The notes under the pieces were generated by a model. That model did not search any database, was not told the origin of the DNA, and saw only the letters and a program-made list of their open reading frames with translations. The position numbers and the translations under genes were made by a program. A stretch of 64,000 bases of DNA from assembly GCA_004124475.1 (NCBI GenBank), contig SCKK01000013.1, forward strand, positions 1-64,000, written 5' to 3'. Shown piece after piece: positions 1 through 64,000 of this stretch; the first letter of the stretch is position 1, and the number at the start of each line of letters is the position of its first letter. The DNA comes from Fidelibacterota bacterium (GTDB taxonomy: Bacteria; Fidelibacterota; Marinisomatia; Marinisomatales; SCKK01).

Positions 1-129
1 TTTTTCTCCTCTGCACTCAACGTTATCGCGGTTGCTTTACCCGTTTTTTTGTTCCTCCGTCAATTTACCAAATCATGATTACAGAAGAATATACTTTAAT
101 ACGCTAATTAATGCAACTAAACACTAGCG

Positions 130-420
130 CTAATCGCCTTTGTCGGGAAGGGGATTACATTTGAGACGGGAGGCATTTCCATCAAGCCTTCTAAGGCGAT
201 GGATGAAATGAAATACGACATGTGTGGGGCTGCTGCAGTGTTGGAAATTTTTAAAGCCGCCTATCAGTTGAAACCGAAAATGAACTTTGTAGAAGCTATT
301 GCTGACACATAAAACGTGCTCAGTGGACATGCATCCAAACCGGAACTCCACTACTGACGGGTCGGGATTTCGTTCTGGCGATAAGTTCTTCAATGTAGAA
401 TCAGGCTTAATATGCTCGAT
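130..420 (+). pseudogene. pepA: Decayed leucyl aminopeptidase (M17, PepA) fragment
   Basis: Reading from 130 gives an open frame to a TAA at 310-312 that carries the core signature of M17 cytosol aminopeptidases: [17 protein letters not shown] followed by [14 protein letters not shown]. In the family the Lys and Asp/Glu residues here bind the two catalytic metals. After the stop, homology continues in shifted frames (EN.LSGHASKP near 315-345, then a piece resembling the VEVLN.DAEG.L segment to about 418), with further stops. There is no N-terminal leucine-rich domain and no intact C-terminus, so this is a fossil, not a gene. The fragment has lost its start and lies upstream of the first GH130 gene. 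Confidence 0.8.
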
Positions 421-631
421 TTCTTTTTACTTATCTGTATAATTACTCGAGTACTAAATTAAACTTGCTATTACTCTTTAAATAACTGAAGCAATACATT
501 TAACAACAAATTTTTACTTGACATTATTGTGGAATCATAGATAACGTCGAACCGTTTCGATACATGTTATAATACAGCAAAGAATTTAGAAACGAGCCAT
601 AGTTAATTTCAGCATCTTTGACTCCTACCTT
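421..631. other. AT-rich spacer, no gene seen
   Basis: This stretch lies between the pepA fossil and the first GH130 gene. It is AT-rich and has no convincing ORF on either strand. It presumably holds the promoter of the GH130 gene, but no clean -35/-10 pair stood out. Confidence 0.4.
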
Positions 632-1594
632 GTGGGTAATTTTATTGATATGGAAAGTTTGAACAACTCTGTCATAAAACGTTACGAGGGAAATCCTATA
701 CTTACTAAAAAGGATGTCCCGTATCCAGTAGAAACGGTTCATAATGCATCTGTTATACAATATAATAGTCAATATATAATGCTATTTCGATCCCATAAGC
801 GTAATGGACGCTGTATCATAGGAATTGCTGATAGCGAGGATGGTTTTAATTTCAAGGTCCGATCCGAACCATTCATTGTACCTGCAACAAGGGGAGTATT
901 TTCAGTATATGAGGAATACGGGGTTGAAGATCCCCGTGCATGTAAGATTAACGACGAATATTTTATTACTTACAGTGCTTACTCAAAATACGGTGTTAGA
1001 ATAGGTTTAGCGAAAACTACGGATTTTGAGAAAATTGAACGGATTTCTCTTATTACGGAATCGGATCATCGCAATATTGTCATTTTTCCTGAGAAATTCA
1101 AGGGTCGTTTTGCTCGTCTGGATCGTCCTCATTCTGAAATTTCTCCCTGGTCAATCTGGATATCCTATTCACCGGATTTAATTCACTGGGGTGATTCCAG
1201 ACTCGTTATGAAACCGGAGCTTTATCATTGGGACGAGATGAAGATTGGTCCTGGAGCCACACCATTTAAAACGAAAGAGGGGTGGTTAAATATCTATCAT
1301 GGTGTATTTCCTACAATGAACGGCTCAGTATATAGGCTTGGTTTAGCTCTTCATGATTTAGAGGATCCGGCAAAAATCGTAGGAGTATCTGATGATTGGA
1401 TTCTTCAGCCTGAGGACCCATGGGAAGTTACCGGATATGTGAATAATGTGGTATTTACCTGTGGAGCCGTGCCTGAAAGTGACGGGACGGTAAAGATTTA
1501 TTGGGGGGGCGCTGATACGGTCATGTGCGTGGGAACTGCACGAATAGATGATCTGGTCGGGATGTGTTTAAAAAACTCCCGGGCACCGTTGTGA
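632..1594 (+). CDS. GH130 family glycosidase / mannosyl phosphorylase (copy 1)
   Basis: A 320-residue GH130 protein, a five-bladed beta-propeller family that phosphorolyses or hydrolyses beta-mannosides. The GVEDPRA motif near residues 97-103 carries the conserved catalytic Asp. Other family marks are IFPEKF, the W-SI-ISYSPDLIHWG blade, KIG.G.TP, GWLNIYHGV and the C-terminal YWGGADTV segment. No signal peptide is visible, so it should be cytoplasmic, acting on imported oligosaccharides. The start is taken as GTG 632; ATG 650 is equally possible because neither has a Shine-Dalgarno site. It is a paralogue of 20651-21559, clearly divergent from it. Whether it is a phosphorylase (GH130_1/2) or a beta-1,2-mannosidase cannot be settled by eye. 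Confidence 0.88.
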   Translation: MGNFIDMESLNNSVIKRYEGNPILTKKDVPYPVETVHNASVIQYNSQYIMLFRSHKRNGRCIIGIADSEDGFNFKVRSEPFIVPATRGVFSVYEEYGVEDPRACKINDEYFITYSAYSKYGVRIGLAKTTDFEKIERISLITESDHRNIVIFPEKFKGRFARLDRPHSEISPWSIWISYSPDLIHWGDSRLVMKPELYHWDEMKIGPGATPFKTKEGWLNIYHGVFPTMNGSVYRLGLALHDLEDPAKIVGVSDDWILQPEDPWEVTGYVNNVVFTCGAVPESDGTVKIYWGGADTVMCVGTARIDDLVGMCLKNSRAPL

Positions 1595-1655
1595 TATGCC
1601 GCAACAAAAAATTTGAATTACATCTTTATTTGATCGTTACTAAGTAAGTCAAGTA

Positions 1656-1775
1656 TTGGTGAAATTAAATATCCTAATAGAGGATAACACAAAATTGGAT
1701 GTTCATCTCAAAAAACCTTTAGGTGATTTGGGTTTTGACAATCCATCAATCCACTTTATTACAGTGGATAAATGA
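1656..1775 (+). other. Possible 38-39 codon ORF or gene remnant
   Basis: Between the GH130 gene and the repeat protein an open frame runs from TTG 1656/GTG 1659 to TGA 1773-1775. It encodes a peptide with protein-like composition (contains KLNILIEDNTKLDVHLKKP). No homologue is recognised and there is no ribosome binding site. It may be a remnant of a longer gene or chance. Confidence 0.2.
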
Positions 1776-1802
1776 GTGAATAAACAAAATAAGGAGACTT
1801 GG

Positions 1803-4472
1803 ATGATGAATGATAATTTAAAGAAGTTTCTTGGAGTATGTCTGTTTTGTGCGTTGACGACAGGTACCGGTGTTGCTCAAATTGAATCTATTGGCGGTTT
1901 TGAGGGAGATCTGCCCTCCTACTGGACGATAGGTGCAGAGCCGGCAGGATCGACGTTAGAATGGGCGACGGATCAGTTTCGTTCCATGGGCCGATCATTG
2001 AAGATCACCAAGAGTGCCACATCAGAGGCTGCTGTCTGGGAGTCTGAGAATGCGGCTGATTTTTGGTCCCCTCAGCATTTAGCCAATGTGGATATGTTGG
2101 TAGGTGCGTATGTGAGGACCGAGAACGTAAACACGAATCCGGCGACTGATGATGAGAAGTGGTATATATCGTACACATTTTACAATGAGACTGGTGGTTT
2201 AATTGGTGAGACGATGTTACCAATAGATCAGAGTGTTGCGAGCAGTGGTGGATTTGTGGCGGATACGAATGATGTTGGAGCGACGATTCTTCCTGTGGAT
2301 TCATGGACGACGATCATGAAGTTTGTCGGTGGAAAGGATGCGACAGGTACGGTATGGGCGGATGATTTCATGCTGTATGGTCGTGGTGGCGCCTGGGCTG
2401 GACAGAACTGGAACACGTCTGTGGGAGTTCCCAGTGGATGGATATACTGGTTGCCGCCCAGCGGTGGTAATAATGGTGAGATAAACCACGGATATGAGAA
2501 CACGATAGTGACGGATGAAGAAGCACATTCCGGGTTATATTCATTGAAGTTTGATCTGCCGTTTGACCGTGAGCCACACGATGGGTTTGTGGGAACGAAG
2601 CGTTTCCTTTTTGGTGATGGCGCAGCAGGTAAGAATGCCAATACAGGTTCAGACATATCGGTGCTATCCGGAGTAGGTCCTGGAGATGTGCTGCGTGTCA
2701 GTGTCTGGGTGAAGGCGAGTAACCTTGTTCCCGATTCTGCAGCGGCATATCCTACGACATGGGCGTTTGGATTTACGTATGGATTCTGGAAAGGGAATGA
2801 TAACAACGATGGATTTAACAATATTTCTGGCTATCCAGTTGACATGCAGTTTGTGTTGCCCCCGGTCACATCATTTGACTGGACGCAGTATAATCTGGAT
2901 ATCACAGTACCGGATGATCCTGAGACCAGAGCAATCTCGATACGCCTCCATCCCTATGCAAGGTTCACAGGAACGGTATACTTCGATGACCTGACGGTTG
3001 AGAAGTTGGACATTCCTGCATTGACGTCTGCGGTTGGCGGTTTTGAGGGAGATCTGCCCTCCTACTGGGTGAAGGTCGGTGAACCGGCAGGATCCACATT
3101 GGAGTGGGCGACGGATCAGTTTCGGTCGATGGGACGTTCATTAAAGATCAGCAAGGATTCGACGTCCATGGCTGCGATGTGGGTGTCAGAGAACATGGCA
3201 GATTTTTGGTCACCGGTGCATAGCGCTAATGTGGATATTAAGATAGGTGCATATGTAAGGACTGAGAATGTGAACACAGATCCTCAGACTGATGATGAGA
3301 GGTGGTATATATCGTACACGTTTACCGACAGTTTAGGGCTGTTTATTGGTGAAACAAAGCTACCGATAGACCAGAGTGCTGCGAGCAATGGTGGATTTGT
3401 GGCGGATACGAATGGAGTTGGAGCGACTATCTTGCCGAGGAATTCCTGGATGACGAGTATTAAATTTGTTGGCGGTAAAAATGCGACGGGTACGGTATGG
3501 GCAGATGATTTCATGCTGTATGGTCGTGGTGGCGCCTGGGCTGGACAGAACTGGAACACGTCTGTAGGAGTTCCCAGTGGATGGATATACTGGTTGCCGC
3601 CCAGCGGTGGTAATAATGGTGAGATAACCCACGGATATGAGAACACGATAGTGACGGATGAAGAAGCACATTCCGGGTTATATTCATTGAAGTTTGATCT
3701 GCCGTTTGACCGTGAGCCACACGATGGGTTTGTGGGAACGAAGCGTTTCCTTTTTGGTGATGGCGCAGCAGGTAAGAATGCCAATACAGGTTCAGACATA
3801 TCGGTACTATCCGGAGTAGGTCCTGGAGATGTGCTGCGTGTCAGTGTCTGGGTGAAGGCGAGTAACCTTGTTCCCGATTCTGCAGCGGCATATCCTACGA
3901 CATGGGCGTTTGGATTTACGTATGGATTCTGGAAAGGGAATGATAACAACGATGGATTTAACAATATTTCTGGCTATCCAGTTGACATGCAGTTTGTGTT
4001 GCCCCCGGTCACATCATTTGACTGGACGCAGTATAATCTGGATATCACAGTACCGGATGATCCTGAGACCAGAGCAATCTCGATACGCCTTCACCCCTAT
4101 GCAAGGTTCACTGGAACGGTATACTTCGATGACCTGACGGTTGAGAAGTTAGCCACAATTGCAGTTGACGGAGAACAGGAGGATGGAATTCCCAAAACAT
4201 TTGAATTGGCGAATAACTATCCGAATCCGTTCAACCCAACAACAACAATTGGGTATGCCTTACCTCATGACGGAATGGTATCACTGATAGTATATAATCT
4301 ACTGGGTCAGCACATCAAAACACTGCTGCATAAATCAATGCCGGCAGGACGTTATGAAGTGATTTGGGACAGCAGAGATAAATACGGTAGAATGGTTCCA
4401 AGCGGTATTTATTTCTATAGTCTAAATACTGGAGACAGCAGGATTGTAAAGAAAATGATGTTCCTCAGGTAA
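1803..4472 (+). CDS. T9SS-exported protein with two tandem CBM-like domains
   Basis: A secreted protein of 889 residues. The start is ATG 1803, 6 nt after AAGGAG (1791-1796); the upstream GTG at 1776 has no such site. An N-terminal signal peptide ends near GVAQ. The body is two copies of a ~380-residue unit, each beginning with GGFEGDLPSYW and containing two jelly-roll-like segments that end in FDDLTVEKL, typical of carbohydrate-binding modules. The C-terminal ~75 residues are a type IX secretion sorting domain (NNYPNPFNPTTTIGY, then SGIYFYSL and a basic end). No catalytic domain is seen. A role as a surface glycan-binding protein is inferred from the layout and the GH/ABC neighbourhood. Confidence 0.85.
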   Translation: MMNDNLKKFLGVCLFCALTTGTGVAQIESIGGFEGDLPSYWTIGAEPAGSTLEWATDQFRSMGRSLKITKSATSEAAVWESENAADFWSPQHLANVDMLVGAYVRTENVNTNPATDDEKWYISYTFYNETGGLIGETMLPIDQSVASSGGFVADTNDVGATILPVDSWTTIMKFVGGKDATGTVWADDFMLYGRGGAWAGQNWNTSVGVPSGWIYWLPPSGGNNGEINHGYENTIVTDEEAHSGLYSLKFDLPFDREPHDGFVGTKRFLFGDGAAGKNANTGSDISVLSGVGPGDVLRVSVWVKASNLVPDSAAAYPTTWAFGFTYGFWKGNDNNDGFNNISGYPVDMQFVLPPVTSFDWTQYNLDITVPDDPETRAISIRLHPYARFTGTVYFDDLTVEKLDIPALTSAVGGFEGDLPSYWVKVGEPAGSTLEWATDQFRSMGRSLKISKDSTSMAAMWVSENMADFWSPVHSANVDIKIGAYVRTENVNTDPQTDDERWYISYTFTDSLGLFIGETKLPIDQSAASNGGFVADTNGVGATILPRNSWMTSIKFVGGKNATGTVWADDFMLYGRGGAWAGQNWNTSVGVPSGWIYWLPPSGGNNGEITHGYENTIVTDEEAHSGLYSLKFDLPFDREPHDGFVGTKRFLFGDGAAGKNANTGSDISVLSGVGPGDVLRVSVWVKASNLVPDSAAAYPTTWAFGFTYGFWKGNDNNDGFNNISGYPVDMQFVLPPVTSFDWTQYNLDITVPDDPETRAISIRLHPYARFTGTVYFDDLTVEKLATIAVDGEQEDGIPKTFELANNYPNPFNPTTTIGYALPHDGMVSLIVYNLLGQHIKTLLHKSMPAGRYEVIWDSRDKYGRMVPSGIYFYSLNTGDSRIVKKMMFLR
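1885..4152 (+). repeat. Internal ~1.14-kb direct duplication inside the CBM-like gene
   Basis: Two units are offset by 1143 bp (381 codons). The 3' portions (about 2360-3000 and 3503-4143) are almost identical, with about six substitutions seen by eye. The 5' portions (about 1890-2350 and 3035-3500) are clearly diverged. The frame is preserved throughout. Confidence 0.9.
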
Positions 4473-4479
4473 ACAAAAT

Positions 4480-4524
4480 CTATCGGGGGCGCCTATTATA
4501 AGGTGCCTCCGGTAGTTTTATTTT
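4480..4524 (+). terminator. Rho-independent terminator after the CBM-like gene
   Basis: A hairpin with arms 4480-4493 and 4502-4515 (14 bp, three of them G-U wobble), loop TATTATAA, followed by TTTTATTTT. It starts 7 nt after the stop codon of the T9SS-exported repeat gene. Confidence 0.85.
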
Positions 4525-4782
4525 AGACTTAGTCATGTCATTAGTAAAATAACGTCAATATAGTTGAACTGATTTCACCATCAGCTATGGCTTGGTATTC
4601 ATTGACTATAGAAAACACAAACGATCTTAAAATTTTTGGAAAACAAACTATCCATCCTGACCAGCTTTGAGAAAAAATTGAGTCCAGGTTTTATGGATCG
4701 TTGAGAAAATGACATGACTGTAGGTAATTTAATTACTACTGTTGATTCCGCAGGATCCAGTCCGTCAGCTGAAGGACACCAT

Positions 4783-7464
4783 GTGACGCGAATTACCAGT
4801 GCCAAGCTCTTCTTACTTTTATTATCTTTTATGAGTATTGCCCTATCCGGAACTACGGGGAAAATAGCCGGTAGACTCATTGATGCTGAAACACTTGAAC
4901 CTCTTATCGCGGCAAATGTTATCATTGAAGAAAGCAACATGGGAGCTGCAGCCGATATTGATGGTAACTATTTTATATTAAACATTCCACCTGGTACCTA
5001 CTCAGTCAGGGCATCTTATATTGGGTATACAACCGTTGTAATTAATGATATTAAAGTTTCAGTGGATCGGACGACACGTATTGATTTCCAATTGCGGTTG
5101 GAAGCATTGATGGGTGAAACGATTATTGCTGTAGCTGAGCGACCAATTGTACAAAGAGATCTCACTTCAACAATGTCGATAGTGAGTGGAGATGAGATAG
5201 CAATAATGCCTGTTGAAGATATTGAAGGAATCATCAATTTACAAGCAGGTGTCGTTGATGGTCATTTTCGCGGTGGACGAAAAAATGAGGTAAAATATCT
5301 GATTGATGGTGTTTCTGTAAATGATGTATTCTCCGGAGATTTTTCTATGAAGGCTGAAGTAAACAGCATTCAGGAAATTCAAATATTGAGCGGAACTTTT
5401 AACGCTGAATATGGTGAAGCACTTTCAGGTGTGGTAAACCAGATAACAAAAGTACCGGGTAATAAATATTCAGGTGAGATCTCAACTTATTCAGGTGATT
5501 ATATAAGTAATCGAAACAGTGTTTTCAAACATATTGATAACATTACTCCATCAGATTTGTATGATGTCCAGGCGAGTTTAAGTGGATCTGTTCCAGGAGT
5601 AGGAGATTTTCTAAAGTTTTATTTTTCGGGAAGATTCTTAAATAATCAAGGTTATATATTTGGTCAAAGAATATTTAATCCTCCGGATTCATCAAATTTT
5701 TCAGCAAACGATCCTAATGATTGGTATATCGGTGCAACTGGAAATAATGAATATGTAGCGATGAATTTTTCAAAACGGTTAAGCTTACAGGGTAAACTTC
5801 ACATAAAAGTGGGCAGCACAAAATGGGTTGTATTACAGGGATTGTATCAAAAGCGTGATTATCGGGAATATAATCATCGATATCAGCTAAATCCGGATGG
5901 TGATTATTTGAGTTTCCAGGAGGGCATTTTATTAAGTACCAATTATACACACATTATCAGCGCTTCTACATTTATTGATTTTAAAGGTTCTGCTTTCATA
6001 ACGGAGTCAGAGAGATATGTTTACAAGAATCCACTCGACTCACGTTATGTAGATCCGGATCGAAAAAGAGATGTAAGCGGAAATGCCTTTTTAACCGGAG
6101 GTACAGAAAATTGGTATTTTTTTCATCAAACGGAAACATATACAGGAAAAGTTGATCTCACTTCACAAGTTACCCATATCCATCAGATACAAACCGGTTT
6201 GGAATTACAATTTCATAAATTAGATTATAAAGATTTTCAAATTCATATCAACAATTTGAGTGGTCTCAATAATCTACCGTATTTATCGGAGCCCGGAAGT
6301 TTTGATCATAATATTTATAATAATAATCCTTATCAATTTGCAGGGTATGTCCAGGATAAGATTGAATTAGAATATTTAATAGTTAATATGGGAGTTCGTT
6401 TTGATTATTTTGAGCCTGATGGCAAAATATTAAATGATCCTGATGAAATTGCTGTTTTGGATGATCTAATCCCTCCATTTCCGGATTCTCTATTTACAAA
6501 AGCAAGCGCAAAATATCAGTTGAGTCCTAGAATAGGAATTTCATATCCTATGTCTGACCGAGGGGCTATTCATGTTTCGTATGGTCATTTCTTCCAGGTA
6601 CCTGCCTTTGAATTTTTATATCGAAATCCAAATTTTAGAATTCCTTTAACAGGAAATTATCCGGAAAATATTGGAAATGTGATTGGCAATGCAGACCTGG
6701 AACCGCAACGAACGACTGTTTACGAAATAGGACTTCAACAAGAACTCGCAGAGGGTATAGGTATAACCGCCACAGCCTACTATAAAGATATTCGAAACCT
6801 CTTAGGACAGGAACTTCATATAAAAAGTGAGTTTAAGAAGTTTGGTAAATATATTAACAGGGATTATGGCGCGGCACGTGGTTTTATAGTCTCCTTCGAA
6901 AAACGTTTAAGCAGTGGATTTGGTACGAATATAGATTATACATACCAGGTTGCAAAAGGTAATGCTTCAGACCCCAACGATGAATTTGAGAATGCACAAG
7001 CGAGCCCACCCATTGAGAGTAACAAACAACTTGTTTCCCTCGATTGGGATCGTACTCATTCTTTAAATTTCACGGTTACTGTAGGGAAACCTGGTGACTT
7101 TATATCAAGTTTTATCGGAAAGTTAGGTTCAGGACTTCCTTATACACCCTCTTTGCAAAACCAGAGAACTGGTCTGGAAAATAGTGATAATCGTCCCACC
7201 TTTTTCAATGTAGATTTGTTTGTTACAAAATATTTTACTATTTCCGGCAAGAATTTATCGGCTTTTATCAAGATTTATAATCTTCTTGATACAGCCAATG
7301 AAACAGGGGTTTTTGGAGATACAGGGAGAGCAGGATACACGCTCGATCTTACCAGGGCACAGGAAGCCCCCCGAGGTGTAAATACATTGAAAGAATATTT
7401 TACAAGACCGGATTTTTATTCAGCACCTCGACAGATTATTTTTGGCATCTTATATTCATTTTAG
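4783..7464 (+). CDS. TonB-dependent receptor with carboxypeptidase-like regulatory domain
   Basis: An outer-membrane transporter of about 893 residues. GTG 4783 is preferred: GAAGGA at 4771-4776 precedes it and the signal peptide (LFLLLLSFMSIALSG) begins just after it. The frame is open up to ATG 4714, but that start would put 23 polar residues before the signal. After the signal come a CarboxypepD_reg-like beta-sandwich (KIAGRLIDAETLEPL...), a plug domain (IVQRDLTST...; YLIDGVSVND; LSGTFNAEYGEALSGVVN) and a 22-strand barrel ending in an aromatic residue (ILYSF). The plug and the missing SusD suggest the CirA/FepA-like receptors common in Marinimicrobia-type genomes rather than a classical SusCD pair. 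The substrate is unknown; glycan is inferred from context. Confidence 0.9.
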   Translation: MTRITSAKLFLLLLSFMSIALSGTTGKIAGRLIDAETLEPLIAANVIIEESNMGAAADIDGNYFILNIPPGTYSVRASYIGYTTVVINDIKVSVDRTTRIDFQLRLEALMGETIIAVAERPIVQRDLTSTMSIVSGDEIAIMPVEDIEGIINLQAGVVDGHFRGGRKNEVKYLIDGVSVNDVFSGDFSMKAEVNSIQEIQILSGTFNAEYGEALSGVVNQITKVPGNKYSGEISTYSGDYISNRNSVFKHIDNITPSDLYDVQASLSGSVPGVGDFLKFYFSGRFLNNQGYIFGQRIFNPPDSSNFSANDPNDWYIGATGNNEYVAMNFSKRLSLQGKLHIKVGSTKWVVLQGLYQKRDYREYNHRYQLNPDGDYLSFQEGILLSTNYTHIISASTFIDFKGSAFITESERYVYKNPLDSRYVDPDRKRDVSGNAFLTGGTENWYFFHQTETYTGKVDLTSQVTHIHQIQTGLELQFHKLDYKDFQIHINNLSGLNNLPYLSEPGSFDHNIYNNNPYQFAGYVQDKIELEYLIVNMGVRFDYFEPDGKILNDPDEIAVLDDLIPPFPDSLFTKASAKYQLSPRIGISYPMSDRGAIHVSYGHFFQVPAFEFLYRNPNFRIPLTGNYPENIGNVIGNADLEPQRTTVYEIGLQQELAEGIGITATAYYKDIRNLLGQELHIKSEFKKFGKYINRDYGAARGFIVSFEKRLSSGFGTNIDYTYQVAKGNASDPNDEFENAQASPPIESNKQLVSLDWDRTHSLNFTVTVGKPGDFISSFIGKLGSGLPYTPSLQNQRTGLENSDNRPTFFNVDLFVTKYFTISGKNLSAFIKIYNLLDTANETGVFGDTGRAGYTLDLTRAQEAPRGVNTLKEYFTRPDFYSAPRQIIFGILYSF

Positions 7465-7499
7465 TTGTTTAATGCATAATACACCACCCATTTGAACCC

Positions 7500-10400
7500 G
7501 TGAGAGTATTACAAAACAAATATTCATTAAAAACATCCCTAATGATTTGCCTCATCTTTTCAGGGGCTATCAGTTTCAATTTTGTTTTTGCTCAAAGGAT
7601 TGTGGATTGGAATAAAGGCAATCATAATTATACTAAAAAAGGTATTATGGATGGTAATCTTGTTGAAACAGTTTATTATAATTTTGGCCAGATTGCGGAT
7701 TGGTTAAATGAACCCAGTCGGAGTGGTGTGTGGCCAAAGGGGACAAACCATACTTATGTGGATGGAGTTGCCATTATCGTACAGGCAGAAGCAGAAGATC
7801 CACAGGGAAACATCATTCATCCACTTGAGACTAATTATTATGAATATACACGGTTTGATCCATCTACAGGAGTGACCTATGGATGGTGGCCGCTTCCTGG
7901 CTATTCGGACCCATTTCAATCGAGTCCGGCACAGAGCGGCAGACCGGAAACCTGGCCTGATCATTGGCCGGATCGACCAGCTGATTGGGACGGTATTTGG
8001 AACGGGTTTTTCGGAAAAGGTGTCGAGAATGCAGATCTCGAAACTTATTTTGTATTTGATGATAATGAGGATCGTCAGTATATCATCAATAACAAGTATT
8101 ATCCGGATAGTGAAGATACGACCCGTGGGGGATTAGGTATGCAGGTGCGGGCACGCGGGTTTCAATGGTCGCAGGTTTTAGCGGAAGATGTCATCTTTTG
8201 GTATTATGAGATTACCAACATGAGTACCACTGACTATGAAAAAACTCTGTTTGCTCAATATGTAGATTGGGGCATCGGGGGACATGACAATTCTTCCAAC
8301 AATGCAGGTAACTTTGACGTACTCTTGGATATCTCCTATGCCTGGTCAACGGTTTCTTTTGGTAGCCCTGGACATTGGAGCCCCGTTGGTATGGCAGCAT
8401 ACGCTTTCTTGGAAAGTCCGGGAAAATCGTATGATTTTAAAGATAATGATCAGGATGGTCTTTGGGACGAACGAAGAGATAATGAAGCAGCAGTCTTTAT
8501 TGAGAATCCATCTGATGATCCATTCCTGGTAGATGTTTTTCAGGACACGTTAAATTTTAAAAACTTTTATGGATATTCCTGGAAACCTCATTGGGATGCT
8601 GATGAAAATGCCAATTGGCGAACCTATTTCGACATTGACGAGAACGGTAAATGGGATGAAGGAGAGCCATTATATGATGATGTCGGTACTGACGGAATAG
8701 GACCTTTTGATGATGATTACAATGGCCCTGACCTCGATGGATCAGAAGCAAATGGTATGCCGGATCAGGGTGAACCCAATTTTGGAATATTAGACAAAGA
8801 CGAATCAGACCAGTTAGGTTTAACCGGGTTTATCATTTTTCCGACACATAACCCCTATGATCTTGATAACGATGAGGAGAATTGGGGGGCGTTATCTGCG
8901 CTTCCAACACCGGTGCCTCAGGAACTTATTGGGGTCAATCTGGCAAACTTTTTTTCCTGCTATCTATTTCAACTAAACGGTCGTAATACTTATGGTCAGG
9001 AAACAGGGGAGACAGAGCGATTTTCAATGGCATTGATTTTTGGCATTGATAAAGATGATATATTTCGTAGAAAAAGGACGGTTCAGCAAATTTATAATGC
9101 CAACTATCGATTTGCGAAACCACCTGACAAACCGATAATCAAAGCGATTCCCGGGGACAGACGAGTTACACTTTATTGGGATGATAGAGCAGAAAAGACG
9201 TGGGATGCTTTTTATCAGAGATATAATTTTGAAGGCTATAGAATTTATCGTAGTACCGAACCTAATTTCTTAGAAAACAAACTCATAACGGACGCCTATG
9301 GAAAAGCTACATTTCGCAAGCCTATTGCTCAGTTTGATCTTATTGATGGCATTAAGGGACTCCATCCCATCGATGTTAATGGTGCTTTATTTGATTTAGG
9401 CAATGATTCCGGGCTCAAACATTCATACATAGATTCTACGGTAAATAATGGTCAGACTTATTATTATGCTGTCGTTGCTTATGACCAAGGGTTTACAACA
9501 ACTACGATAGAAGGAGAATTTTTAGGCATTCCGCCTTCCGAAACCAGCAGCACAATCAAGAAAAAAATCACAGGCGAACTTGAGACAGATATCAATACCG
9601 CTATTGTTACGCCGCGAGCTCCTGCTGCAGGTTATATCCCACCGGAAATAGAAAATGTTCAACATATAGGTCCTGGTACAGGCAGGGTAACCATCAATAT
9701 TCTTGATCCGGATTCACTAAAAGATAACCATACGTACCGACTTGAATTTGAGGATTTTTCAGCTTTTCACGATAATTCTAACCCCTCATATAGATTGATC
9801 GATTTTAGTGTTGGAGATACGCTCATTGAATTAACTACTCTGACTGGCATAAATGAACAAACTCCTGTTTTAGACGGTTTTGCTATTGATATTGAAAATG
9901 ACCCATCTGTAGTTATTGATTATGATAGGACGGGTTGGGAAACAGGAAACAGTAATTATATTGTTCAGGTTGGGTTTGATGAGCGTTTTGCAAATGCCTA
10001 CAAATCAAAGAGGGTGAATTATCCTGCTGACTTTGAGATTACTTTCACCACAGTTGCCTTAGGTGATACTTCCTTTCCATCTACACCTTTCAGTCAGCCG
10101 CAGCCTTCGAATATAACGATTAGAAACGTCACGGAAGGTACAGACAATATTCAATTTATTTTTCGTGATATCGCTGAGGATTCTATATTTAATGTTACAA
10201 ACCCCAATCCGGATGACATTGATGGTGATGCGATTTTTATTGTCTATGGGGATTCAGCAGGTAAATCAGCTACATCGTTCTCAGATTTAAGAGTAAGCTG
10301 GTCAGTTACATTCAAAAGGGATTCAACCATAGCTGATTCGTTACAACAACCTCCTGAAATAGGAGATATTTTCTTCGTTGCAACAAAAAAACCCTTTCGA

Positions 10401-10778
10401 ACGGGTGAATATTATGAGTTTGTGATAAGGGCACCTGCTTTTGATAAGTCTAAAGCAAAATCTGATTTGGATGATATTGCTGTTATTCCGAATCCGTATG
10501 TAGGGGCAGCTTCCTGGGAGCCACAAACTTCCAGCGTTGGTAGAGGAGAGAGACGAATTTATTTCATTCATCTTCCCCAAAAGTGTACCATACGAATTTA
10601 CACTATTAGCGGTCACCTGGTTAAAATTCTTGAACACGACAGTACTATTTCTGACGGACAAGAATTGTGGAACCTGGTTTCCCGGGATGGAATGAATGTG
10701 GCGTATGGTATATATGTTTATCATGTTGATGCTCCGGGAATTGGAGAGAAAATTGGCAGATTTGCATTGATAAAATGA
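7500..10778 (+). CDS. Large secreted protein with FnIII-like domain and Asp-rich repeats
   Basis: A 1092-residue secreted protein with a signal peptide ending near FVFAQ. Residues ~370-440 hold Asp/Gly-rich stretches (DENGKWDEGEP, DGSEANGMPDQGEPNFG) resembling calcium-binding dockerin or thrombospondin-3 loops. A fibronectin-III-like segment follows (~545-690; RVTLYWDD, YRIYRSTEPNF, YYYAVVAYD). The C-terminus (IPNPYVG..., then IYTISGHLVK and AYGIYVYHVDAPG) is a variant of the T9SS-associated sorting fold. The start is GTG 7500, 35 nt after the TonB receptor. Proteins of this shape commonly sit between a TonB receptor and a PorV-like gene in these lineages; their function is not known. I assign none. 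Confidence 0.75.
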   Translation: MRVLQNKYSLKTSLMICLIFSGAISFNFVFAQRIVDWNKGNHNYTKKGIMDGNLVETVYYNFGQIADWLNEPSRSGVWPKGTNHTYVDGVAIIVQAEAEDPQGNIIHPLETNYYEYTRFDPSTGVTYGWWPLPGYSDPFQSSPAQSGRPETWPDHWPDRPADWDGIWNGFFGKGVENADLETYFVFDDNEDRQYIINNKYYPDSEDTTRGGLGMQVRARGFQWSQVLAEDVIFWYYEITNMSTTDYEKTLFAQYVDWGIGGHDNSSNNAGNFDVLLDISYAWSTVSFGSPGHWSPVGMAAYAFLESPGKSYDFKDNDQDGLWDERRDNEAAVFIENPSDDPFLVDVFQDTLNFKNFYGYSWKPHWDADENANWRTYFDIDENGKWDEGEPLYDDVGTDGIGPFDDDYNGPDLDGSEANGMPDQGEPNFGILDKDESDQLGLTGFIIFPTHNPYDLDNDEENWGALSALPTPVPQELIGVNLANFFSCYLFQLNGRNTYGQETGETERFSMALIFGIDKDDIFRRKRTVQQIYNANYRFAKPPDKPIIKAIPGDRRVTLYWDDRAEKTWDAFYQRYNFEGYRIYRSTEPNFLENKLITDAYGKATFRKPIAQFDLIDGIKGLHPIDVNGALFDLGNDSGLKHSYIDSTVNNGQTYYYAVVAYDQGFTTTTIEGEFLGIPPSETSSTIKKKITGELETDINTAIVTPRAPAAGYIPPEIENVQHIGPGTGRVTINILDPDSLKDNHTYRLEFEDFSAFHDNSNPSYRLIDFSVGDTLIELTTLTGINEQTPVLDGFAIDIENDPSVVIDYDRTGWETGNSNYIVQVGFDERFANAYKSKRVNYPADFEITFTTVALGDTSFPSTPFSQPQPSNITIRNVTEGTDNIQFIFRDIAEDSIFNVTNPNPDDIDGDAIFIVYGDSAGKSATSFSDLRVSWSVTFKRDSTIADSLQQPPEIGDIFFVATKKPFRTGEYYEFVIRAPAFDKSKAKSDLDDIAVIPNPYVGAASWEPQTSSVGRGERRIYFIHLPQKCTIRIYTISGHLVKILEHDSTISDGQELWNLVSRDGMNVAYGIYVYHVDAPGIGEKIGRFALIK

Positions 10779-10806
10779 TAAACGTCAATTTATCATCTTA
10801 ATTGCA

Positions 10807-11850
10807 ATGAGAGTACCTATGGAGAAGAAATTTATTAAGATATTAATAATTGTCTTACCCTGTATAGCATTTAGTCAAGGCGTAACTAAGAATGTCTCCA
10901 AAGTAGGTACTTCTGCTGCACCGTTTTTAGAAATTCCTGTTGGAGCCGTTGCTGTTGGTATGGGGGGTGCCTTCGTAAGTATCGTTAATGATGCGACTGC
11001 ACTATATTGGAATGTTGCAGGTATTACAGCATTAGAACAAAGTGAAGTTGTCGGTATTCATAATGAATGGATTGCCGGCACCAGTTTTGATTTTGTTGCA
11101 GTTGTTTTGAAATTGGGCTCTTATGGAGCTTTTGGCTTAAACATTACTTCTTTATCGATGGATGATATGAAGGTGCGTACTATTGATAAGCCTGAGGGAA
11201 CCGGTGAATTTTTTAGTGCAGGTGATATCCAGATAGGACTTTCATATGCAAGCAAATTGACCGACCGTTTTGCCATTGGATTCACAGCAAAATACATCCA
11301 GCAGAAAATCTGGCATATGAAATCCACTGCAGTCGCCGTTGATTTTGGAACAACTTTTAAAACCGATCTGTTTCGTGGCATGACTATTGGCGCCTCTATT
11401 TCCAACTTTGGTTCTTCTATGAAACTTTCCGGACGTGATACTCGACGATTTAGCAGAATTGATGAAACCATATCAGGTTCAAATGAGCGGATTCCTCACA
11501 ACATCGAAATGGATTCATGGGACTTGCCATTGCTCTTTCAAATTGGCGTTTCAACAAATGTCATGGAGTCTAACAATCTACGATTAACTGTGGCTGTTGA
11601 TGCGCTGCACCCCAGCGACGATTATGAAAGTCTAAACATAGGTACTGAATTGGCTTTTCAAGAAAGGGTCTTTATAAGAGGTGGATATCAAAACCTTTTT
11701 CTGGAAGAAGCAGAAGGTGGGCTTGGTCTGGGTGTGGGAATGAATACATATCTGCCTTTCAGTCGATCAAAAATTAAGTTGGATTATGCCTATCGAGATA
11801 TGGGAAGATTAACAAGTGTTCAACTAATTTCGATCAGCGTAAGTTTCTAA
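10807..11850 (+). CDS. PorV/PorQ family outer-membrane barrel protein
   Basis: A 347-residue protein with a short signal peptide ending at AFSQG. The N-terminal signature VGTSAAPFLEIPVGAVAVGMGGAFVS, given here as VGTSAAPFLEIP then VGMGGAFVS, and ATALYWNVAGI are diagnostic of the PorV/PorQ (UPF0164) family. A FadL-like beta-barrel follows, ending in VSF. PorV shuttles cargo from the T9SS translocon to the attachment complex. This copy is next to proteins with sorting domains, so a cargo-specific PorV paralogue is plausible. ATG 10807 is used; ATG 10819 is also possible and gives a more usual signal peptide. Confidence 0.88.
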   Translation: MRVPMEKKFIKILIIVLPCIAFSQGVTKNVSKVGTSAAPFLEIPVGAVAVGMGGAFVSIVNDATALYWNVAGITALEQSEVVGIHNEWIAGTSFDFVAVVLKLGSYGAFGLNITSLSMDDMKVRTIDKPEGTGEFFSAGDIQIGLSYASKLTDRFAIGFTAKYIQQKIWHMKSTAVAVDFGTTFKTDLFRGMTIGASISNFGSSMKLSGRDTRRFSRIDETISGSNERIPHNIEMDSWDLPLLFQIGVSTNVMESNNLRLTVAVDALHPSDDYESLNIGTELAFQERVFIRGGYQNLFLEEAEGGLGLGVGMNTYLPFSRSKIKLDYAYRDMGRLTSVQLISISVSF

Positions 11851-11863
11851 AATATAAATATTG

Positions 11864-13486
11864 ATGAACGTGTCGAGAATGAAAAATTCTCATAAATATT
11901 GGCAAACCTGTTTTTTTATATTTCTGACTATTACCTCTTCTTCATTGGTCAGAGGCCAGAATATTGAATTTCCGGAGAAACACTCATTTTTAGGATCAGA
12001 TAAGTATTCAGTCATAGTAGCAACTGTAGGTGATATTGATATTACCGCCAGAGAATTTTTACTTAACTATGAGTTTGGTTCTGCTTTTCTAAAGCGAGAA
12101 AAGAATTCTAAGGAGAAGTATTTGAATTTAATGATATATGAAAAATTGCTCGCTTTAGATGGATACGCAATTGGGATGGGGAATTCCCTCAATGTCTTGG
12201 AATCACTCAGGGAAATTGAAGGGGATCTTATTACTGAGGAATTGTATAGAGATGATGTAATGAACAATGTGATTGTTTCTGAGGAAGAAATTGAGGATGG
12301 AATCCAAAAAAATCGAAAAAACATAACATTAATGTGGTTATTCAATAAAACTAAAAAGGAGACAATTAATCAGAAGAATATGCTTGACGGAGGTGCATCA
12401 TTTGATAGCCTGTTTATTAATCAGATCAATGACTCTGTAACGGTTGACGACCGGACTTTAGAAATCACGCGGTTTAGGCTTCAAATTAAAAATACGGCTT
12501 TGTCCATTGTCGTTGATTCAATGAAAGTTGGAGAAATTTCTGATCCTATCGAAGTCCAGCAAGATGGATGGTATATCATCAAACTTATTGATGGATGGAC
12601 CAATCCTATCATGACGGAAACAGAGTGGATGAAACAGCGCTATGATGTAGAACGTGCGATTTATAAACAAAAAACAGACCAATTATCGGATCAATATGTA
12701 CACAACCTGATGCTGGAAGAAGACCCCGTGATAGTAAGGAAAACATTTGATATACTTCGAGCATTTATCGGTAAAAATGTTTTACGACCAGAAAAATATT
12801 CTGAGTGGCTTGAGGCGAATTATTTTGGGGAAGTATTCAAATCTATGGGTCGTTCGGAAATTGAAGAAAAGAAAAGTATGGTATTAGTCAATAATAAATC
12901 AGGAAATATCTTGCTTAGTGATTTTATTAAATGGTATGAACATAGAAAACCATACTTGAAATTCAGTACTCAATCACCTCAAAGTTTTTTCGGTTCTGTT
13001 CAGCAAAAGATCTGGATAATGATTCGTGATAAATTATTGATTGATCGAGCTTATAGGAGGGGTTTACAGAATCGTGAGATTGTGGAATTACAAAGAAAGT
13101 GGTGGAAAGAGAAGATAATATATTCTGCAGTCAAAGCCGATATCGCTCAATCGATAAAAATCGAGGAAGACCGATTAATCAGCTATTTTAATGAGAATAA
13201 AGAAAACTATAAAAACAAAAACGGTGAAATAATTCCCTTTGAGAGGGCAAAGTCTGATGTGAAGAATGATCTTTATCAGGAAGAAATTATTTCTAAAATG
13301 TACCACCGAATTCAAAGGCTAAAACAAAAGTATAATATCACAATTAATCATGAAGTTTTAGATGGGCTTTATGTTGATGTAGAGAATTATCCTAAAGCTA
13401 TTGAAGTATATACTGTAAAAACCGGCGGAACATTACCACGTCAGGCGTACCCGACAATTGATTGGGATTGGCAGACGTGGTATTAG
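11864..13486 (+). CDS. SurA/PpiC-like periplasmic peptidyl-prolyl isomerase family protein
   Basis: About 540 residues with a signal peptide ending near VRGQN. The layout is that of SurA/PrsA chaperones: an N-terminal helical region with the opening IVATVGDIDITAREFLLNYEF, a parvulin-like core (LWLFNKTKKETINQ...GASFDSL...VGEISDPIEVQQDGWYIIKLIDG), then a long helical C-terminal half. Conserved parvulin active-site residues are weak, so it may act mainly as a chaperone. ATG 11864 follows an in-frame TTG at 11861; ATG 11879 is another possible start. It closes the TonB receptor / secreted protein / PorV set and probably helps outer-membrane protein folding. Confidence 0.78.
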   Translation: MNVSRMKNSHKYWQTCFFIFLTITSSSLVRGQNIEFPEKHSFLGSDKYSVIVATVGDIDITAREFLLNYEFGSAFLKREKNSKEKYLNLMIYEKLLALDGYAIGMGNSLNVLESLREIEGDLITEELYRDDVMNNVIVSEEEIEDGIQKNRKNITLMWLFNKTKKETINQKNMLDGGASFDSLFINQINDSVTVDDRTLEITRFRLQIKNTALSIVVDSMKVGEISDPIEVQQDGWYIIKLIDGWTNPIMTETEWMKQRYDVERAIYKQKTDQLSDQYVHNLMLEEDPVIVRKTFDILRAFIGKNVLRPEKYSEWLEANYFGEVFKSMGRSEIEEKKSMVLVNNKSGNILLSDFIKWYEHRKPYLKFSTQSPQSFFGSVQQKIWIMIRDKLLIDRAYRRGLQNREIVELQRKWWKEKIIYSAVKADIAQSIKIEEDRLISYFNENKENYKNKNGEIIPFERAKSDVKNDLYQEEIISKMYHRIQRLKQKYNITINHEVLDGLYVDVENYPKAIEVYTVKTGGTLPRQAYPTIDWDWQTWY

Positions 13487-13605
13487 GATACGAAAAGAAA
13501 AAATGCCGGCTATATTGTTCCCATTTATTTTGGTGTATCTTACCCGCAGATCTGATCCATCACCAGAGGCAAAACAGCAAATTTCATTGATGGGATAATA
13601 TTTTG

Positions 13606-13986
13606 ATGTCTAAACAACATAAGAAATATACCAGACTACTACTCAAAGAAAGTTTAAAAGATGAAGACGCCCTCGACATGTTACAGATTTCCAGGGTAGA
13701 AACATGGCATGTTGAAAACGCTGCAGATTTTCACCCCGATATTTGGACAGCCATTTACTTTGAAGGCGATGAAAATAAGGTCGATATGATTGCCGACAGG
13801 TTAAGCCAATCAATAGAATCTGACGGTCGCTGGTAAATAAATGTTTCAACGGAGGATGATGTTTATGTAGTATTTCTGAACAAAGTATTTAGGTATATTC
13901 GATGAGATGAAAAAGTGAGAGCAGAAGCAATAAAATACGGACAGTCGTTAGGTATCCCTGATAGGCAGCTTGATTGGGGAAATTAG
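13606..13986 (+). pseudogene. Nonsense-mutated copy of the 118-residue orphan family
   Basis: The frame from ATG 13606 matches the intact gene at 26759-27115 over its whole length but is cut by TAA at 13834-13836 (a Tyr in the intact copy) and TGA at 13903-13905 (a Gly there). Downstream of both stops homology stays in the same frame (VSTEDDVYVVF..NKVF, then AIKYGQSLGIPDRQLDW) to TAG at 13984-13986. No frameshift is needed. Two stops and no other damage suggest recent inactivation, or reassigned stop readthrough, which nothing else here supports. Confidence 0.85.
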
Positions 13987-14064
13987 AATTTAGCGTTATG
14001 GGTTCTAATTTGTTTATTTATAAAGACTTGGATTCAATTAAATGCCCATGGATCAAGAGGCAAG

Positions 14065-14452
14065 ATGTTTACACAATATTTATCAGTATCGCTGGTTTGC
14101 TTTGTATTCTTTTTTATTACTGCAACGGTATCTTTTGCAACAATAATTTATATTCCTGTAGATGTCGATTCCATCCAGGGAGGAATCAACTTGGTACAAG
14201 ATGGTGATACCGTTTTGGTGGCACCAGAGATATACCAGGAATCCAATAACTTTATAGGCAAAGATATTCTAGTGATGAGCGAACTTGGAATGGACAGCAC
14301 GGTGATTCAGGGAGACAGCACTCAAATATTTATTTTCCCTTATTGGGATTCTAAAAAATAATGTTGGCAAATCTATCGCTTCCGGAGTCTATATTTATCA
14401 ATTAAAAATGAATGACTTCTCCCAGACGAAAAAATTAGTCGTGCATAAATGA
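14065..14452 (+). pseudogene. Truncated beta-helix protein fused to a T9SS tail, frameshifted
   Basis: The N-terminal part is a secreted right-handed beta-helix/pectate-lyase-like start: signal peptide, then IPVDVDSIQGGINLVQDGDTV and the coil GKDILVMSELGMDSTVI. At about residue 90 it jumps to a T9SS C-terminus (YWDSK...; IASGVYIYQLK; FSQTKKLVVHK), so the middle of the gene is deleted. An A-run at 14353-14358 carries one base too many: the frame stops at 14361, while the tail continues in the +1 frame to TGA 14450-14452. The tail overlaps the start of the sugar-binding protein gene by 3 nt. Confidence 0.8.
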
Positions 14453-15759
14453 GATATATTTCAGTAATTAGTTTTTTTATTGTCTTCTGGATCTTTGCTT
14501 GTAATGATTCAAAAGAAAAGATTTATACTGATAATGAAAAAGTAATAAAATTAACCTACTGGTGTGCTTCCAATCCCCAAGAGATAAAGCTGGCAAAGGA
14601 GTTAGTGGGAAAATGGAATTCTACGCATGATGATGTTAAAATTGACTTACAGCCTATTCCTGCCAGTCAATCATCGGAAGAAGTACTCTTAGCTGCCATT
14701 GCCGGTAAAACTACCCCTGATATCTGTTCCAATATGTGGCCCGGAGCAATGGATGATTTTGTCCTTTCTGGTGGTCTTGTAAGGCTGGATCAGTTTCCGG
14801 ACTTTGTTGATTACATTACAGAAAGAGTACCCAAAGATTTACTTGAATCATTTCGATCCCCGGATGGTCATTTTTATCAGATTCCCTGGAAAACCAATCC
14901 TCTCATGATAATATATAATGTCAAAATGTTTAGAGAAGCAGGGGTGGATCAAACTCCCAAAACTTATTCTGAGTTTTTGGAAGCAGCTAAGAAGATTACA
15001 AAGGATATTGATGGTGACGGAATGATCGACCAGTGGTTTGGATACAGAAGTTTAAAGCCAATCTGGTGGCAGCGTCTTTTTGATTATTACACGTTCTATA
15101 TAGCTGCCTCAGGTGGAAAAACACTTTTTAAGGATTCGGAAATAATCTTTGACAATGAAGCCTCAGTAAAGGTTTTTAAATTATTTCAAGATATTTACGC
15201 AAACGGGTATTTTCCAATAACCGAATTTCAAGGTGATAATTTTATCGCTGAAAGATTGGCTACAAATATTACTGGTCCCTGGAATATTGCGTACGTTGAA
15301 AAGTTTAAATCGTCCGATTTTGAGTACGATATTTTTCCTATACCTGTGCCCGATGATTATTCTGGTCCCGTATACACCTATGGTGATCATAAAAATATAG
15401 CAATTTTCAGCACCACAAAATTCCCAAAGGAAGCATGGGCATTTGCCAAATTTCTGGTTAGTCCGGAAAGCGACTTAAGGTTGCTGGAGATTTGTAGCCA
15501 AATTCCGATAAGGAAAAATTTAAGCACCGATTCTCTATATACTGAATATTTCACGTCTCATCCGAAAATAGTAAAATTTGCGCAGCAAGCGCCCTTAACC
15601 AGGGGTGTAGACGGTGTATCTGATCTGAAGGAGATTTTTGACGGAATTTCTCAGGAATATGAAGTTTGTGCAATTTATGGAAAAAGGAGCGCCGAAGAAG
15701 CTGTAAGAAAAGCAGCAAAGAGGGCAAAAGTAATTATCGATTGGAATCGTTCAAGATAA
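14449..15759 (+). CDS. ABC transporter sugar-binding lipoprotein (family 1)
   Basis: A 436-residue extracellular solute-binding protein of the MalE/UgpB class. The signal ends in a lipobox IFAC (Cys near residue 18), giving a lipid-anchored periplasmic protein. Family marks include LTYWCASNPQEIKLAKELV at the mature N-terminus, LLAAIAGKTTPDICSNMWPG, IPWKTNPLMIIYNV and ITGPWNIAYVEKF. It delivers a sugar or oligosaccharide to the permeases encoded next; the ATG of the first permease overlaps its stop (TAATG). Substrate specificity cannot be read from sequence; mannose-containing oligosaccharides are suggested by the nearby GH130 genes. Confidence 0.92.
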   Translation: MRYISVISFFIVFWIFACNDSKEKIYTDNEKVIKLTYWCASNPQEIKLAKELVGKWNSTHDDVKIDLQPIPASQSSEEVLLAAIAGKTTPDICSNMWPGAMDDFVLSGGLVRLDQFPDFVDYITERVPKDLLESFRSPDGHFYQIPWKTNPLMIIYNVKMFREAGVDQTPKTYSEFLEAAKKITKDIDGDGMIDQWFGYRSLKPIWWQRLFDYYTFYIAASGGKTLFKDSEIIFDNEASVKVFKLFQDIYANGYFPITEFQGDNFIAERLATNITGPWNIAYVEKFKSSDFEYDIFPIPVPDDYSGPVYTYGDHKNIAIFSTTKFPKEAWAFAKFLVSPESDLRLLEICSQIPIRKNLSTDSLYTEYFTSHPKIVKFAQQAPLTRGVDGVSDLKEIFDGISQEYEVCAIYGKRSAEEAVRKAAKRAKVIIDWNRSR

Positions 15760-16631
15760 TGGAAATTATTACGAAATTCAGGGATAGTGACAAAACAGGC
15801 TATGTAATGAGCCTACCCTATATCTTATATTTCCTTTTATTTGTAGGCTTCCCACTTTTTTTCTCATTTATCCTGATATTTCATAAATGGAACATTGTTA
15901 CCCCTATGGAATGGATCGGATTAAGAAACTTTGTGAGACTTTTTTCAGATATACAATTTTTCCAGTCGATTAAAAACACACTCATTTTCCTTGTTGTTCA
16001 CATTCCGTTACAGATTGTTATTGCTTTGATGCTTGCTTTAGTACTAAATGAAAAAATCAAGTTCAGAGGATTCTTCCGTGCAATATACTTTTTACCGGTC
16101 ATTGTATCCGGAGTTGTTATAACCATTTTATGGCAGCAACTATATGCGTATGAAACGGGTCTTTTGAACTTACTTTTGGTTAAAATGGGATTTTCGAAAA
16201 TCCCCTGGATAAACGATCCTAAATGGGCTATGACCTCTATAGCAATAATGGCAACATGGAAGAATGTAGGGCTTTATGTTGTTCTGTTTCTGGTGGGATT
16301 ACAGGGAATACCCGGCTACCTCTACGAGGCTGCGGATATTGATGGCGCTAAACCATATCAAAAATTTTATTTCATAACTCTACCATCTCTCAACAACACT
16401 ATGTTGCTCGTGATAATCCTTTCTACGATAGGAGGATTTTCTCTTTTTATCGAGCCATTTGTCATGACAGGGGGAGGACCGATGAATAGCACTCTCTCGG
16501 CTATGTTATACATTTACAATCAGGCGTTTTTCTTTGGACATATGGGATATTCCGCTACTTTGGGGTTCTTTTTTGCGTTCATCATTCTGATGGTCATACT
16601 TCTCCAGAAAAAATTTATTGAACAAAAGTAA
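15759..16631 (+). CDS. ABC sugar transporter permease, MalF/UgpA type
   Basis: A 290-residue inner-membrane permease with six predicted membrane helices. Start ATG 15759 overlaps the binding-protein stop by one base, which implies translational coupling. The EAA loop that docks the ATPase is visible as YEAADIDGAKPYQKFYFITLP. The frame is open upstream to 15666, but that region lies inside the binding-protein gene and is a shadow. The partner permease lies 314 bp further on, an unusual gap in such operons. Confidence 0.93.
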   Translation: MEIITKFRDSDKTGYVMSLPYILYFLLFVGFPLFFSFILIFHKWNIVTPMEWIGLRNFVRLFSDIQFFQSIKNTLIFLVVHIPLQIVIALMLALVLNEKIKFRGFFRAIYFLPVIVSGVVITILWQQLYAYETGLLNLLLVKMGFSKIPWINDPKWAMTSIAIMATWKNVGLYVVLFLVGLQGIPGYLYEAADIDGAKPYQKFYFITLPSLNNTMLLVIILSTIGGFSLFIEPFVMTGGGPMNSTLSAMLYIYNQAFFFGHMGYSATLGFFFAFIILMVILLQKKFIEQK

Positions 16632-16945
16632 GAGGATAGTTTATGATAGAAATCACCAATATAAAGCTCAGTGATCCGGAAAGTGGTTTTTAATGAAACC
16701 CACATGGTACAATCACCACAAAAATGGATGAAAATTCCTATGTACACAAGAACGAAGAACCAAGAACTAAGTCGGAACGCAGTGGAGATTCGCAAACTGG
16801 TGGAGACCGAGAACGAGGTTGTATCAATCAAGAGTCAAAAGATAAGCTCCAATTTGGAATTTGCTCCTCCACAGGTGTCCCTGCGGGAGGGTTTGCCTGC
16901 CTGTCGGCAGACTGGGGACTTGGGTCTTTCTGAAAGTATTTTCAG
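16632..16945. other. Spacer between the two permease genes, no gene recognised
   Basis: A 314-bp interval that interrupts an otherwise tight operon. Small frames exist here, but their composition is not protein-like and no family is recognised. The last 90 bp contain GC-rich self-complementary pieces (GCCTGCCTGTCGGCAG near 16897-16912) like those near the tRNA at 29400-29650, so it may hold inserted intergenic repeats. No terminator followed by a T-run was found. Confidence 0.5.
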
Positions 16946-17755
16946 GTGAAAAAGACTTTGTTATATATCTTCCTTATCCTTGGTGGGCTTATGTTTGCCT
17001 ACCCTTTTCTGTGGATGATTTCAGCAACATTAAAACCGGAGATTGAAATAGGCGAAATAGGTCTTTGGTCTTCAAACTTTTCACTAAGAAGCTACAAGGA
17101 TGTAATCAGTAAAATTCCGATTGGGAGGGCTCTTCTAAACAGCTTGTTTGTTTCTAGTTCAGTTACTTTTTTTGTCATTATTTTCGGGTCAATTGTAGGA
17201 TATGCCTTATCACGATTAAGATTTTTCGGTCGGGATTTTATTTTTGGGATTATTTTATTTACCATGGTAATCCCCTTTCAGATAACACTGATACCCATGT
17301 ATATATTAATGGTGAAATTCGGTTGGGTTGATACCTATCTCTCACTTATTGTACCGGGTATGATTAGTACTTTTGGGATTCTGCTCTTCCGACAATTTTT
17401 CAGGGACATACCGCAAGCCCTGGTTGATGCTGCAAAGATTGATGGATGTAACGATTTTCAAATACTATTCAGGATTATCTGGCCCCTATCGAAACCTGTT
17501 ATCATCACCGTGGGTATCCTTTCATTTATGGGAAGCTGGAATGATGTACTTTGGCCTTTAATTGTTATAAGAGTTCAAAAATTGATGACCATGCCACAAT
17601 TGGTAACAATCTTTAAGGTAGGTGGGCAGGCTGAAGGCCAGCTGGGCGCTCAATTGGCTGCCGCTACATTGCTCGCAATCCCAATTATTTTAATATATGC
17701 ATTTTTCCAGAGATATTTTATAGATAGCATGGCAACCTCAGGATTAAAGGGATAG
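16946..17755 (+). CDS. ABC sugar transporter permease, MalG/UgpE type
   Basis: A 269-residue permease with six predicted membrane helices. Family marks include MFAYPFLWMISATLKP at the N-terminus, the EAA loop LVDAAKIDGCNDFQILFRIIWP and the C-terminal QRYFIDSMATSGLKG characteristic of MalG-like proteins. The start is GTG 16946. With the preceding permease, the binding protein at 14449 and the ATPase at 22815 it makes a complete CUT1 importer. The genes for a secreted enzyme-like protein, GH130 and a lipoprotein are placed between permease and ATPase. Confidence 0.93.
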   Translation: MKKTLLYIFLILGGLMFAYPFLWMISATLKPEIEIGEIGLWSSNFSLRSYKDVISKIPIGRALLNSLFVSSSVTFFVIIFGSIVGYALSRLRFFGRDFIFGIILFTMVIPFQITLIPMYILMVKFGWVDTYLSLIVPGMISTFGILLFRQFFRDIPQALVDAAKIDGCNDFQILFRIIWPLSKPVIITVGILSFMGSWNDVLWPLIVIRVQKLMTMPQLVTIFKVGGQAEGQLGAQLAAATLLAIPIILIYAFFQRYFIDSMATSGLKG

Positions 17756-17759
17756 AATA

Positions 17760-20636
17760 GTGAGAATTTATAGCCCATTGGTCAGTGTATTCATGCTGAT
17801 TAATATTGTTTTTTCGCAGCCGGATGAACAGTATACGATTGATCGGGTCGAGTTAATGCCTCCTCTGCCCCTGCCATTTGAAATAAGAGACTGGAAACAG
17901 GTTGCAATAGATTACGACGAATTTGTATTTGATTTTACCAAGACAGGTAATTATTTACCGCTAATTAAATGGGATTCGGTTTTTACCGTTAACAGTCAAC
18001 CCACCTTCAGTTTGCCATCTTATGTGGGCGGTGCAAATACTAGTGGTGAAGCCATTAATACTATGGCGGCGGTCGTTAGTGCTTCCTTGGTGGAGATGGA
18101 TAAAAGCAATCAGAATGGCTCCAACTGGGTCCGGATGTGCCGGAAATATTTTGCCGAAAATACCGCTGGGGTATATTTTAATAATCCCGGTGGTGGATGG
18201 GGAGCATCATTTTGGTATGACCTTCTGCCCAACATCCTGTTTTACCAGCTTTTCGACTTGTATCCTGAGTCAGACGACTTTCCAAACGACTTTATTTCCG
18301 TTGCCACGCGATGGCATGAAGCAAGTGAGTCTATGGGTGGCAGTGAAACCACCGTCCCCGATTTTAATTATACCTATTTCAATTTTCAATTAATGAGTCC
18401 GGTTTACTCTGGGCATCGTGAGCCGGATGCCGCCGCAGGAGTTGCCTGGATTGAATATATGGCCTGGGTAAAAACCGGTGGTCCTAATTTTCTCCAAGCT
18501 GCCGAATGGGGCCTGGAATATCTACAGGCGCGAAATAACAATCCGCTTTATGAAATACTGTTACCATACGGGGCTTATACCGCCGCGCGCATGAATGCGG
18601 AGATGAATTATAACTATGATGTCGGTAAATTGGTCGACTGGTGTTTTGGTCCCAGTTCAGCCCGTCCCGGATGGGGGATTGTAACGGGGAACTGGAATGA
18701 ATACGATTGCGGCGGATTAGCCGGCAGTATTACTGATTCCGAAGGGTATGCCTTCGCCATGAACACTTTCGAATCTGCTGGAGCATTAGTACCGCTTGTA
18801 CGTTATGATAATCATTATGCCCGTGCCATTGGTAAATGGATGTTGAATTTGGTAAATGCCGCACGGTACTTCTATGCCAATGGTCTGCCGGTAGAAAACC
18901 AGGATGGTGAAGCTTGGGCGCTTACCTATGATTCGACCTTCTGCATCAGTTATGAAGGACTCCGACACGAATGGCAGGGCATGAGCCCTGTTGCCACGGG
19001 CGATGCGGTGAGAATGGACTGGGCGCCAACAAATTTTGCATTGTATGGCGGTTCACATGTTGGCATTTTAGGCTCCATTGTTGATAGGACAAATATTGAT
19101 GTCATTCTTAAACTTGATCTTTTGAAAACCGATTATTTCCATGATGATGCCTTTCCAACATATCTTTATTATAACCCTTATGAAAGTGAGCAAATTGTTG
19201 AAATTGACGTGGGTGTTGAATCGCAAGATTTGTATGATGCGGTTACCAATAATTTTATAATTCAAGGAGTTAGTAATGTGACTTCTTTCATAATTCCACC
19301 TGACTCAGCCATCGTTTTAGTTGTGACTCCAGCGAATGGTTACGTTTCTTACGATGGGTATAAAATGCTGGTTAATAATGTCATTGTGGACTATCATTAT
19401 TCCGATACGCCGGATACATCAAACCATGCCCCGGTTATTTCAAGTTTAACAGCTGATCCGTCAGAAGTGCATCTGGGTACTTCCTCTATGTTGACATGTG
19501 AAGCTTATGATCCTGATGGTGACGATATTGTTTTTATTTGGTCTTCGGTTGGAGGAAGCATCAGTGGGAATGATTCAACGGCCACTTGGATGGCGCCGTT
19601 GCAAATGGGAGATTATTATGTATCCTGTACGGTACAAGATAGCTATGGAAAAGAAACCAGAAGCAGCTTAGTTATCGTGGTTATTGATACCGTCCAGAGT
19701 TCGATTACCGATCTGGCTGCATATTATCCTTTCAATGGAAATGCTAACGATGAAAGCGATAATGGTCAAGATGGGGTCGTTTACGGAGCGACACTCACAA
19801 ACGATCGCTTTGGAAATGAAAATAGCGCCTACTATTTTGATGGTGTTTTTGACAGAATACAGATTCCGAATAGTCCTGAATTAAATTTTCGAGATTCTAT
19901 TACTGTGAATTTTTGGATAAAACCGGGGGAAATCCCGGCTCAGGGAACCGAAACGTATCCGATTTCTCACGGTTCTTGGGAAGAACGCTGGAAATTTACT
20001 TTCATGGGCAACAGAAAAATCAGGTGGACGGTTAACACAACCGGTGGAATCGGGGATTTGGATTCTAATACCGAATTAGACACCAGTCATTATTATTTTA
20101 TTTCCGGATTGTACAACGGATCGAATTTGGACTTGTATATTAATGGCGTCTTTGATGCGTCCCGATCATTAACCGGCATTATTAACCAAACCGGATTGGA
20201 TTTGACTATTGGGCAATCAAAACCGGGAGTAACAGATTTCAATTATAAGGGTATCATTGATGACATTCGTATTTACGGACGTGTTTTAACAGAAGATGAA
20301 ATTCAAGATTTATACCTCGAAACGTTAAATACTTTTTTAGACAAAAACTTTCCAGTGGAATATTCCTTATCTCCCAATTATCCAAACCCATTTAATCCAA
20401 TTACAAAAATTCAATATCAGATTCCTGTACAAACACATGTAACAATAACGGTTTTTAATGTTTTAGGACAAATAATGGAGGTGCTTGTTGATAGAGATAT
20501 GAACCCCGGAGAATACACGGTTATATGGGATGCATCAAAAGTAAGTTCCGGAGTGTATTTTTATCAAATTTCCGCAGAATCCTATGGACAGGCATCTGGT
20601 TTCACCAAAGTTAGAAAATGCATACTGATCAAATAA
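17760..20636 (+). CDS. Secreted toroid-like protein with Ig-like, LamG and T9SS domains
   Basis: A 958-residue exported protein starting at GTG 17760, 4 nt after the permease stop. A signal peptide (IVFSQ) is followed by ~450 residues rich in Trp, Tyr and Asn with helical-hairpin pattern (GGGWGASFWYDLLPNIL, GVAWIEYMAWVKTGGPNFL, GWGIVTGNWNEYDCGG), resembling an (alpha/alpha) toroid glycoside hydrolase or lyase, though no CAZy family could be named. Next come an Ig-like domain (~555-640; PVISSLTADPSEVHLG), a LamG/concanavalin-like lectin domain (~645-850; AYYPFNGNANDESDNGQDG, DDIRIYGRVLTEDEI) and a T9SS tail with YPNPFNPITKIQY. It probably attacks or binds extracellular glycan whose products enter through the adjacent importer. 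Confidence 0.8.
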   Translation: MRIYSPLVSVFMLINIVFSQPDEQYTIDRVELMPPLPLPFEIRDWKQVAIDYDEFVFDFTKTGNYLPLIKWDSVFTVNSQPTFSLPSYVGGANTSGEAINTMAAVVSASLVEMDKSNQNGSNWVRMCRKYFAENTAGVYFNNPGGGWGASFWYDLLPNILFYQLFDLYPESDDFPNDFISVATRWHEASESMGGSETTVPDFNYTYFNFQLMSPVYSGHREPDAAAGVAWIEYMAWVKTGGPNFLQAAEWGLEYLQARNNNPLYEILLPYGAYTAARMNAEMNYNYDVGKLVDWCFGPSSARPGWGIVTGNWNEYDCGGLAGSITDSEGYAFAMNTFESAGALVPLVRYDNHYARAIGKWMLNLVNAARYFYANGLPVENQDGEAWALTYDSTFCISYEGLRHEWQGMSPVATGDAVRMDWAPTNFALYGGSHVGILGSIVDRTNIDVILKLDLLKTDYFHDDAFPTYLYYNPYESEQIVEIDVGVESQDLYDAVTNNFIIQGVSNVTSFIIPPDSAIVLVVTPANGYVSYDGYKMLVNNVIVDYHYSDTPDTSNHAPVISSLTADPSEVHLGTSSMLTCEAYDPDGDDIVFIWSSVGGSISGNDSTATWMAPLQMGDYYVSCTVQDSYGKETRSSLVIVVIDTVQSSITDLAAYYPFNGNANDESDNGQDGVVYGATLTNDRFGNENSAYYFDGVFDRIQIPNSPELNFRDSITVNFWIKPGEIPAQGTETYPISHGSWEERWKFTFMGNRKIRWTVNTTGGIGDLDSNTELDTSHYYFISGLYNGSNLDLYINGVFDASRSLTGIINQTGLDLTIGQSKPGVTDFNYKGIIDDIRIYGRVLTEDEIQDLYLETLNTFLDKNFPVEYSLSPNYPNPFNPITKIQYQIPVQTHVTITVFNVLGQIMEVLVDRDMNPGEYTVIWDASKVSSGVYFYQISAESYGQASGFTKVRKCILIK

Positions 20637-20650
20637 TAAAAGGATAATAA

Positions 20651-21559
20651 ATGAAGCTTACTCGCCTTACAAAAGAACCCATACTGAAACCGATTAAAAA
20701 CCACCCTTGGGAAAGGTCTGCCGTATTTAATGCAGGAGCAGTTTATCATAACGGGCTGTACCACATGATATACCGCGCCACTGATATTGGCGGAAGTGAG
20801 AAATATGGGGAATATATCAACTCATTAGGATATGCAGTCAGCAGTGATCTGTTAAAATGGCATCGTTATGATAAACCGATATTAACCAATGACGTTCCGC
20901 AAGAATTGCGGGGACCGGAAGATCCACGAATTGTTAAAATGAATGATACCTTTATCATGACATATACCGGGTTTGGCGGTCGTTTCGAAAATGATTACCG
21001 AATTTGTATGGCAACTTCTACGGACCTTGTTCATTGGGCAAGAAAAGGCGTACTCTTGGATGAGCCAAACAAAGATGCAGCTCTATTTCCTGAAAAAATC
21101 GGCGGAAGATACTGTATGTTTCATCGTCGTCATACAGATATCTGGCTCTGTTATTCTGACGATATGCTGAACTGGACCGGTCATCAAAAGATAATGGCTC
21201 CTATCCCCGGTACTTGGAACCAGTCAAAGATTGGTATTGGGGGTCCACCGGTAAAGGTTGAGGAAGGGTGGTTCCTGATATTTCATGGTGTTGATGAACA
21301 TCACCGATACTGTTTGGGGGCGGTCTTGCTGGATTACACAAATCCCGGTAAAGTACTTGCACGTCAGACAGAACCGATCATTGAACCCACTTTGGATTGG
21401 GAGGTCAATGGATATATTCCGAATGTTATTTTTTCCAATGCTACGGTGTTAAAGGATAAAAGAATATTTTGCCTATATGGAGGAGCTGATACGGTTATCG
21501 GTGTAGCCTACATCGACTTGAAAGATGTAGTATTTGAGAATGATAGCTGGATTGTATAA
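20651..21559 (+). CDS. GH130 family glycosidase / mannosyl phosphorylase (copy 2)
   Basis: A 302-residue GH130 enzyme with no signal peptide. RGPEDPRIVKM (residues ~86-96) holds the catalytic Asp. Further marks: DAALFPEKIGGRYCMFHRRHTDIW, with the His/Arg cluster seen in GH130_2 phosphate binding, KIGIGGPPV, GWFLIFHGVDEHHRYCLG and YGGADTVIGVA. The retained Arg/His residues favour a beta-mannoside phosphorylase, but this needs a subfamily alignment. Start ATG 20651 follows AGGATAA. It sits inside the transporter operon, consistent with cytoplasmic breakdown of imported mannosides. Confidence 0.9.
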   Translation: MKLTRLTKEPILKPIKNHPWERSAVFNAGAVYHNGLYHMIYRATDIGGSEKYGEYINSLGYAVSSDLLKWHRYDKPILTNDVPQELRGPEDPRIVKMNDTFIMTYTGFGGRFENDYRICMATSTDLVHWARKGVLLDEPNKDAALFPEKIGGRYCMFHRRHTDIWLCYSDDMLNWTGHQKIMAPIPGTWNQSKIGIGGPPVKVEEGWFLIFHGVDEHHRYCLGAVLLDYTNPGKVLARQTEPIIEPTLDWEVNGYIPNVIFSNATVLKDKRIFCLYGGADTVIGVAYIDLKDVVFENDSWIV

Positions 21560-22795
21560 GTGAAATCGATTGTTTCTTTTTCAATTTTTATTTCTCTGGC
21601 ATGGTGCACAGCGCCTGAAAAAGATGTTGAAAACAACCACATTACGTCCCCCATAAATTTATTACATGCACTGTCATTAGTCGATAGTATGAAAATCGAT
21701 GGTGAGACCCTCACATTTATCCGGATTTACGCAGATGCACCAAGTTATGAGCCGGTGCCTGCGGTGGGAGAAGGAATCACTTGCGTGGATGATGTCGGAC
21801 GCTTCATGGAGGTTTTGGAAACAGAGATTCTTACCTATGGCAATAGCGATCTTACTCGCATTGCCAGGGGAATGACTCGTTTTCTCCTCTATATGAGCAG
21901 GGAAGACGGTTTGTGGTACAATTTCATGTTTTCCGATGGTAGCATTAATACAACCCACAAAAACAGTATTGCTGAGTTTGGATGGTGGGCTATCCGTGGA
22001 TTGCGAGGACTGGCAGCAGCTTATCATATTTTTTCAAATTATCCTGAAGATGCTCAGCTATTAGAAAAAGTGAAAGATAGAATCGCAGCAGCTGATAGAC
22101 ATATTCAAAAGGCTGTCCGGCGTTACCCCTCAAGGGAATTAACTGAATTGGGTATGAAACCTACCTGGTTAGTGAAAAGTGCCCCCGATATAAACAGTGA
22201 GTTGCTGATTGCTCTTACAAAACTGCATAATACGGGGGAATTTAATTATCAAGACACTATCGAAAAAATTTCGGTGGGGCTGATCGAATATCAGTATCAA
22301 GAACCCGAGCACGATCTAAATGGCATGTATTTGTGTTGGAAGAATATTTGGCATAACTGGGGAAATAATCATGTGTATGGATTACTGAAAGCGTATAAAA
22401 TTACCGGTGATAGTACGGTACTTGCGAGTACCAAGATTTGGGCAGATTCTTTCGTCCCATTTTTAATCAAGAATGATTATCCCAGAGAGATAACTGTAAG
22501 TTACAGCCAGGAATATTCCGTTGTAGATATGCCTCAAATTGCCTACGGATTTAATTCAATTTACCGTGGAATAAAGTCGTTGGCTGAAATCACTGGAGAA
22601 AATATTTACTTCCAGCGATCAGAAGAGGTATTCCTGTGGTTTAAGGGAAATAATATTGCAAATACCCCGATGTATATTCCGGACCAAGGTCGTTGTTTTG
22701 ATGGTATTAATGGATATAGCTCAATTAACACCAATTCTGGGGCTGAATCAACTATTGAATGTTTATTGGCAATTCAAGAACGAGGAGCTTTTTAA
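21560..22795 (+). CDS. Putative secreted (alpha/alpha)-toroid protein, function unknown
   Basis: A 411-residue protein whose GTG start directly abuts the GH130 stop. The N-terminus has a signal with ISLAWCTAPEK, a probable lipobox with Cys near residue 16. The rest shows repeated helical hairpins and a conserved-looking core: GITCVDDVGRFMEVLETE, GWWAIRGLRGLAAAY, WLVKSAPDINSELLIALTKL, WHNWGNNHVYGLLKAYKI and INTNSGAESTIECLLAIQ. This pattern resembles six-hairpin glycosidases such as GH88/GH105 or GH127-like folds; I cannot place it in a named family. The position between GH130 and the importer ATPase suggests a surface or periplasmic enzyme of the same pathway. Confidence 0.7.
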   Translation: MKSIVSFSIFISLAWCTAPEKDVENNHITSPINLLHALSLVDSMKIDGETLTFIRIYADAPSYEPVPAVGEGITCVDDVGRFMEVLETEILTYGNSDLTRIARGMTRFLLYMSREDGLWYNFMFSDGSINTTHKNSIAEFGWWAIRGLRGLAAAYHIFSNYPEDAQLLEKVKDRIAAADRHIQKAVRRYPSRELTELGMKPTWLVKSAPDINSELLIALTKLHNTGEFNYQDTIEKISVGLIEYQYQEPEHDLNGMYLCWKNIWHNWGNNHVYGLLKAYKITGDSTVLASTKIWADSFVPFLIKNDYPREITVSYSQEYSVVDMPQIAYGFNSIYRGIKSLAEITGENIYFQRSEEVFLWFKGNNIANTPMYIPDQGRCFDGINGYSSINTNSGAESTIECLLAIQERGAF

Positions 22796-22814
22796 CTAGG
22801 ATGGAAAGGTAATC

Positions 22815-23882
22815 ATGGCAACGATAACATTAAAACATATCAATAAATCTTTTGACAATATACACCTCGTAATAAATGAATTTGATCTGGAAATTAACGA
22901 CGGCGAATTTATGGTCTTGGTAGGACCATCAGGATGTGGAAAATCTACACTATTAAGGATGATTGCAGGATTAGAAATTCCCACCACAGGTGAAATATGG
23001 ATCTCCGACACTTTGGTTAACCCTGTTCCTCCAAAGGACCGAAACATAGCCATGGTGTTCCAGAATTATGCGCTCTACCCCCATATGAGTGTTTTTGATA
23101 ATTTGGCTTTTGGATTAAAACTCAGAAAAGTCCCAAAGTCTGAAATCGTGAAGCGTGTTCACAAGGCAGCCGACATTCTTGAAATAAAAGATTTATTAGA
23201 CCGTAAACCTAAGCAGCTCTCCGGAGGCCAAAGTCAGCGAGTAGCTCTTGGCAGAGCGATTGTTCGCGATCCAAAGGTCTTTCTCTTTGATGAACCCCTT
23301 TCTAATCTGGATGCAAAATTGCGTGTGCATATGCGAGCAGAGATCAAGAAACTCCACCGACAGTTGGGTACAACGATGATCTATGTGACACATGACCAAG
23401 TAGAAGCCATGACGATAGGAGACCGGATTGTAATTTTGAACGATGGTATAATCCAGCAAGTTGGTACTCCCCTTGAGGTCTATCAAAATCCGGCTAACAG
23501 GTTTGTAGCTAGTTTTATTGGGTCTCCACCTATGAATTTTTTAGAAGGAAAAATCGAAAATGGCAGTCTGTTAGCTGAAAAGGTATCTATTAATCTTTCC
23601 GAAGTAAAAAACATTCATAAGCTTGAAGGGGAGAATGTGATTTTTGGTATTCGCCCTGAAAATATACACCTGACTGAAGATGGTTTGGAATTCCCCGTAG
23701 TCATCAACGAACCGTTAGGAAATGAAACCTTTCTGCATTTACAAGCTGGTCAACAAATCCTGATCGCACGGATTCCCGCCATGGAATCCATTCAATTGGG
23801 TGATCGGGTTAAGGTTTCATTCGATCTTTCAAAAGCATGTTTTTTTGATAGTAATACAGAAGATCGTTTGTTTTTTATATAA
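22815..23882 (+). CDS. ABC transporter ATPase, UgpC/MalK/MsmK type
   Basis: A 355-residue ATPase that powers the CUT1 sugar importer. Walker A is GPSGCGKST (37-45), the signature LSGGQSQR (~135-142), Walker B FLFDEP (~156-161), and the H-loop THDQVEAM follows. The C-terminal ~120 residues form the TOBE regulatory domain ([21 protein letters not shown]). The start ATG 22815 follows AAGG. It is the last gene of the transporter operon, 5 kb after the second permease. Confidence 0.95.
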
Positions 23883-24186
23883 TCCCAGATGATGCAGTTG
23901 GGAGTGCTCCTCAGACACCTTCCCGCAGGACTCTGAGTCCTGTGGGAGAATTTTGACGTAGGCTAAGGGGGGAGATGGTTGGGATAAACTTACAAAATAA
24001 TATCACGTCCTATATTTTCCAAAGAACGCGTACTTTGGAGACAAATATGAGGGGGTTGATCTATACAATACTCGCCGTAGTGTTTGGCTTAATCTTAGCA
24101 TGTAAAGTTACAACATCAGCTTGTAGCATGTTTTTGGGTCATCAGATTAGGCTTCTCTTTCATTGCCAGAAAAGAGATGTAACACA
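23883..24186. other. Spacer with palindrome; no confident gene
   Basis: A 304-bp interval between the ATPase and the GH63-like gene. It contains the hairpin at 23921-23947. A short frame from about 24047 encodes a hydrophobic stretch with a lipobox-like LILAC, but it has no homologue that I recognise and ends inside the next gene, so it is not called. Confidence 0.4.
23921..23947 (+). terminator. Terminator-like hairpin after the ABC ATPase gene
   Basis: Arms 23921-23932 and 23936-23947 (TCCCGCAGGACT / AGTCCTGTGGGA, one G-U pair) with a 3-nt loop. It is followed by GAATTTTG, a weak T-run, so termination is plausible but not assured. Confidence 0.5.
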
Positions 24187-25500
24187 ATGTTAAACCAAAG
24201 TGAATTGGAATCTCTGAGAGATAGGGCTATAAAGATCTTAAGAGATAATGATCTCGGAAGTGCGACTAAACCAGCTCCACACCTATATCCTCACCAATGG
24301 AACTGGGATTCAGCCTTCATTGCAATTGGATTATCACATGTTGATGAAAACAGGGCACAAGAGGAAATTCTTTCTCTCCTACGTGGTCAGTGGAGCGATG
24401 GGATGGTACCTCATATTATCTTTAATCCTGATTGTGATGATTACCATCCTGGGCCTGCTTATTGGAATTGTTCAACAAGTCCCGAGTCTCCTAAAGATAT
24501 TCAAACCTCAGGGATTACTCAGCCGCCTATATTATCCTATGCAGCCTATCAGATTTTCCAAAATTCAAAAGATAAGGGAAAAGCTATAGAATTTTTAGGC
24601 TCCATTTTCCCGAACTTAAAGAAATATCACCGATTTTTCTTTGACAAACGTGATCCGACCGGGGAAGGATTGACCTATATTATACATCCATGGGAAAGCG
24701 GGTTAGATAACTCTCCTCGTTGGGATGAAGTTATGGAAGGCATTAAGATGGAATGGATTCCGAAGTATGAGAGAGTTGACACAAGCCTCTTGCCAACCGA
24801 TCAGAGACCAACCGATCAAGAGTATGATAGATATACTTATCTTGTGGAACTATTCCAAAAAGCCAGATACAATCAGGGTGTTATTCGAGTAAAATATCCC
24901 TTCGTCATACAACCTGTTCTCTTTAATTCTCTGATGTATACTTCACTACATTCTTTAGAGCAAATCGGTCACATTTTAGGAGAGAATGTACTGGAAATCA
25001 AGAAGTGGAGGTTGAAAACAAAAAAAGCCATTAACACTAAATTATGGGATGAAGATCGTGAAATGTACTATGATTATGATTTGAAAAATGAAAGAAGAAT
25101 TGTTAAAAATACAATATCAAATTTTGTATCTTTGTTCGCTGAGCTTCCATCCTTAAAACAGGCTGAATCGATAATACGCGTATTAACCTCCCCTACAGAA
25201 TATTGGCCTGAAAATGGATATCCTCTTTGTAGTGTGTCTATGAGCGAACTGGAGTTTAATCCTGTCAATTATTGGCGCGGTCCGGTCTGGATCAATATGA
25301 ATTGGTTAATGATCAAAGGATTGGAGAATTATGGTTACCATAACGAAGCCAAAGAATTAGCGACCAAAACATTGGAACTCGTCTTAAAAAATGGCTTCTA
25401 TGAATACTTTGATCCATTTACAGGCAAGGGGTGTGGTACCAACCATTTTTCTTGGTCCGCAAGCTTAACCATTGATCTAATTGAAACATATAGGAGTTAG
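24187..25500 (+). CDS. GH63-clan glycosidase, mannosyl/glucosylglycerate hydrolase-like
   Basis: A 437-residue (alpha/alpha)6-toroid glycosidase resembling bacterial mannosylglycerate/glucosylglycerate hydrolases (MGH1-like domain). Marks: HLYPHQWNWDSAFIAIGLSHV near residues 36-56, RGQWSDGMVPHIIFNP, HPWESGLDNSPRWDEVM and, near the C-terminus, YWRGPVWINMNWLMIKGLENYG and CGTNHFSWSAS. Asp in WESGLDNSPRWD and Glu/Asp near the end are typical catalytic positions. No signal peptide, so cytoplasmic. ATG 24187 is chosen because AAGAGATG lies just before it; the frame is open to 24163. It may hydrolyse a mannosyl- or glucosyl-glycerate compatible solute or another alpha-glycoside. Confidence 0.85.
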   Translation: MLNQSELESLRDRAIKILRDNDLGSATKPAPHLYPHQWNWDSAFIAIGLSHVDENRAQEEILSLLRGQWSDGMVPHIIFNPDCDDYHPGPAYWNCSTSPESPKDIQTSGITQPPILSYAAYQIFQNSKDKGKAIEFLGSIFPNLKKYHRFFFDKRDPTGEGLTYIIHPWESGLDNSPRWDEVMEGIKMEWIPKYERVDTSLLPTDQRPTDQEYDRYTYLVELFQKARYNQGVIRVKYPFVIQPVLFNSLMYTSLHSLEQIGHILGENVLEIKKWRLKTKKAINTKLWDEDREMYYDYDLKNERRIVKNTISNFVSLFAELPSLKQAESIIRVLTSPTEYWPENGYPLCSVSMSELEFNPVNYWRGPVWINMNWLMIKGLENYGYHNEAKELATKTLELVLKNGFYEYFDPFTGKGCGTNHFSWSASLTIDLIETYRS

Positions 25501-25615
25501 TGAAGCAGTCAGTTTTCAATCTGGCATAGTAGGCCAAAAAACGTGAGGTACGCGCCATCGTAGCACTTGTCGGGGCATAACATCAAGTGATTGGAAATTA
25601 TCAGAGGATACAATC

Positions 25616-26506
25616 ATGATTGATACCCAACTTGAAGACAAAGTAGTTATTATCACAGGTGCTAATAACCCATATGGGATAGGTGCCGGTGTTGCAAAAG
25701 CTTTCATAGGACAAGGTGCAAAAGTGTTTCTACATTATTTTCGCGGTGACAACAAGGTGTCTTCATCCAACAAGGCTAAGGCTAATGAGGTTGTCTCACC
25801 GGGCAAGGCGTTCTACGATGAACAAAGGGCGAAACCTCCCGATGAAGTTCTTCAAGCAATCTATGATATTGGCGGTCAAGCTCATGCATGGGAGGCAGAC
25901 TTATCTGATTCCACCGTTATTCCACGCTTATTTGACGAAGCCGAAACAGCTTTTGGAACAGTTGATATTCTTGTCAATAATGCAGCTCATTGGGAAGCAG
26001 ACACATTTATTCCAATAGATAACGAGTTACGTAACAAGTTGGTTGAACTATGGACTGACCGCCCTGATAGTATCACCGCTGAAAGCTTTGATCGCCTTTT
26101 CGCAGTCAATACAAGGGCGGTTGCTCTAGTGATGAATGAGTTTGTGCGAAGGCATATAGAAAGAGGAGCAGGCTGGGGTCGTATAATAAATGTGAGTACG
26201 GATGGAGCATATTGTTTCCCTTCTGAGATTTCGTATGGTGCAAGCAAGCAGGCGCTGGAAAGCTACACGCGAAGTGCGGCAGTAGAATTAGGACAATTCG
26301 GTATCACTGTTAATACCGTATCCTTGGGACCGATACAGACTGGTTGGATTACGCCTGAGCTGGAAAAACAAATTCTGTCCTCTATTCCCCTTGGAAGGAT
26401 AGGAAACCCTGAAGATGTAGCCGACGTCATTGTTTTTCTCGCTTCAGATCAAGCCCGCTGGGTGACTGGACAGAAAATCTACGTTGGTGGCGGACACGCC
26501 ATGTGA
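25616..26506 (+). CDS. SDR family oxidoreductase
   Basis: A 296-residue classical short-chain dehydrogenase. The cofactor motif TGANNPYGIGAG is near residues 15-26, NNAAH follows the dinucleotide fold, and the catalytic set is Ser in NVSTDGAY, Tyr and Lys in SYGASK. The tail DVADVIVFLASDQARWVTG and VGGGHAM is FabG-like. An insertion of about 40 residues after the second strand (residues ~40-85) is longer than usual and is also seen in some 3-oxoacyl reductase relatives of actinobacterial type. ATG 25616 follows AGAGGA. The substrate is unknown; a sugar or polyol is possible from context. Confidence 0.88.
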   Translation: MIDTQLEDKVVIITGANNPYGIGAGVAKAFIGQGAKVFLHYFRGDNKVSSSNKAKANEVVSPGKAFYDEQRAKPPDEVLQAIYDIGGQAHAWEADLSDSTVIPRLFDEAETAFGTVDILVNNAAHWEADTFIPIDNELRNKLVELWTDRPDSITAESFDRLFAVNTRAVALVMNEFVRRHIERGAGWGRIINVSTDGAYCFPSEISYGASKQALESYTRSAAVELGQFGITVNTVSLGPIQTGWITPELEKQILSSIPLGRIGNPEDVADVIVFLASDQARWVTGQKIYVGGGHAM

Positions 26507-26758
26507 CCGAAAAGAGTTTCATTTGGAATGTGATTTGGATTCTGAATAAGTCGCATTGACCATTGCTGTAGATTACACCGAAAGTATGTGGTGTGTTTTT
26601 AAGGTGTTGAGTATGATCAAAGGTTTGCTAGTATTACGAATATCTATCAGGGAAAATATTAGGCGTAGGTATGATTTCATGTTTGGCGATTCAGTTTTGG
26701 CTCATCTTAACATTTGCAATAAGCCGTTGAGTTTTGGAGTATTGAAAGGAGAAAACAG

Positions 26759-27115
26759 ATGTTTACTGGATTACTGCTCAAAGAAAGTTTGAAAGACGAG
26801 AGCATCTTAGGTTTAATTAAGGTTACCATAACAGAAATTTGGGATATTGATAATACTGCCGACTTTCAACCCAAAACTTGGACTGCAATTTACTTCGAAG
26901 GTGATGAAAGTCAAGTTGCGGTCATATCAGAGAAATTGAGTCAAGCACTCAAGCCACGTTGGTATGCCAATGTCTCAACCGAGAGCGATGAGTATGTGGT
27001 CTTTCCCAACAAAGTTTTTACATATATAAAAGGGGATAAACAAAAGATAACGGAAGCGGTAAAATATGGCCAGTTGTTAGGTATTCCTAACCACCAACTC
27101 GATTGGTTTGAATAG
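26759..27115 (+). CDS. Orphan 118-residue protein, intact copy
   Basis: A small soluble protein with a strong ribosome binding site (AAAGGAGA, 9 nt upstream). No family is recognised. It has two halves: residues 1-60 with LLLKESLKDESIL and the strand-rich TWTAIYFEGDESQV, then VSTESDEYVVFPNKVFTYIKGD and a C-terminal helix ending KYGQLLGIPNHQLDWFE. Alternating acidic and aromatic residues suggest a compact alpha/beta fold. A full-length but nonsense-mutated copy lies at 13606-13986. Both copies sit in glycan-utilisation DNA, which suggests a locus-associated family; no function is proposed. Confidence 0.7.
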   Translation: MFTGLLLKESLKDESILGLIKVTITEIWDIDNTADFQPKTWTAIYFEGDESQVAVISEKLSQALKPRWYANVSTESDEYVVFPNKVFTYIKGDKQKITEAVKYGQLLGIPNHQLDWFE

Positions 27116-27271
27116 AGGTTTGAACTCCGTTTTCCTATGTGTCTATCTTTGACGTAGAGAGAACAGGAGATCATCCATATTAGACCCAGCCAAGCTTTGG
27201 CATCAGCATCTGCAATGGATTTTGCACTGCAACGGGTAAATCCATAAACAACAGTGGCAATACATAACGGA

Positions 27272-28666
27272 ATGAGACAAATAGACTTGCAGCACAGAGA
27301 GTTAATCAGCAAGGCAAACGCAAGTGTCAGCAACGCACAGGCCAAAGCAGAGAAAGATCCCCTCCGTCCGATCTACCACTTGACGACAGCAGCCAACTGG
27401 ATCAACGATCCAAACGGCCCGATTTTCTACAAGGGTGAGTATCATATGTTCTTTCAACACAATCCCTACAGCGATACATGGGGAAACATATCATGGGGTC
27501 ACGCAGTCAGCAAGAACCTTGTTCACTGGGAACATTTACCGATAGCGCTCACATCGGCTTCTGGCAGCTATGATAAAGACGGTATTTTTTCCGGCTGCTG
27601 TGTGGTGCATGATGGTGTGCCAACGATTATCTATACAGGCGTGTGGCCTGAAGTTCAATGTATCGCCAGAAGCTATGACGGCATGAGAACGTGGATAAAA
27701 TATCCTGGCAATCCAGTGATCGAGCAACCGCCAAGGGATGACTTGGAAGGCTTCCGTGATCCATTTGTCTGGAAAGAAAATGATACCTGGCATATGCTAA
27801 TTGGATCCGGAATTCAGGGCGAAGGTGGGATAGCACTGCTGTACAGCTCAAAGGACTTGGTTGCATGGGATTACATGTACCCCTTCTGTATCGGTTTTGG
27901 CAATATGTGGGAGTGTCCGAACTTTTTCCCCATTAGGGATAAACACGTACTTGTCGTTTCTCCTCATGATGAAGTGAAATATTCGGTTGGTACCTATGAA
28001 AACTCCATGTTCAATCCGGGACCATGGCATACAATGGATATGGGCGGTCGTGACAGTTTTTATGCTCCCAACTCTCTTAAGGATAATAAAGGACGACGGA
28101 TCATATGGGGTTGGATAATGGGTGGTGGTACTAAAGGCTACCCTTGGAGTGGCATCTTAACACTGCCTCGCGTTATCAGTCTTCGGTCAGATGATGTACT
28201 ATGCATGGATCCGTTACCCGAATTGAGAGAACTCCGCGGCAAACATTATCAATTCAAAGAAATTGCTCTCAAACCTGCATTCTCCAATATTCTTAATGGT
28301 GTTAAAGGGAATTGCCTGGAGATCGTTGTGGAGTTCGAACTGGGAACTGCGGAATCATTCGGAATAGAGGTGGGATGCTCTCCCGATGGAAAAGAAAAGA
28401 CGAAGATCGGATACAACCGTATAAGCAAACGTCTTTTTTCAGGAAACCGAGAGGGAGGCTTTGAGTTAACGGCAGACGAAAAGGCGCTGAGGCTCCATAT
28501 CTTTCTAGATAAGTCTGTGATAGAAGTTTATGCTAACAGACGGGAATGCATTACTGGTCGATATTATCCAAAACGGGCAGACAGTCTGGGCCTGAATTTG
28601 TTTGTGCGAGGAGGCTCAATGAAAATCAGGTCTTTAGACGTGTGGGAAATGAAATCTATCTGGTGA
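27272..28666 (+). CDS. GH32 glycoside hydrolase (sucrose/fructan hydrolase type)
   Basis: About 464 residues, cytoplasmic. All three GH32 catalytic motifs are present: WINDPNG with the nucleophile Asp, FRDP with the transition-state stabiliser, and WECPNFF with the acid/base Glu. MFFQHNP, WGHAVSKNLVHWEHLPIAL and IYTGV complete the five-bladed propeller, and the C-terminal beta-sandwich ends with SVIEVYANR...GGSMKIRSLDVWEM. It hydrolyses beta-fructosides such as sucrose, sucrose-6-phosphate or fructans. Start: ATG 27272 is used; GTG 27254 is in frame. Its presence beside GH130 genes widens the sugar range of the locus. Confidence 0.92.
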   Translation: MRQIDLQHRELISKANASVSNAQAKAEKDPLRPIYHLTTAANWINDPNGPIFYKGEYHMFFQHNPYSDTWGNISWGHAVSKNLVHWEHLPIALTSASGSYDKDGIFSGCCVVHDGVPTIIYTGVWPEVQCIARSYDGMRTWIKYPGNPVIEQPPRDDLEGFRDPFVWKENDTWHMLIGSGIQGEGGIALLYSSKDLVAWDYMYPFCIGFGNMWECPNFFPIRDKHVLVVSPHDEVKYSVGTYENSMFNPGPWHTMDMGGRDSFYAPNSLKDNKGRRIIWGWIMGGGTKGYPWSGILTLPRVISLRSDDVLCMDPLPELRELRGKHYQFKEIALKPAFSNILNGVKGNCLEIVVEFELGTAESFGIEVGCSPDGKEKTKIGYNRISKRLFSGNREGGFELTADEKALRLHIFLDKSVIEVYANRRECITGRYYPKRADSLGLNLFVRGGSMKIRSLDVWEMKSIW

Positions 28667-28669
28667 TTG

Positions 28670-28801
28670 TACCGAATCCTCATTGGTACCAAGGTGCAGG
28701 CTGAAGATATGGATGCTATTGAAGAACATACTATGATTGAATTCGAATTGGAGAAAGCTTATCTATTTGATGGAATTGCAAAAGAAAGGATTCTTTGCTA
28801 A
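28670..28801 (+). pseudogene. Fragment resembling the TOBE tail of a MalK-type ATPase
   Basis: Downstream of the GH32 gene a frame ending at TAA 28799-28801 encodes IEFELEKAYLFDGIAKERIL, which matches the last residues of UgpC/MalK ATPases; the ATPase at 23882 ends with [18 protein letters not shown]. The ATPase core is absent, so only the 3' tail of a lost transporter gene remains. The match is short, hence moderate confidence. Confidence 0.5.
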
Positions 28802-28827
28802 TCATCAGAGTGTGCTTTTTTTTCGAA

Positions 28828-29103
28828 TTAATCTGTTACAACTTTAAACACTTTATCTTTCTTTCTTGTTTTCTCAGATAATTTTACACCAATACTGTCG
28901 CCTTTCTTTGCTGCTGAAACAGAATTGTGTTCTATTTGCATGGAACCGACCTTGGTAATAAAATCAGTCGTATGTCCTTTAATATGTATGGTATCGCCTA
29001 CGGATAGTTTTCCTGTCGTTATTTCTATTGCGGCTACTGAGAGTTTGCCAAAATAATTGGAAACGTAGCCAATCTCTTTTTCTTTCACAAGCAATTCCTC
29101 CAT
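28828..29103 (-). CDS. Small EF-Tu domain 2-like protein
   Basis: A 91-residue protein made only of a beta-barrel like domain 2 of translation GTPases: VSNYFGKLSVAAIEITTGKLSVGDTIHIKGHTTDF, here read as VSNYFGKLSVAAIEI then GKLSVGDTIHIKG, followed by VGSMQIEHNSVSAAKKGDSIGVKLSEK. No GTPase domain is encoded. Such stand-alone proteins are annotated translation elongation factor-like; some lie near U32 peptidases. Their role is not established. It is alone on the - strand, convergent with the GH32 gene. Confidence 0.8.
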   Translation of the reverse strand: MEELLVKEKEIGYVSNYFGKLSVAAIEITTGKLSVGDTIHIKGHTTDFITKVGSMQIEHNSVSAAKKGDSIGVKLSEKTRKKDKVFKVVTD

Positions 29104-29756
29104 CTTTTGTTGTAAGTTATATAAAGATGATGCCTTAATTCAAGAATTATTAAAAACCACCCTTTTTGACACAATCCAAAATTATCTTAAGAACACCTCA
29201 TAAAACAGACTTTTTATATTTCAATACTCATCTCAAAATCAAAGTATCAAAACCGGCCCTCCTACATGAGTTCTGAGATTTGTCCGGCATAAGAAAATCA
29301 GACAAATAGATTATGAGGAATTATACTAATATTATTGATAGCTTGCTACTCGTAACGTAGAGTAGAGGTGTACCCTGGGTGAGATTCCCCGCCTACCGTC
29401 GCGCAGGGAACTCCCATCTTCACTTACCTGTCCGTCCGACAGGCGGGCGTTACGGCGGACAGGCACGACCTATGGATTGCCCATCTTCTCCCGATTACAT
29501 CGGGTTACGATGGACTAAGTTCGAAATATTACAGTTGTGAACTTGTGCATCGTAGGTGAACGAAGTGATCCGTAGATGTGTACCCCGGGCGAGATTCCAT
29601 ACCCGACTGCATCACGCCAGCCCGACTTTGTCGTACAGGCGGGCAGGCTGGGAACCTGTGACCTATGGATTATCTGTCTTCTCCCGATTACATTGGGTTA
29701 CGACGGACAGGGAAGTACGTTGCTCTATCTGCTGAACGAAGTGATCCGTAGATGTG
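29104..29756. other. Gene-free stretch with decayed tRNA-like tandem units
   Basis: Two imperfect units (about 29364-29555 and 29572-29756) precede the real tRNA-Arg. Each begins with the tRNA 3'-end sequence (GTGTACCC-GGGYGAGATTCC on the + strand) and contains CCTATGGATT and a shared block CTTCTCCCGATTACAT. Unit 2 also keeps TTGCTCTATC of the D-arm. They look like tRNA copies broken by insertions of GC-rich palindromic DNA (CGACAGGCGGGCG type). The part before 29340 is AT-rich and featureless. Confidence 0.6.

Positions 29757-29764
<8 letters not shown>
29557..29764 (+). repeat. Exact 32-bp direct repeat overlapping the tRNA 3' end
   Basis: The copies at 29557-29588 and 29733-29764 are identical over 32 bp (TGAACGAAGTGATCC then GTAGATGTGTACCCCGG). 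The second copy runs into the acceptor-stem 3' strand of tRNA-Arg. Duplication of a tRNA 3' end is what site-specific integration leaves, but the 176-bp spacing is too short to hold an element. Confidence 0.85.
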
Positions 29765-29830
<66 letters not shown>

Positions 29831-29980
29831 AATGCCTAAAATTACAGTGAATTAGATTGAAGGGGAAAAGATTCTTCCTTGCGTATTAAATAAAATAAGT
29901 CTGGGATGGAATATAAAGAAGCTTGAATTATGAACCGTCAATTCAGTTCATTTGTAGAATACAGCCAACTAAATTAATTC

Positions 29981-30721
29981 ATGTTCAAAACAACTATTAT
30001 TGACCAGATCAAAACCATTGAGATGGCAGGTGATGGTCCTAACGCCATGGATATAGAATTTCTTAAAACACTTAGTGGTGAGTTTGAGCCAAACGAATCA
30101 TTTCATGGTGTGGTATTAATGGGGAATGGTCGCTTCTTCAGCGCCGGACTGAATATCATCCGATTTATGGACACCAGTCGTGATGATCTGAAAATGGGAA
30201 TCATGACACTTGAGAGCCTTCTATATAAAGTTTTAACATTTCCTGGTCCTGTTATTGCGGTGGTCAATGGGCATGCAGTCGGTGGCGGATGTATCCTTTC
30301 TCTTGCCTGTGATTACAGGATTGGGATAAAGAGTCACATCAAATTTGCTGTAAACGAACTTACAATTGGTGTTGACTTACCTCCAATTGCACTTACTGCA
30401 ATCCGTAAATCAATCCCTGTCAACAATTTATTTGAGGTAGTGGCTTTTGGAAAATTTTATACTCCGGAAGAAGCATTATCAGTAGGAATGTTAAACGTGA
30501 TCCTTCCTTTTGAGGCGGCAGTTGAATATGCCAGAGAAAAAGTAAAATCAATTGCTCAATCACTCCCTGCTTTCCAACGACTCAAGAAAAGGTTGGTGGA
30601 ACCTGAATTAGAGAAAATTAAGGAGGAAACAAGGTCTGTCGAGGAGTTTGTGGATCAATGGTTTACTCCGGAGACCCAGACAAAACTTAAAGCAGCTCTG
30701 GAAAAACTCAAAAAGGGTTGA
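29981..30721 (+). CDS. Enoyl-CoA hydratase/isomerase (crotonase) family protein
   Basis: A 246-residue crotonase-fold protein. The oxyanion-hole motifs are GRFFSAGLNI and NGHAVGGGCILSLACDYRIG. The usual catalytic Glu pair of enoyl-CoA hydratase is not obvious: the segment is NELTIGVDLPPIALTAIRK, where Glu in NEL may be one. It could be a hydratase, isomerase or another acyl-CoA enzyme. It stands alone, 150 bp beyond the tRNA, with no Shine-Dalgarno site before ATG 29981. Confidence 0.88.
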   Translation: MFKTTIIDQIKTIEMAGDGPNAMDIEFLKTLSGEFEPNESFHGVVLMGNGRFFSAGLNIIRFMDTSRDDLKMGIMTLESLLYKVLTFPGPVIAVVNGHAVGGGCILSLACDYRIGIKSHIKFAVNELTIGVDLPPIALTAIRKSIPVNNLFEVVAFGKFYTPEEALSVGMLNVILPFEAAVEYAREKVKSIAQSLPAFQRLKKRLVEPELEKIKEETRSVEEFVDQWFTPETQTKLKAALEKLKKG

Positions 30722-31045
30722 ATGTATAAGTGTAAAAGTGTTCATGTGTTAAAGTGTTTAAGTGTTCATGTGCCCACCCCGTAGGGAGCGTAGTCCCGAA
30801 GTTTTGGGATACGGGTTCATGTGTTCAAGTAAATACGTGACAGTATACCATAAATCCCTACTTTAAAAAGAGTTCCTGTTGTGACATTCTTACGGACAAT
30901 TCATTAATACGTTAACACCTGAATACTTGCTCCAACGGAGTCCCTTTGACCCAGAGGGTCTCCCCTGTCCCGTAGGGACTCCCTCCGCGAGGAGGGAAAC
31001 ACTAATATTTTGTTATCATTTTTATGAATCATTAAGTCAGAGTTT
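30722..31045. other. Intergenic repeats: short-period tract and nested palindromes
   Basis: From 30724 to 30832 a degenerate tract of AAGTGTTCATGTGTTAAAGTG-type 7-12 nt units is interrupted by GTCCCGAAGTTTTGGGAT (30793-30810). From 30930 to 31000 there is a chain of small palindromes (CCCAGAGGG, CCCGTAGGGA, CCCTCCGCGAGGAGGG). No gene is seen. Confidence 0.6.
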
Positions 31046-31370
31046 TTATTGGTTTGGAATGACCACGACCGCCGTTCCGTAAGCAAGTATTTCCGAACTA
31101 TTAGACATAACCATTGAGGTCAAAAACCGGACATCGGTAATGGCATTTGCACCCGGACTTTCGGCATTTTTTACCATTCTTTCCAACGCCTCTTCTCTTG
31201 ATTCTGCCATCATTTCGGTATACTCTTTAATTTCGCCTCCAATTAATGTTCTCAAACTTGCTACGATATCTTTACCTATTATGGCGAGCACGGATTGTGC
31301 TTCCCTTAACCAAACCTTTCGTCTCCTTGATATGAAAACCGGCGATAGAGGAAGATGTAGTTAGGATCAT
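31046..31370 (-). pseudogene. YbjQ/UPF0145-like gene with one frameshift
   Basis: The - strand encodes MILTTSSSIAGFHIKETKGL..STIRARH from ATG 31370, then one extra base near 31280 shifts the frame, and the rest continues as IGKDIVASLRTLIGGEIKEY...ESPGANAITDVRF...ILAYGTAVVV to the stop at 31046. Joined, the two parts give a full ~107-residue UPF0145 protein of the heavy-metal-binding-domain type. Only the second part is open as a stand-alone frame, from an internal ATG at 31291. The true ATG lies 5 nt after the stop of the upstream membrane protein. It is either a real mutation or an assembly error. Confidence 0.85.
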
Positions 31371-31374
31371 TGTT

Positions 31375-31581
31375 TTATCCCCCTGAATGATTCTTTTTTG
31401 CGTCTGATCTTCTTTCCCTGATTAGACTGACAATGAAAAGTATTCCTCCGATGATAATAAGTCCGAGTCCTGCTTTGATAGGGAATGGAATATCGATAAT
31501 AGCTTGAAAAACAAGATATGCAATATAAATTACAACAACTGCAGCTCCGGCTAATGCCAGAAAAATTCCTACTGTTCTCAT
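31375..31581 (-). CDS. Small membrane protein with two transmembrane helices
   Basis: A 68-residue protein with two hydrophobic segments (residues ~5-28 and ~34-56) separated by DIPFPIKAG, then a basic tail RERRSDAKKNHSGG. It has no recognised family. Its start overlaps the stop of the next upstream gene by 4 nt (ATGA), and the ybjQ-like gene follows 4 nt downstream, so the three form one operon. Confidence 0.7.
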   Translation of the reverse strand: MRTVGIFLALAGAAVVVIYIAYLVFQAIIDIPFPIKAGLGLIIIGGILFIVSLIRERRSDAKKNHSGG

Positions 31582-31844
31582 TTCTTGCCTCCGGATCCCG
31601 AGTAAGGTTTAATAGTATCTTTTAACATTTTGCTAATTTCCTCTGGGCTGAGTGGAATCGATTGACCATCCAGATCCACAGTGGTGTGCTGACCTCGCAT
31701 GACCATCATTCTGACTTCCCTTTGCAGGGTGAGGGCGGTTTCACGGTCAAGCTGTAAATCACCCAGGTCAATTTTTGAAATGTTAATTCCCTCTTTATTT
31801 AACGGTTCTAATATTTTTATTAATATACTCTTTTGCTTCTTCAT
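31578..31844 (-). CDS. Hypothetical 88-residue protein
   Basis: A small soluble, charged protein: LIKILEPLNKEGINISKIDL, then LDRETALTLQREVRMMVMRG and SPEEISKMLKDTIKPYSGSG. No family is recognised. It is the first gene of a three-gene - strand operon with the membrane protein and the ybjQ-like gene, overlapping the former by 4 nt. Confidence 0.6.
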   Translation of the reverse strand: MKKQKSILIKILEPLNKEGINISKIDLGDLQLDRETALTLQREVRMMVMRGQHTTVDLDGQSIPLSPEEISKMLKDTIKPYSGSGGKK

Positions 31845-31950
31845 TTATTCTGCCCAGTTAACAACCTTTGATAAAATTACAATAATACTCGCAGAAAATA
31901 ATACATTTCAACTTTAGATTCATTGTAGATTTCCACTGTTTTTAAGAAAT

Positions 31951-32595
31951 ATGAAGATCAGAACATTTGAAGGGGGACTTGATAAAAATTTCACCTATTT
32001 GGTGACAGGAGGTGATTCTCCCCAAAGCGTTATAATTGACGCTGCGGTTCCAGTAGAACACCTGATACAGTCAGTCGAGAACAACAGGCTCACTCCAGTT
32101 TCATTACTGATTACTCACACACACCACGATCATATTGTTTATCTTCGGGAATATCAACAAGCCTTCCCAAATCTTAAAGTGCATCTTTGGAGACATAACA
32201 ACCACTGTTTGAACCAGCAAAATCTCTCCCATTTAGACATGATTCATGTGGGATCACTCAAGTTTACAGTGATTCATACTCCTGGACACACACCGGATTC
32301 TGTCTGCTATCTGGTGGATAGGAAGCTATTTACCGGAGATACTCTGTTCGTGGGTCGCACCGGGCGCACCATTGGCGCAACAAGTGATACCAAGCAGTTG
32401 TACAGGAGTGTCTATTCTAAAATATTCACTCTTCCGGGTAATACTGTGATCTATCCCGGACATAATTATGGGAATGTCCAAACAATAACACTCGACGAAA
32501 ATATAAAGATAAGTCCACTTCTAAGAGCAACGGATGAAGATGATTTTGTTAAGAGAATGAAAGAATATGAGCAATCGAGAAGAAAGCTTTACTAA
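31951..32595 (+). CDS. MBL-fold metallo-hydrolase (glyoxalase II-like)
   Basis: A 214-residue metallo-beta-lactamase-fold protein. Metal ligands are in THTHHDHIV (HxHxDH, residues ~54-60), HTPGHTPDS, GDTLF and IYPGHNYG. The motif FTGDTLFVGRTGRT is typical of glyoxalase II and persulfide-dioxygenase relatives. It could hydrolyse a thioester or oxidise a persulfide. It is separate from its neighbours, with no SD site at ATG 31951. Confidence 0.9.
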   Translation: MKIRTFEGGLDKNFTYLVTGGDSPQSVIIDAAVPVEHLIQSVENNRLTPVSLLITHTHHDHIVYLREYQQAFPNLKVHLWRHNNHCLNQQNLSHLDMIHVGSLKFTVIHTPGHTPDSVCYLVDRKLFTGDTLFVGRTGRTIGATSDTKQLYRSVYSKIFTLPGNTVIYPGHNYGNVQTITLDENIKISPLLRATDEDDFVKRMKEYEQSRRKLY

Positions 32596-32638
32596 ATTTT
32601 AAAGGTTTAGTAAAGTTTAATAAATAAGGAGGTTTAAA

Positions 32639-32968
32639 ATGAAGACATTCACAATAGGAATTATGACAGGTGTTTTACTTGTCACATCCTTATTTCTTTT
32701 CATCGGCGCAAAACCGGCTGAGGAGGATTCCATTAAAATGTATCTCGAGCAGTTAGAGAGCTTCCTCCGAACCGAATTGGCAAAAAGTGAAATTAGAGGA
32801 AGATATCAGCTTCAATCCTTTAGCATCGACCGAACTCACTGGCACTATATGCTGGACACCGCTTCAGGAGAACTCTACCGAATGGAATTGGGGAGAACAC
32901 CGGATAGAAGCGAGTGGATTCTCATGTCCATGGGAATTGCAGAGGAAGAGCCAGTAGAGGATGAATAG
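32639..32968 (+). CDS. Small exported hypothetical protein
   Basis: A 109-residue protein with an N-terminal membrane/signal segment (GIMTGVLLVTSLFLFIGA) and a short acidic globular part: LRTELAKSEIRGRYQL, WHYMLDTASGELYRMELG. The latter resembles the WY-like strand in small periplasmic proteins. The strong AAGGAGG ribosome binding site supports expression. No family is recognised. Confidence 0.7.
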   Translation: MKTFTIGIMTGVLLVTSLFLFIGAKPAEEDSIKMYLEQLESFLRTELAKSEIRGRYQLQSFSIDRTHWHYMLDTASGELYRMELGRTPDRSEWILMSMGIAEEEPVEDE

Positions 32969-32996
32969 CACTGAGTCATTTAAGATCATAGCCCTG

Positions 32997-33035
32997 ACCC
33001 CCCCCCGACCCCGACTTGTCGGGGGGGTCGGGGAG
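32997..33035. repeat. C/G-tract palindrome
   Basis: A run of C followed by CCCCGACTTGTCGGGG (33009-33024), then GGGTCGGGG. It is a strong hairpin that could end transcription of 32639-32968, although the T-run is missing. It belongs to the CCCGA/TCGGG palindrome family seen elsewhere in the window. Confidence 0.6.
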
Positions 33036-33109
33036 AGGAATTAAAAAGACGTAGTCCCGAAACTTAGGGATTTGAGTAATACTTTTCGTTCAGACACTAA
33101 ATAAATTTC

Positions 33110-33520
33110 ATGCCACCCCGAAAACGAAAAATCGAGGAAATCATGCATTTAATCGAACCGAAATTTAGCAAGGTACAGTTGCTCAAATTTCGTTGGGGTA
33201 TCTGGCTGTTCAACCAGCAGCGATATTGGGATGCTCACGAAGTTTGGGAAGACATCTGGCGTGAGCTTGGGAACGATTCAGAGGACGACTGGGAAATCAT
33301 CTTGCGGGGACTTATTCAATTTGCTGCCGGACTTCATTGTTGTCAAGAAGGTAAAAAGACTCAGGGGAGAGGGAATCTCCGGAAAGCACTGGTGAAGTTT
33401 AAGGTACTGCAGAATTCATTTGGAGGGATCATTTTTCCTGAAATCGTTTTGAATATTGAGGAAACTTTTGATTCTCCCGGAGATTTGATTGGGTATCAAT
33501 TGCCAATCATGAGGTCATAA
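33110..33520 (+). CDS. DUF309 family protein
   Basis: A 136-residue all-helical protein of the DUF309 family. The hallmark FNQQRYWDAHEVWEDIWREL (residues ~40-59) and the helix IILRGLIQFAAGLHCCQEGK are conserved. No biochemical function is established. It lies 2 nt upstream of the TlpA-like lipoprotein gene, so the two are probably cotranscribed. Confidence 0.85.
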   Translation: MPPRKRKIEEIMHLIEPKFSKVQLLKFRWGIWLFNQQRYWDAHEVWEDIWRELGNDSEDDWEIILRGLIQFAAGLHCCQEGKKTQGRGNLRKALVKFKVLQNSFGGIIFPEIVLNIEETFDSPGDLIGYQLPIMRS

Positions 33521-33522
33521 AC

Positions 33523-34044
33523 ATGGGGAAAATTTATCAATTTCCACTTTTACTGCTTCTATCCGGCCTGATAGGAATTGCTGGTGGGTGTTCACCAACA
33601 GTTGAAACTAATCAAGTTGATGCGGATTTTATTTTAAAAACAGTCAGTACCCATACTGGATCTGAAGGCGTGCTGGTTAATTTTTGGGCAACCTGGTGCG
33701 AACCTTGTGTGGAAGAGTTCCCTATGATTGTTGAGTTAAGTCGTGAATATGCATCCCAAGGTTTGGTGGTCTATTTTGTGAGTGTGGACTGGCTCGAGGA
33801 ACAAGCAAAGGTATTAACTTTCCTTAAAGAACATGGGGTGACGGGTCTATCCTTTATCAAAGATCAGGATAGTAATGAATTTATCGATGCAATTTCTGAA
33901 CAGTGGACGGGAGCAATCCCTTTTACAATAGTTTTTGGAAAATCTACAGGGAATGTTGTAGATTTATGGGAAGGGAAAGAATCGAAAGAGCGATTTGTAT
34001 CGGCAATAAAAAAATCGATTTATGAATCGATGGGAGGTTCATGA
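33523..34044 (+). CDS. TlpA-like thioredoxin-fold lipoprotein
   Basis: A 173-residue lipoprotein: lipobox IAGGC with Cys23, then a thioredoxin fold with the redox motif WCEPC (Cys59, Cys62) and the cis-Pro region TGAIPFTIVF. It should act in the periplasm as a disulfide reductase, as in cytochrome c maturation or thiol repair. The gene overlaps the following thioredoxin-like gene by 4 nt (ATGA), which suggests the two proteins work together. Confidence 0.9.
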   Translation: MGKIYQFPLLLLLSGLIGIAGGCSPTVETNQVDADFILKTVSTHTGSEGVLVNFWATWCEPCVEEFPMIVELSREYASQGLVVYFVSVDWLEEQAKVLTFLKEHGVTGLSFIKDQDSNEFIDAISEQWTGAIPFTIVFGKSTGNVVDLWEGKESKERFVSAIKKSIYESMGGS

Positions 34045-34643
34045 TGCTTGATAAAAAAATAACTTGGATACTGCCCCTTTTTCTTATAGCGAAATTATTG
34101 GGTGGAGAATTGGCAATAGGATCGTCTATCCCTATGGCGGATGTAAAAATGCAGGACATCAGTGACAAAGAAATCAGCCTGAATGAAGCCATGGGTGAGA
34201 AGGGTCTCTTGGTGATTTTTTCTTGTAATACATGTCCGTGGGTACATGCATGGGAAGATCGTTACATTACATTAGCGGAGAACTATGTCCCCAAAGGAAT
34301 TGGAATGATTGCTGTCAATTCCAATGAGGCTTTTCGGGAGAAGGGAGATGGAATTGACGAAATGAAGGTTAGAGCCAAAGATTATGGCTACAGCTTTTAT
34401 TATACTTTAGATGAGGGTTCCAGGCTGGCGAATGTTTTTGGTGCAACACGGACCCCACATATTTTTCTTTTTAATAAAGAGAGAAAGCTGGTTTATCGAG
34501 GCGCCATAGATGATAACGCCGGGAAACCGAAAAAGGTAAAAAAACCATATCTCATGAACGCTATGGATGAAATGCTTGCCGGCAGGGAGGCAGCAGTTAC
34601 ATCAACGAAGGCGTTGGGATGTTCAATTAAATTTGACAAATAA
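34041..34643 (+). CDS. Redoxin/AhpC-TSA-like thioredoxin-fold protein
   Basis: A 200-residue exported protein with a signal segment (LPLFLIAKLLGGELA) and the motif FSCNTCPWVHAWEDRY (Cys62, Cys65), characteristic of the thioredoxin-like redoxin family PF00578/DUF-type. It also has the TRTPHIFLFNKERKLVYRG loop with the cis-Pro and GAIDDNAGKP. It is likely a periplasmic thiol peroxidase or reductase. ATG 34041 overlaps the stop of the TlpA-like gene. Confidence 0.88.
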   Translation: MMLDKKITWILPLFLIAKLLGGELAIGSSIPMADVKMQDISDKEISLNEAMGEKGLLVIFSCNTCPWVHAWEDRYITLAENYVPKGIGMIAVNSNEAFREKGDGIDEMKVRAKDYGYSFYYTLDEGSRLANVFGATRTPHIFLFNKERKLVYRGAIDDNAGKPKKVKKPYLMNAMDEMLAGREAAVTSTKALGCSIKFDK

Positions 34644-34849
34644 CTGACCCAACCGTTAAAGCGATATAGTCTCTTTTGTAGGAAGACTTCAATCCCCCTC
34701 GAAAATGCTTATGAGTGTAAGCTGGTTGGACATCAGGAAAGCCAAGTTCTGAAGGCTGATGTGCTCCTTGGGACTGTTGGATATTATTTTTAATTCAGAA
34801 ACTGAGTAAATACAAGAACACTCAAACACGTAAACACATCTGCTAAACT
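34644..34849. other. Convergent spacer, no gene
   Basis: The interval between the convergent redoxin and metalloenzyme genes. The last part (34795-34847) is a degenerate AACACGTAAACACATC-type short-period tract like that at 30724. No terminator with a T-run was seen. Confidence 0.4.
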
Positions 34850-35851
34850 CTACAGACCAAAAAGCCGTAGAATAGCAGGTGTAACATCTGTCAAATCGTG
34901 TAGGGTAGCTGCGAAAGGCAATCGCAATTGTGGTGCACCGATGACAAGCGCAGGTACAAGATTGGAAGTGTGTCGGCGAGTACTCAGGTCTTCAAGATTT
35001 CCGTGATCGGAAGTGATCAGGATCAAACCCAAGTCGTCATCCCAAACATCCAATAAGCCTCCTAAAACCTTGTCAAATGTCTCCAGTAAAGTGCAAGCTG
35101 AGCTCATATTGTGTCGATGACCGACATAATCACTCAGCCAGTACTCAAAGAAAGTAAAGTCGTATTCTTGAGCTAACATCCCCAAATGTTCCCCCGCCTC
35201 AGAAGGTTCAAGTTGAGGTATATCTGGGAAGCCTAATTGATCCCGCCACCCTTGACCTGTAAAATCGGCGGAGAGAGCCTTGCCTGCTAAGAGGTCTGAC
35301 GTAGTCTTCAGGGGAATACCAGCGCTGGTGACTGCAAAAGCTACTACCCCCTGTTGGCGACGACCGGAGTCAAGTCCAGCGAAGTAGACAGGTGGGTAGG
35401 CATTGAGTAGAGTTACCTTGAGACCGACATTAAGTAAAGTTTTGAAAAGGTTGTTATCCTGTATTAAATGAGCAAGTTCATCGTTTGGTTTCGGTCCCTG
35501 GTGATACCCTAGTTTGGAAGACATATTTATACCTGTGAGCAGAGCAGCCTGACCGGTGGCCGATTTCGGCAATCCTTCCACTCCGAGACAGGCATCTAAA
35601 GCCAGCAAGGTGCAACGATCATTCTCAAACCTATGGTGTTGGTGAATTACCCGTTGGGGAGCTTTCTGAGGGTTTGGGACATTTGCAATGCCGCCTCGAT
35701 AGCTTGTCCTCGACGGAATCGTATCCACGACCAGGCGCTGGCCTTCCAGCAGGTTTTGCAGGTGGGGCATGGCAGCGCGAGCAAAAGGATTGCGGCTTGG
35801 ATCATCATGTCCCAGACCAATACCGTCAATGAAAAAGAATAGGAACTTCAT
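34850..35851 (-). CDS. Alkaline-phosphatase-superfamily metalloenzyme (PF01676-like)
   Basis: A 333-residue protein of the metalloenzyme superfamily that includes phosphoglycerate and phosphopento mutases. Metal ligands: FFIDGIGLGHDD at the N-terminus with the first Asp, KSATGQAALLTGIN with the nucleophilic Thr/Ser, EYWLSDYVGHRHN and ITSDHGNLEDL...RRHTSNLVPA with the Asp-His set. It may be a mutase or phosphodiesterase. Residues ~52-120 are an insertion between the first strand and the nucleophile. Substrate unknown. It lies on the - strand, convergent with the redoxin gene. Confidence 0.82.
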   Translation of the reverse strand: MKFLFFFIDGIGLGHDDPSRNPFARAAMPHLQNLLEGQRLVVDTIPSRTSYRGGIANVPNPQKAPQRVIHQHHRFENDRCTLLALDACLGVEGLPKSATGQAALLTGINMSSKLGYHQGPKPNDELAHLIQDNNLFKTLLNVGLKVTLLNAYPPVYFAGLDSGRRQQGVVAFAVTSAGIPLKTTSDLLAGKALSADFTGQGWRDQLGFPDIPQLEPSEAGEHLGMLAQEYDFTFFEYWLSDYVGHRHNMSSACTLLETFDKVLGGLLDVWDDDLGLILITSDHGNLEDLSTRRHTSNLVPALVIGAPQLRLPFAATLHDLTDVTPAILRLFGL

Positions 35852-36128
35852 ATTCTCTGTTGCACTTTGATCACTGACAGGAAAAGGATGTGAGGATGTG
35901 TAATATGGGAGTAATCGAATATTGAATTAGCATAATTTACAACGAGAGAATCCGAATAATGAATATCGAACAAGGAATTCAAAATTCGTATATATTCAGG
36001 TATCGCCATCCCCCGTGAAATGTGAGCCTGCGAACTATTTCACCGGGGCAGGCACTCACCAATCTACCAGTCACCAGTTACCAGTCTCCAGTCACCTCTC
36101 CGATAACTGATTCACCGCTATTCTATCT
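35852..36128. other. Spacer with palindrome and ACCAGT-type repeats
   Basis: It contains a near-perfect inverted repeat (36010-36021 with 36037-36048, CCCCCGTGAAAT / ATTTCACCGGGG) that could end metH transcription, but there is no T-run on the - strand. Next to it, 36058-36101 is a short-period tract built of ACCAGTCACCAGTTACCAGT-like 7-mers. From 35900 to 35995 there are GAATATCGAAC-like repeats. No gene. Confidence 0.6.
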
Positions 36129-39100
36129 TCATAGGTTGGGCTCATAATTAAGGTTCGGAAGCAGCCATCTTTCCATCACTTTCATTTCCATTCCTTTTCT
36201 GGTAGCATAGTCAGCAACCTGGTCTTTTTCGATTTTCCCTAACCCAAAATAGGAAGATTCCGGGTGTGAAAAATACCATCCTGAAACGGAAGCAGCAGGA
36301 ATCATGGCAAATTTTTCTGTCAATTGGATACCGACTTTGTTTTCAACATCCAAGAGATCAAATAACACCCGTTTTTCCGTATGATCCGGGCAGGCGGGAT
36401 ATCCCGGTGCGGGGCGGATACCCTGATATTTTTCCCGTATCAGATCTTTATTGGAGGACTGCTCTTCTGCTGCATACCCCCAAAATTCTTTTCGAACCCG
36501 CTCGTGCAATCGTTCCGCAAAAGCTTCTGCCAGTCGATCCGCAAGTGCTTTGGTCATAATGCTGTTGTAGTCATCACTAACCCACTCAAATTCCTGACAA
36601 AGTTCCTCTACTCCCAAACCGGCCGTCACTGCAAATGCTCCCACCCAATCGGAAATGCCGGAAGCTTTCGGTGCAATAAAATCTGATAGGCAAAAGTTAG
36701 AACGACCAGGAGGTTTCTTAAACTGCTGACGAAGTCCGTGAATTACAGACAAAATTCCTCGACGATCACCATCGCTATATACTTCTATGTCATCCCCAAT
36801 AGCATTGGCAGGAAATAACCCTATTATTCCATGAGCTACCAATAATTTTTCATCAGTAATTCGGCGAAGTAGTCCGACTGCATCATCAAAAAGTTTTTTC
36901 GCTTCTTTACCAACCTTTTTATCATCAAAGATGGACGGATACTTTCCACGCATCTCCCAAACAGCAAAAAAGGGTGTCCAATCGATGTAATTTACCAACT
37001 CGTCCAGGGCATAGTCTTCGAACAGTTGAATCCCAATTTGCTTTGGCACAGGTGGAAGGTAATGTTTCCAATCTATCTTCATTTTTCGTCGACGCGCCTC
37101 ACTTATTGGTAGAATGTTCTTCCTGGTTTTTCGTCTCTTGTACATTTTACGAATTTGAGCATATTCCGTCTTTATCTCTTCTTCAAATAGCTTCAATCTG
37201 CTTGGTTTAAGTAAATTATTCACCACACCCACACCTCTGGAAGCATCCAACACATGAGTGGTTATCCCACCATAGTGGGGTTCTATTTTTATAGCGGTAT
37301 GGATTTTTGATGTGGTTGCACCCCCAACTAATAGCGGGATTTTAAACTTTTCCCGCTCCATCTCCTTTGCCACATGAATCATTTCATCCAATGAAGGTGT
37401 TATCAGTCCACTCAATCCAATAATATCGACTTCCTCCTGTTGTGCTGTTTTTAAAATTTCCACAGATGAAACCATAACACCCATATCTATTATGTCATAG
37501 TTGTTACATTGTAGCACAACGCCCACAATTTTCTTTCCAATATCATGCACATCTCCTTTGACAGTAGCTAACAGTATTTTCCCTTTCTTCTCAGCTTTTA
37601 TTCCAGACAATGCTCTTTCCTCTTCTATAAACGGGATCAGATATGAGACAGCTTTCTTCATTACACGAGCACTTTTCACTACCTGGGGAAGAAACATTTT
37701 TCCAGATCCGAATAGATCTCCCACACGATTCATTCCATCCATTAGCGGACCTTCGATCACCTCAATGGGGTGGTTATACTGCCGTCGCAATTCCTCTACG
37801 TCATCTTCGATAAATTTGACGATTCCTTCAACCAATGCATAAATTAATCTTTCTTTAGCCGCCTTCTTTCTCCATTCCAAATCAGTGTGTAGTTTTTTCT
37901 TTTTTCCTTTTATCTTCCCTGCAATGTCAATTAACCGCTCCGTCGCCTTTTCATCCCGATTGAATAAAACATCTTCTATGGTTCTTTTAATATCCTTGGG
38001 GATCTGATCATAAATTGTAAGCTGTCCGGTGTTCACAAGACCCATGTCCATGCCTGCCTTCTGTGCATGGTAGAGGAAAACAGAATGCATCGCCTCCCGT
38101 ATGGCATTATTACCTCTGAAAGAAAATGACAGATTGCTTACCCCAGCTGAAATCAAACATCCTGGAAGTGTCTCTTTTAACGTTCGGCATGCTTCGAGGT
38201 AGGATAGTGCATAATTATTATGTTCCTTAATACCGGTAGCCACAGCGAAAATGTTTGGATCAAGGATGATATCTTCCGGAGGGAAGCCTGCTTTTTTTAC
38301 GAGTAAATGGTAAGCCCGGCTACATATCTCCACCTTTCTTTTGTAGGTATCTGCCTGACCTTTTTCATCAAATGCCATGATGATTACTGCAGCGCCATAG
38401 CGACGAACCATTTTAGCTTTGAGTAGAAAATCTTCTTCACCTTCTTTCAGGCTGAGGGAATTGACTACTCCCTTTCCCTGTAAACATTTAAGTCCTGTTT
38501 CGATTACGGACCATTTTGAAGAATCGATCACAATAGGCACTCGACAAATATCAGGTTCAGAGGCAATAAGATTCAGAAAGGTTTTCATGGCTTCTTCAGA
38601 ATCAATCATTCCCTCATCCATATTCACATCGATCAGTTGAGCGCCATTATCTACTTGTTGACGAGCAACTTCCAGGGCTTCATCAAAATTTTCCTCCTTC
38701 ACCAATCTGGAAAATCGTGCAGATCCGGCTACGTTCGTCCGTTCCCCAATGTTGATAAAATTAGAGTCCGGTCTTACTACCAAAGGTTCAAGTCCGCTTA
38801 AGCGCGTATAAGGTTCCAATTTGGGAATCCGACGAGGAGCAATATTTTTAACCGCTTCTGCAAATGCTCTGATATGGTCGGGAGTTGTTCCGCAACAACC
38901 ACCTATTATATTTACCGATCCTGTTTCTGCAAATTCCTTTAATATTTCTACCATGCTCTCGGGTGTTTCATCATATTCCCCAAACTCATTAGGCAACCCC
39001 GCATTGGGGTGGCACGAAACCGGCACATCCGCTATTCGTGCTAATTCCTGAATATATTGTCTAAGTTGTTTTGGTCCGAGAGCGCAGTTCAATCCGATAC

Positions 39101-39812
39101 TTATAGGATTTGCATGTCTTACTGAAATCCAAAAAGCTTCTGTCGTCTGACCTGACAGTGTTCTTCCGCTAATATCCGATATAGTACCAGAGATCATCAA
39201 AGGAACATCAATTTGCCTTTCTTCCATGACTTCCTGAATAGCAAAAAGAGAGGCTTTGCAGTTCAAGGTATCAAAAACCGTTTCTACCATCAGTATATCC
39301 ACACCACCCATCAGTAGAGCGATTGCCTGTTCCCTATAGGCTTTCACCAATTCATCAAAGGTGACATTTCGATTTCCGGGGTCGTTAACGTCAGGAGAAA
39401 GAGAAGCTGTTCGGTTTGTTGGTCCTAAAATGCCGCAAACAAAACGAGGTTTTGACGGATCTTTCTTCGTAAAATCATTTGCAACACTTTTGGCTATTTG
39501 TGCCCCCTCAAAATTTATTTCAAAAACCGCTTCCTCCGTCTGATAATCGACTGCCGAGATGGAAGTACCGTTAAATGTATTGGTTTCGATGATATCAGCG
39601 CCGGATTCAAGATATGCACGATGAATATCTTCTATAATTTGAGGCTGTGTAATATTCAGTACATCATTAAACCCCTTTAAATCAATTGAATGGTTTTTGA
39701 ATTGGTCACCGCGATAGTCCCCTTCCACAAGCTTATAGGACTGGATCATGGTGCCCATAGCTCCATCTAAAATTAGAATCCGTTCTTTGATGATATTGTC
39801 AATCTTCTTCAT
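36129..39812 (-). CDS. metH: Cobalamin-dependent methionine synthase
   Basis: 1227 residues, full length. It transfers a methyl group from methyltetrahydrofolate to homocysteine via cobalamin. Domains in order: homocysteine-binding ([10 protein letters not shown] at ~15; GLNCALGPK and [13 protein letters not shown] at ~305 with the zinc Cys), pterin-binding ([15 protein letters not shown] ~350, [11 protein letters not shown]), cobalamin cap ([20 protein letters not shown]), cobalamin Rossmann fold ([11 protein letters not shown] ~752 with the His ligand), and the AdoMet activation domain ([13 protein letters not shown] ~1136). The activation domain means SAM is used for reactivation. It is controlled by a SAM-II riboswitch plus terminator in its leader. 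Confidence 0.97.
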
Positions 39813-39815
39813 AAC

Positions 39816-39840
39816 AAAAAAAGCCGGCGCTATTCCGGCT
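39816..39840 (-). terminator. Intrinsic terminator in the metH leader (attenuator)
   Basis: On the - strand AGCCGG (39840-39835), loop AATAGCG and CCGGCT (39827-39822), followed by seven T (39822-39816). It lies 3-30 nt before the metH ATG, with no gene upstream on this strand, so it can only regulate metH. Confidence 0.9.
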
Positions 39841-39847
39841 GTGATTA

Positions 39848-39900
39848 AGGCCTTTTTAGCACTTTTTTTTGTGTCGCGGCAATATGGTTCAAATCACGAC
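39848..39900 (-). promoter_or_regulatory. SAM-II riboswitch (S-adenosylmethionine-sensing) of metH
   Basis: On the - strand, P1 is GTCGTG (39900-39895) pairing with CGCGAC (39878-39873), six pairs with one G-U. The loop reads ATTTGAACCATATTGC, matching the conserved SAM-II loop (GATTTAACCGTATTGC in the crystallised marine metX element, from memory). After a 12-nt A-rich linker comes GCTAAAAAGGCC (39860-39849), the conserved 3' strand that forms the pseudoknot around SAM. The AAAAAGGCC stretch can also pair with the terminator 3' arm GGCTTTTT, giving a simple antiterminator: high SAM should favour termination. Confidence 0.92.
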
Positions 39901-39917
39901 GCTTACAAGTTTAATCA

Positions 39918-39947
39918 GTATTAACGGATTGTGAAAACATTTTTCAA
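39918..39947 (-). promoter_or_regulatory. Candidate sigma70-type promoter of metH
   Basis: On the - strand TTGAAA (39947-39942), 18-nt spacer, TAATAC (39923-39918). It would start the transcript about 10 nt before the riboswitch P1 stem, the usual arrangement for a short aptamer. Confidence 0.6.
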
Positions 39948-39960
39948 TCTATCATCGAAT

Positions 39961-40279
39961 AAAATTTCTTAATGAATAAATCGCTTGAGAACTCCAAAAA
40001 TGAAGTGTACCTTTTATTGAAGAACATGGGAATGAGGAAGATTATTCAATAAAATTTCATAGTTCTACTAATAAGAAATAAAAGAAGAAATTAATTAGGT
40101 TAAAAGGTTTTCTTCGTTTTTCCTTCCTCAAATCCCCTCACCTGCCAAGAGCAGGAAAATGACACAGTAGAGATAAAACAGTTGAAATAACGGTTACACA
40201 TTATGCATGTGTAAACCACCAAAACAACTTCAAAGATCTCTATAGGAATTTTGGACAGATCATGAGCAGGTATAAAAAA
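39961..40279. other. Divergent intergenic region, no gene
   Basis: An AT-rich stretch between the metH leader and the RNase G promoter. A 64-codon - strand frame at 40100-40294 has no protein-like features or homologue, and is not called. No other RNA element is evident. Confidence 0.4.
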
Positions 40280-40308
40280 TTGTCCAAATAACAACTTTAA
40301 TATATTAT
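40280..40308 (+). promoter_or_regulatory. Candidate sigma70-type promoter of rng
   Basis: TTGTCC (40280-40285), 17-nt spacer, TATTAT (40303-40308). The leader of about 15 nt would include GAGGGA at 40314-40319 before ATG 40329. Confidence 0.45.
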
Positions 40309-40328
40309 TAGACGAGGGAATCTGTTAT

Positions 40329-41861
40329 ATGAATAAAGAAATATTCGTTAGTGAAACTGCCAGTGAACGTCGAATTGCAATCCTGGAAGATAATGTCTTG
40401 GTCGAGCTTTATGTTGAAAAACCTCACGACCAAGGTATCGTTGGAAATATTTACAAAGGGAAAGTGGAGAATGTCCTTCCTGGTATGCAGGCGGCTTTTG
40501 TGGATATTGGACTTGATATCAACGCATTCTTACCTTTCTCGGAAATCAGCGATCCGGAATATTTGAAAAACACTTCAAATTCTGAAGAGGAGGACGACAA
40601 CAATAACCATAAGAGACAAACCCGATCTCAAAAAGAAATTCAGGTAGACCTCATAACAGGACAGGACATTCTTGTTCAGGTCATAAAAGAACCCTTTTCA
40701 GGAAAAGGTCCCAGGGTTACTACAAACATCACCCTGCCTGGCCATTTAATTGTCCTTATTCCTAACACCCATTTCATTGGCATTTCAAAAAAAATCTGGG
40801 ACAAATATGAGAAGAGACGTTTGAGGAAAATAGTCAAAAGACTCGTCTCAAATAATATAGGATTAGTCGTAAGAACAGAGGCAGAAGGTAAAAGTGAGAA
40901 AATTCTAAAAAAGGATTTTGAAATCCTTATGAAGTATTGGAAGACAATAAGCAAGAAAGCCAAGAGTGTCGATTCTCCAACGCTTATTTATGAAGACTTA
41001 GAAGCTTTACCCACTATATTTAGGGATTTACTCACTTCAGAAGTTGTTAAGGTAGTGTTTGATTCTAAAAAATTATATAGGCGTATCCAAAATTACATTC
41101 AAAACGTATCGCCTGAATTAGCTTCAAGAGTTACCTATAACGGAAGTCGCCAACCTCTTTTCGAATCATTGGGTATTGAAAAAGAGATTGAAAAATCGAT
41201 TAGGAGGCGCGTCTGGCTAAAAAGCGGAGCTTACCTTGTGATAGAACATACGGAAGCTATGGTTGTTGTTGACGTAAACAGTGGAAGATTTATCGGGAAA
41301 AGTGGTCACGAAGAAAATTCACTTAAGATCAATCTTGAATCAGCAAAGGAAATAGCGCGCCAACTCCGAATCCGTGATATCGGAGGTTTAATTATAATCG
41401 ACTTTATCGATATGCAAGTGGAAAAAAATAAACAGAAAGTTTATTACGAACTTCGAAAAGAACTGAGAAAAGACCGCGCAAAGGTTGCGGTGTCTCCTAT
41501 CACCGAGTTTGGTTTATTGGAGATGACTCGCCAACGAATACGTATTTCACTCAGAGATTCTCTCAGCGACGAATGTCCGGTTTGTGCGGGGAGTGGAAGA
41601 ATTAGATCTAAGGATGCAATCATTTCAAAAATTGATACATGGCTGAAAAAATTTAGACAAAAAAGTAGGGAGCTTCGACTTAAAATCGCTGTTCATCCTT
41701 CTCTTGGGGAATATCTCCGAAACACCAAAAAAGATGCAATCCGAAAATTTATGTGGAGTAACTTCATCCACATTGAAGTCATTGATGATGAACTGTTACA
41801 TCCGGACGAATTTCAGGTTTTTTCCAAAAAACGGAAAATAGAAATTACTGATGAGGTATAG
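40329..41861 (+). CDS. rng: Ribonuclease G/E family protein
   Basis: A 510-residue RNase G-type endoribonuclease that processes rRNA and mRNA 5' ends. The S1 RNA-binding domain (residues ~37-135; GNIYKGKVENVLPGMQAAFV) is interrupted by an acidic 25-residue insert (NSEEEDDNNNHKRQTR). Catalytic Asp residues are in VVVDVNSGRF (Asp ~315) and IIIDFIDM (Asp ~358), and the zinc link CPVCAGSG is at ~416-419. There is no long scaffold tail, so RNase G rather than RNase E. rplU follows 65 nt downstream, as commonly found. Confidence 0.95.
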   Translation: MNKEIFVSETASERRIAILEDNVLVELYVEKPHDQGIVGNIYKGKVENVLPGMQAAFVDIGLDINAFLPFSEISDPEYLKNTSNSEEEDDNNNHKRQTRSQKEIQVDLITGQDILVQVIKEPFSGKGPRVTTNITLPGHLIVLIPNTHFIGISKKIWDKYEKRRLRKIVKRLVSNNIGLVVRTEAEGKSEKILKKDFEILMKYWKTISKKAKSVDSPTLIYEDLEALPTIFRDLLTSEVVKVVFDSKKLYRRIQNYIQNVSPELASRVTYNGSRQPLFESLGIEKEIEKSIRRRVWLKSGAYLVIEHTEAMVVVDVNSGRFIGKSGHEENSLKINLESAKEIARQLRIRDIGGLIIIDFIDMQVEKNKQKVYYELRKELRKDRAKVAVSPITEFGLLEMTRQRIRISLRDSLSDECPVCAGSGRIRSKDAIISKIDTWLKKFRQKSRELRLKIAVHPSLGEYLRNTKKDAIRKFMWSNFIHIEVIDDELLHPDEFQVFSKKRKIEITDEV

Positions 41862-41862
41862 C

Positions 41863-41892
41863 TTGACTTCTACGTCAATATTCAGCTAAACT
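41863..41892 (+). promoter_or_regulatory. Candidate promoter of rplU-rpmA
   Basis: TTGACT (41863-41868), 18-nt spacer, TAAACT (41887-41892) in the gap between rng and rplU. It is only a pattern match. Confidence 0.35.
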
Positions 41893-41926
41893 TCCAAGCT
41901 TTAAAATCATAATTTAGACCATAGAA

Positions 41927-42295
41927 ATGTATGCAATCGTAGATATATCCGGAAAACAGTTCAGGGTTGAACCTAAAAGTACGCTCAAGGTGCCATTTCA
42001 GAAATTTGAAGCCGGGAATGAGGTCTCATATGACAAAGTATTATTAGTTGATGATGGTAAAAATGTTAAGATTGGTACACCTTATGTTTCCGGATCACTG
42101 ATTAAAGCCACAATCATAGAGCATGGACGAGATAAAAAGATTGTAGTCTTTAAAAAGAAACGCCGTAAAGGGTACAAAGTAAAGAATACGCATCGCCAGG
42201 AATTTACCCGTATTCACGTGGATACCATCAATCTTGACGTAGCCAAACAAAACAAATCTTCTCAGAAAGAAAAAACGACTGAAAAGGAGGATTAA
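41927..42295 (+). CDS. rplU: 50S ribosomal protein L21
   Basis: 122 residues; the first ~102 match L21 (MYAIVDISGKQFRVEP, KKRRKGYKVKNTHRQEFT). The last 20 residues (VAKQNKSSQKEKTTEKED) are a charged extension beyond the usual end. L21 binds 23S rRNA in the large subunit. rpmA follows 3 nt after its stop, and AGGAGG for rpmA lies inside the L21 3' codons. Confidence 0.97.
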   Translation: MYAIVDISGKQFRVEPKSTLKVPFQKFEAGNEVSYDKVLLVDDGKNVKIGTPYVSGSLIKATIIEHGRDKKIVVFKKKRRKGYKVKNTHRQEFTRIHVDTINLDVAKQNKSSQKEKTTEKED

Positions 42296-42298
42296 ATC

Positions 42299-42550
42299 AT
42301 GGCTCATAAAAAAGGAATGGGAAGCACGAAAAATGGAAGAGACAGTAAGTCCAAGCGATTGGGTTTAAAGGCTGCCGATGGTCAATTTATTTCTGCTGGC
42401 ACGATCATTATCAGGCAGCGGGGAACCAGAATTCACCCCGGGTTAAATGTGGGAATTGGTGGTGATGACACCCTTTTCGCCAAAATCTCCGGCACCGTAA
42501 AATTTAGTCATAGAGGACGAAGAAGAAAAATAGTCAGCGTTTATTCTTAA
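42299..42550 (+). CDS. rpmA: 50S ribosomal protein L27
   Basis: 83 residues, full length: [36 protein letters not shown]27 reaches the peptidyl-transferase centre with its N-terminal tail, which begins MAHKK without the cleaved extension of Firmicutes. Cotranscribed with rplU; strong Shine-Dalgarno AGGAGG. Confidence 0.98.
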
Positions 42551-42614
42551 ATCCCGCGCCACACCGGGAATGACCCCACCTTACAAATCCTAAAACCCTT
42601 TGCGGGATTTTTTA
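42549..42614 (+). terminator. Probable terminator of the rng-rplU-rpmA operon
   Basis: AAATCCCGC (42549-42557) pairs with GCGGGATTT (42602-42610) and is followed by TTTATTTTT. The loop is 44 nt, longer than usual. Confidence 0.65.
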
Positions 42615-42935
42615 TTTTTATACGGTTTCCTATAAAGGAATTTGGGTTTCACAAACCACAGGCATTCGATTAAATTTCCGAGGTAAATTCAACCGGTAAA
42701 CAGATCAAATACTTTGTAAAATACTTAGGGTCTGACCAAAAAGTTATCATTAAAATGATAAATGCTACCCTAACAATCCGTCAGCCGATTTTGTCGGGAC
42801 CGACCTTGATGAGAACTAACGATGTTGACGTCAGCAACAGGGTCGTCCCAAAGATTCGGGACTGTTGGATCTTAATTTTCGGTCGGACATTACTGACTTA
42901 AACAGACATTTTAAAATTATTATAGGAGTATCATC
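42615..42935. other. Intergenic region with palindromes upstream of mdh
   Basis: No ORF is recognised. 42845-42862 is a palindrome (GTCCCAAAGATTCGGGAC) of the dispersed CCCGA family. The rest contains GC-rich self-complementary pieces (GTCGGGACCGAC near 42795-42806). AGGAG lies just before mdh. Confidence 0.5.
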
Positions 42936-43871
42936 ATGGCTAGAAAAAAAATAGCACTTATCGGTGGCGGGCAGATCGGTGGAATCTTGGCGCTTATTAC
43001 AACACAAAAAGAACTTGGTGACATCACTATCATTGATATTCCTCAGGTTGAAGGAATGATTAAAGGTAAAGCCTTAGACATCATGGAAGCCCGCCCCCAC
43101 GATGGGTACGACGTCAATATTGAAGGAAGTAGTGACTATTCAAAGATCGTGGGCGCTAATGTGGTTATCATTACAGCAGGTGTTCCAAGGAAACCGGGAA
43201 TGACTCGTGAGGATCTGTTGGATATCAATCTCAAGATAATCACAGATGTGGCAAATAACGTCAAAAAATATGCACCCGATGCATTCGTCATCGTAGTCTC
43301 CAATCCACTAGACGCTATCGTCTACGCATTCTTTAAGGTGAGCGGATTCCCAAAATCACGAGTAGTAGGTATGGCAGGCGCCCTTGACACTGCCCGTTTT
43401 CGCACCTTTATCGCCATGGAGACAGGTTTGTCGGTACAGGATGTATCTTGTGCGGTTTTGGGGGGTCATGGCCCTACTATGGTTCCTCTGATTCGATCAG
43501 CAACAGTTGGTGGTGTCCCCATCACTGACCTCCTGTCTCAAGAACAGATTGATGCAATTGTGACGAGAGTTAAGGAAGCGGGAACTGAACTAGTTAAACT
43601 TTATGGACAGGGAAGTGCCTTCTTCAGTCCCGCAGCCGGTATCATGGAAATGGCGGAAGCCTACCTCAAGGACAAGAAACGGGTGATCCCCTCAGCAGCT
43701 TTCTGCGAAGGAGAATACGGTATTGATGGGTATTTTATTGGAGTGCCTTGTGTAATTGGAGCAGGCGGCATTGAAAAGATTCTTGAAGTCAGCTTGAGTA
43801 ACGATGAAAAAGCTCTGCTTAACAATACCCTCAACGTTGTTAAAAAAACAGTAGAAGAAACCGGGTTATAA
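42936..43871 (+). CDS. mdh: Malate dehydrogenase
   Basis: A 311-residue NAD-dependent malate dehydrogenase of the LDH-like type, interconverting malate and oxaloacetate in the TCA cycle. The cofactor site is GGGQIGG near residue 10, with Asp in IIDIPQ selecting NAD. Substrate Arg residues are in GVPRKPGMTREDLL, another in the DTARF segment, and the catalytic His is in LGGHGPTMVPL (~176). The TVGGVPI motif agrees with MDH rather than lactate dehydrogenase. AGGAG precedes the ATG. Confidence 0.97.
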   Translation: MARKKIALIGGGQIGGILALITTQKELGDITIIDIPQVEGMIKGKALDIMEARPHDGYDVNIEGSSDYSKIVGANVVIITAGVPRKPGMTREDLLDINLKIITDVANNVKKYAPDAFVIVVSNPLDAIVYAFFKVSGFPKSRVVGMAGALDTARFRTFIAMETGLSVQDVSCAVLGGHGPTMVPLIRSATVGGVPITDLLSQEQIDAIVTRVKEAGTELVKLYGQGSAFFSPAAGIMEMAEAYLKDKKRVIPSAAFCEGEYGIDGYFIGVPCVIGAGGIEKILEVSLSNDEKALLNNTLNVVKKTVEETGL

Positions 43872-44304
43872 GGTTACTCAAGTTTCGCAGGTCTGATCAA
43901 TTAGATCCATTATAGGATTTCTATGTCGCATTAGTCCCGATGCATCGGGATTATCTTTATCGTCAAACCATTGTTTTGGATGAGAATGAATTACTGTTTG
44001 AAGACCGATCCCGACTCGTCGGGAGATGGATGAGTTTAATTCATTCCCAAAACAATGATGCAGACGGATAGAATTTTTCTCCAGCGACAGTTTCTTTTGG
44101 TACTTTTCTTACGCTAAGAAAAGTACAGGGAGGAACGACAATAAGAAATTCGTCTTTTTTATTACGATATTTAATGAATTTATTTATGAACATCTTCTGA
44201 AATATAAAACACTTACTATTTGCGAAACATGAGAGGTTATAAGTTCGTTACCAGGGACAATCAGGCTGATTGTCCTTTCCGCAGGACTCCTCGAACAATG
44301 CAGG
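43872..44304. other. Convergent intergenic region with CCCGA palindromes
   Basis: No gene is seen in 433 bp. 43933-43952 has TCCCGATGCATCGGGA, a perfect palindrome followed by TTATCTTTAT, a possible mdh terminator. 44009-44024 has TCCCGACTCGTCGGGA. 44084-44120 holds a weaker inverted repeat (TTTTCTTACGCTAAGAAAAGT). Confidence 0.6.
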
Positions 44305-45033
44305 TTATCCAACGACCTCTATTACCTGCGCGGTGATGTTATCGTAGCCGCCGTTTTGTTTGGCGAGATCAATAAATTTATCCGTTGCCGTTTCAGGCTT
44401 TTCACGGCTCAGGATTTCATACAAGTCATCGTGAGAAATCAATCCCCACAGCCCGTCGGAGCAGAGTAGGAATTTATCCCCCGAAGTTAGCCTAAGGGGT
44501 TCTTGCCTGACCTCTACATTCACCTCCGGCTCGGCTCCCACAGCTTCCGTCAACACATTCTTGTTGGGATGCTTCTCAGCTTGCTCCTTGGAAATCAATC
44601 CATCGTCCACCATCCTTTGGACCAGAGAATGATCTTTGGTAAGTTGCGTTAACTCGCTGCCATGCAGGTGGTAAATCCTGCTGTCCCCCACATGAGCGAC
44701 GAATGCGATATTCTCCTGAATCAACAAAGCCACGCACGTTGATCCCATCATGGCATCGCCGTACTCGTTCATCTTCCGATGGTGAATAACGGCATTAGCT
44801 TCTTCTATAGTGTGCCTGAGAAAGCCAGGTATCTCACCCGGGTCTTTCTCTGATAACTTCTCCTTCAACAGGTCTACAATTATCTGACTGGCAAATTGTC
44901 CTCCCTCTTTATGACCCAATCCATCGGCTACCACAAAAAGATCACCCCAACCGCAACTGACGTATGCCCACCTATCCTGGTTCACCTCCCGGACGAGACC
45001 GATGTCAGTTCTGCTTGAATATGAGATTTTCAT
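44305..45033 (-). CDS. PP2C-family serine/threonine phosphatase
   Basis: 242 residues, a cytoplasmic Stp/PrpC-type metal-dependent phosphatase. Motifs: VREVNQDRW, VVADGLGHKEGG with the metal-binding Asp, GSTCVALL, AHVGDSRIYHL, SDGLWGLI and GGYDNITAQVIEV with the last metal Asp. It should reverse phosphorylation by the Hanks-type kinases encoded upstream. The palindrome 45044-45077 lies 10 nt before its ATG; the kinase gene ends 116 nt upstream of that ATG. Confidence 0.95.
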   Translation of the reverse strand: MKISYSSRTDIGLVREVNQDRWAYVSCGWGDLFVVADGLGHKEGGQFASQIIVDLLKEKLSEKDPGEIPGFLRHTIEEANAVIHHRKMNEYGDAMMGSTCVALLIQENIAFVAHVGDSRIYHLHGSELTQLTKDHSLVQRMVDDGLISKEQAEKHPNKNVLTEAVGAEPEVNVEVRQEPLRLTSGDKFLLCSDGLWGLISHDDLYEILSREKPETATDKFIDLAKQNGGYDNITAQVIEVVG

Positions 45034-45043
45034 TTTAGATCTT

Positions 45044-45077
45044 AGGTGCCACGCACTTCAAAAGTGCATGGCACCTT
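45044..45077 (-). repeat. Palindromic hairpin, copy 1 (upstream of PP2C)
   Basis: AGGTGCCACGCACTT / AAGTGCATGGCACCTT, 15-bp arms with a 3-4 nt loop and one mismatch. It sits 10 nt before the PP2C start on the - strand. Two further copies (51452-51507, 54888-54922) have the same relation to - strand start codons. Confidence 0.9.
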
Positions 45078-45149
45078 GTTTCAACTGAGGCTTAGTAAAG
45101 CTTTGTGTTTGGTACCTTTCTGTTCCATAGTTCCGTCTATTTTTACAGA

Positions 45150-48100
45150 TCACCCCCGTATTCTAATTAATCGCGATAACCTTTTCATGGTATCCTGCCT
45201 TTCAAATAACTCCTCATCACCATCCCTCCAGAGACTGAGCAACCTCTCATAATTCAGTCTCGCAAGATCCATTTCACCCATTTCCTCATAAATGAGTCCT
45301 CGTAGGTAAAAGGCTCGTGGATAATTATAAGAATGAGCATCACGGATATAAGAATGAGCATCACGGACAATAGCAGGACTTTGCATTTCTTGGGTGATAT
45401 CCAAAGCTTTTTCATAACCCCCCTTCTTCAGGTAGAGAAGAGCTTGATCATATAAATAACGATCGCTGATTTCCTTAGTCGCTTTAAGATTTTCAAATTC
45501 TTGTAGTGCATCTTCAACCTGTCCTCGGATGATGAAACGGTGTAACATAAGAGCATTATAAACAGGCTTCCTCTGATTCATAACATTCTTCTCTTGGATC
45601 ATTTTCCCAACGGAATCAATAATAGATGTTAGTGCTTGCTCCTGTCCCCACCGTGCACGTATTAAGCCTTTAATCCAATACAAACCGAGAATTGTGTTAA
45701 TATTCGGTTGTAGGGAAAAAGCACTATCTAAATATGCCAATGCGGCTGTGGTGTCTCCAAGAATGTGTGATGTATATGCAAGATTAATGTATGCATTGGC
45801 TTCAGAATCGATACCAACCGATTTAGCGATAATTAGTCTTTCCTGTGTTATCTTAAGTGCTTTCCTAAGCTGGCCTTGCTCGCGGTAGACAGAACTTATA
45901 AAAATTTTGCTATTCTGTTGCCAGTTGAGAGGTATATCCGGATTAGACAGTTCAGAAAATTTCTGGATTGCTTCGTCATACCTTCCCATAAGCTGGTAGG
46001 TGTAACCTATATTGTCAGTGAGACTATATGCCTTAGTGTCTAGCAGGAGACCTTTTTGATAAGCTCTAAGGGCTAAATCGAACTCTCCTTTTCCTCTGTA
46101 CATTGCGCCTAAGTAACTGTAAGTCCACGACTTATCAGAATGTAAAATAGTTAACTTTATAGCTTCTTCAATACCCCGATTAAAAAACCTCTCATTAAAG
46201 TAGATATCAAAAATATTCTCATATGCAGATGTAAATTCGGAGTCCAATGCGACGGCTTTCTGAAAAGCTTCCAGTGCTTTAGTGTTATCCCCTTTACCTT
46301 TAAGCATAAATCCAACGTAGTAATATCCCCAAGGGCTATCAGGATTTAGATTCACAAACTGGCTCGCTCTTATAATTCCGCGGTTAAATAATCCTTTGGA
46401 GTTGTAGATATCAAAGATATGACGATAGGCTAAAGTGTATTCAGGATCATATTCCAAGACTCGCTCAAAAGCCACCTGTGCATTTTCAAAATCCTGAGGT
46501 CCATGGAAATATGCTTCCCCTAAACCATACCATGCCTCCTTTTCATCGGGTATAAAATTAACTAACTGGTGATATATCTCTTGAGCTTCATCCCAGTTTT
46601 GCCCAATCAATGCAGTTGCCCCTTTTGCCATTAGTTTATCTTTGGTTGACGTGTACCATCTTCCCGACAAGATATGAGAAAGTGATTCTTTTGCCTGTTC
46701 GGAAGTTGCTCTTCCTGACTGGGACTGAGACCACCATTGGGCAATGGCCATCTTATAATAAGCTTTGCCAAAAGTCGAGTCTATTGAAAGCGCATTTTGA
46801 AACCTGATGATAGCATCTTCAAATCTTGACTCATTGAACAAATCTACTCCTGCCAGATAGTATTGATAGGCATCTAAAGAAGATGACGTCTTCTCCTTTA
46901 CTGCAACATCTACTTGATCCTCTTCCACTGAGGGGATTTTAAGATCCTTATATATTTGAACTGCAAGGGAATCCACCATTGTATAAATATCATTCCCCTC
47001 AACACGTTGGGACTCTATTACAGTTCCATCCTTCACATCAATAAGTTGCGAAGTTAAAATCATTTTATCTTCAGTCTGGATCAAATTTCCTGTGAGCATT
47101 GTTTGTGCCCCAGCTTTTTGCGCTATTTCGGTCGCAATTTCAGGGTCAATTTTCCTTCGATCCCGCGAACCTAACTGTTTTTGAATGTCAAATAGACGTT
47201 GTCTGCTGAATACCTTTAGAGATGTGATTTCAGATAGATCGGTAATGACGAGCTCCTGCAGAATCTGTCCTAACCGCTCACTATCCTCAGGATCTTTTAA
47301 GTTCTCGAAGTAGAGTACCGCTAGTGAATTCTCCTTAGTCTTTGCAGCAGGGGCCTCGGTCTCTCTTTTGAGAAACAGCCCGACTCCAATCACCATTACG
47401 ACAACAGCCAAAACAAAAGCCAGGATGAAAGCAGGCTGTCGCCAGAGCGGCTTTTTTTCTGGTTCTTTCATTATCGGGATTTGGGTCGTGATTGTAGTTG
47501 TCCGTCCAGATTCCAAATCTTTTTTCAATTTCCTCAAATCCGCAGCTAAGTCATCGGCATGTTGGTAACGATCCTCCACCTCTTTCTCTAAAGCCTTATG
47601 AATGAATCGTTCCAGTTCTTTTGGAATGTTGGGATTCAATGAGGTGACTGGTAATGGAACTTCATTTACAATGGAATAGAGAATGGCTGCATCATGTTCT
47701 CCCTTAAACGGTAATTGACCCGTCGCCATCTCATACATGACCACGCCAAAAGAAAAGAGGTCACTTCGGCTGTCCACCTCTGACCCTTCCGCCTGTTCCG
47801 GGGACATATAAGCCAGCGTGCCGGGCGTTGTACCAATACTAGGTACACCTTTACGCTTAGCTATCCCAAAATCCATAATTTTCACCAGTCCTGTCTTGGA
47901 AATCATGATATTCTCGGACTTGATATCCCTGTGAACAATCTTTTGTTCGTGAGCGGCATTAAGTCCATCTGCCACCGCAATGGCAATGTTCAACAGTTCC
48001 TTGGTTTTCAGAGGTCTCTTTTCCAGTTTATCCTTCAGCGTTTCACCCTCAATGTATTCCATAGTGATGAAGGATTGATCGTCAACTTCATCAATCTCGT

Positions 48101-48317
48101 GAATGGTCATGATATTAGGATGGTTGAGTGCGGAGGCGGCTTGACCTTCGTGAAGGAAGCGGGTTTTATCCTCTTCGTTGGCAAGGAGATGGTGGGGTAG
48201 GAACTTCAGAGCCACCGTGCGTTTGAGTTTGGTGTCCTCGGCTTTGTAGACTATTCCCATACCTCCTTCGCCTAACTTTTCGAGGATTCGATAGTGTGAT
48301 ATGGTTTTGCCGATCAT
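45150..48317 (-). CDS. Hanks-type Ser/Thr kinase with TM and TPR repeats (kinase A)
   Basis: 1055 residues. Kinase domain 1-275: GEGGMG (16-21), catalytic Lys38, HRD at 129-131 with DIKSEN, DFG at 149-151, APE-like MSPEQAEG. One TM helix at ~295-317. A TolB/FlgO-like domain follows (~330-455; LAVLYFENLKD, AGAQTMLTGNLIQ), then at least 12 TPR motifs to ~1045. Likely a membrane sensor whose TPRs recruit partners. No SD is seen at ATG 48317, but a start 24 nt after kinase B implies cotranscription. A 21-nt tandem duplication near 45330-45371 gives IRDAHSYIRDAHSY. Confidence 0.93.
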   Translation of the reverse strand: MIGKTISHYRILEKLGEGGMGIVYKAEDTKLKRTVALKFLPHHLLANEEDKTRFLHEGQAASALNHPNIMTIHEIDEVDDQSFITMEYIEGETLKDKLEKRPLKTKELLNIAIAVADGLNAAHEQKIVHRDIKSENIMISKTGLVKIMDFGIAKRKGVPSIGTTPGTLAYMSPEQAEGSEVDSRSDLFSFGVVMYEMATGQLPFKGEHDAAILYSIVNEVPLPVTSLNPNIPKELERFIHKALEKEVEDRYQHADDLAADLRKLKKDLESGRTTTITTQIPIMKEPEKKPLWRQPAFILAFVLAVVVMVIGVGLFLKRETEAPAAKTKENSLAVLYFENLKDPEDSERLGQILQELVITDLSEITSLKVFSRQRLFDIQKQLGSRDRRKIDPEIATEIAQKAGAQTMLTGNLIQTEDKMILTSQLIDVKDGTVIESQRVEGNDIYTMVDSLAVQIYKDLKIPSVEEDQVDVAVKEKTSSSLDAYQYYLAGVDLFNESRFEDAIIRFQNALSIDSTFGKAYYKMAIAQWWSQSQSGRATSEQAKESLSHILSGRWYTSTKDKLMAKGATALIGQNWDEAQEIYHQLVNFIPDEKEAWYGLGEAYFHGPQDFENAQVAFERVLEYDPEYTLAYRHIFDIYNSKGLFNRGIIRASQFVNLNPDSPWGYYYVGFMLKGKGDNTKALEAFQKAVALDSEFTSAYENIFDIYFNERFFNRGIEEAIKLTILHSDKSWTYSYLGAMYRGKGEFDLALRAYQKGLLLDTKAYSLTDNIGYTYQLMGRYDEAIQKFSELSNPDIPLNWQQNSKIFISSVYREQGQLRKALKITQERLIIAKSVGIDSEANAYINLAYTSHILGDTTAALAYLDSAFSLQPNINTILGLYWIKGLIRARWGQEQALTSIIDSVGKMIQEKNVMNQRKPVYNALMLHRFIIRGQVEDALQEFENLKATKEISDRYLYDQALLYLKKGGYEKALDITQEMQSPAIVRDAHSYIRDAHSYNYPRAFYLRGLIYEEMGEMDLARLNYERLLSLWRDGDEELFERQDTMKRLSRLIRIRG

Positions 48318-48341
48318 CGCGTTTGACTAATATTTAAAGGT

Positions 48342-50582
48342 TTAAACTTTTACCTCTAACTTCTCCCACTGCTTTCGCATGCGTTTCATCAACGCCTTGA
48401 AGCGCGGCTCGTTTCGCATGTTTTGCAGGCACGGATCCTTCTCGAACCACGGGTAGCAAGGGAACCCGTCATTTGCGGTTTCTTCCAACCAGTCCAGAGC
48501 TTGCTTCTTTTTGTTCATCAGGGCGTAGGCCGCCGCGATGTTGTTGGTCATGTGGTGGAAGTGACCAAAGTTTTTCCCTTTCTCGATAACAAGATTGATT
48601 TTTGTGATTGCCTCTTTCCCCTTGCCTTTGGCAGCTAAACAAATCGCTTCGATGCTGGCAACTTCCGGGTTGTCACCTAATGCTTCATCAAGCACCTCTA
48701 AGTACGCGGTTGCTTCATCTTTCCTGTCAAGATAGAAAAGGGAGAGAACGATAAGGGCATCACGCTCGCCTATTATCGATTCTTTTGGACCCTCGCGAAG
48801 CAGTGAAAGCGCGCGCTCATAATTACCGCGTTGAAGCTCTAACATCCCCATTCGAAAGTTCACTTTAACATCGGACGGATTGATTTCCATGGCTGTTTGC
48901 AATACTTCGTGGGCTTTGTCTATCAACCCGACGTGCCAAAGCACGCGCGCCAGCTCATCGTGGGCCTGGGCTAGACTCGGTTTAATCGCAATAGCGCGCT
49001 GATACTCTGCGATTGCCTGTTCATGCGGAAAGTGATGAGACTTCGTCCAGATAAGAAGGCCTTTTGCTACATATGCTTCAGCCAATTCAGGGTCAAGAGA
49101 CAGGGCTTTTTCAATTGCCACAAAAGCCTTCTCCTCCCACTTTTTCTGCGGACTATAGGCGAAAAACTTTTCGATGTATGCATAAGCAAGGGAGGCAAAG
49201 GCGAGGGCAAAACCGGGATCCAACTCGGCAGTCTGTTCCAATAGCTGAATGGCCCGATCGTTGTCCTTCCTCGTCCTCAAATTGTAGCAATAGATGCCGC
49301 GTAAATACGTGTCATACGCCTTGAGATTTTCGGTGGTGCGTTTGACCAGTTGTTTCTCTTTAGTGATCCTGAGTTTGATTTTCAACGCGTCGACAATGGC
49401 GCGAGAGATTTCATCCTGAATGGCGAAGACATCTTCGAGCTCGCGGTCGTAACGCTCTGACCAAAGATGATAGCCGTCGGAGACGTTTATGAGCTGGGCT
49501 ATGATGCGCAGACGATCACGCGCCTTTCTCACACTCCCTTCTAAAACAGTCTCTACGTTCAGGGCTTTTCCTATCTTGCGAATGTCCTCTTGCCTTCCCT
49601 TGAAGGCAAACGCCGAGGTTCGAGCTGCAACTCGCAGACCTTCCACGTTCACCAGCGCGTTGATGATCTCCTCGGCCATGCCGTCGCAAAAGTACTCCTG
49701 TTCCGGATCGGCACTCATATTGACAAAAGGCAGCACAGCGATGGAAGGCGGAAGCTCTATTTTTCCGGCAGGCTCTTTTTCCAATTTCTTCAAATCCGCC
49801 GCTAAGTCATCAGCATGCTGGTAACGGTCTTCAGCTTCCTTCTCCAATGCCTTGTGAATAAACCGATCCAGTTCTTGTGGGATGTTCGGATTCAATGTGG
49901 TGACAGGTAAGGGAGCCTCATTTACGATGGAATAGAGAATGGCAGCATCATGTTCTCCCTTAAACGGTAATTGACCCGTCGCCATCTCATACATGACCAC
50001 GCCAAAAGAAAAGAGGTCACTTCGGCCGTCCACCTCCGACCCTTCCGCCTGTTCCGGGGACATATATGCCAGGGTGCCCAGGGTGCTGCCCACCTTCGTA
50101 ATCCTACTCATCCCTTTACGCTTCGCCAGACCAAAATCCATGATCTTTACCAGTCCAGCCTTGGAAATCATGATGTTCTCGGACTTGATATCCCGGTGCA
50201 CAATCTCCTGCTCGTGGGCGGCATTGAGTCCATCAGCCACAGCAATGGCAATTTTCAATAGTTCCTTGGTTTTGAGTGGTCCTTTTTCCAGTTTATCCTT
50301 CAGCGTTTCACCCTCAATGTATTCCATAGTGATGAAGGATTGATCGTCAACTTCATCAATCTCGTGAATGGTCATGATATTAGGATGGTTGAGTGCGGAG
50401 GCGGCTTGAGCTTCGTGAAGGAAGCGGGTTTTGTCCTCTTCATTGGCAAGGAGATGGTGCGGTAGAAACTTCAAGGCGACAGTGCGTTTGAGTTTGGTAT
50501 CCTCGGCTTTGTAGACGATTCCCATGCCGCCTTCGCCTAACTTTTCGAGGATTCGATAGTGTGATATAGTTTTGCCGATCAT
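48342..50582 (-). CDS. Hanks-type Ser/Thr kinase with adenylate-cyclase-like and TPR domains (kinase B)
   Basis: 746 residues; ATG 50582 is chosen because it opens with [12 protein letters not shown] as the sister kinases do and has AAGG upstream; 13 more codons are open. The kinase domain 1-270 has the same motifs as kinase A (GEGGMG, HRDIKSEN, DFGLAKRKG). No TM follows. A FlgO/TolB-type domain (~285-400; SIAVLPFVNMSADPEQEYFC, VLEGSVRKARDRLRIIAQLI, HLWSERYDREL) is the kind found in CadC/adenylate-cyclase regulators, then about eight TPR units. So a soluble kinase. The C-terminal part looks more GC-rich than its kinase domain. Confidence 0.92.
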   Translation of the reverse strand: MIGKTISHYRILEKLGEGGMGIVYKAEDTKLKRTVALKFLPHHLLANEEDKTRFLHEAQAASALNHPNIMTIHEIDEVDDQSFITMEYIEGETLKDKLEKGPLKTKELLKIAIAVADGLNAAHEQEIVHRDIKSENIMISKAGLVKIMDFGLAKRKGMSRITKVGSTLGTLAYMSPEQAEGSEVDGRSDLFSFGVVMYEMATGQLPFKGEHDAAILYSIVNEAPLPVTTLNPNIPQELDRFIHKALEKEAEDRYQHADDLAADLKKLEKEPAGKIELPPSIAVLPFVNMSADPEQEYFCDGMAEEIINALVNVEGLRVAARTSAFAFKGRQEDIRKIGKALNVETVLEGSVRKARDRLRIIAQLINVSDGYHLWSERYDRELEDVFAIQDEISRAIVDALKIKLRITKEKQLVKRTTENLKAYDTYLRGIYCYNLRTRKDNDRAIQLLEQTAELDPGFALAFASLAYAYIEKFFAYSPQKKWEEKAFVAIEKALSLDPELAEAYVAKGLLIWTKSHHFPHEQAIAEYQRAIAIKPSLAQAHDELARVLWHVGLIDKAHEVLQTAMEINPSDVKVNFRMGMLELQRGNYERALSLLREGPKESIIGERDALIVLSLFYLDRKDEATAYLEVLDEALGDNPEVASIEAICLAAKGKGKEAITKINLVIEKGKNFGHFHHMTNNIAAAYALMNKKKQALDWLEETANDGFPCYPWFEKDPCLQNMRNEPRFKALMKRMRKQWEKLEVKV

Positions 50583-50595
50583 ATCGTAAGCCTTA

Positions 50596-50943
50596 TTAGC
50601 CAAGCAAACCTGACATGTCAAGAATTCGCTGGGACCATCGCTCAGCTTTAGCTGCCAGGGTCAGTCGCCAGGTCTCGTCTTCCCATCTGTCGTGAGCTTG
50701 CAACTCCCATACTACCAATTCCATCTGGAGTTCGACCAAATCAGCAGTTCGTTGAATTTCGAGTTGGGCCGCAGTCCATTCTACAAACCATTTGCTTTCA
50801 TGCAAAATAGTGGATACAACCTTCCGGTGTCCCTGATTCTTTGAAAAACTAGCAATGCGTGCCAAGTTTGCCGCTAATCCCCCAAGTCTGACAGGTACGG
50901 GATCCTGAATATATCTTAAACGAAGCCTCTCAAGTTTGGTCAT
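50596..50943 (-). CDS. Hypothetical 115-residue protein
   Basis: A soluble helical, Arg/Leu-rich protein: LRLRYIQDPVPVRLGGLAANLARIASF, then KWFVEWTAAQLEIQRTADLV and WELQAHDRWEDETWRLTLAA. No family is recognised. The gene ends 13 nt before the start of kinase B; ATG 50943 follows AGGGAG. The conserved-looking Trp positions suggest a real four-helix protein, perhaps a partner of the kinase. Confidence 0.65.
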   Translation of the reverse strand: MTKLERLRLRYIQDPVPVRLGGLAANLARIASFSKNQGHRKVVSTILHESKWFVEWTAAQLEIQRTADLVELQMELVVWELQAHDRWEDETWRLTLAAKAERWSQRILDMSGLLG

Positions 50944-50981
50944 ACTCCCTCCAAAAGTTGCCTTACAACCGTTTCAACTTT

Positions 50982-51275
50982 TTACCTGATACCGGGATCT
51001 TGTATTGTCATTGAAAAATTCTGTTGATTGGGTCTGATATTAATGAGAGCTTCATACTCTACTGTAAGAGTGGCAGAAATCCAATTTGCACCCCAAATAT
51101 CTTCTTGACAGCCACCGTTCTGAATAAGAACCCCTTCACAGTCCACATGCATTGGACCACCACCCGCCAGGATGTTACGTCGAATATCCACAGCCAATTT
51201 AATGAGTGGATCTAACTCTTCAAGCATTCCATTAACCTGTTTTTGTGTAGCTTTTTGGTTTATGATATGAATCAA
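50982..51275 (-). CDS. DUF5674-like small protein
   Basis: A 97-residue protein of mixed alpha/beta composition: ELDPLIKLAVDIRRNILAGGG, MHVDCEGVLIQNGGCQEDIWGANW, and EALINIRPNQQNFSMTIQDPGIR. The pattern (helix, then DCEGVLLENG.Q.DLWG, then INIRP..N.S..I.DP.I) agrees with DUF5674. Function unknown. It lies 39 nt upstream of the 115-residue gene in the same direction. ATG 51275 is used. Confidence 0.7.
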   Translation of the reverse strand: MIHIINQKATQKQVNGMLEELDPLIKLAVDIRRNILAGGGPMHVDCEGVLIQNGGCQEDIWGANWISATLTVEYEALINIRPNQQNFSMTIQDPGIR

Positions 51276-51293
51276 TTGTCACTTCAAGAATCG

Positions 51294-51443
51294 TTATTTG
51301 AGAATGTGAAACCTAATTCTGGTAGGATGTGTGAAAACAACGGTGCGTTTGAGCTTGGTATCCTCGGCTTTATATACAATGCCCATGCCACCCTCACCAA
51401 GTTTCTTGAGGATTTTGTAGTGGGAAATGGTTTTACCAATCAT
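51294..51443 (-). pseudogene. Truncated kinase N-terminus (remnant 1)
   Basis: A 49-codon frame that opens [20 protein letters not shown] and continues [15 protein letters not shown], exactly like residues 1-35 of the three full kinases, then breaks into unrelated sequence and stops at 51294-51296. The rest of the kinase is missing. It has hairpin copy 2 8 nt before its ATG. Confidence 0.88.
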
Positions 51444-51451
51444 CTGTCTTT

Positions 51452-51507
51452 AGGTACCACGCACTTCCCCCGGAGGGGCTCCTTCGGAGAAAAGTGCGTG
51501 GCACCTT
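51452..51507 (-). repeat. Palindromic hairpin, copy 2 (upstream of kinase remnant 1)
   Basis: AGGTACCACGCACTT at 51452-51466 pairs with AAGTGCGTGGCACCTT at 51492-51507. The loop carries a second small palindrome (CCCCGGAGGGGCTCCTTCGGAG). It ends 8 nt before ATG 51443 on the - strand. Confidence 0.85.
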
Positions 51508-51660
51508 TTTCTCATATTGAGCTTTACCATACCTTCGAGGTTTAATAAAACTTTAAATTTCTTTATAATTCTGGCTTTCAACCTAAAACAGGTTTTCGGT
51601 AAGGTAAAAATCCTTAATACGCAGACTGGTGTGAATTAGGTTTTTTCTGGAAGAACTGGT

Positions 51661-51963
51661 CTATCGTGCGTCTAATCCTACTTCTCTGGTGTGAGCACGA
51701 TCATTTTCGAGACGCCAGTAGATCTTCGCCTCATTCTTGCTGGCTGGGGTTCCTCCTCCTCGGAGTGTCCTAGCCTTTGGAATAGGTTCGTTGTTAGGAT
51801 TTGCACCGGTTATTCGATTGTTCAACTCAGCCAAATTTGCCATAATAATCTTTATTACAGCTGGATCCTTGCCGTCTGGATTTTCACCGGGGGCAGCTTT
51901 AAGACCTTTTGTCAATGCACTCGCAATCCCGCCATTTGATATGATAATTGGGGGTCTTGCCAT
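51661..51963 (-). CDS. Hypothetical 100-residue protein
   Basis: A small basic protein: IIISNGGIASALTKGLKAAPG, IKIIMANLAELNNRITGANP and KNEAKIYWRLENDRAH. The ribosome binding site is strong (AGGAGG, 9 nt before ATG 51963), so it is probably translated. No family is recognised, and composition is low in hydrophobic core residues. It lies between the kinase remnant and kinase C, in the same direction. Confidence 0.6.
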   Translation of the reverse strand: MARPPIIISNGGIASALTKGLKAAPGENPDGKDPAVIKIIMANLAELNNRITGANPNNEPIPKARTLRGGGTPASKNEAKIYWRLENDRAHTREVGLDAR

Positions 51964-52134
51964 TTTTAGCTCCTCCTATGTTAGTTAGTTCAACTTTGGT
52001 TAATAGAAAGTTACGAATTAATTCCTCAAGGGAAAGGACTTTTGACCTTTATTATCCGGACATTATACCTACCGTATAGCATCCATTCACCACGTATCCT
52101 GATGTGGGAGCCCATATACTCTCTTAGGCGAGCT

Positions 52135-54792
52135 TTAGTTACTTCCTGGACCAAGCTGCTGATAAGCGCTGATTACGTCACGATTTTCACGTACGTTGTC
52201 AAGAAACATTCTTCGGTCTCTCGGGTCCTTGAATCTATCGGCACGCCTCATAACTTCTGCATAGGCTTCTTGTAAATAAGACTTCGCCTTGAGAGGCTCA
52301 CCCAATCCGGAATAGACCTGGTATAAATTCCAATTCACAACCACAAAATATTCCCTGTACGACTCTAATTTCTTTATCACTGATTCAGTTTCGTTCACTC
52401 TAACTTGGGCAGATTCGAGATCCCCTGATTTCAAGTCGGAGAGACTCCACCAGGAAAGACTCCAGGCATAGTGAGATAAATCGTCGAGTTTTCTCCAAGT
52501 ATTACATGCCAACTTAAAATAGTGAACAGCCAGTATATAGTTATTCTCTTGGACGTTTAGCACACCTAAACCCTGGTGAGAGATTCCTTCGGTATAGAGG
52601 TCACTAATGGATTGTGCTATCTCCAAAGAACGTTGATAATACTCGAGGGCCTTGTCATTTTGCTTCAATTGATAATAGACATCTCCAATGTAGAATAGAG
52701 AATACATCTCACTGCGTTTATCACCGACTTCCCTCGCCGTTTCGAGAGATTTTTCCAAGTAACTGATGGCTTCATCAAAATCACCTTTTATCGTGTAAAT
52801 GAGACCAATGCCAATCCGGGAGTACGCCTCAGGACCTTTCTCACTAATCTCATGGAATATATTAAGTGAGTGTTGGTAAGAATCCATCGCTATGTCATAG
52901 TCCCCCATCTCCACGTATAAAGCCCCAAGATTGGATTGGGAATCTCCTTCTCCCCTCTGATTGCCCAGTTCAAGAGCAATTTCAAGAGACTCTTTGTAAT
53001 ACTTTAATGCCTGTTTGGTGTCCCCTTTATTATAGTAAGCACTGCCTATGTTCCGTAAAATAGATTCCTCCTTCGACTTATCTCCGATTTTACGTGCTAT
53101 CCTTAGAGATTCTTTATAATATTCTAAGGCTGTGTTATAATTGCCCTTTAATAGGTAAATATCCGCCATATTTTTGATAGATAAAGCTTGGCTAGCACGG
53201 TCACCAATTCTTTCACTCTCCGCCAAACACTCGCGAAATATATCCGTTGCCCTCTCATAATCTCCTGTTTCTCGAAAACTTTTCCCCAACATTACCTTGG
53301 CTATAATGAGATTTTGATCCAGCTCAATGGCCTTATTCAATAACCCCCTGGAAACCTCTCTGTCTTGTTGATTTTGACGTTTCTCCCACCGATATTTTCC
53401 CATCAGGTACAATTCATAGGCCTCCGGATTTACGGTGACATATTTTGTCCCATATGGCTTCGATGAAACATCAAGATTATTTAGGATATCTTTTGCAACT
53501 GTCCTGCTAATCGTGCTGGCCCTTTCCACGGGTTCACTCCACCTCTTGTTGTACATACTCCTTCCCGTTTCTGCTTCGATAAGCTGGCAGCTCAAATCAA
53601 ATGCGTCATCTCGTTTGTAGATGCTACTTGTCAGCAAGTACTTAACCCGGAGTTTCCTTGCTATGTCGAACAAAGGCATATTTAATCCCACAACATCTAC
53701 AACATCTTGCATAGATGATACTCGAATCAGGCCAGCACTTGCCACGGTGCTGATAATATCTTCCGTAATACCCCGACCCCAGAACTCATTTTCTTCATCG
53801 CCCAAATTCTCCATATAGAGTATGCCGACAGAAGGGACCTCCTGTTCTTTCGGAATTACTAAATAGATACCCCCTATTATGACTGCTAAAAGAAGGATTC
53901 CCCATACAGTAAAAGATTTGAGCTGCTTTCGTAGTTTCTCTAATCTGAAAACTTTTTTAGATGGAATAACCACCGGTTTTGATCCCTTTTTCAACTGGTG
54001 CAAATCAACGATTAATTCATCCGCATGCTGATAACGTTCATCTGGATTCTTAGCCAGGGTCTTGGTAACAATCCGATCCAATTCCATTGGAACACCCGTC
54101 CGTAAACCCGTCATCGGCTCCGGATCTTCATTTAAAATGGAATACACCACCGCCAGTTCGTACTCTCCCCTGAAAGGGAGTTTCCCGGTGATCATCTCGT
54201 ACAACACAACTCCCAATGACCATATATCCGTACGATGATCCACTCCTTCGCCCCGCGCTTGTTCGGGAGACATGTAAGCTGCTGTGCCCATCGTTGTGCC
54301 TTCTTTGGTAACTCCAGGGCTGCTTGCAAGCTTGGCTAATCCAAAATCCATGATCTTTGCTTGTCCATTGGAGGTCATCATGATGTTGGCACTCTTGATG
54401 TCCCGATGAACAATCCCTTTCTCATGCGCCTCCTGCAACCCCTCTGCAACCTGAATGGCAATATATAGCACCTCGTCTAATTTCAGCGGCCCAAACTCGA
54501 TTTTTCCTTTCACACTCTGCCCTTCGATGTAGGCCATGGTAATGAACATTTGTCCCTCTGCTTCGTCGATTTCGTGGACAGTACAGATATTGGGATGATC
54601 TAAGGCAGCAGCTGCTTGCGCCTCATGAATAAAGCGAGTCTTTTCCTCTTCTCCGCCCAGAGCTTGTGGTGTGAGAAACTTCAGAGCTACGGTACGTTTG
54701 AGCTTGGTGTCTTCAGCTTTGTAGACGATTCCCATTCCGCCCTCACCTAACTTTTCCAGAATGTGGTAATGAGATATAGTCTGCCCAATCAT
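52135..54792 (-). CDS. Hanks-type Ser/Thr kinase with TM and TPR repeats (kinase C)
   Basis: 885 residues from ATG 54792, which has GGAGG 8 nt upstream; 14 more codons are open but lack such a site. Kinase domain 1-270: MIGQTISHYHILEKLGEGGM, Lys38, HRDIKSANIM, DFGLAKLASSPGVTKEGTTMG with Thr residues for autophosphorylation in the activation loop, MSPEQARGEG. A TM helix near 300-320, a TolB-like domain (~335-450), then at least ten TPRs with the Rapsyn/LGN-like NTALEYYKESLRIARKIGDK register. It diverges more from kinases A and B than they do from each other. Confidence 0.93.
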   Translation of the reverse strand: MIGQTISHYHILEKLGEGGMGIVYKAEDTKLKRTVALKFLTPQALGGEEEKTRFIHEAQAAAALDHPNICTVHEIDEAEGQMFITMAYIEGQSVKGKIEFGPLKLDEVLYIAIQVAEGLQEAHEKGIVHRDIKSANIMMTSNGQAKIMDFGLAKLASSPGVTKEGTTMGTAAYMSPEQARGEGVDHRTDIWSLGVVLYEMITGKLPFRGEYELAVVYSILNEDPEPMTGLRTGVPMELDRIVTKTLAKNPDERYQHADELIVDLHQLKKGSKPVVIPSKKVFRLEKLRKQLKSFTVWGILLLAVIIGGIYLVIPKEQEVPSVGILYMENLGDEENEFWGRGITEDIISTVASAGLIRVSSMQDVVDVVGLNMPLFDIARKLRVKYLLTSSIYKRDDAFDLSCQLIEAETGRSMYNKRWSEPVERASTISRTVAKDILNNLDVSSKPYGTKYVTVNPEAYELYLMGKYRWEKRQNQQDREVSRGLLNKAIELDQNLIIAKVMLGKSFRETGDYERATDIFRECLAESERIGDRASQALSIKNMADIYLLKGNYNTALEYYKESLRIARKIGDKSKEESILRNIGSAYYNKGDTKQALKYYKESLEIALELGNQRGEGDSQSNLGALYVEMGDYDIAMDSYQHSLNIFHEISEKGPEAYSRIGIGLIYTIKGDFDEAISYLEKSLETAREVGDKRSEMYSLFYIGDVYYQLKQNDKALEYYQRSLEIAQSISDLYTEGISHQGLGVLNVQENNYILAVHYFKLACNTWRKLDDLSHYAWSLSWWSLSDLKSGDLESAQVRVNETESVIKKLESYREYFVVVNWNLYQVYSGLGEPLKAKSYLQEAYAEVMRRADRFKDPRDRRMFLDNVRENRDVISAYQQLGPGSN

Positions 54793-54878
54793 GGACCACA
54801 CCTCCGCAACCGAGTTTTTTCCCGGAGGGACCACTTTGTGGCGAGGATCTTATAGTGGGATATGGTTTTTCCGATCAT
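54789..54878 (-). pseudogene. Truncated kinase N-terminus (remnant 2), short leader ORF
   Basis: A 29-codon frame: [13 protein letters not shown], the kinase family start, then an unrelated tail TKWSLREKTRLRRCGP and TGA at 54791-54789, overlapping the ATG of kinase C (ATGA). GGAGG of kinase C lies inside it. It may be an upstream ORF that couples translation, or a scar of a duplicated kinase start. Hairpin copy 3 lies 9 nt before its ATG. Confidence 0.8.
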
Positions 54879-54887
54879 CTTGTTATT

Positions 54888-54922
54888 AAGTGCCACGCAC
54901 TTCTAAAGTGCGTGGCACCTTC
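54888..54922 (-). repeat. Palindromic hairpin, copy 3 (upstream of kinase remnant 2)
   Basis: AAGTGCCACGCACTT pairs with AAGTGCGTGGCACCTT around CTA. It lies between the SpoIIE gene end (54929) and the remnant ATG at 54878, 9 nt away. It could also end the transcript of the SpoIIE gene, but there is no T-run. Confidence 0.9.
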
Positions 54923-54928
54923 TTGTTG

Positions 54929-56215
54929 CTACGGATTATTTTTTTGTCGTTTTACAACCACTAAGGTAATATCATCAAATTGAGGGGTGTCACCGGCAAA
55001 CGATTGTACAGCAGAAATTATTTTCTCAAGGAGTTCTCCAGAGGAAAGAACTAAATTATCTCTCACTAAGGCTTCAAGCTTCTGTTCCCCGAATTCCTCT
55101 TCATTGGCGTCCATCGCCTCAGTCACGCCATCTGAATAAATTACCAATACGTCCCCAGGGTGAAAAGGCACCACTTCTTCTTCAAAATCCACATTTTCCA
55201 TAAATCCGAGAACAATGCCACCTGTCCCCAATCGTCGAGGTTCTGCTTCTCCTGAAAAGAGAAATGGGTGATCGTGGCCTGCGCTGGTGTAACACAACTC
55301 GTTTTTCCGTGTATCGAGAATCCCGTAGAACAGGGTGGCAAATTTTTGTACATCGGTACTTTGAAAGAGCAGTTTATTCGAACGCTGCAGACAATCCTTG
55401 CACGAGGATGTAGAAAGGGTCTGTCCCCGAAGGGTCGCCTGGAGGTTCGCCATTAGCAACGCCGCCGGCATTCCCTTTCCCGAGACATCCCCCAGGCAGA
55501 TCGCCAGCTTGTGGCCATTTACAGAAATAAAATCATAATAATCTCCTCCGACTTCTTTGGCGGGAATGCTCTTTCCAACGATGTCATACCCAGCAATGCG
55601 AGGAGCTTCCTTGGGCAGCAAGTTCATCTGAATCTCGTAGGCTACTTTGAGCTCCTCTTCCATATGGAACAGCATTTGTTCCTCTTCATAGAGGCGGGCG
55701 TTTTCGATGATCTGTGCTGATTGAGCGGCAATAATAGACAGAAGGCGTTGATCTTCAGATGTGAAACCTTGTTCGGTTTGCTTGTTGAAGACATTCAACA
55801 GTCCCATCATTCGCCCTTTCAATCGCAGTGGAACGCTGAGAAGCGACTGAACAGGGAAATCTTCTCCGGGATCCAGCCTGAAGCGTTGGTCGTTTTGAAA
55901 ATCGTTGATGAGTAGCGGCTTTTGATTTTTTAGCATCCATCCGGAGAGTTGGAGGCCAAAATGATAGGGGACAACATCAATTTTTGAGTCCATCTCCCGG
56001 ACCATGGTTCGAAAAGGACTGTCCGGTTTTTCCTGATCGAGAAGCAGAACCGCCCCCTGTTCCACCTTCAAATGTTTGATGCATTTCTGGATAATAAGCT
56101 CCACGACATCATTCAGTTCCCGGGCAGAACTCACAGCAACGGCTATATCGTTCAACACCGAAAGTTCCTGAACTGCAGCCTGTAATCGTTGTACTTCAGA
56201 ATGATTTGTGTTCAT
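54929..56215 (-). CDS. GAF domain SpoIIE-family PP2C phosphatase
   Basis: 428 residues. A short coiled coil (1-25), GAF domain (~15-165; VRELNDVVELIIQKCIKHL at the helix, PFRTMVREMD, LINDFQNDQRF) and a C-terminal SpoIIE/RsbU-like phosphatase (~190-425; VGGDYYDFISVNG, CLGDVSGKGMPAALLMA, VLVIYSDGVTEAMD, QFDDITLVVV). By family it dephosphorylates a STAS-domain antagonist, the product of the gene just upstream, in a partner-switching cascade triggered by a GAF ligand. Confidence 0.95.
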   Translation of the reverse strand: MNTNHSEVQRLQAAVQELSVLNDIAVAVSSARELNDVVELIIQKCIKHLKVEQGAVLLLDQEKPDSPFRTMVREMDSKIDVVPYHFGLQLSGWMLKNQKPLLINDFQNDQRFRLDPGEDFPVQSLLSVPLRLKGRMMGLLNVFNKQTEQGFTSEDQRLLSIIAAQSAQIIENARLYEEEQMLFHMEEELKVAYEIQMNLLPKEAPRIAGYDIVGKSIPAKEVGGDYYDFISVNGHKLAICLGDVSGKGMPAALLMANLQATLRGQTLSTSSCKDCLQRSNKLLFQSTDVQKFATLFYGILDTRKNELCYTSAGHDHPFLFSGEAEPRRLGTGGIVLGFMENVDFEEEVVPFHPGDVLVIYSDGVTEAMDANEEEFGEQKLEALVRDNLVLSSGELLEKIISAVQSFAGDTPQFDDITLVVVKRQKNNP

Positions 56216-56253
56216 CAGACAAATACTCTGTTAGAAAGGATTATTTTGTCTTT

Positions 56254-56598
56254 CTAATCAGTACTATAGCTGGCAATGGCCTCCTCGATCGTATCAAAGC
56301 TGTCGAACACTTTTGTTAATTGTGTCGCCATAAAAACACTGTAGATCTTACGAGTGGGACGGGCAATCCTTAAATCACCCTCTGCATTCCGTAAAGATGT
56401 ATACGAGGCAAGTAAAGATCCCAACCCAGTACTGCTAAACCATTTTACTTTCCCCATATCCACCACAATTTTCGTCTGACCCTTTGCAATCAGTCCTTTG
56501 ACATACGGGTGTAAATTGATGCTTTCGGGACCATTCATCATCCTCCCTGACAGGATCAATACGGTGACATCCCCATTAACTTTTTCTTTGATTCTCAT
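56254..56598 (-). CDS. STAS-domain anti-sigma-factor antagonist
   Basis: A 114-residue SpoIIAA/RsbV-type protein. It opens with GDVTVLILSGRMM and has the phosphorylation loop KIVVDMGKVKWFSSTGLGSLLASYTSLR, in which a Ser of SSTG is the expected phosphosite. It should bind or release the HATPase protein encoded by the overlapping upstream gene. ATG 56598 overlaps the stop of that gene by 4 nt. Confidence 0.93.
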   Translation of the reverse strand: MRIKEKVNGDVTVLILSGRMMNGPESINLHPYVKGLIAKGQTKIVVDMGKVKWFSSTGLGSLLASYTSLRNAEGDLRIARPTRKIYSVFMATQLTKVFDSFDTIEEAIASYSTD

Positions 56599-57050
56599 TT
56601 GTTACTTCTCTCCTTTTTCCCTTTTGATTTAATATACTTTATTAAAGTAATTTTATTGGTGCTATTTGCCTTTCGCTCATAATACACGTCATCCACAAGT
56701 GTCTTAATAAGCGGAATTCCCAAACCTCCGTCTTTATATGTTGAGAAATCCTGGTGAATATCAAACGGTTCTATATTATCAAAATCAATGGCATCTCCCT
56801 TACTAATCACGATAGCTTTTATCGCTGTTTCGTTAATGTGTAATTCAAGATTAAAATACGATTCTTTTTCAGGATGAATTCCATACCGTATCGCATTTTG
56901 GCAAGTCTCTCTAATTGCCATTTCCATACGATTTGCGTCCATCTCATCCAATCCATGTTTCCTGCATACAGAATGAATCGAATCTCTTGTTTGATCTGAG
57001 TACATTCGATTCCCGGATATTGAAAATTTACAACTTGAATTAGACGTCAT
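56595..57050 (-). CDS. HATPase anti-sigma factor-like serine kinase (RsbW/SpoIIAB family)
   Basis: A 151-residue GHKL ATPase. The N-box reads MEMAIRETCQNAIRYGIHP and the G1-type box is DGGLGIPLIKTLVDDVYY. It should phosphorylate the STAS protein and, in the bound state, sequester a sigma factor. The natural target may be the ECF-type sigma factor encoded divergently at 57439, though classical partners are sigma-B-like factors. It is the first gene of the - strand island. Confidence 0.9.
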   Translation of the reverse strand: MTSNSSCKFSISGNRMYSDQTRDSIHSVCRKHGLDEMDANRMEMAIRETCQNAIRYGIHPEKESYFNLELHINETAIKAIVISKGDAIDFDNIEPFDIHQDFSTYKDGGLGIPLIKTLVDDVYYERKANSTNKITLIKYIKSKGKKERSNK

Positions 57051-57438
57051 GTAATAATAATGTTTGAATCTATTTTTCTAAATATTCACTATACTAAATT
57101 GCGACCCTAATTTACGTAAGCAGAAAATACAAATTGCAAAGCTATGGTAAAAGGTAATGATATTTAATTAATTCACAAATCATTTGCTCAATCCACAAAT
57201 TTGAGAACCATATTTCTGTTAGTAACTATTTAGCATATTTCCGGAAAAAGGCTAAGTCCCTCAATCCCGAATCGTCGGGATAGCCCAACGCTCTTTTCCT
57301 TTGCCTTCGCCTTGGCCTGAATAGTTACTTCTGTTATATTATAACTAATTCTCGTAGTTTTTAACGAACAGTAACATACAATTATTTGACAACCTTTTAG
57401 AATTCCATATGTCATAAACTATGTGGATCAACTACTGA
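57051..57438. other. Divergent promoter region between anti-sigma and sigma genes
   Basis: A 388-bp AT-rich interval without a gene. 57264-57281 is the palindrome ATCCCGAATCGTCGGGAT. TTGACA at about 57386 is a perfect -35 box upstream of the sigma gene, but the -10 is not clear. No riboswitch-like element was found. Confidence 0.45.
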
Positions 57439-57993
57439 ATGGATCAAGAAACTGTCAAAATCATAAGAAGCGCCCAATCCGGAGATACGGAAGCATTTCA
57501 TCATCTTGTTGCGTTATATGACAGACAGGTTATGGGTTTGGCATTGAAATTAGTCAACGATATTTTTGAAGCTGAAGACATTTACCAGGAAGTTTTCATG
57601 AAAGTATTTAAAAACATAAAAAAATTTAGATTTGAAAGTGACTTCAGTACATGGCTATATCGCATTACCGCAAATACAGCATTTAATTTTCAAAAAGGTA
57701 TGAAAAAACACTCTGGAAATTACTCCTATGAAAATGAGGATGTCGATCAATGGCTACCTTCCTATAACTCGGTTAATTCGAATCAACAAAGAGAGATGCA
57801 AACAAGTATCATGAACGCCATGAACACATTACCACAAAAACAGCGTACCGTGTTTATCATGAAGCACTTGGAACAGTTAAAAATCATCGATATTGCCGGA
57901 ATATTAAACTGTACAGAAGGCACAGTAAAAAAGTATCTTTTCCGTGCGATAGAGAAACTGAGAGTTGAATTAAAAGAATATCGATATGCCTAA
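57439..57993 (+). CDS. ECF-type RNA polymerase sigma factor
   Basis: 184 residues with sigma region 2 (LALKLVNDIFEAEDIYQEVF then FSTWLYRITANTAFNFQ) and region 4 (LPQKQRTVFIMKHLEQL, helix-turn-helix IADIAG-type: IIDIAGILNCTEGTVKKYLF). There is no N- or C-terminal extension, so a standard ECF factor. Its stop overlaps the next gene by 8 nt. It is most likely to drive the five-gene operon it heads. Confidence 0.95.
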   Translation: MDQETVKIIRSAQSGDTEAFHHLVALYDRQVMGLALKLVNDIFEAEDIYQEVFMKVFKNIKKFRFESDFSTWLYRITANTAFNFQKGMKKHSGNYSYENEDVDQWLPSYNSVNSNQQREMQTSIMNAMNTLPQKQRTVFIMKHLEQLKIIDIAGILNCTEGTVKKYLFRAIEKLRVELKEYRYA

Positions 57994-58969
57994 CCCGTTA
58001 AATAATAGACTGAAAAAACAGGCCGTTCTTTATATCCTAAAACTCTTAGACAGCAAAAAAAGTTTAGAGTTCGAAAAAAAGATGAACCAAGACCAAACTC
58101 TCAACCAATATGTTGGTGAATTGCAAGTTACTATGGAATTAACAAGTCAATTTCCGGTAAGACAGCCCTCTGAAAATTTCCTGAAAACACAGCGTAATCT
58201 ACTGAGGGGTAGAATTGACATACTCGTGAAAGAGCCTGTGATCAAAAGAATCATTCGAAGCTTTGAACAAATTTTTATCCAAATCACACCGCTCTTCAGA
58301 CTGCCTGCTATGGCCATTGTCAGTTCCCTAATAATCGGAATTCTTGCCGGCAGGTTTCTATTCACAACAGTAAAAGTAGTTCCCACACCCATTCGAATAA
58401 CTAACACAACAGAAGAGAGAATTCATGACTTTTTAAGACGGGGGCAGTTAGCCGCAGGTCAAATTGAATATGTTAAAAATGGGCCAGACAAGGTTGTATT
58501 TCACTTGAAAACGGAAGATGAATATGTGTATAGTGGGGGACTCGATGATGCACTGGTAAAAGAACTTCTCACTTATCATCTGTTGAACGAAACCAATCCG
58601 GGGAAACGTTTAAAATCGATCAAATTTATGATGGAATCAGGAGCGGACGAAAGTTTGATGATGGTGTACGTTGCTGTACTTCTTACAGATGAGAATCCCG
58701 GTGTGAGATTAAGGGCTATGGAGCAACTTATACAATATCCTCCCAACAAAATCATCCGAGACGCAAGTATGAAAGTCCTTCTTGAAGAGGAAAATACTGC
58801 TATCAGGATGGGCGCTTTAAGAATCTTAGCCAACAACCCTGACGAACGCCTGGTACCTGTCCTCCAAGTCGTATCTCGTCTGGATGACAATGAATTTATC
58901 CGAGAACAGGCATTTATTATTTTAAGTCGATTGGATGAGGTGTCACGATCTGATATATCAGGAGAATAA
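57986..58969 (+). CDS. Membrane protein with HEAT-like repeats, probable anti-sigma factor
   Basis: 327 residues. The N-terminal ~75 residues form a small helical domain with KKSLEFEKKMNQDQTLNQYV, the zinc-free anti-sigma arrangement; the canonical HxxxCxxC is absent. One TM helix at ~107-128. The periplasmic part ends in HEAT-like repeats (SIKFMMESGADESLMMVYV, NPGVRLRAMEQLIQYPPN, NTAIRMGALRILANNPDERL). The gene overlaps the sigma gene, the usual position for its anti-sigma partner. Assignment rests on position and layout. HEAT repeats on the far side of the membrane could sense a protein ligand. Confidence 0.78.
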   Translation: MPNPLNNRLKKQAVLYILKLLDSKKSLEFEKKMNQDQTLNQYVGELQVTMELTSQFPVRQPSENFLKTQRNLLRGRIDILVKEPVIKRIIRSFEQIFIQITPLFRLPAMAIVSSLIIGILAGRFLFTTVKVVPTPIRITNTTEERIHDFLRRGQLAAGQIEYVKNGPDKVVFHLKTEDEYVYSGGLDDALVKELLTYHLLNETNPGKRLKSIKFMMESGADESLMMVYVAVLLTDENPGVRLRAMEQLIQYPPNKIIRDASMKVLLEEENTAIRMGALRILANNPDERLVPVLQVVSRLDDNEFIREQAFIILSRLDEVSRSDISGE

Positions 58970-58970
58970 C

Positions 58971-60224
58971 ATGAAGAAAAATTATTTGATCATAATGCTC
59001 ATTTTATTCTTGAATTATTCATATTTATTCAGCCAAGACCTGACACAGGAATCATACAATCGATATGTGGGAACATCAAAATATATATTTGAGGTAGATG
59101 GCCAGGGTCAACTTGAAATGGATAATATCAGAGGAGATGTATCAATAGAAGGTTCTCCGGAGAATACCATTAAAATTGTTGAAAAGATCACCATCAAAAC
59201 CAGTTCAAAAGGGAGCGCTCAGGAAATTTTCGAGCGAATAAAAGCAGAGATAACATCAACGAAAGATGAAGATGGAAAGACTTCGGTAAACATATCCGGA
59301 GGTCATTGGGAATGGAGAAGGCATGTTTCAACTGAATACGTGATTACACTTCCTCGAGTGTCGTCTATTTTTGTGAATGTTCGTGGTGGAGACATTAAAA
59401 CAATAAATATTCAGGGAGAAATAGAATTATCTACATCGGGCGGCGATCTGTCACTTTCTGACTTGGCAGGTAAAATCTCTGCCTCCACATCCGGTGGTGA
59501 TATCGATACCGAAGATATAAGCGGATTAATTTTTCTTAATACATCAGGGGGTGATATTGAGGTCATAAACCTGGAAGGAAGGTTAAATGCAAAAACGTCT
59601 GGAGGTGATATCGATATCGAGATAGTTAAAGGTGATGTTTCCGTCAATACTTCAGGGGGAGATATTACCCTTGAGGATATTGTTGGTAAAGAAATTACGG
59701 CGCGAACAAGTGGAGGTGATATAAGAGTCAAAGATATTATAGGAGAAACAGACGTAACCACATCCGGAGGTAACATCATCCTTGAATACATCACGGGAGA
59801 AGTAGAGGCATCCACTTCAGGGGGAGATATTGAGATGGAATATATAGTAGGATCAATTCGAGTTTGGACTAACGGAGGAAGTATTGAAGGAAAAGATCTG
59901 GCTGGAGCCGTAGATGCCAGAACGTCAGCAGGAGATATTTATATTGAAAAAACCTGGGATCGCGAACTGCAAGATCACAACATCGATCTTAAAACTTCAG
60001 CAGGGGATATTGAATTGACCCTACCGGCGGATTTTCCGGGGGATTTTTCACTGAAAGCATCCAACCCACCCGGAAAAGCTTCTTACGCAATCACATCCGA
60101 CTTCCCACTTATAATCACTGCTTCTATGAATACTGCCAGGGCAAAAGGGAAAACCGGAAGCGGTGAATACAGAATTAATATCCAATCTAATATTGGTACT
60201 ATCACCATTAAACAGGAGGATTAA
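58971..60224 (+). CDS. DUF4097 family beta-repeat envelope protein
   Basis: About 417 residues. ATG 58971 has GGAGAA before it; the frame is open to 58935. A signal peptide ends at LFSQD. From ~130 to ~370 run about 11 repeats of 21-22 residues with the consensus TSGGDI..E.I.G.I.A, the toast-rack-type beta-helix of DUF4097. These proteins lie next to sigma or LiaF-type regulators in many phyla; their job is not settled. The gene is followed with no gap by the outer-membrane protein gene. AGGAGG for that gene lies in the last codons. Confidence 0.88.
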   Translation: MKKNYLIIMLILFLNYSYLFSQDLTQESYNRYVGTSKYIFEVDGQGQLEMDNIRGDVSIEGSPENTIKIVEKITIKTSSKGSAQEIFERIKAEITSTKDEDGKTSVNISGGHWEWRRHVSTEYVITLPRVSSIFVNVRGGDIKTINIQGEIELSTSGGDLSLSDLAGKISASTSGGDIDTEDISGLIFLNTSGGDIEVINLEGRLNAKTSGGDIDIEIVKGDVSVNTSGGDITLEDIVGKEITARTSGGDIRVKDIIGETDVTTSGGNIILEYITGEVEASTSGGDIEMEYIVGSIRVWTNGGSIEGKDLAGAVDARTSAGDIYIEKTWDRELQDHNIDLKTSAGDIELTLPADFPGDFSLKASNPPGKASYAITSDFPLIITASMNTARAKGKTGSGEYRINIQSNIGTITIKQED

Positions 60225-61745
60225 ATGATAAAATATTTTTCCCCCTCGATTTACTTATTCGTTTTTCCTGGATTTTTACTGGGACAGGTCCAAGATACTA
60301 CCTATTCAGATTCCGTTGCTTTGGACTCTCATGATGAGTCTGATTTATACGAGGGCACAGGTAATGAACTGAAATTCTTTGGAGACTACTATATAGGTCT
60401 CAACGAGATTGTGAAAGATGATATACAGTTATTCGGTGGCAATCTTTTTGTGGCTGGGACCGTGCTGGGAAAGATTACAGTACTTGGCGGGGATGTTACA
60501 TTAGAATCGACTGCTGTGGTAAATGGCAGAATTGTCGCAATCGGTGGTTCCATCATCACACATGAAGGTGCAGAAATAAATGGAACGGTTGTGGAAGCAA
60601 ATATTCGAGAAGGGATCAGTTTCTCTGACAAGGGAGGAAAGATATCCACTCCGGATACATTTGATTTCCAAATGGAAGAACTCAAACGCCGTCCTGACCG
60701 AACTTGGATCCATCCTGATAATGACTGGTTCTCCTACAATAGAAATGAAGGGTTTGTATTCACACCCTTTAATTATCGATGGAATCGCAAGTCTAAATCA
60801 AGTTTCCAGCTTAGCCTCTCCCTGGGATATCGATTTGGACAGAACGAATTAACAGGTCGTCTTACGTTAGAAAAATATTTTTTCCGTAGACATAATTTCG
60901 TTCTGTTCACTTCCGGATTTCATGAAAGTGAATCAGATGACACCTATCGACTGCCAAACCTCGAAAACTCGCTGGCTGCTCTATTTGCCCGCCAGGATTT
61001 CTACGACAGATGGGATGAAGAGGGTTTTGAATTGGGATTTGGAATTAATTTTAGTACGATCCGTTTCAGAGTGGCGTATCACACTGTTTATCTTGATTCC
61101 ATATCAATAACCAACCGACAGGCAACCTGGTTTCATGCCGATAGGGCATTCAGACCCAATCTCCCGATCATTCCGGGAAATGTAGAATCATATCTCGCTA
61201 CACTGTCTGTGAAAACGAGAGGTTTTCAACCACTTGGGAATGGAATCGGTGCAATTATTGACGGAGAGCAAGTAATTACAGCAGAGAAATACGATAATTT
61301 TACACGTATCTTTACTACTGTCATGGCAAACTGGGAAATCTCCGAAGGGATAGTGCTCCGCAATAGAATCCTTTTTGGAACAACTGGGGGGATACTCCCT
61401 GATTTCCGGAAATTCACTGTGGGAGGATTAGGATCGGTCAGTGCTCACTCATACAAACCATCAAATCAAACAGGTAACCAGATGGTGCAAGCCAATGTAG
61501 AATTGGTATTTCTTCCAGAATTTTTAGACAAAGATTGGGTGATCTTTCTTTTTGCAGATGGCGGAAATGCTTGGGATTCCGCTGATTACAATCTTACAGA
61601 TTTTAACTCCATTAGTAAAAACGGTATAAGCAGCATTGGCATTGGTTTTGGAGATGATGATCTTGATTGGAGAATAAATATTGCAAGACCCCTGGACGGT
61701 CGTGACACCTGGGAAACCACGTTCCGCCTAAATATGAATTTCTGA
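60225..61745 (+). CDS. Bactofilin-like domain plus outer-membrane beta-barrel protein
   Basis: 506 residues. After a signal peptide (FPGFLLGQ) there is a polymer-forming/bactofilin-like beta-helix (~50-125; DDIQLFGGNLFVAGTVLG, KITVLGGDVTLESTAVVNGR) and then an Omp85/surface-antigen type barrel (~175-506; LSLSLGYRFGQNELTGRL, GGLGSVSAHSYK like the conserved RG-loop region, FLFADGGNAWD, terminal FRLNMNF). It should be an outer-membrane protein with a periplasmic helical part. The next gene's ATG overlaps its stop by 1 nt. Confidence 0.82.
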   Translation: MIKYFSPSIYLFVFPGFLLGQVQDTTYSDSVALDSHDESDLYEGTGNELKFFGDYYIGLNEIVKDDIQLFGGNLFVAGTVLGKITVLGGDVTLESTAVVNGRIVAIGGSIITHEGAEINGTVVEANIREGISFSDKGGKISTPDTFDFQMEELKRRPDRTWIHPDNDWFSYNRNEGFVFTPFNYRWNRKSKSSFQLSLSLGYRFGQNELTGRLTLEKYFFRRHNFVLFTSGFHESESDDTYRLPNLENSLAALFARQDFYDRWDEEGFELGFGINFSTIRFRVAYHTVYLDSISITNRQATWFHADRAFRPNLPIIPGNVESYLATLSVKTRGFQPLGNGIGAIIDGEQVITAEKYDNFTRIFTTVMANWEISEGIVLRNRILFGTTGGILPDFRKFTVGGLGSVSAHSYKPSNQTGNQMVQANVELVFLPEFLDKDWVIFLFADGGNAWDSADYNLTDFNSISKNGISSIGIGFGDDDLDWRINIARPLDGRDTWETTFRLNMNF

Positions 61746-62626
61746 TGCAAATATATAGAAAATTAATACCAGTACTATTCCTCACCTGTTTATCAATAGC
61801 TCAAGATAACCAAAACACGGTTATTGAAACCTATCATTTTGATACGGCTGATGTTAAACGTATTGATATTAAAATCGATTATAGCATGGGGGAACTCACT
61901 ATTACTGACAACGGAAAATTAAATTTTATCGATGGCACTATTGAATACTTCCCAGAATGGATTTCACCGGATATCCGTTACTATACCATAGGTTCCAAAG
62001 GGAAGCTAAAGGTAGAGATTGACGCTATTGATCACAGTTTTACATTCCGCAGTAAAGATATTTGGAAAGGATTACGTGATAAAAACGGGTTGAGTTATGT
62101 TTCCTTTCGTTTACCTCGTGATATACCAACGGACATGAAAATTGACTTTGGCTTAGGCGAATCAGAAATAGATTTAACAACCCTGTCTATCTCAGATTTT
62201 ATTCTTGAATGTGGTTTGGGTGAGACTAGACTCATAATGAACTCTGCGAATTCAGAGCGGTGCAAAAAGGTAATCATCAGTGCAGGCTTGGGCGAATTTA
62301 CAGGAATAGAACTAGGGAACCTAAGGGGTAAAATATATGAATTCAATATGGGTTTAGGAGCAAGTACCATAGATCTTACTGGTGATGTTATCGAAGATAT
62401 GAAAGGGACAATTGAAGTGGGACTCGGCTCTCTGGTTCTGATTTTACCTAAAAATGCAAATATTCGCCTGGAAATCGAGCGTTCTTTTCTCTCATCCATA
62501 ATCGTAAGAGACCTGGTTCAAAAAGATGAGGTATGGTTAAGCCCAAGCTGGGATAAAAACTTACCCACTGTGGAATTTGAAATCAGTGTCGGATTGGGTG
62601 CTGTAAATATTCATTTGGGTGACTGA
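61745..62626 (+). CDS. LiaF/toast-rack-like envelope protein (DUF2154-type)
   Basis: 293 residues with a short signal peptide (CLSIAQ). The domain repeats glycine-rich strands: IDYSMGELTI, IDFGLGESEIDL, ECGLGETRLIM, ISAGLGEFTGIE, NMGLGASTIDLTG, EVGLGSLVLI, ISVGLGAVNIHLG. This is the toast-rack (DUF2154) fold found in LiaF and related envelope sensors. No TM helix beyond the signal. It is the last gene of the sigma operon and overlaps the barrel gene by 1 nt, so cotranslation is likely. Confidence 0.82.
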   Translation: MQIYRKLIPVLFLTCLSIAQDNQNTVIETYHFDTADVKRIDIKIDYSMGELTITDNGKLNFIDGTIEYFPEWISPDIRYYTIGSKGKLKVEIDAIDHSFTFRSKDIWKGLRDKNGLSYVSFRLPRDIPTDMKIDFGLGESEIDLTTLSISDFILECGLGETRLIMNSANSERCKKVIISAGLGEFTGIELGNLRGKIYEFNMGLGASTIDLTGDVIEDMKGTIEVGLGSLVLILPKNANIRLEIERSFLSSIIVRDLVQKDEVWLSPSWDKNLPTVEFEISVGLGAVNIHLGD

Positions 62627-62881
62627 TAAAATCGGCGCTGTTCTAAATACCGTATGGTCCGCCAGCGTTCGACTGAGCTCACGCCGAAGTCTGGCGGATT
62701 GAGAAAGTGGTTAAAAGGTTAGTTGTAACTGGTGAGCGGTGAGTAGTAACTGGTGAGTGGTGGAGTGGTAGTACCTGTAACCAATAACCAGCTACCAATC
62801 ACCAATATCAAACCGCAGATCAAAAATGCTATCAAGAAAGAGGGGATAATTCATACGTTTCATAGAACAAAGCCATAAAAT
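62627..62881. other. Spacer with GTGAGT/ACCAAT repeats and an inverted repeat
   Basis: 62658-62698 is a hairpin (TCCGCCAG...CTGGCGGA) with a TTCGACTGAGCTCACGCCGAAG interior. 62723-62806 is a short-period tract of TAACTGGTGAGTGG-like units on one side and ACCAATAACCAGCTACC-like units on the other, partly inverse complements. No gene. Confidence 0.6.
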
Positions 62882-63487
62882 CTAATCCTGAGTAGTTGCT
62901 GTTTCCACAAGATGCTCATTAAGAAAGAAAAGCAAATCCGATTCTCTAAACTCCCCGTTTACGAAATAGACTTTACTCCCATCTCCTCCTGCAATCAAGA
63001 TATGGAACGGAGTACCCCACCCACGTTTGTCCATGAGTACCGATCGAAGGCGATAATGCATCGTAGACTCTCTCTTTTCCCTGTCTTTTAACCTTACCTG
63101 TCCAAGGTACCATGGCATGGGAAGACTATGTCTTTTTACAAACAATTCAAATTTCCCCGGTTCTGAATACTCAGCAATGACCAACATTTCAAGTCCTTTG
63201 TTATGCCAACTTCGGTAAATGTTACCTAGGAAAGAAGCCTCGTAATTACAGTTTTTACACCATTCCGCCATAAAAGATAAAATAACCAATTTGGGATAAC
63301 CCTCTTCTTCAAAATGGTCTAAAATTTTTATTTCATCGCCGGCTAAAGTCTCAACAATAAAATTCAAGTCATTCCATATACTGGGGTCATTTACCCGTTG
63401 TATCGTTGAATATTCATGATCACTGGTATCCGGAGGTACAAACAATAAAGAGACGTTAACAATAATAAAAACGGCAATCAAAACCAT
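62882..63487 (-). CDS. Exported thioredoxin-fold protein
   Basis: 201 residues with an N-terminal TM/signal anchor (VLIAVFIIVNVSLLFV) and a thioredoxin-like fold with WCKNC (Cys77, Cys80), the Pro loop RGWGTPFHILIAGGD and a C-terminal helix. It resembles TlpA/ResA proteins. It is the second gene of a two-gene - strand unit, starting 10 nt inside the upstream membrane-protein gene. Confidence 0.82.
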   Translation of the reverse strand: MVLIAVFIIVNVSLLFVPPDTSDHEYSTIQRVNDPSIWNDLNFIVETLAGDEIKILDHFEEEGYPKLVILSFMAEWCKNCNYEASFLGNIYRSWHNKGLEMLVIAEYSEPGKFELFVKRHSLPMPWYLGQVRLKDREKRESTMHYRLRSVLMDKRGWGTPFHILIAGGDGSKVYFVNGEFRESDLLFFLNEHLVETATTQD

Positions 63488-63951
63488 GACTTCAAAATGT
63501 GAATAGTGCTGATTCCACCCTTGTATTCAATAATTATCCAAAAAATACTGATCAGGAAAACAAACGTTGAAAGCCTAAAAATTATATACCGATTTGCTAA
63601 ACGTCGTACAGGTTCATTACTATTCAAAGACAGGATCATTTTTTTCAAAATACCCCTTGAGGCGTGATACAAACCGATAGCAGTTAGTGCCAGAACTATT
63701 TTCCAATAAATTATCCCAACCTTAAGCCAATCTGTATGATCAATGATCAGCAATACACCCATTAAGATAATAAAAATCGATGCGGGAAATTCTGTTTTAT
63801 CAGATACCTTTTGAATACTTTTTAAAAATCCTATTTGAGAAATATCACCGAGCTTTCGAAAATGCATCAGAAACCGAAAGTCGAGAATGACTGCGGACAC
63901 TATCCAGATCATCATTAATAGAAAGTGGACGATGAGAAAGAAATTATACAT
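63478..63951 (-). CDS. Integral membrane protein, four helices (DUF2269/CopD-like)
   Basis: A 157-residue protein with about four TM helices (at ~5-25, ~50-70, ~82-100, ~128-148). The first helix carries NFFLIVHFLLMMIWIVSAV, with a His as in small CopD/DUF2269-type membrane proteins. No firm family assignment. It overlaps the thioredoxin-like gene by 10 nt, which suggests a paired function, such as electron transfer across the membrane. Confidence 0.68.
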   Translation of the reverse strand: MYNFFLIVHFLLMMIWIVSAVILDFRFLMHFRKLGDISQIGFLKSIQKVSDKTEFPASIFIILMGVLLIIDHTDWLKVGIIYWKIVLALTAIGLYHASRGILKKMILSLNSNEPVRRLANRYIIFRLSTFVFLISIFWIIIEYKGGISTIHILKSWF

Positions 63952-64000
63952 TATGACTCTGTTCTAAACACTGAATGATATGTTATCAAGGTGAATAGTA

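Follow-up and report, generated by a model that had tools for sequence, protein, structure and literature searches.

A conserved operon of an ECF sigma factor, a putative HEAT-repeat anti-sigma factor and exported toast-rack proteins in Candidatus Neomarinimicrobiota

What could an ECF sigma factor be controlling when its gene is followed, within a single operon, by a membrane protein with HEAT-like repeats, two toast-rack proteins and an outer-membrane barrel? The question is raised by a stretch of 64,000 nucleotides, called the window, from a member of Candidatus Neomarinimicrobiota. The Neomarinimicrobiota (formerly Marinimicrobia, SAR406) are a largely uncultured marine phylum, and our full-text literature search turned up no account of a sigma-controlled envelope-stress system in them. 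The best reading of the locus is an ECF envelope-stress response with a Psp/Lia-like output.

Operon layout and domain homologies

The operon at 57439-62626 on the forward strand is composed of five ORFs lying end to end, with overlaps of 8 and 1 nt or tiny to zero gaps, in the order ECF sigma, HEAT protein, DUF4097 toast-rack protein, bactofilin-like/Omp85 barrel protein and second toast-rack protein (Table 1). The HEAT gene starts at 57986, within the sigma ORF that ends at 57993 (8 nt overlap), the DUF4097 gene ends at 60224 with no gap before the barrel gene at 60225, and the barrel and 61745 genes share a TGATG junction with 1 nt of overlap. The DUF4097 gene was assigned the ATG at 58971, which is preceded by an AGGAGA site; the start given by the ORF caller, 58935, lies upstream of this site. 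The genes flanking the operon are divergent at 57050 and convergent at 62882.

Table 1. Features of the sigma-HEAT operon in the window
Feature	Position	Strand	Support
ECF-type promoter TGACAAC-N17-GTCATA (-35 AAC, -10 GTC), predicted	57387..57416	+	Exact match in window; 22 nt before sigma start codon
ECF sigma factor	57439..57993	+	Sigma70 regions 2 and 4: PF04542 1.2e-15, PF08281 2e-16; NCBIfam superfamily TIGR02937 3.7e-31
Putative HEAT anti-sigma factor, 327 aa	57986..58969	+	Four-helix N-domain, one TM helix, predicted periplasmic HEAT-like repeats
N-terminal anti-sigma domain (putative), residues 1-82	57986..58231	+	AlphaFold2 model; alignment with zinc-bearing orthologs; zf-HC2 in orthologs; RskA_N in 2/24
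Predicted transmembrane helix, residues 107-125	58304..58360	+	Hydrophobic helix in AlphaFold2 model and sequence
HEAT-like repeats, predicted periplasmic, residues 189-326	58550..58963	+	Eight helices behind a short beta segment; HEAT_2; Foldseek
DUF4097 toast-rack protein, N-terminal signal sequence, predicted exported	58971..60224	+	PF13349 8.8e-21; NCBIfam LiaG 2e-21, below cut-off; repeats; alignment
Bactofilin-like beta-helix (residues 47-135) and Omp85-type outer-membrane barrel (169-506), predicted exported	60225..61745	+	AlphaFold2, Foldseek, Pfam
Toast-rack protein with GLGE-type strands (Toast_rack_N / LiaF-like_C), predicted exported	61745..62626	+	Single-protein matches below cut-off; family profile matches PDB 4qrk, E 9e-25

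In the sigma protein only PF04542 and PF08281 were matched in Pfam, Sigma70 region 3 being absent, and no named NCBIfam equivalog was reached above cut-off, unlike the sigma factors of RpoE/RseA, SigW/RsiW and SigK/RskA. The four helices of the 57986 N-domain lie at residues 7-17, 23-35, 37-54 and 63-82 of the AlphaFold2 model, with pLDDT mostly 75-93. HEAT_2 was matched above the Pfam cut-off in the window protein and in all 24 homologs, and the top Foldseek matches of the HEAT-like part were alphaRep HEAT-like solenoids (E about 0.01). Our literature searches found no described HEAT anti-sigma factor.

The HxxxCxxC zinc motif is absent from the 57986 protein, in which K32, D36 and L39 occupy the ligand positions in the alignment with zinc-bearing orthologs; the zinc ligands are in fact missing throughout this order. 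Taken alone, the window protein has no Pfam match to zf-HC2 or RskA_N. Orthologs outside the order carry HxxxCxxC and zf-HC2, which is above cut-off in L097 and L102 outside the class, while RskA_N is matched by 2 of 24 order members and zf-HC2 by a paralog (L124) in the window's own genome. This N-domain is also found by itself in 10 loci, next to a second ECF sigma. It is through these orthologs that the predicted homology of 57986 to anti-sigma domains is supported. The absence of zinc was ruled out as an argument against an anti-sigma role by the zf-HC2 and RskA_N matches in orthologs and by the observation that about 44% of class I anti-sigma domains lack the motif, which is not needed for membership (PMC7406223). 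A point against the anti-sigma reading is that families f20 and f19 lack the central part of this domain in the alignment, so that helix 4 would have to carry any binding of the sigma in them.

As for the downstream products, the DUF4097 protein contains 11 TSGGDI-type units (6 exact) at a spacing of mostly 18 residues; its family profile found no match among solved structures in a sequence-based search. The 61745 protein contains 6 GLG[EAS] motifs. By profile matches both proteins fall in the toast-rack superfamily (DUF4097/DUF2154/DUF2807). The predicted barrel resembles Omp85 proteins, its AlphaFold2 model matching BamA and TamA (Foldseek E 2.7e-12) and its C-terminal Phe being invariant, and Pfam Omp85 was matched in 11 of 23 homologs. 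Unlike BamA and TamA, no match to POTRA domains was found, and a bactofilin-like beta-helix at residues 47-135 takes their place (PF04519, E 1.5e-4, 22.3 bits with a cut-off of 27.9; weak matches in 9/23 homologs).

These results agree with the first-pass annotation, which had described five joined genes, an anti-sigma candidate devoid of the zinc motif and bearing extracytoplasmic HEAT-like repeats (modelled here as a helical solenoid behind a TM helix), two toast-rack-type proteins and a bactofilin-like domain joined to a barrel, the bactofilin part being here a match below cut-off.

Conservation across the phylum

The order sigma-HEAT-(DUF4097)-(barrel)-(GLGE), with the genes in brackets not always present, is kept in about 50 loci across the phylum, some of them the same contig in two collections, and is shared by many families and by other classes. 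The collections were scanned with the barrel alignment, because the HEAT alignment has no stretch that is conserved enough. The 8-nt overlap between the sigma and HEAT genes is retained in most loci of the order. The usual site in most of the order is after rng-rplU-rpmA-mdh; in the window's genus the whole operon has been relocated, intact. A chance neighbourhood was ruled out, the linkage being far beyond chance across the surveyed loci, and the conserved linkage on which the first-pass annotation had staked its claim is indeed present. All intact loci with enough flank encode the sigma, the HEAT protein and one or more exported toast-rack proteins; whether this is the DUF4097 or the GLGE type varies by lineage. 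In L054-L057 the toast-rack and barrel genes have been lost and the sigma-HEAT pair retained.

Promoter motif and candidate regulon

In aligned upstream regions, TGACAAC or a near variant, followed by N17/18 and GTC, lies upstream of 45 orthologous operons and is found before most operon copies. With the AAC -35 and GTC-type -10 typical of an ECF sigma, the operon promoter appears to be autoregulated. The motif outnumbered its reversed-pattern control in 37 operon-bearing genomes (132 vs 51), as opposed to 16 vs 57 in 40 genomes with no detected operon, so that it is enriched only with the operon (Fisher p 1.7e-13). Across five genomes, a start on the same strand follows 27 of the 32 non-self sites at a distance of 5-60 bp; with a scrambled -35 pattern, all 12 sites fell within ORFs. 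Genus g62 (f23) has no site for the strict pattern. A housekeeping promoter was ruled out by the lack of enrichment in operon-less genomes. Likewise, the motif cannot be assigned to the second ECF sigma, as f15 genomes having only that sigma are unenriched and the motif, when sought upstream of it, was absent. Both the motif and its operon-linked enrichment are new here.

In relatives, the motif precedes PspC, Yip1-TolC-HlyD, DUF5916, M1/S46/M3 peptidase, toast-rack and bactofilin-like genes, with DUF2807 and DUF4097 genes also among the targets; the PspC genes with an upstream motif belong to f6, f8, f13 and f27. These target families recur in other classes, and the 40 first genes that follow such a site appear to encode membrane-bound or exported proteins. 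Judging from sequence, the motif leads to what looks like the phylum's own envelope-stress regulon. The envelope theme of the first-pass annotation is backed by this target set. In the window's own genome, the supported targets number just two, the operon itself and a single DUF5916-like gene. There, the motif was sought and found absent before the PspC and Yip1-like genes, and allowing one mismatch gave no excess (18 sites vs 37 control). In this assembly, an in-frame stop breaks up the DUF5916-like gene.

Proposed mechanism, alternatives and related systems

It is likely that the operon encodes an ECF sigma/class I-type anti-sigma envelope-stress system which releases the sigma onto its own operon and envelope genes. 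We infer the binding of sigma by 57986, its topology and the direction of signalling. The N-terminal helices would keep the sigma bound at the cytoplasmic membrane, on its inner face, while the HEAT-like domain samples the periplasm, and a periplasmic signal would set the sigma free. Once free, the sigma would use the TGACAAC-N17-GTC promoter to transcribe its own operon. In most of the phylum it would also transcribe a small envelope set of PspC, a Yip1-TolC-HlyD export operon and DUF5916 outer-membrane proteins, together with exported peptidases and additional proteins of the toast-rack and bactofilin-like kinds. The operon's own three exported products would most probably act as effectors that shield or repair the envelope, and co-expression of the anti-sigma with the sigma would form a negative feedback loop. 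Which stimulus acts, whether proteolysis or a conformational change releases the sigma, and whether HEAT touches the toast-rack proteins at all are matters of guesswork.

How the sigma might be released can be read in different ways. Perhaps the HEAT domain responds to envelope stress of a general kind (misfolded protein, lipid or proton-motive-force stress), either directly or by way of regulated proteolysis, and all downstream proteins are effectors; the response would then be Psp/Lia-like, with an ECF sigma in charge. We give this about an even chance: the targets include PspC, Yip1, TolC-HlyD, exported peptidases, DUF2807 and DUF4097, and toast-rack and PspC proteins are established Psp-response partners (PMC11237479), yet PspC lacks the motif in the window's own genome. 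It is rather unlikely, by comparison, that the HEAT domain is a receptor for the operon's toast-rack or barrel protein, as in the surveillance model of the first-pass annotation: exported beta-solenoid proteins would occupy HEAT as long as the cell is unstressed, and their misassembly or withdrawal to damaged sites would free the sigma. The constant presence of at least one exported toast-rack protein in intact, sufficiently flanked loci fits such surveillance; however, effectors encoded in an autoregulated operon should show just such linkage, and no downstream protein is universal. Indeed, with the sigma's own promoter ahead of their genes, the toast-rack and barrel proteins may be effectors just as well as reporters.

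A third possibility, that the operon builds a surface or adhesion structure with the sigma and HEAT proteins as a dedicated on/off switch and no stress response, draws on the repetitive exported beta proteins and on Pfam's annotation of DUF2807 as a putative adhesin head domain. We consider it improbable, as targets in relatives include efflux, PspC and peptidase genes and the toast-rack and barrel genes are dispensable while sigma-HEAT stay (L054-L057). A wider claim, which we hold doubtful, would be a phylum-wide response where exported beta-solenoid proteins of the toast-rack type gate an anti-sigma with a HEAT solenoid, whose sigma governs a Psp-like regulon, the anti-sigma domain having shrunk in some families to little beyond the sigma2-binding helix. 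If this is true, toast-rack proteins would be extracytoplasmic ligands in signalling.

The envelope-stress response proposed here shares with RpoE/RseA, SigW/RsiW and SigK/RskA a sigma with regions 2 and 4, an adjacent, translationally overlapping membrane protein, a four-helix N-domain of zf-HC2/RskA_N kin and an AAC/GTC-type autoregulated promoter. It differs from them by the HEAT-like solenoid as periplasmic part and, in f20 and f19, by the loss of the middle of the three-helix bundle, chiefly helix 4 being left. It resembles the dual membrane-spanning anti-sigma factors (Dma) of Bacteroides in having an ECF sigma, an anti-sigma domain with a TM helix, coupling to an outer-membrane beta-barrel and envelope control; in Dma, however, the anti-sigma itself finishes in the barrel, which follows a disordered tether (PMC13088901), whereas here the barrel has a gene of its own and HEAT-like repeats form the end of the anti-sigma. 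The likeness to Psp/Lia lies in the toast-rack proteins of the operon and, in relatives, in genes for PspC, DUF2807 and DUF4097 that share one promoter class (PMC11237479), PspC lacking the motif in the window's own genome. Control, however, would fall to an ECF sigma and a putative HEAT anti-sigma, not to PspF or LiaRS, and the operon itself lacks PspA, PspF and LiaRS.

Toast-rack and PspC proteins are in this way tied to an ECF sigma. The sigma, its likely inhibitor, the promoter and the recurring targets can all be named from sequence, and the response is therefore testable in a heterologous host. A zinc anti-sigma domain is seen losing its zinc, and two families have also shed a large part of the helical bundle, with no change of sigma partner or promoter. 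Finally, the toast-rack domain has been argued to be intracellular (PMC11237479), whereas the toast-rack proteins here carry signal sequences, and these examples of exported proteins bear on the published view.

The operon and its conservation

The five genes form one operon of shared descent and domain kinship; its presence is tied to a class of promoter which, in relatives, serves an envelope-related target set. In this genome (3.15 Mb, 77 contigs) the genes are real and closely joined, as the first-pass annotation had it, with junctions of -8, +1, 0 and -1 nt. For the DUF4097 gene the most probable start is 58971 rather than the 58935 of the ORF list, since a Shine-Dalgarno-like AGGAGA and a signal-sequence start (MKKNYLIIM) are found there and homologs agree.

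The HEAT protein is present in 30/61 relatives, and its profile at E 1e-3 finds matches in 139 of the 245 genomes of the phylum, the weakest being N-domain-only paralogs. The proposed linkage proved conserved, the order SIG-HEAT-TOAST-BARREL-GLGE being repeated around the HEAT protein in relatives, with one locus tally counting some contigs twice because two collections contain them. The operon lies 3′ of rng-rplU-rpmA-mdh in most of the order; in the window's genus it is complete as well, with a SpoIIE/STAS/HATPase cluster on one side and a thioredoxin-like gene on the other. Family f13 is reduced to SIG-HEAT-GLGE (loci L054-L057), f25 has SIG-HEAT-TOAST, BARREL is missing from f26-f29, and f23 has no GLGE nearby; every intact locus with enough flank has both sigma and HEAT, plus one or more toast-rack proteins. 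The closest named record for the barrel protein is Candidatus Neomarinimicrobiota isolate B71T3L11 (95% identical), and nearly all remaining loci of that search bear the same phylum name.

The divergent neighbours make up a typical partner-switching module and adjoin the operon only in the window's genus. In genome G041 (L299:1501-3029) the operon promoter precedes an ORF that runs in frame from the sigma N-terminus into the C-terminus of DUF4097; HEAT is gone, as are sigma and the bulk of DUF4097, and an intact barrel gene follows.

Features of the window and recurrent motif-linked targets in the order
Feature	Role	Window position	Families
GAF-SpoIIE phosphatase/STAS/HATPase	divergent neighbours	54929-57050 (-)	
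TGACAAC-type motif	promoter	57387-57416	
SIG	ECF sigma	57439-57993 (+)	
HEAT	anti-sigma candidate	57986-58969 (+)	
TOAST	DUF4097 protein	58971-60224 (+)	
BARREL	bactofilin-like/Omp85	60225-61745 (+)	
GLGE	second toast-rack protein	61745-62626 (+)	
Inverted TCCGCCAG/CTGGCGGA arms, two imperfect 21-nt direct repeats	intergenic, just 3′ of operon	62640-62760	
Yip1 + TolC + HlyD adaptor	target		f2, f8, f12, f13
DUF5916	target		f2, f6, f8
PspC	target		f6, f8, f13
M1 peptidase-like	target		f2, f8, f13
DUF2807	target		f8, f13
DUF4097 protein	target		f12
S46 and M3 peptidases	targets		f13
Bactofilin-like membrane protein, homologous to BARREL beta-helix	target		f13

Domains and the anti-sigma candidate

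Domain profiles identify the first protein as an ECF sigma factor. The domain assignments made earlier for the others were borne out: HEAT_2 in 24/24 aligned homologs of the second, a DUF4097 toast-rack with 11 TSGGDI-type units in the third, a bactofilin-like beta-helix ahead of an Omp85-type barrel in the fourth, and toast-rack superfamily membership of the fifth, whose homolog profile matches PDB 4qrk (E 9e-25). The last three open with signal-like hydrophobic stretches and are therefore probably exported. In the AlphaFold model of the HEAT protein four helices at the N-terminus are succeeded by a linker helix, a hydrophobic one at 107-125, a short stretch of beta structure and a further eight helices; its best structural neighbours, of modest significance, are artificial alphaRep HEAT-like proteins.

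The zinc motif is indeed absent from this protein, K32, D36 and L39 aligning in place of the three ligands. We read it as an anti-sigma factor because its orthologs from other classes carry HxxxCxxC in the N-domain, zf-HC2 scores above its curated threshold in those at L097 and L102, RskA_N is matched by two members of the order, the same N-domain occurs as a free-standing protein (146-185 aa) adjoining a second ECF sigma, and helix 4 is conserved. In fact, this helix is the most conserved part of the N-terminal region (L66 and L73 invariant, R70 and R74 near-invariant), and in class I anti-sigma factors the fourth helix binds sigma region 2 (PMC7406223). Families f20 and f19 (L093-L096, L108, L109) have lost everything from the end of the first helix up to helix 4; helix 4 (WLxxQRxxLxGxI), sigma partner and promoter motif persist.

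The neighbourhood of the second sigma and its free-standing partner is conserved (L113-L122, L124). The partner lost the zinc motif in most order copies, apparently separately, and kept it, with a zf-HC2 match, in the own-genome paralog (L124).

Promoter motif and target genes

At 45 loci TGACAAC, or a one-base variant, precedes GTC by 17 or 18 bases 5′ of sigma. Genome-wide counts of TGACAAC-N17/18-GTCNWA and of its reversed pattern are 132 and 51 across 37 order genomes that have the operon, and 16 and 57 across 40 without a detected operon (Fisher p 1.7e-13; 4.4e-10 minus about one self site per genome). Of those 16, several themselves precede a gene of a target family, either where the assembly is incomplete or next to an operon that is damaged. 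Near-complete inspection of the non-self sites of five genomes put 27 of 32 at 5-60 bp 5′ of a same-strand start codon; this is the only figure readable as a rate, since many further regions were chosen for sites looking repeated between genomes. All 12 sites of a scrambled -35 control fall inside ORFs.

In other classes the motif also precedes sigma, DUF5916-like, TolC-like, PspC, M1-like and DUF4097 genes. Two targets have support in the window's own genome: the operon and, on contig 27, a CBM9/DUF5916-like gene.

As assembled here, this CBM9/DUF5916-like gene (L169:1547-2250, about 15778-16480 of the contig) is broken by an in-frame stop following codon 160, reflecting either a pseudogene or an assembly error. 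In f6 and f8 a predicted membrane protein of 56-59 aa (MAKY...; L256:330-692, L257, L240, L242), which matched no Pfam family, is always encoded directly 5′ of the PspC gene linked to the motif.

Known parts and proposed mechanism

Taken singly, the parts are familiar: an ECF sigma paired with a class I-type anti-sigma, an Omp85 barrel, and a toast-rack/PspC envelope response (PMC11237479). Operonically linked sigma factors were already suggested for some toast-rack contexts (PMC11237479). Within one full-text library, we found no description of the gene combination, HEAT sensor domain, exported toast-rack proteins, N-domain reduction or regulon.

The HEAT protein would hold sigma at the membrane until stress in the periplasm freed it, and free sigma would then raise its own operon, including its inhibitor, together with envelope genes. 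In the surveillance model of the first-pass annotation the toast-rack and barrel proteins would be ligands of HEAT; we prefer to regard them as effectors.
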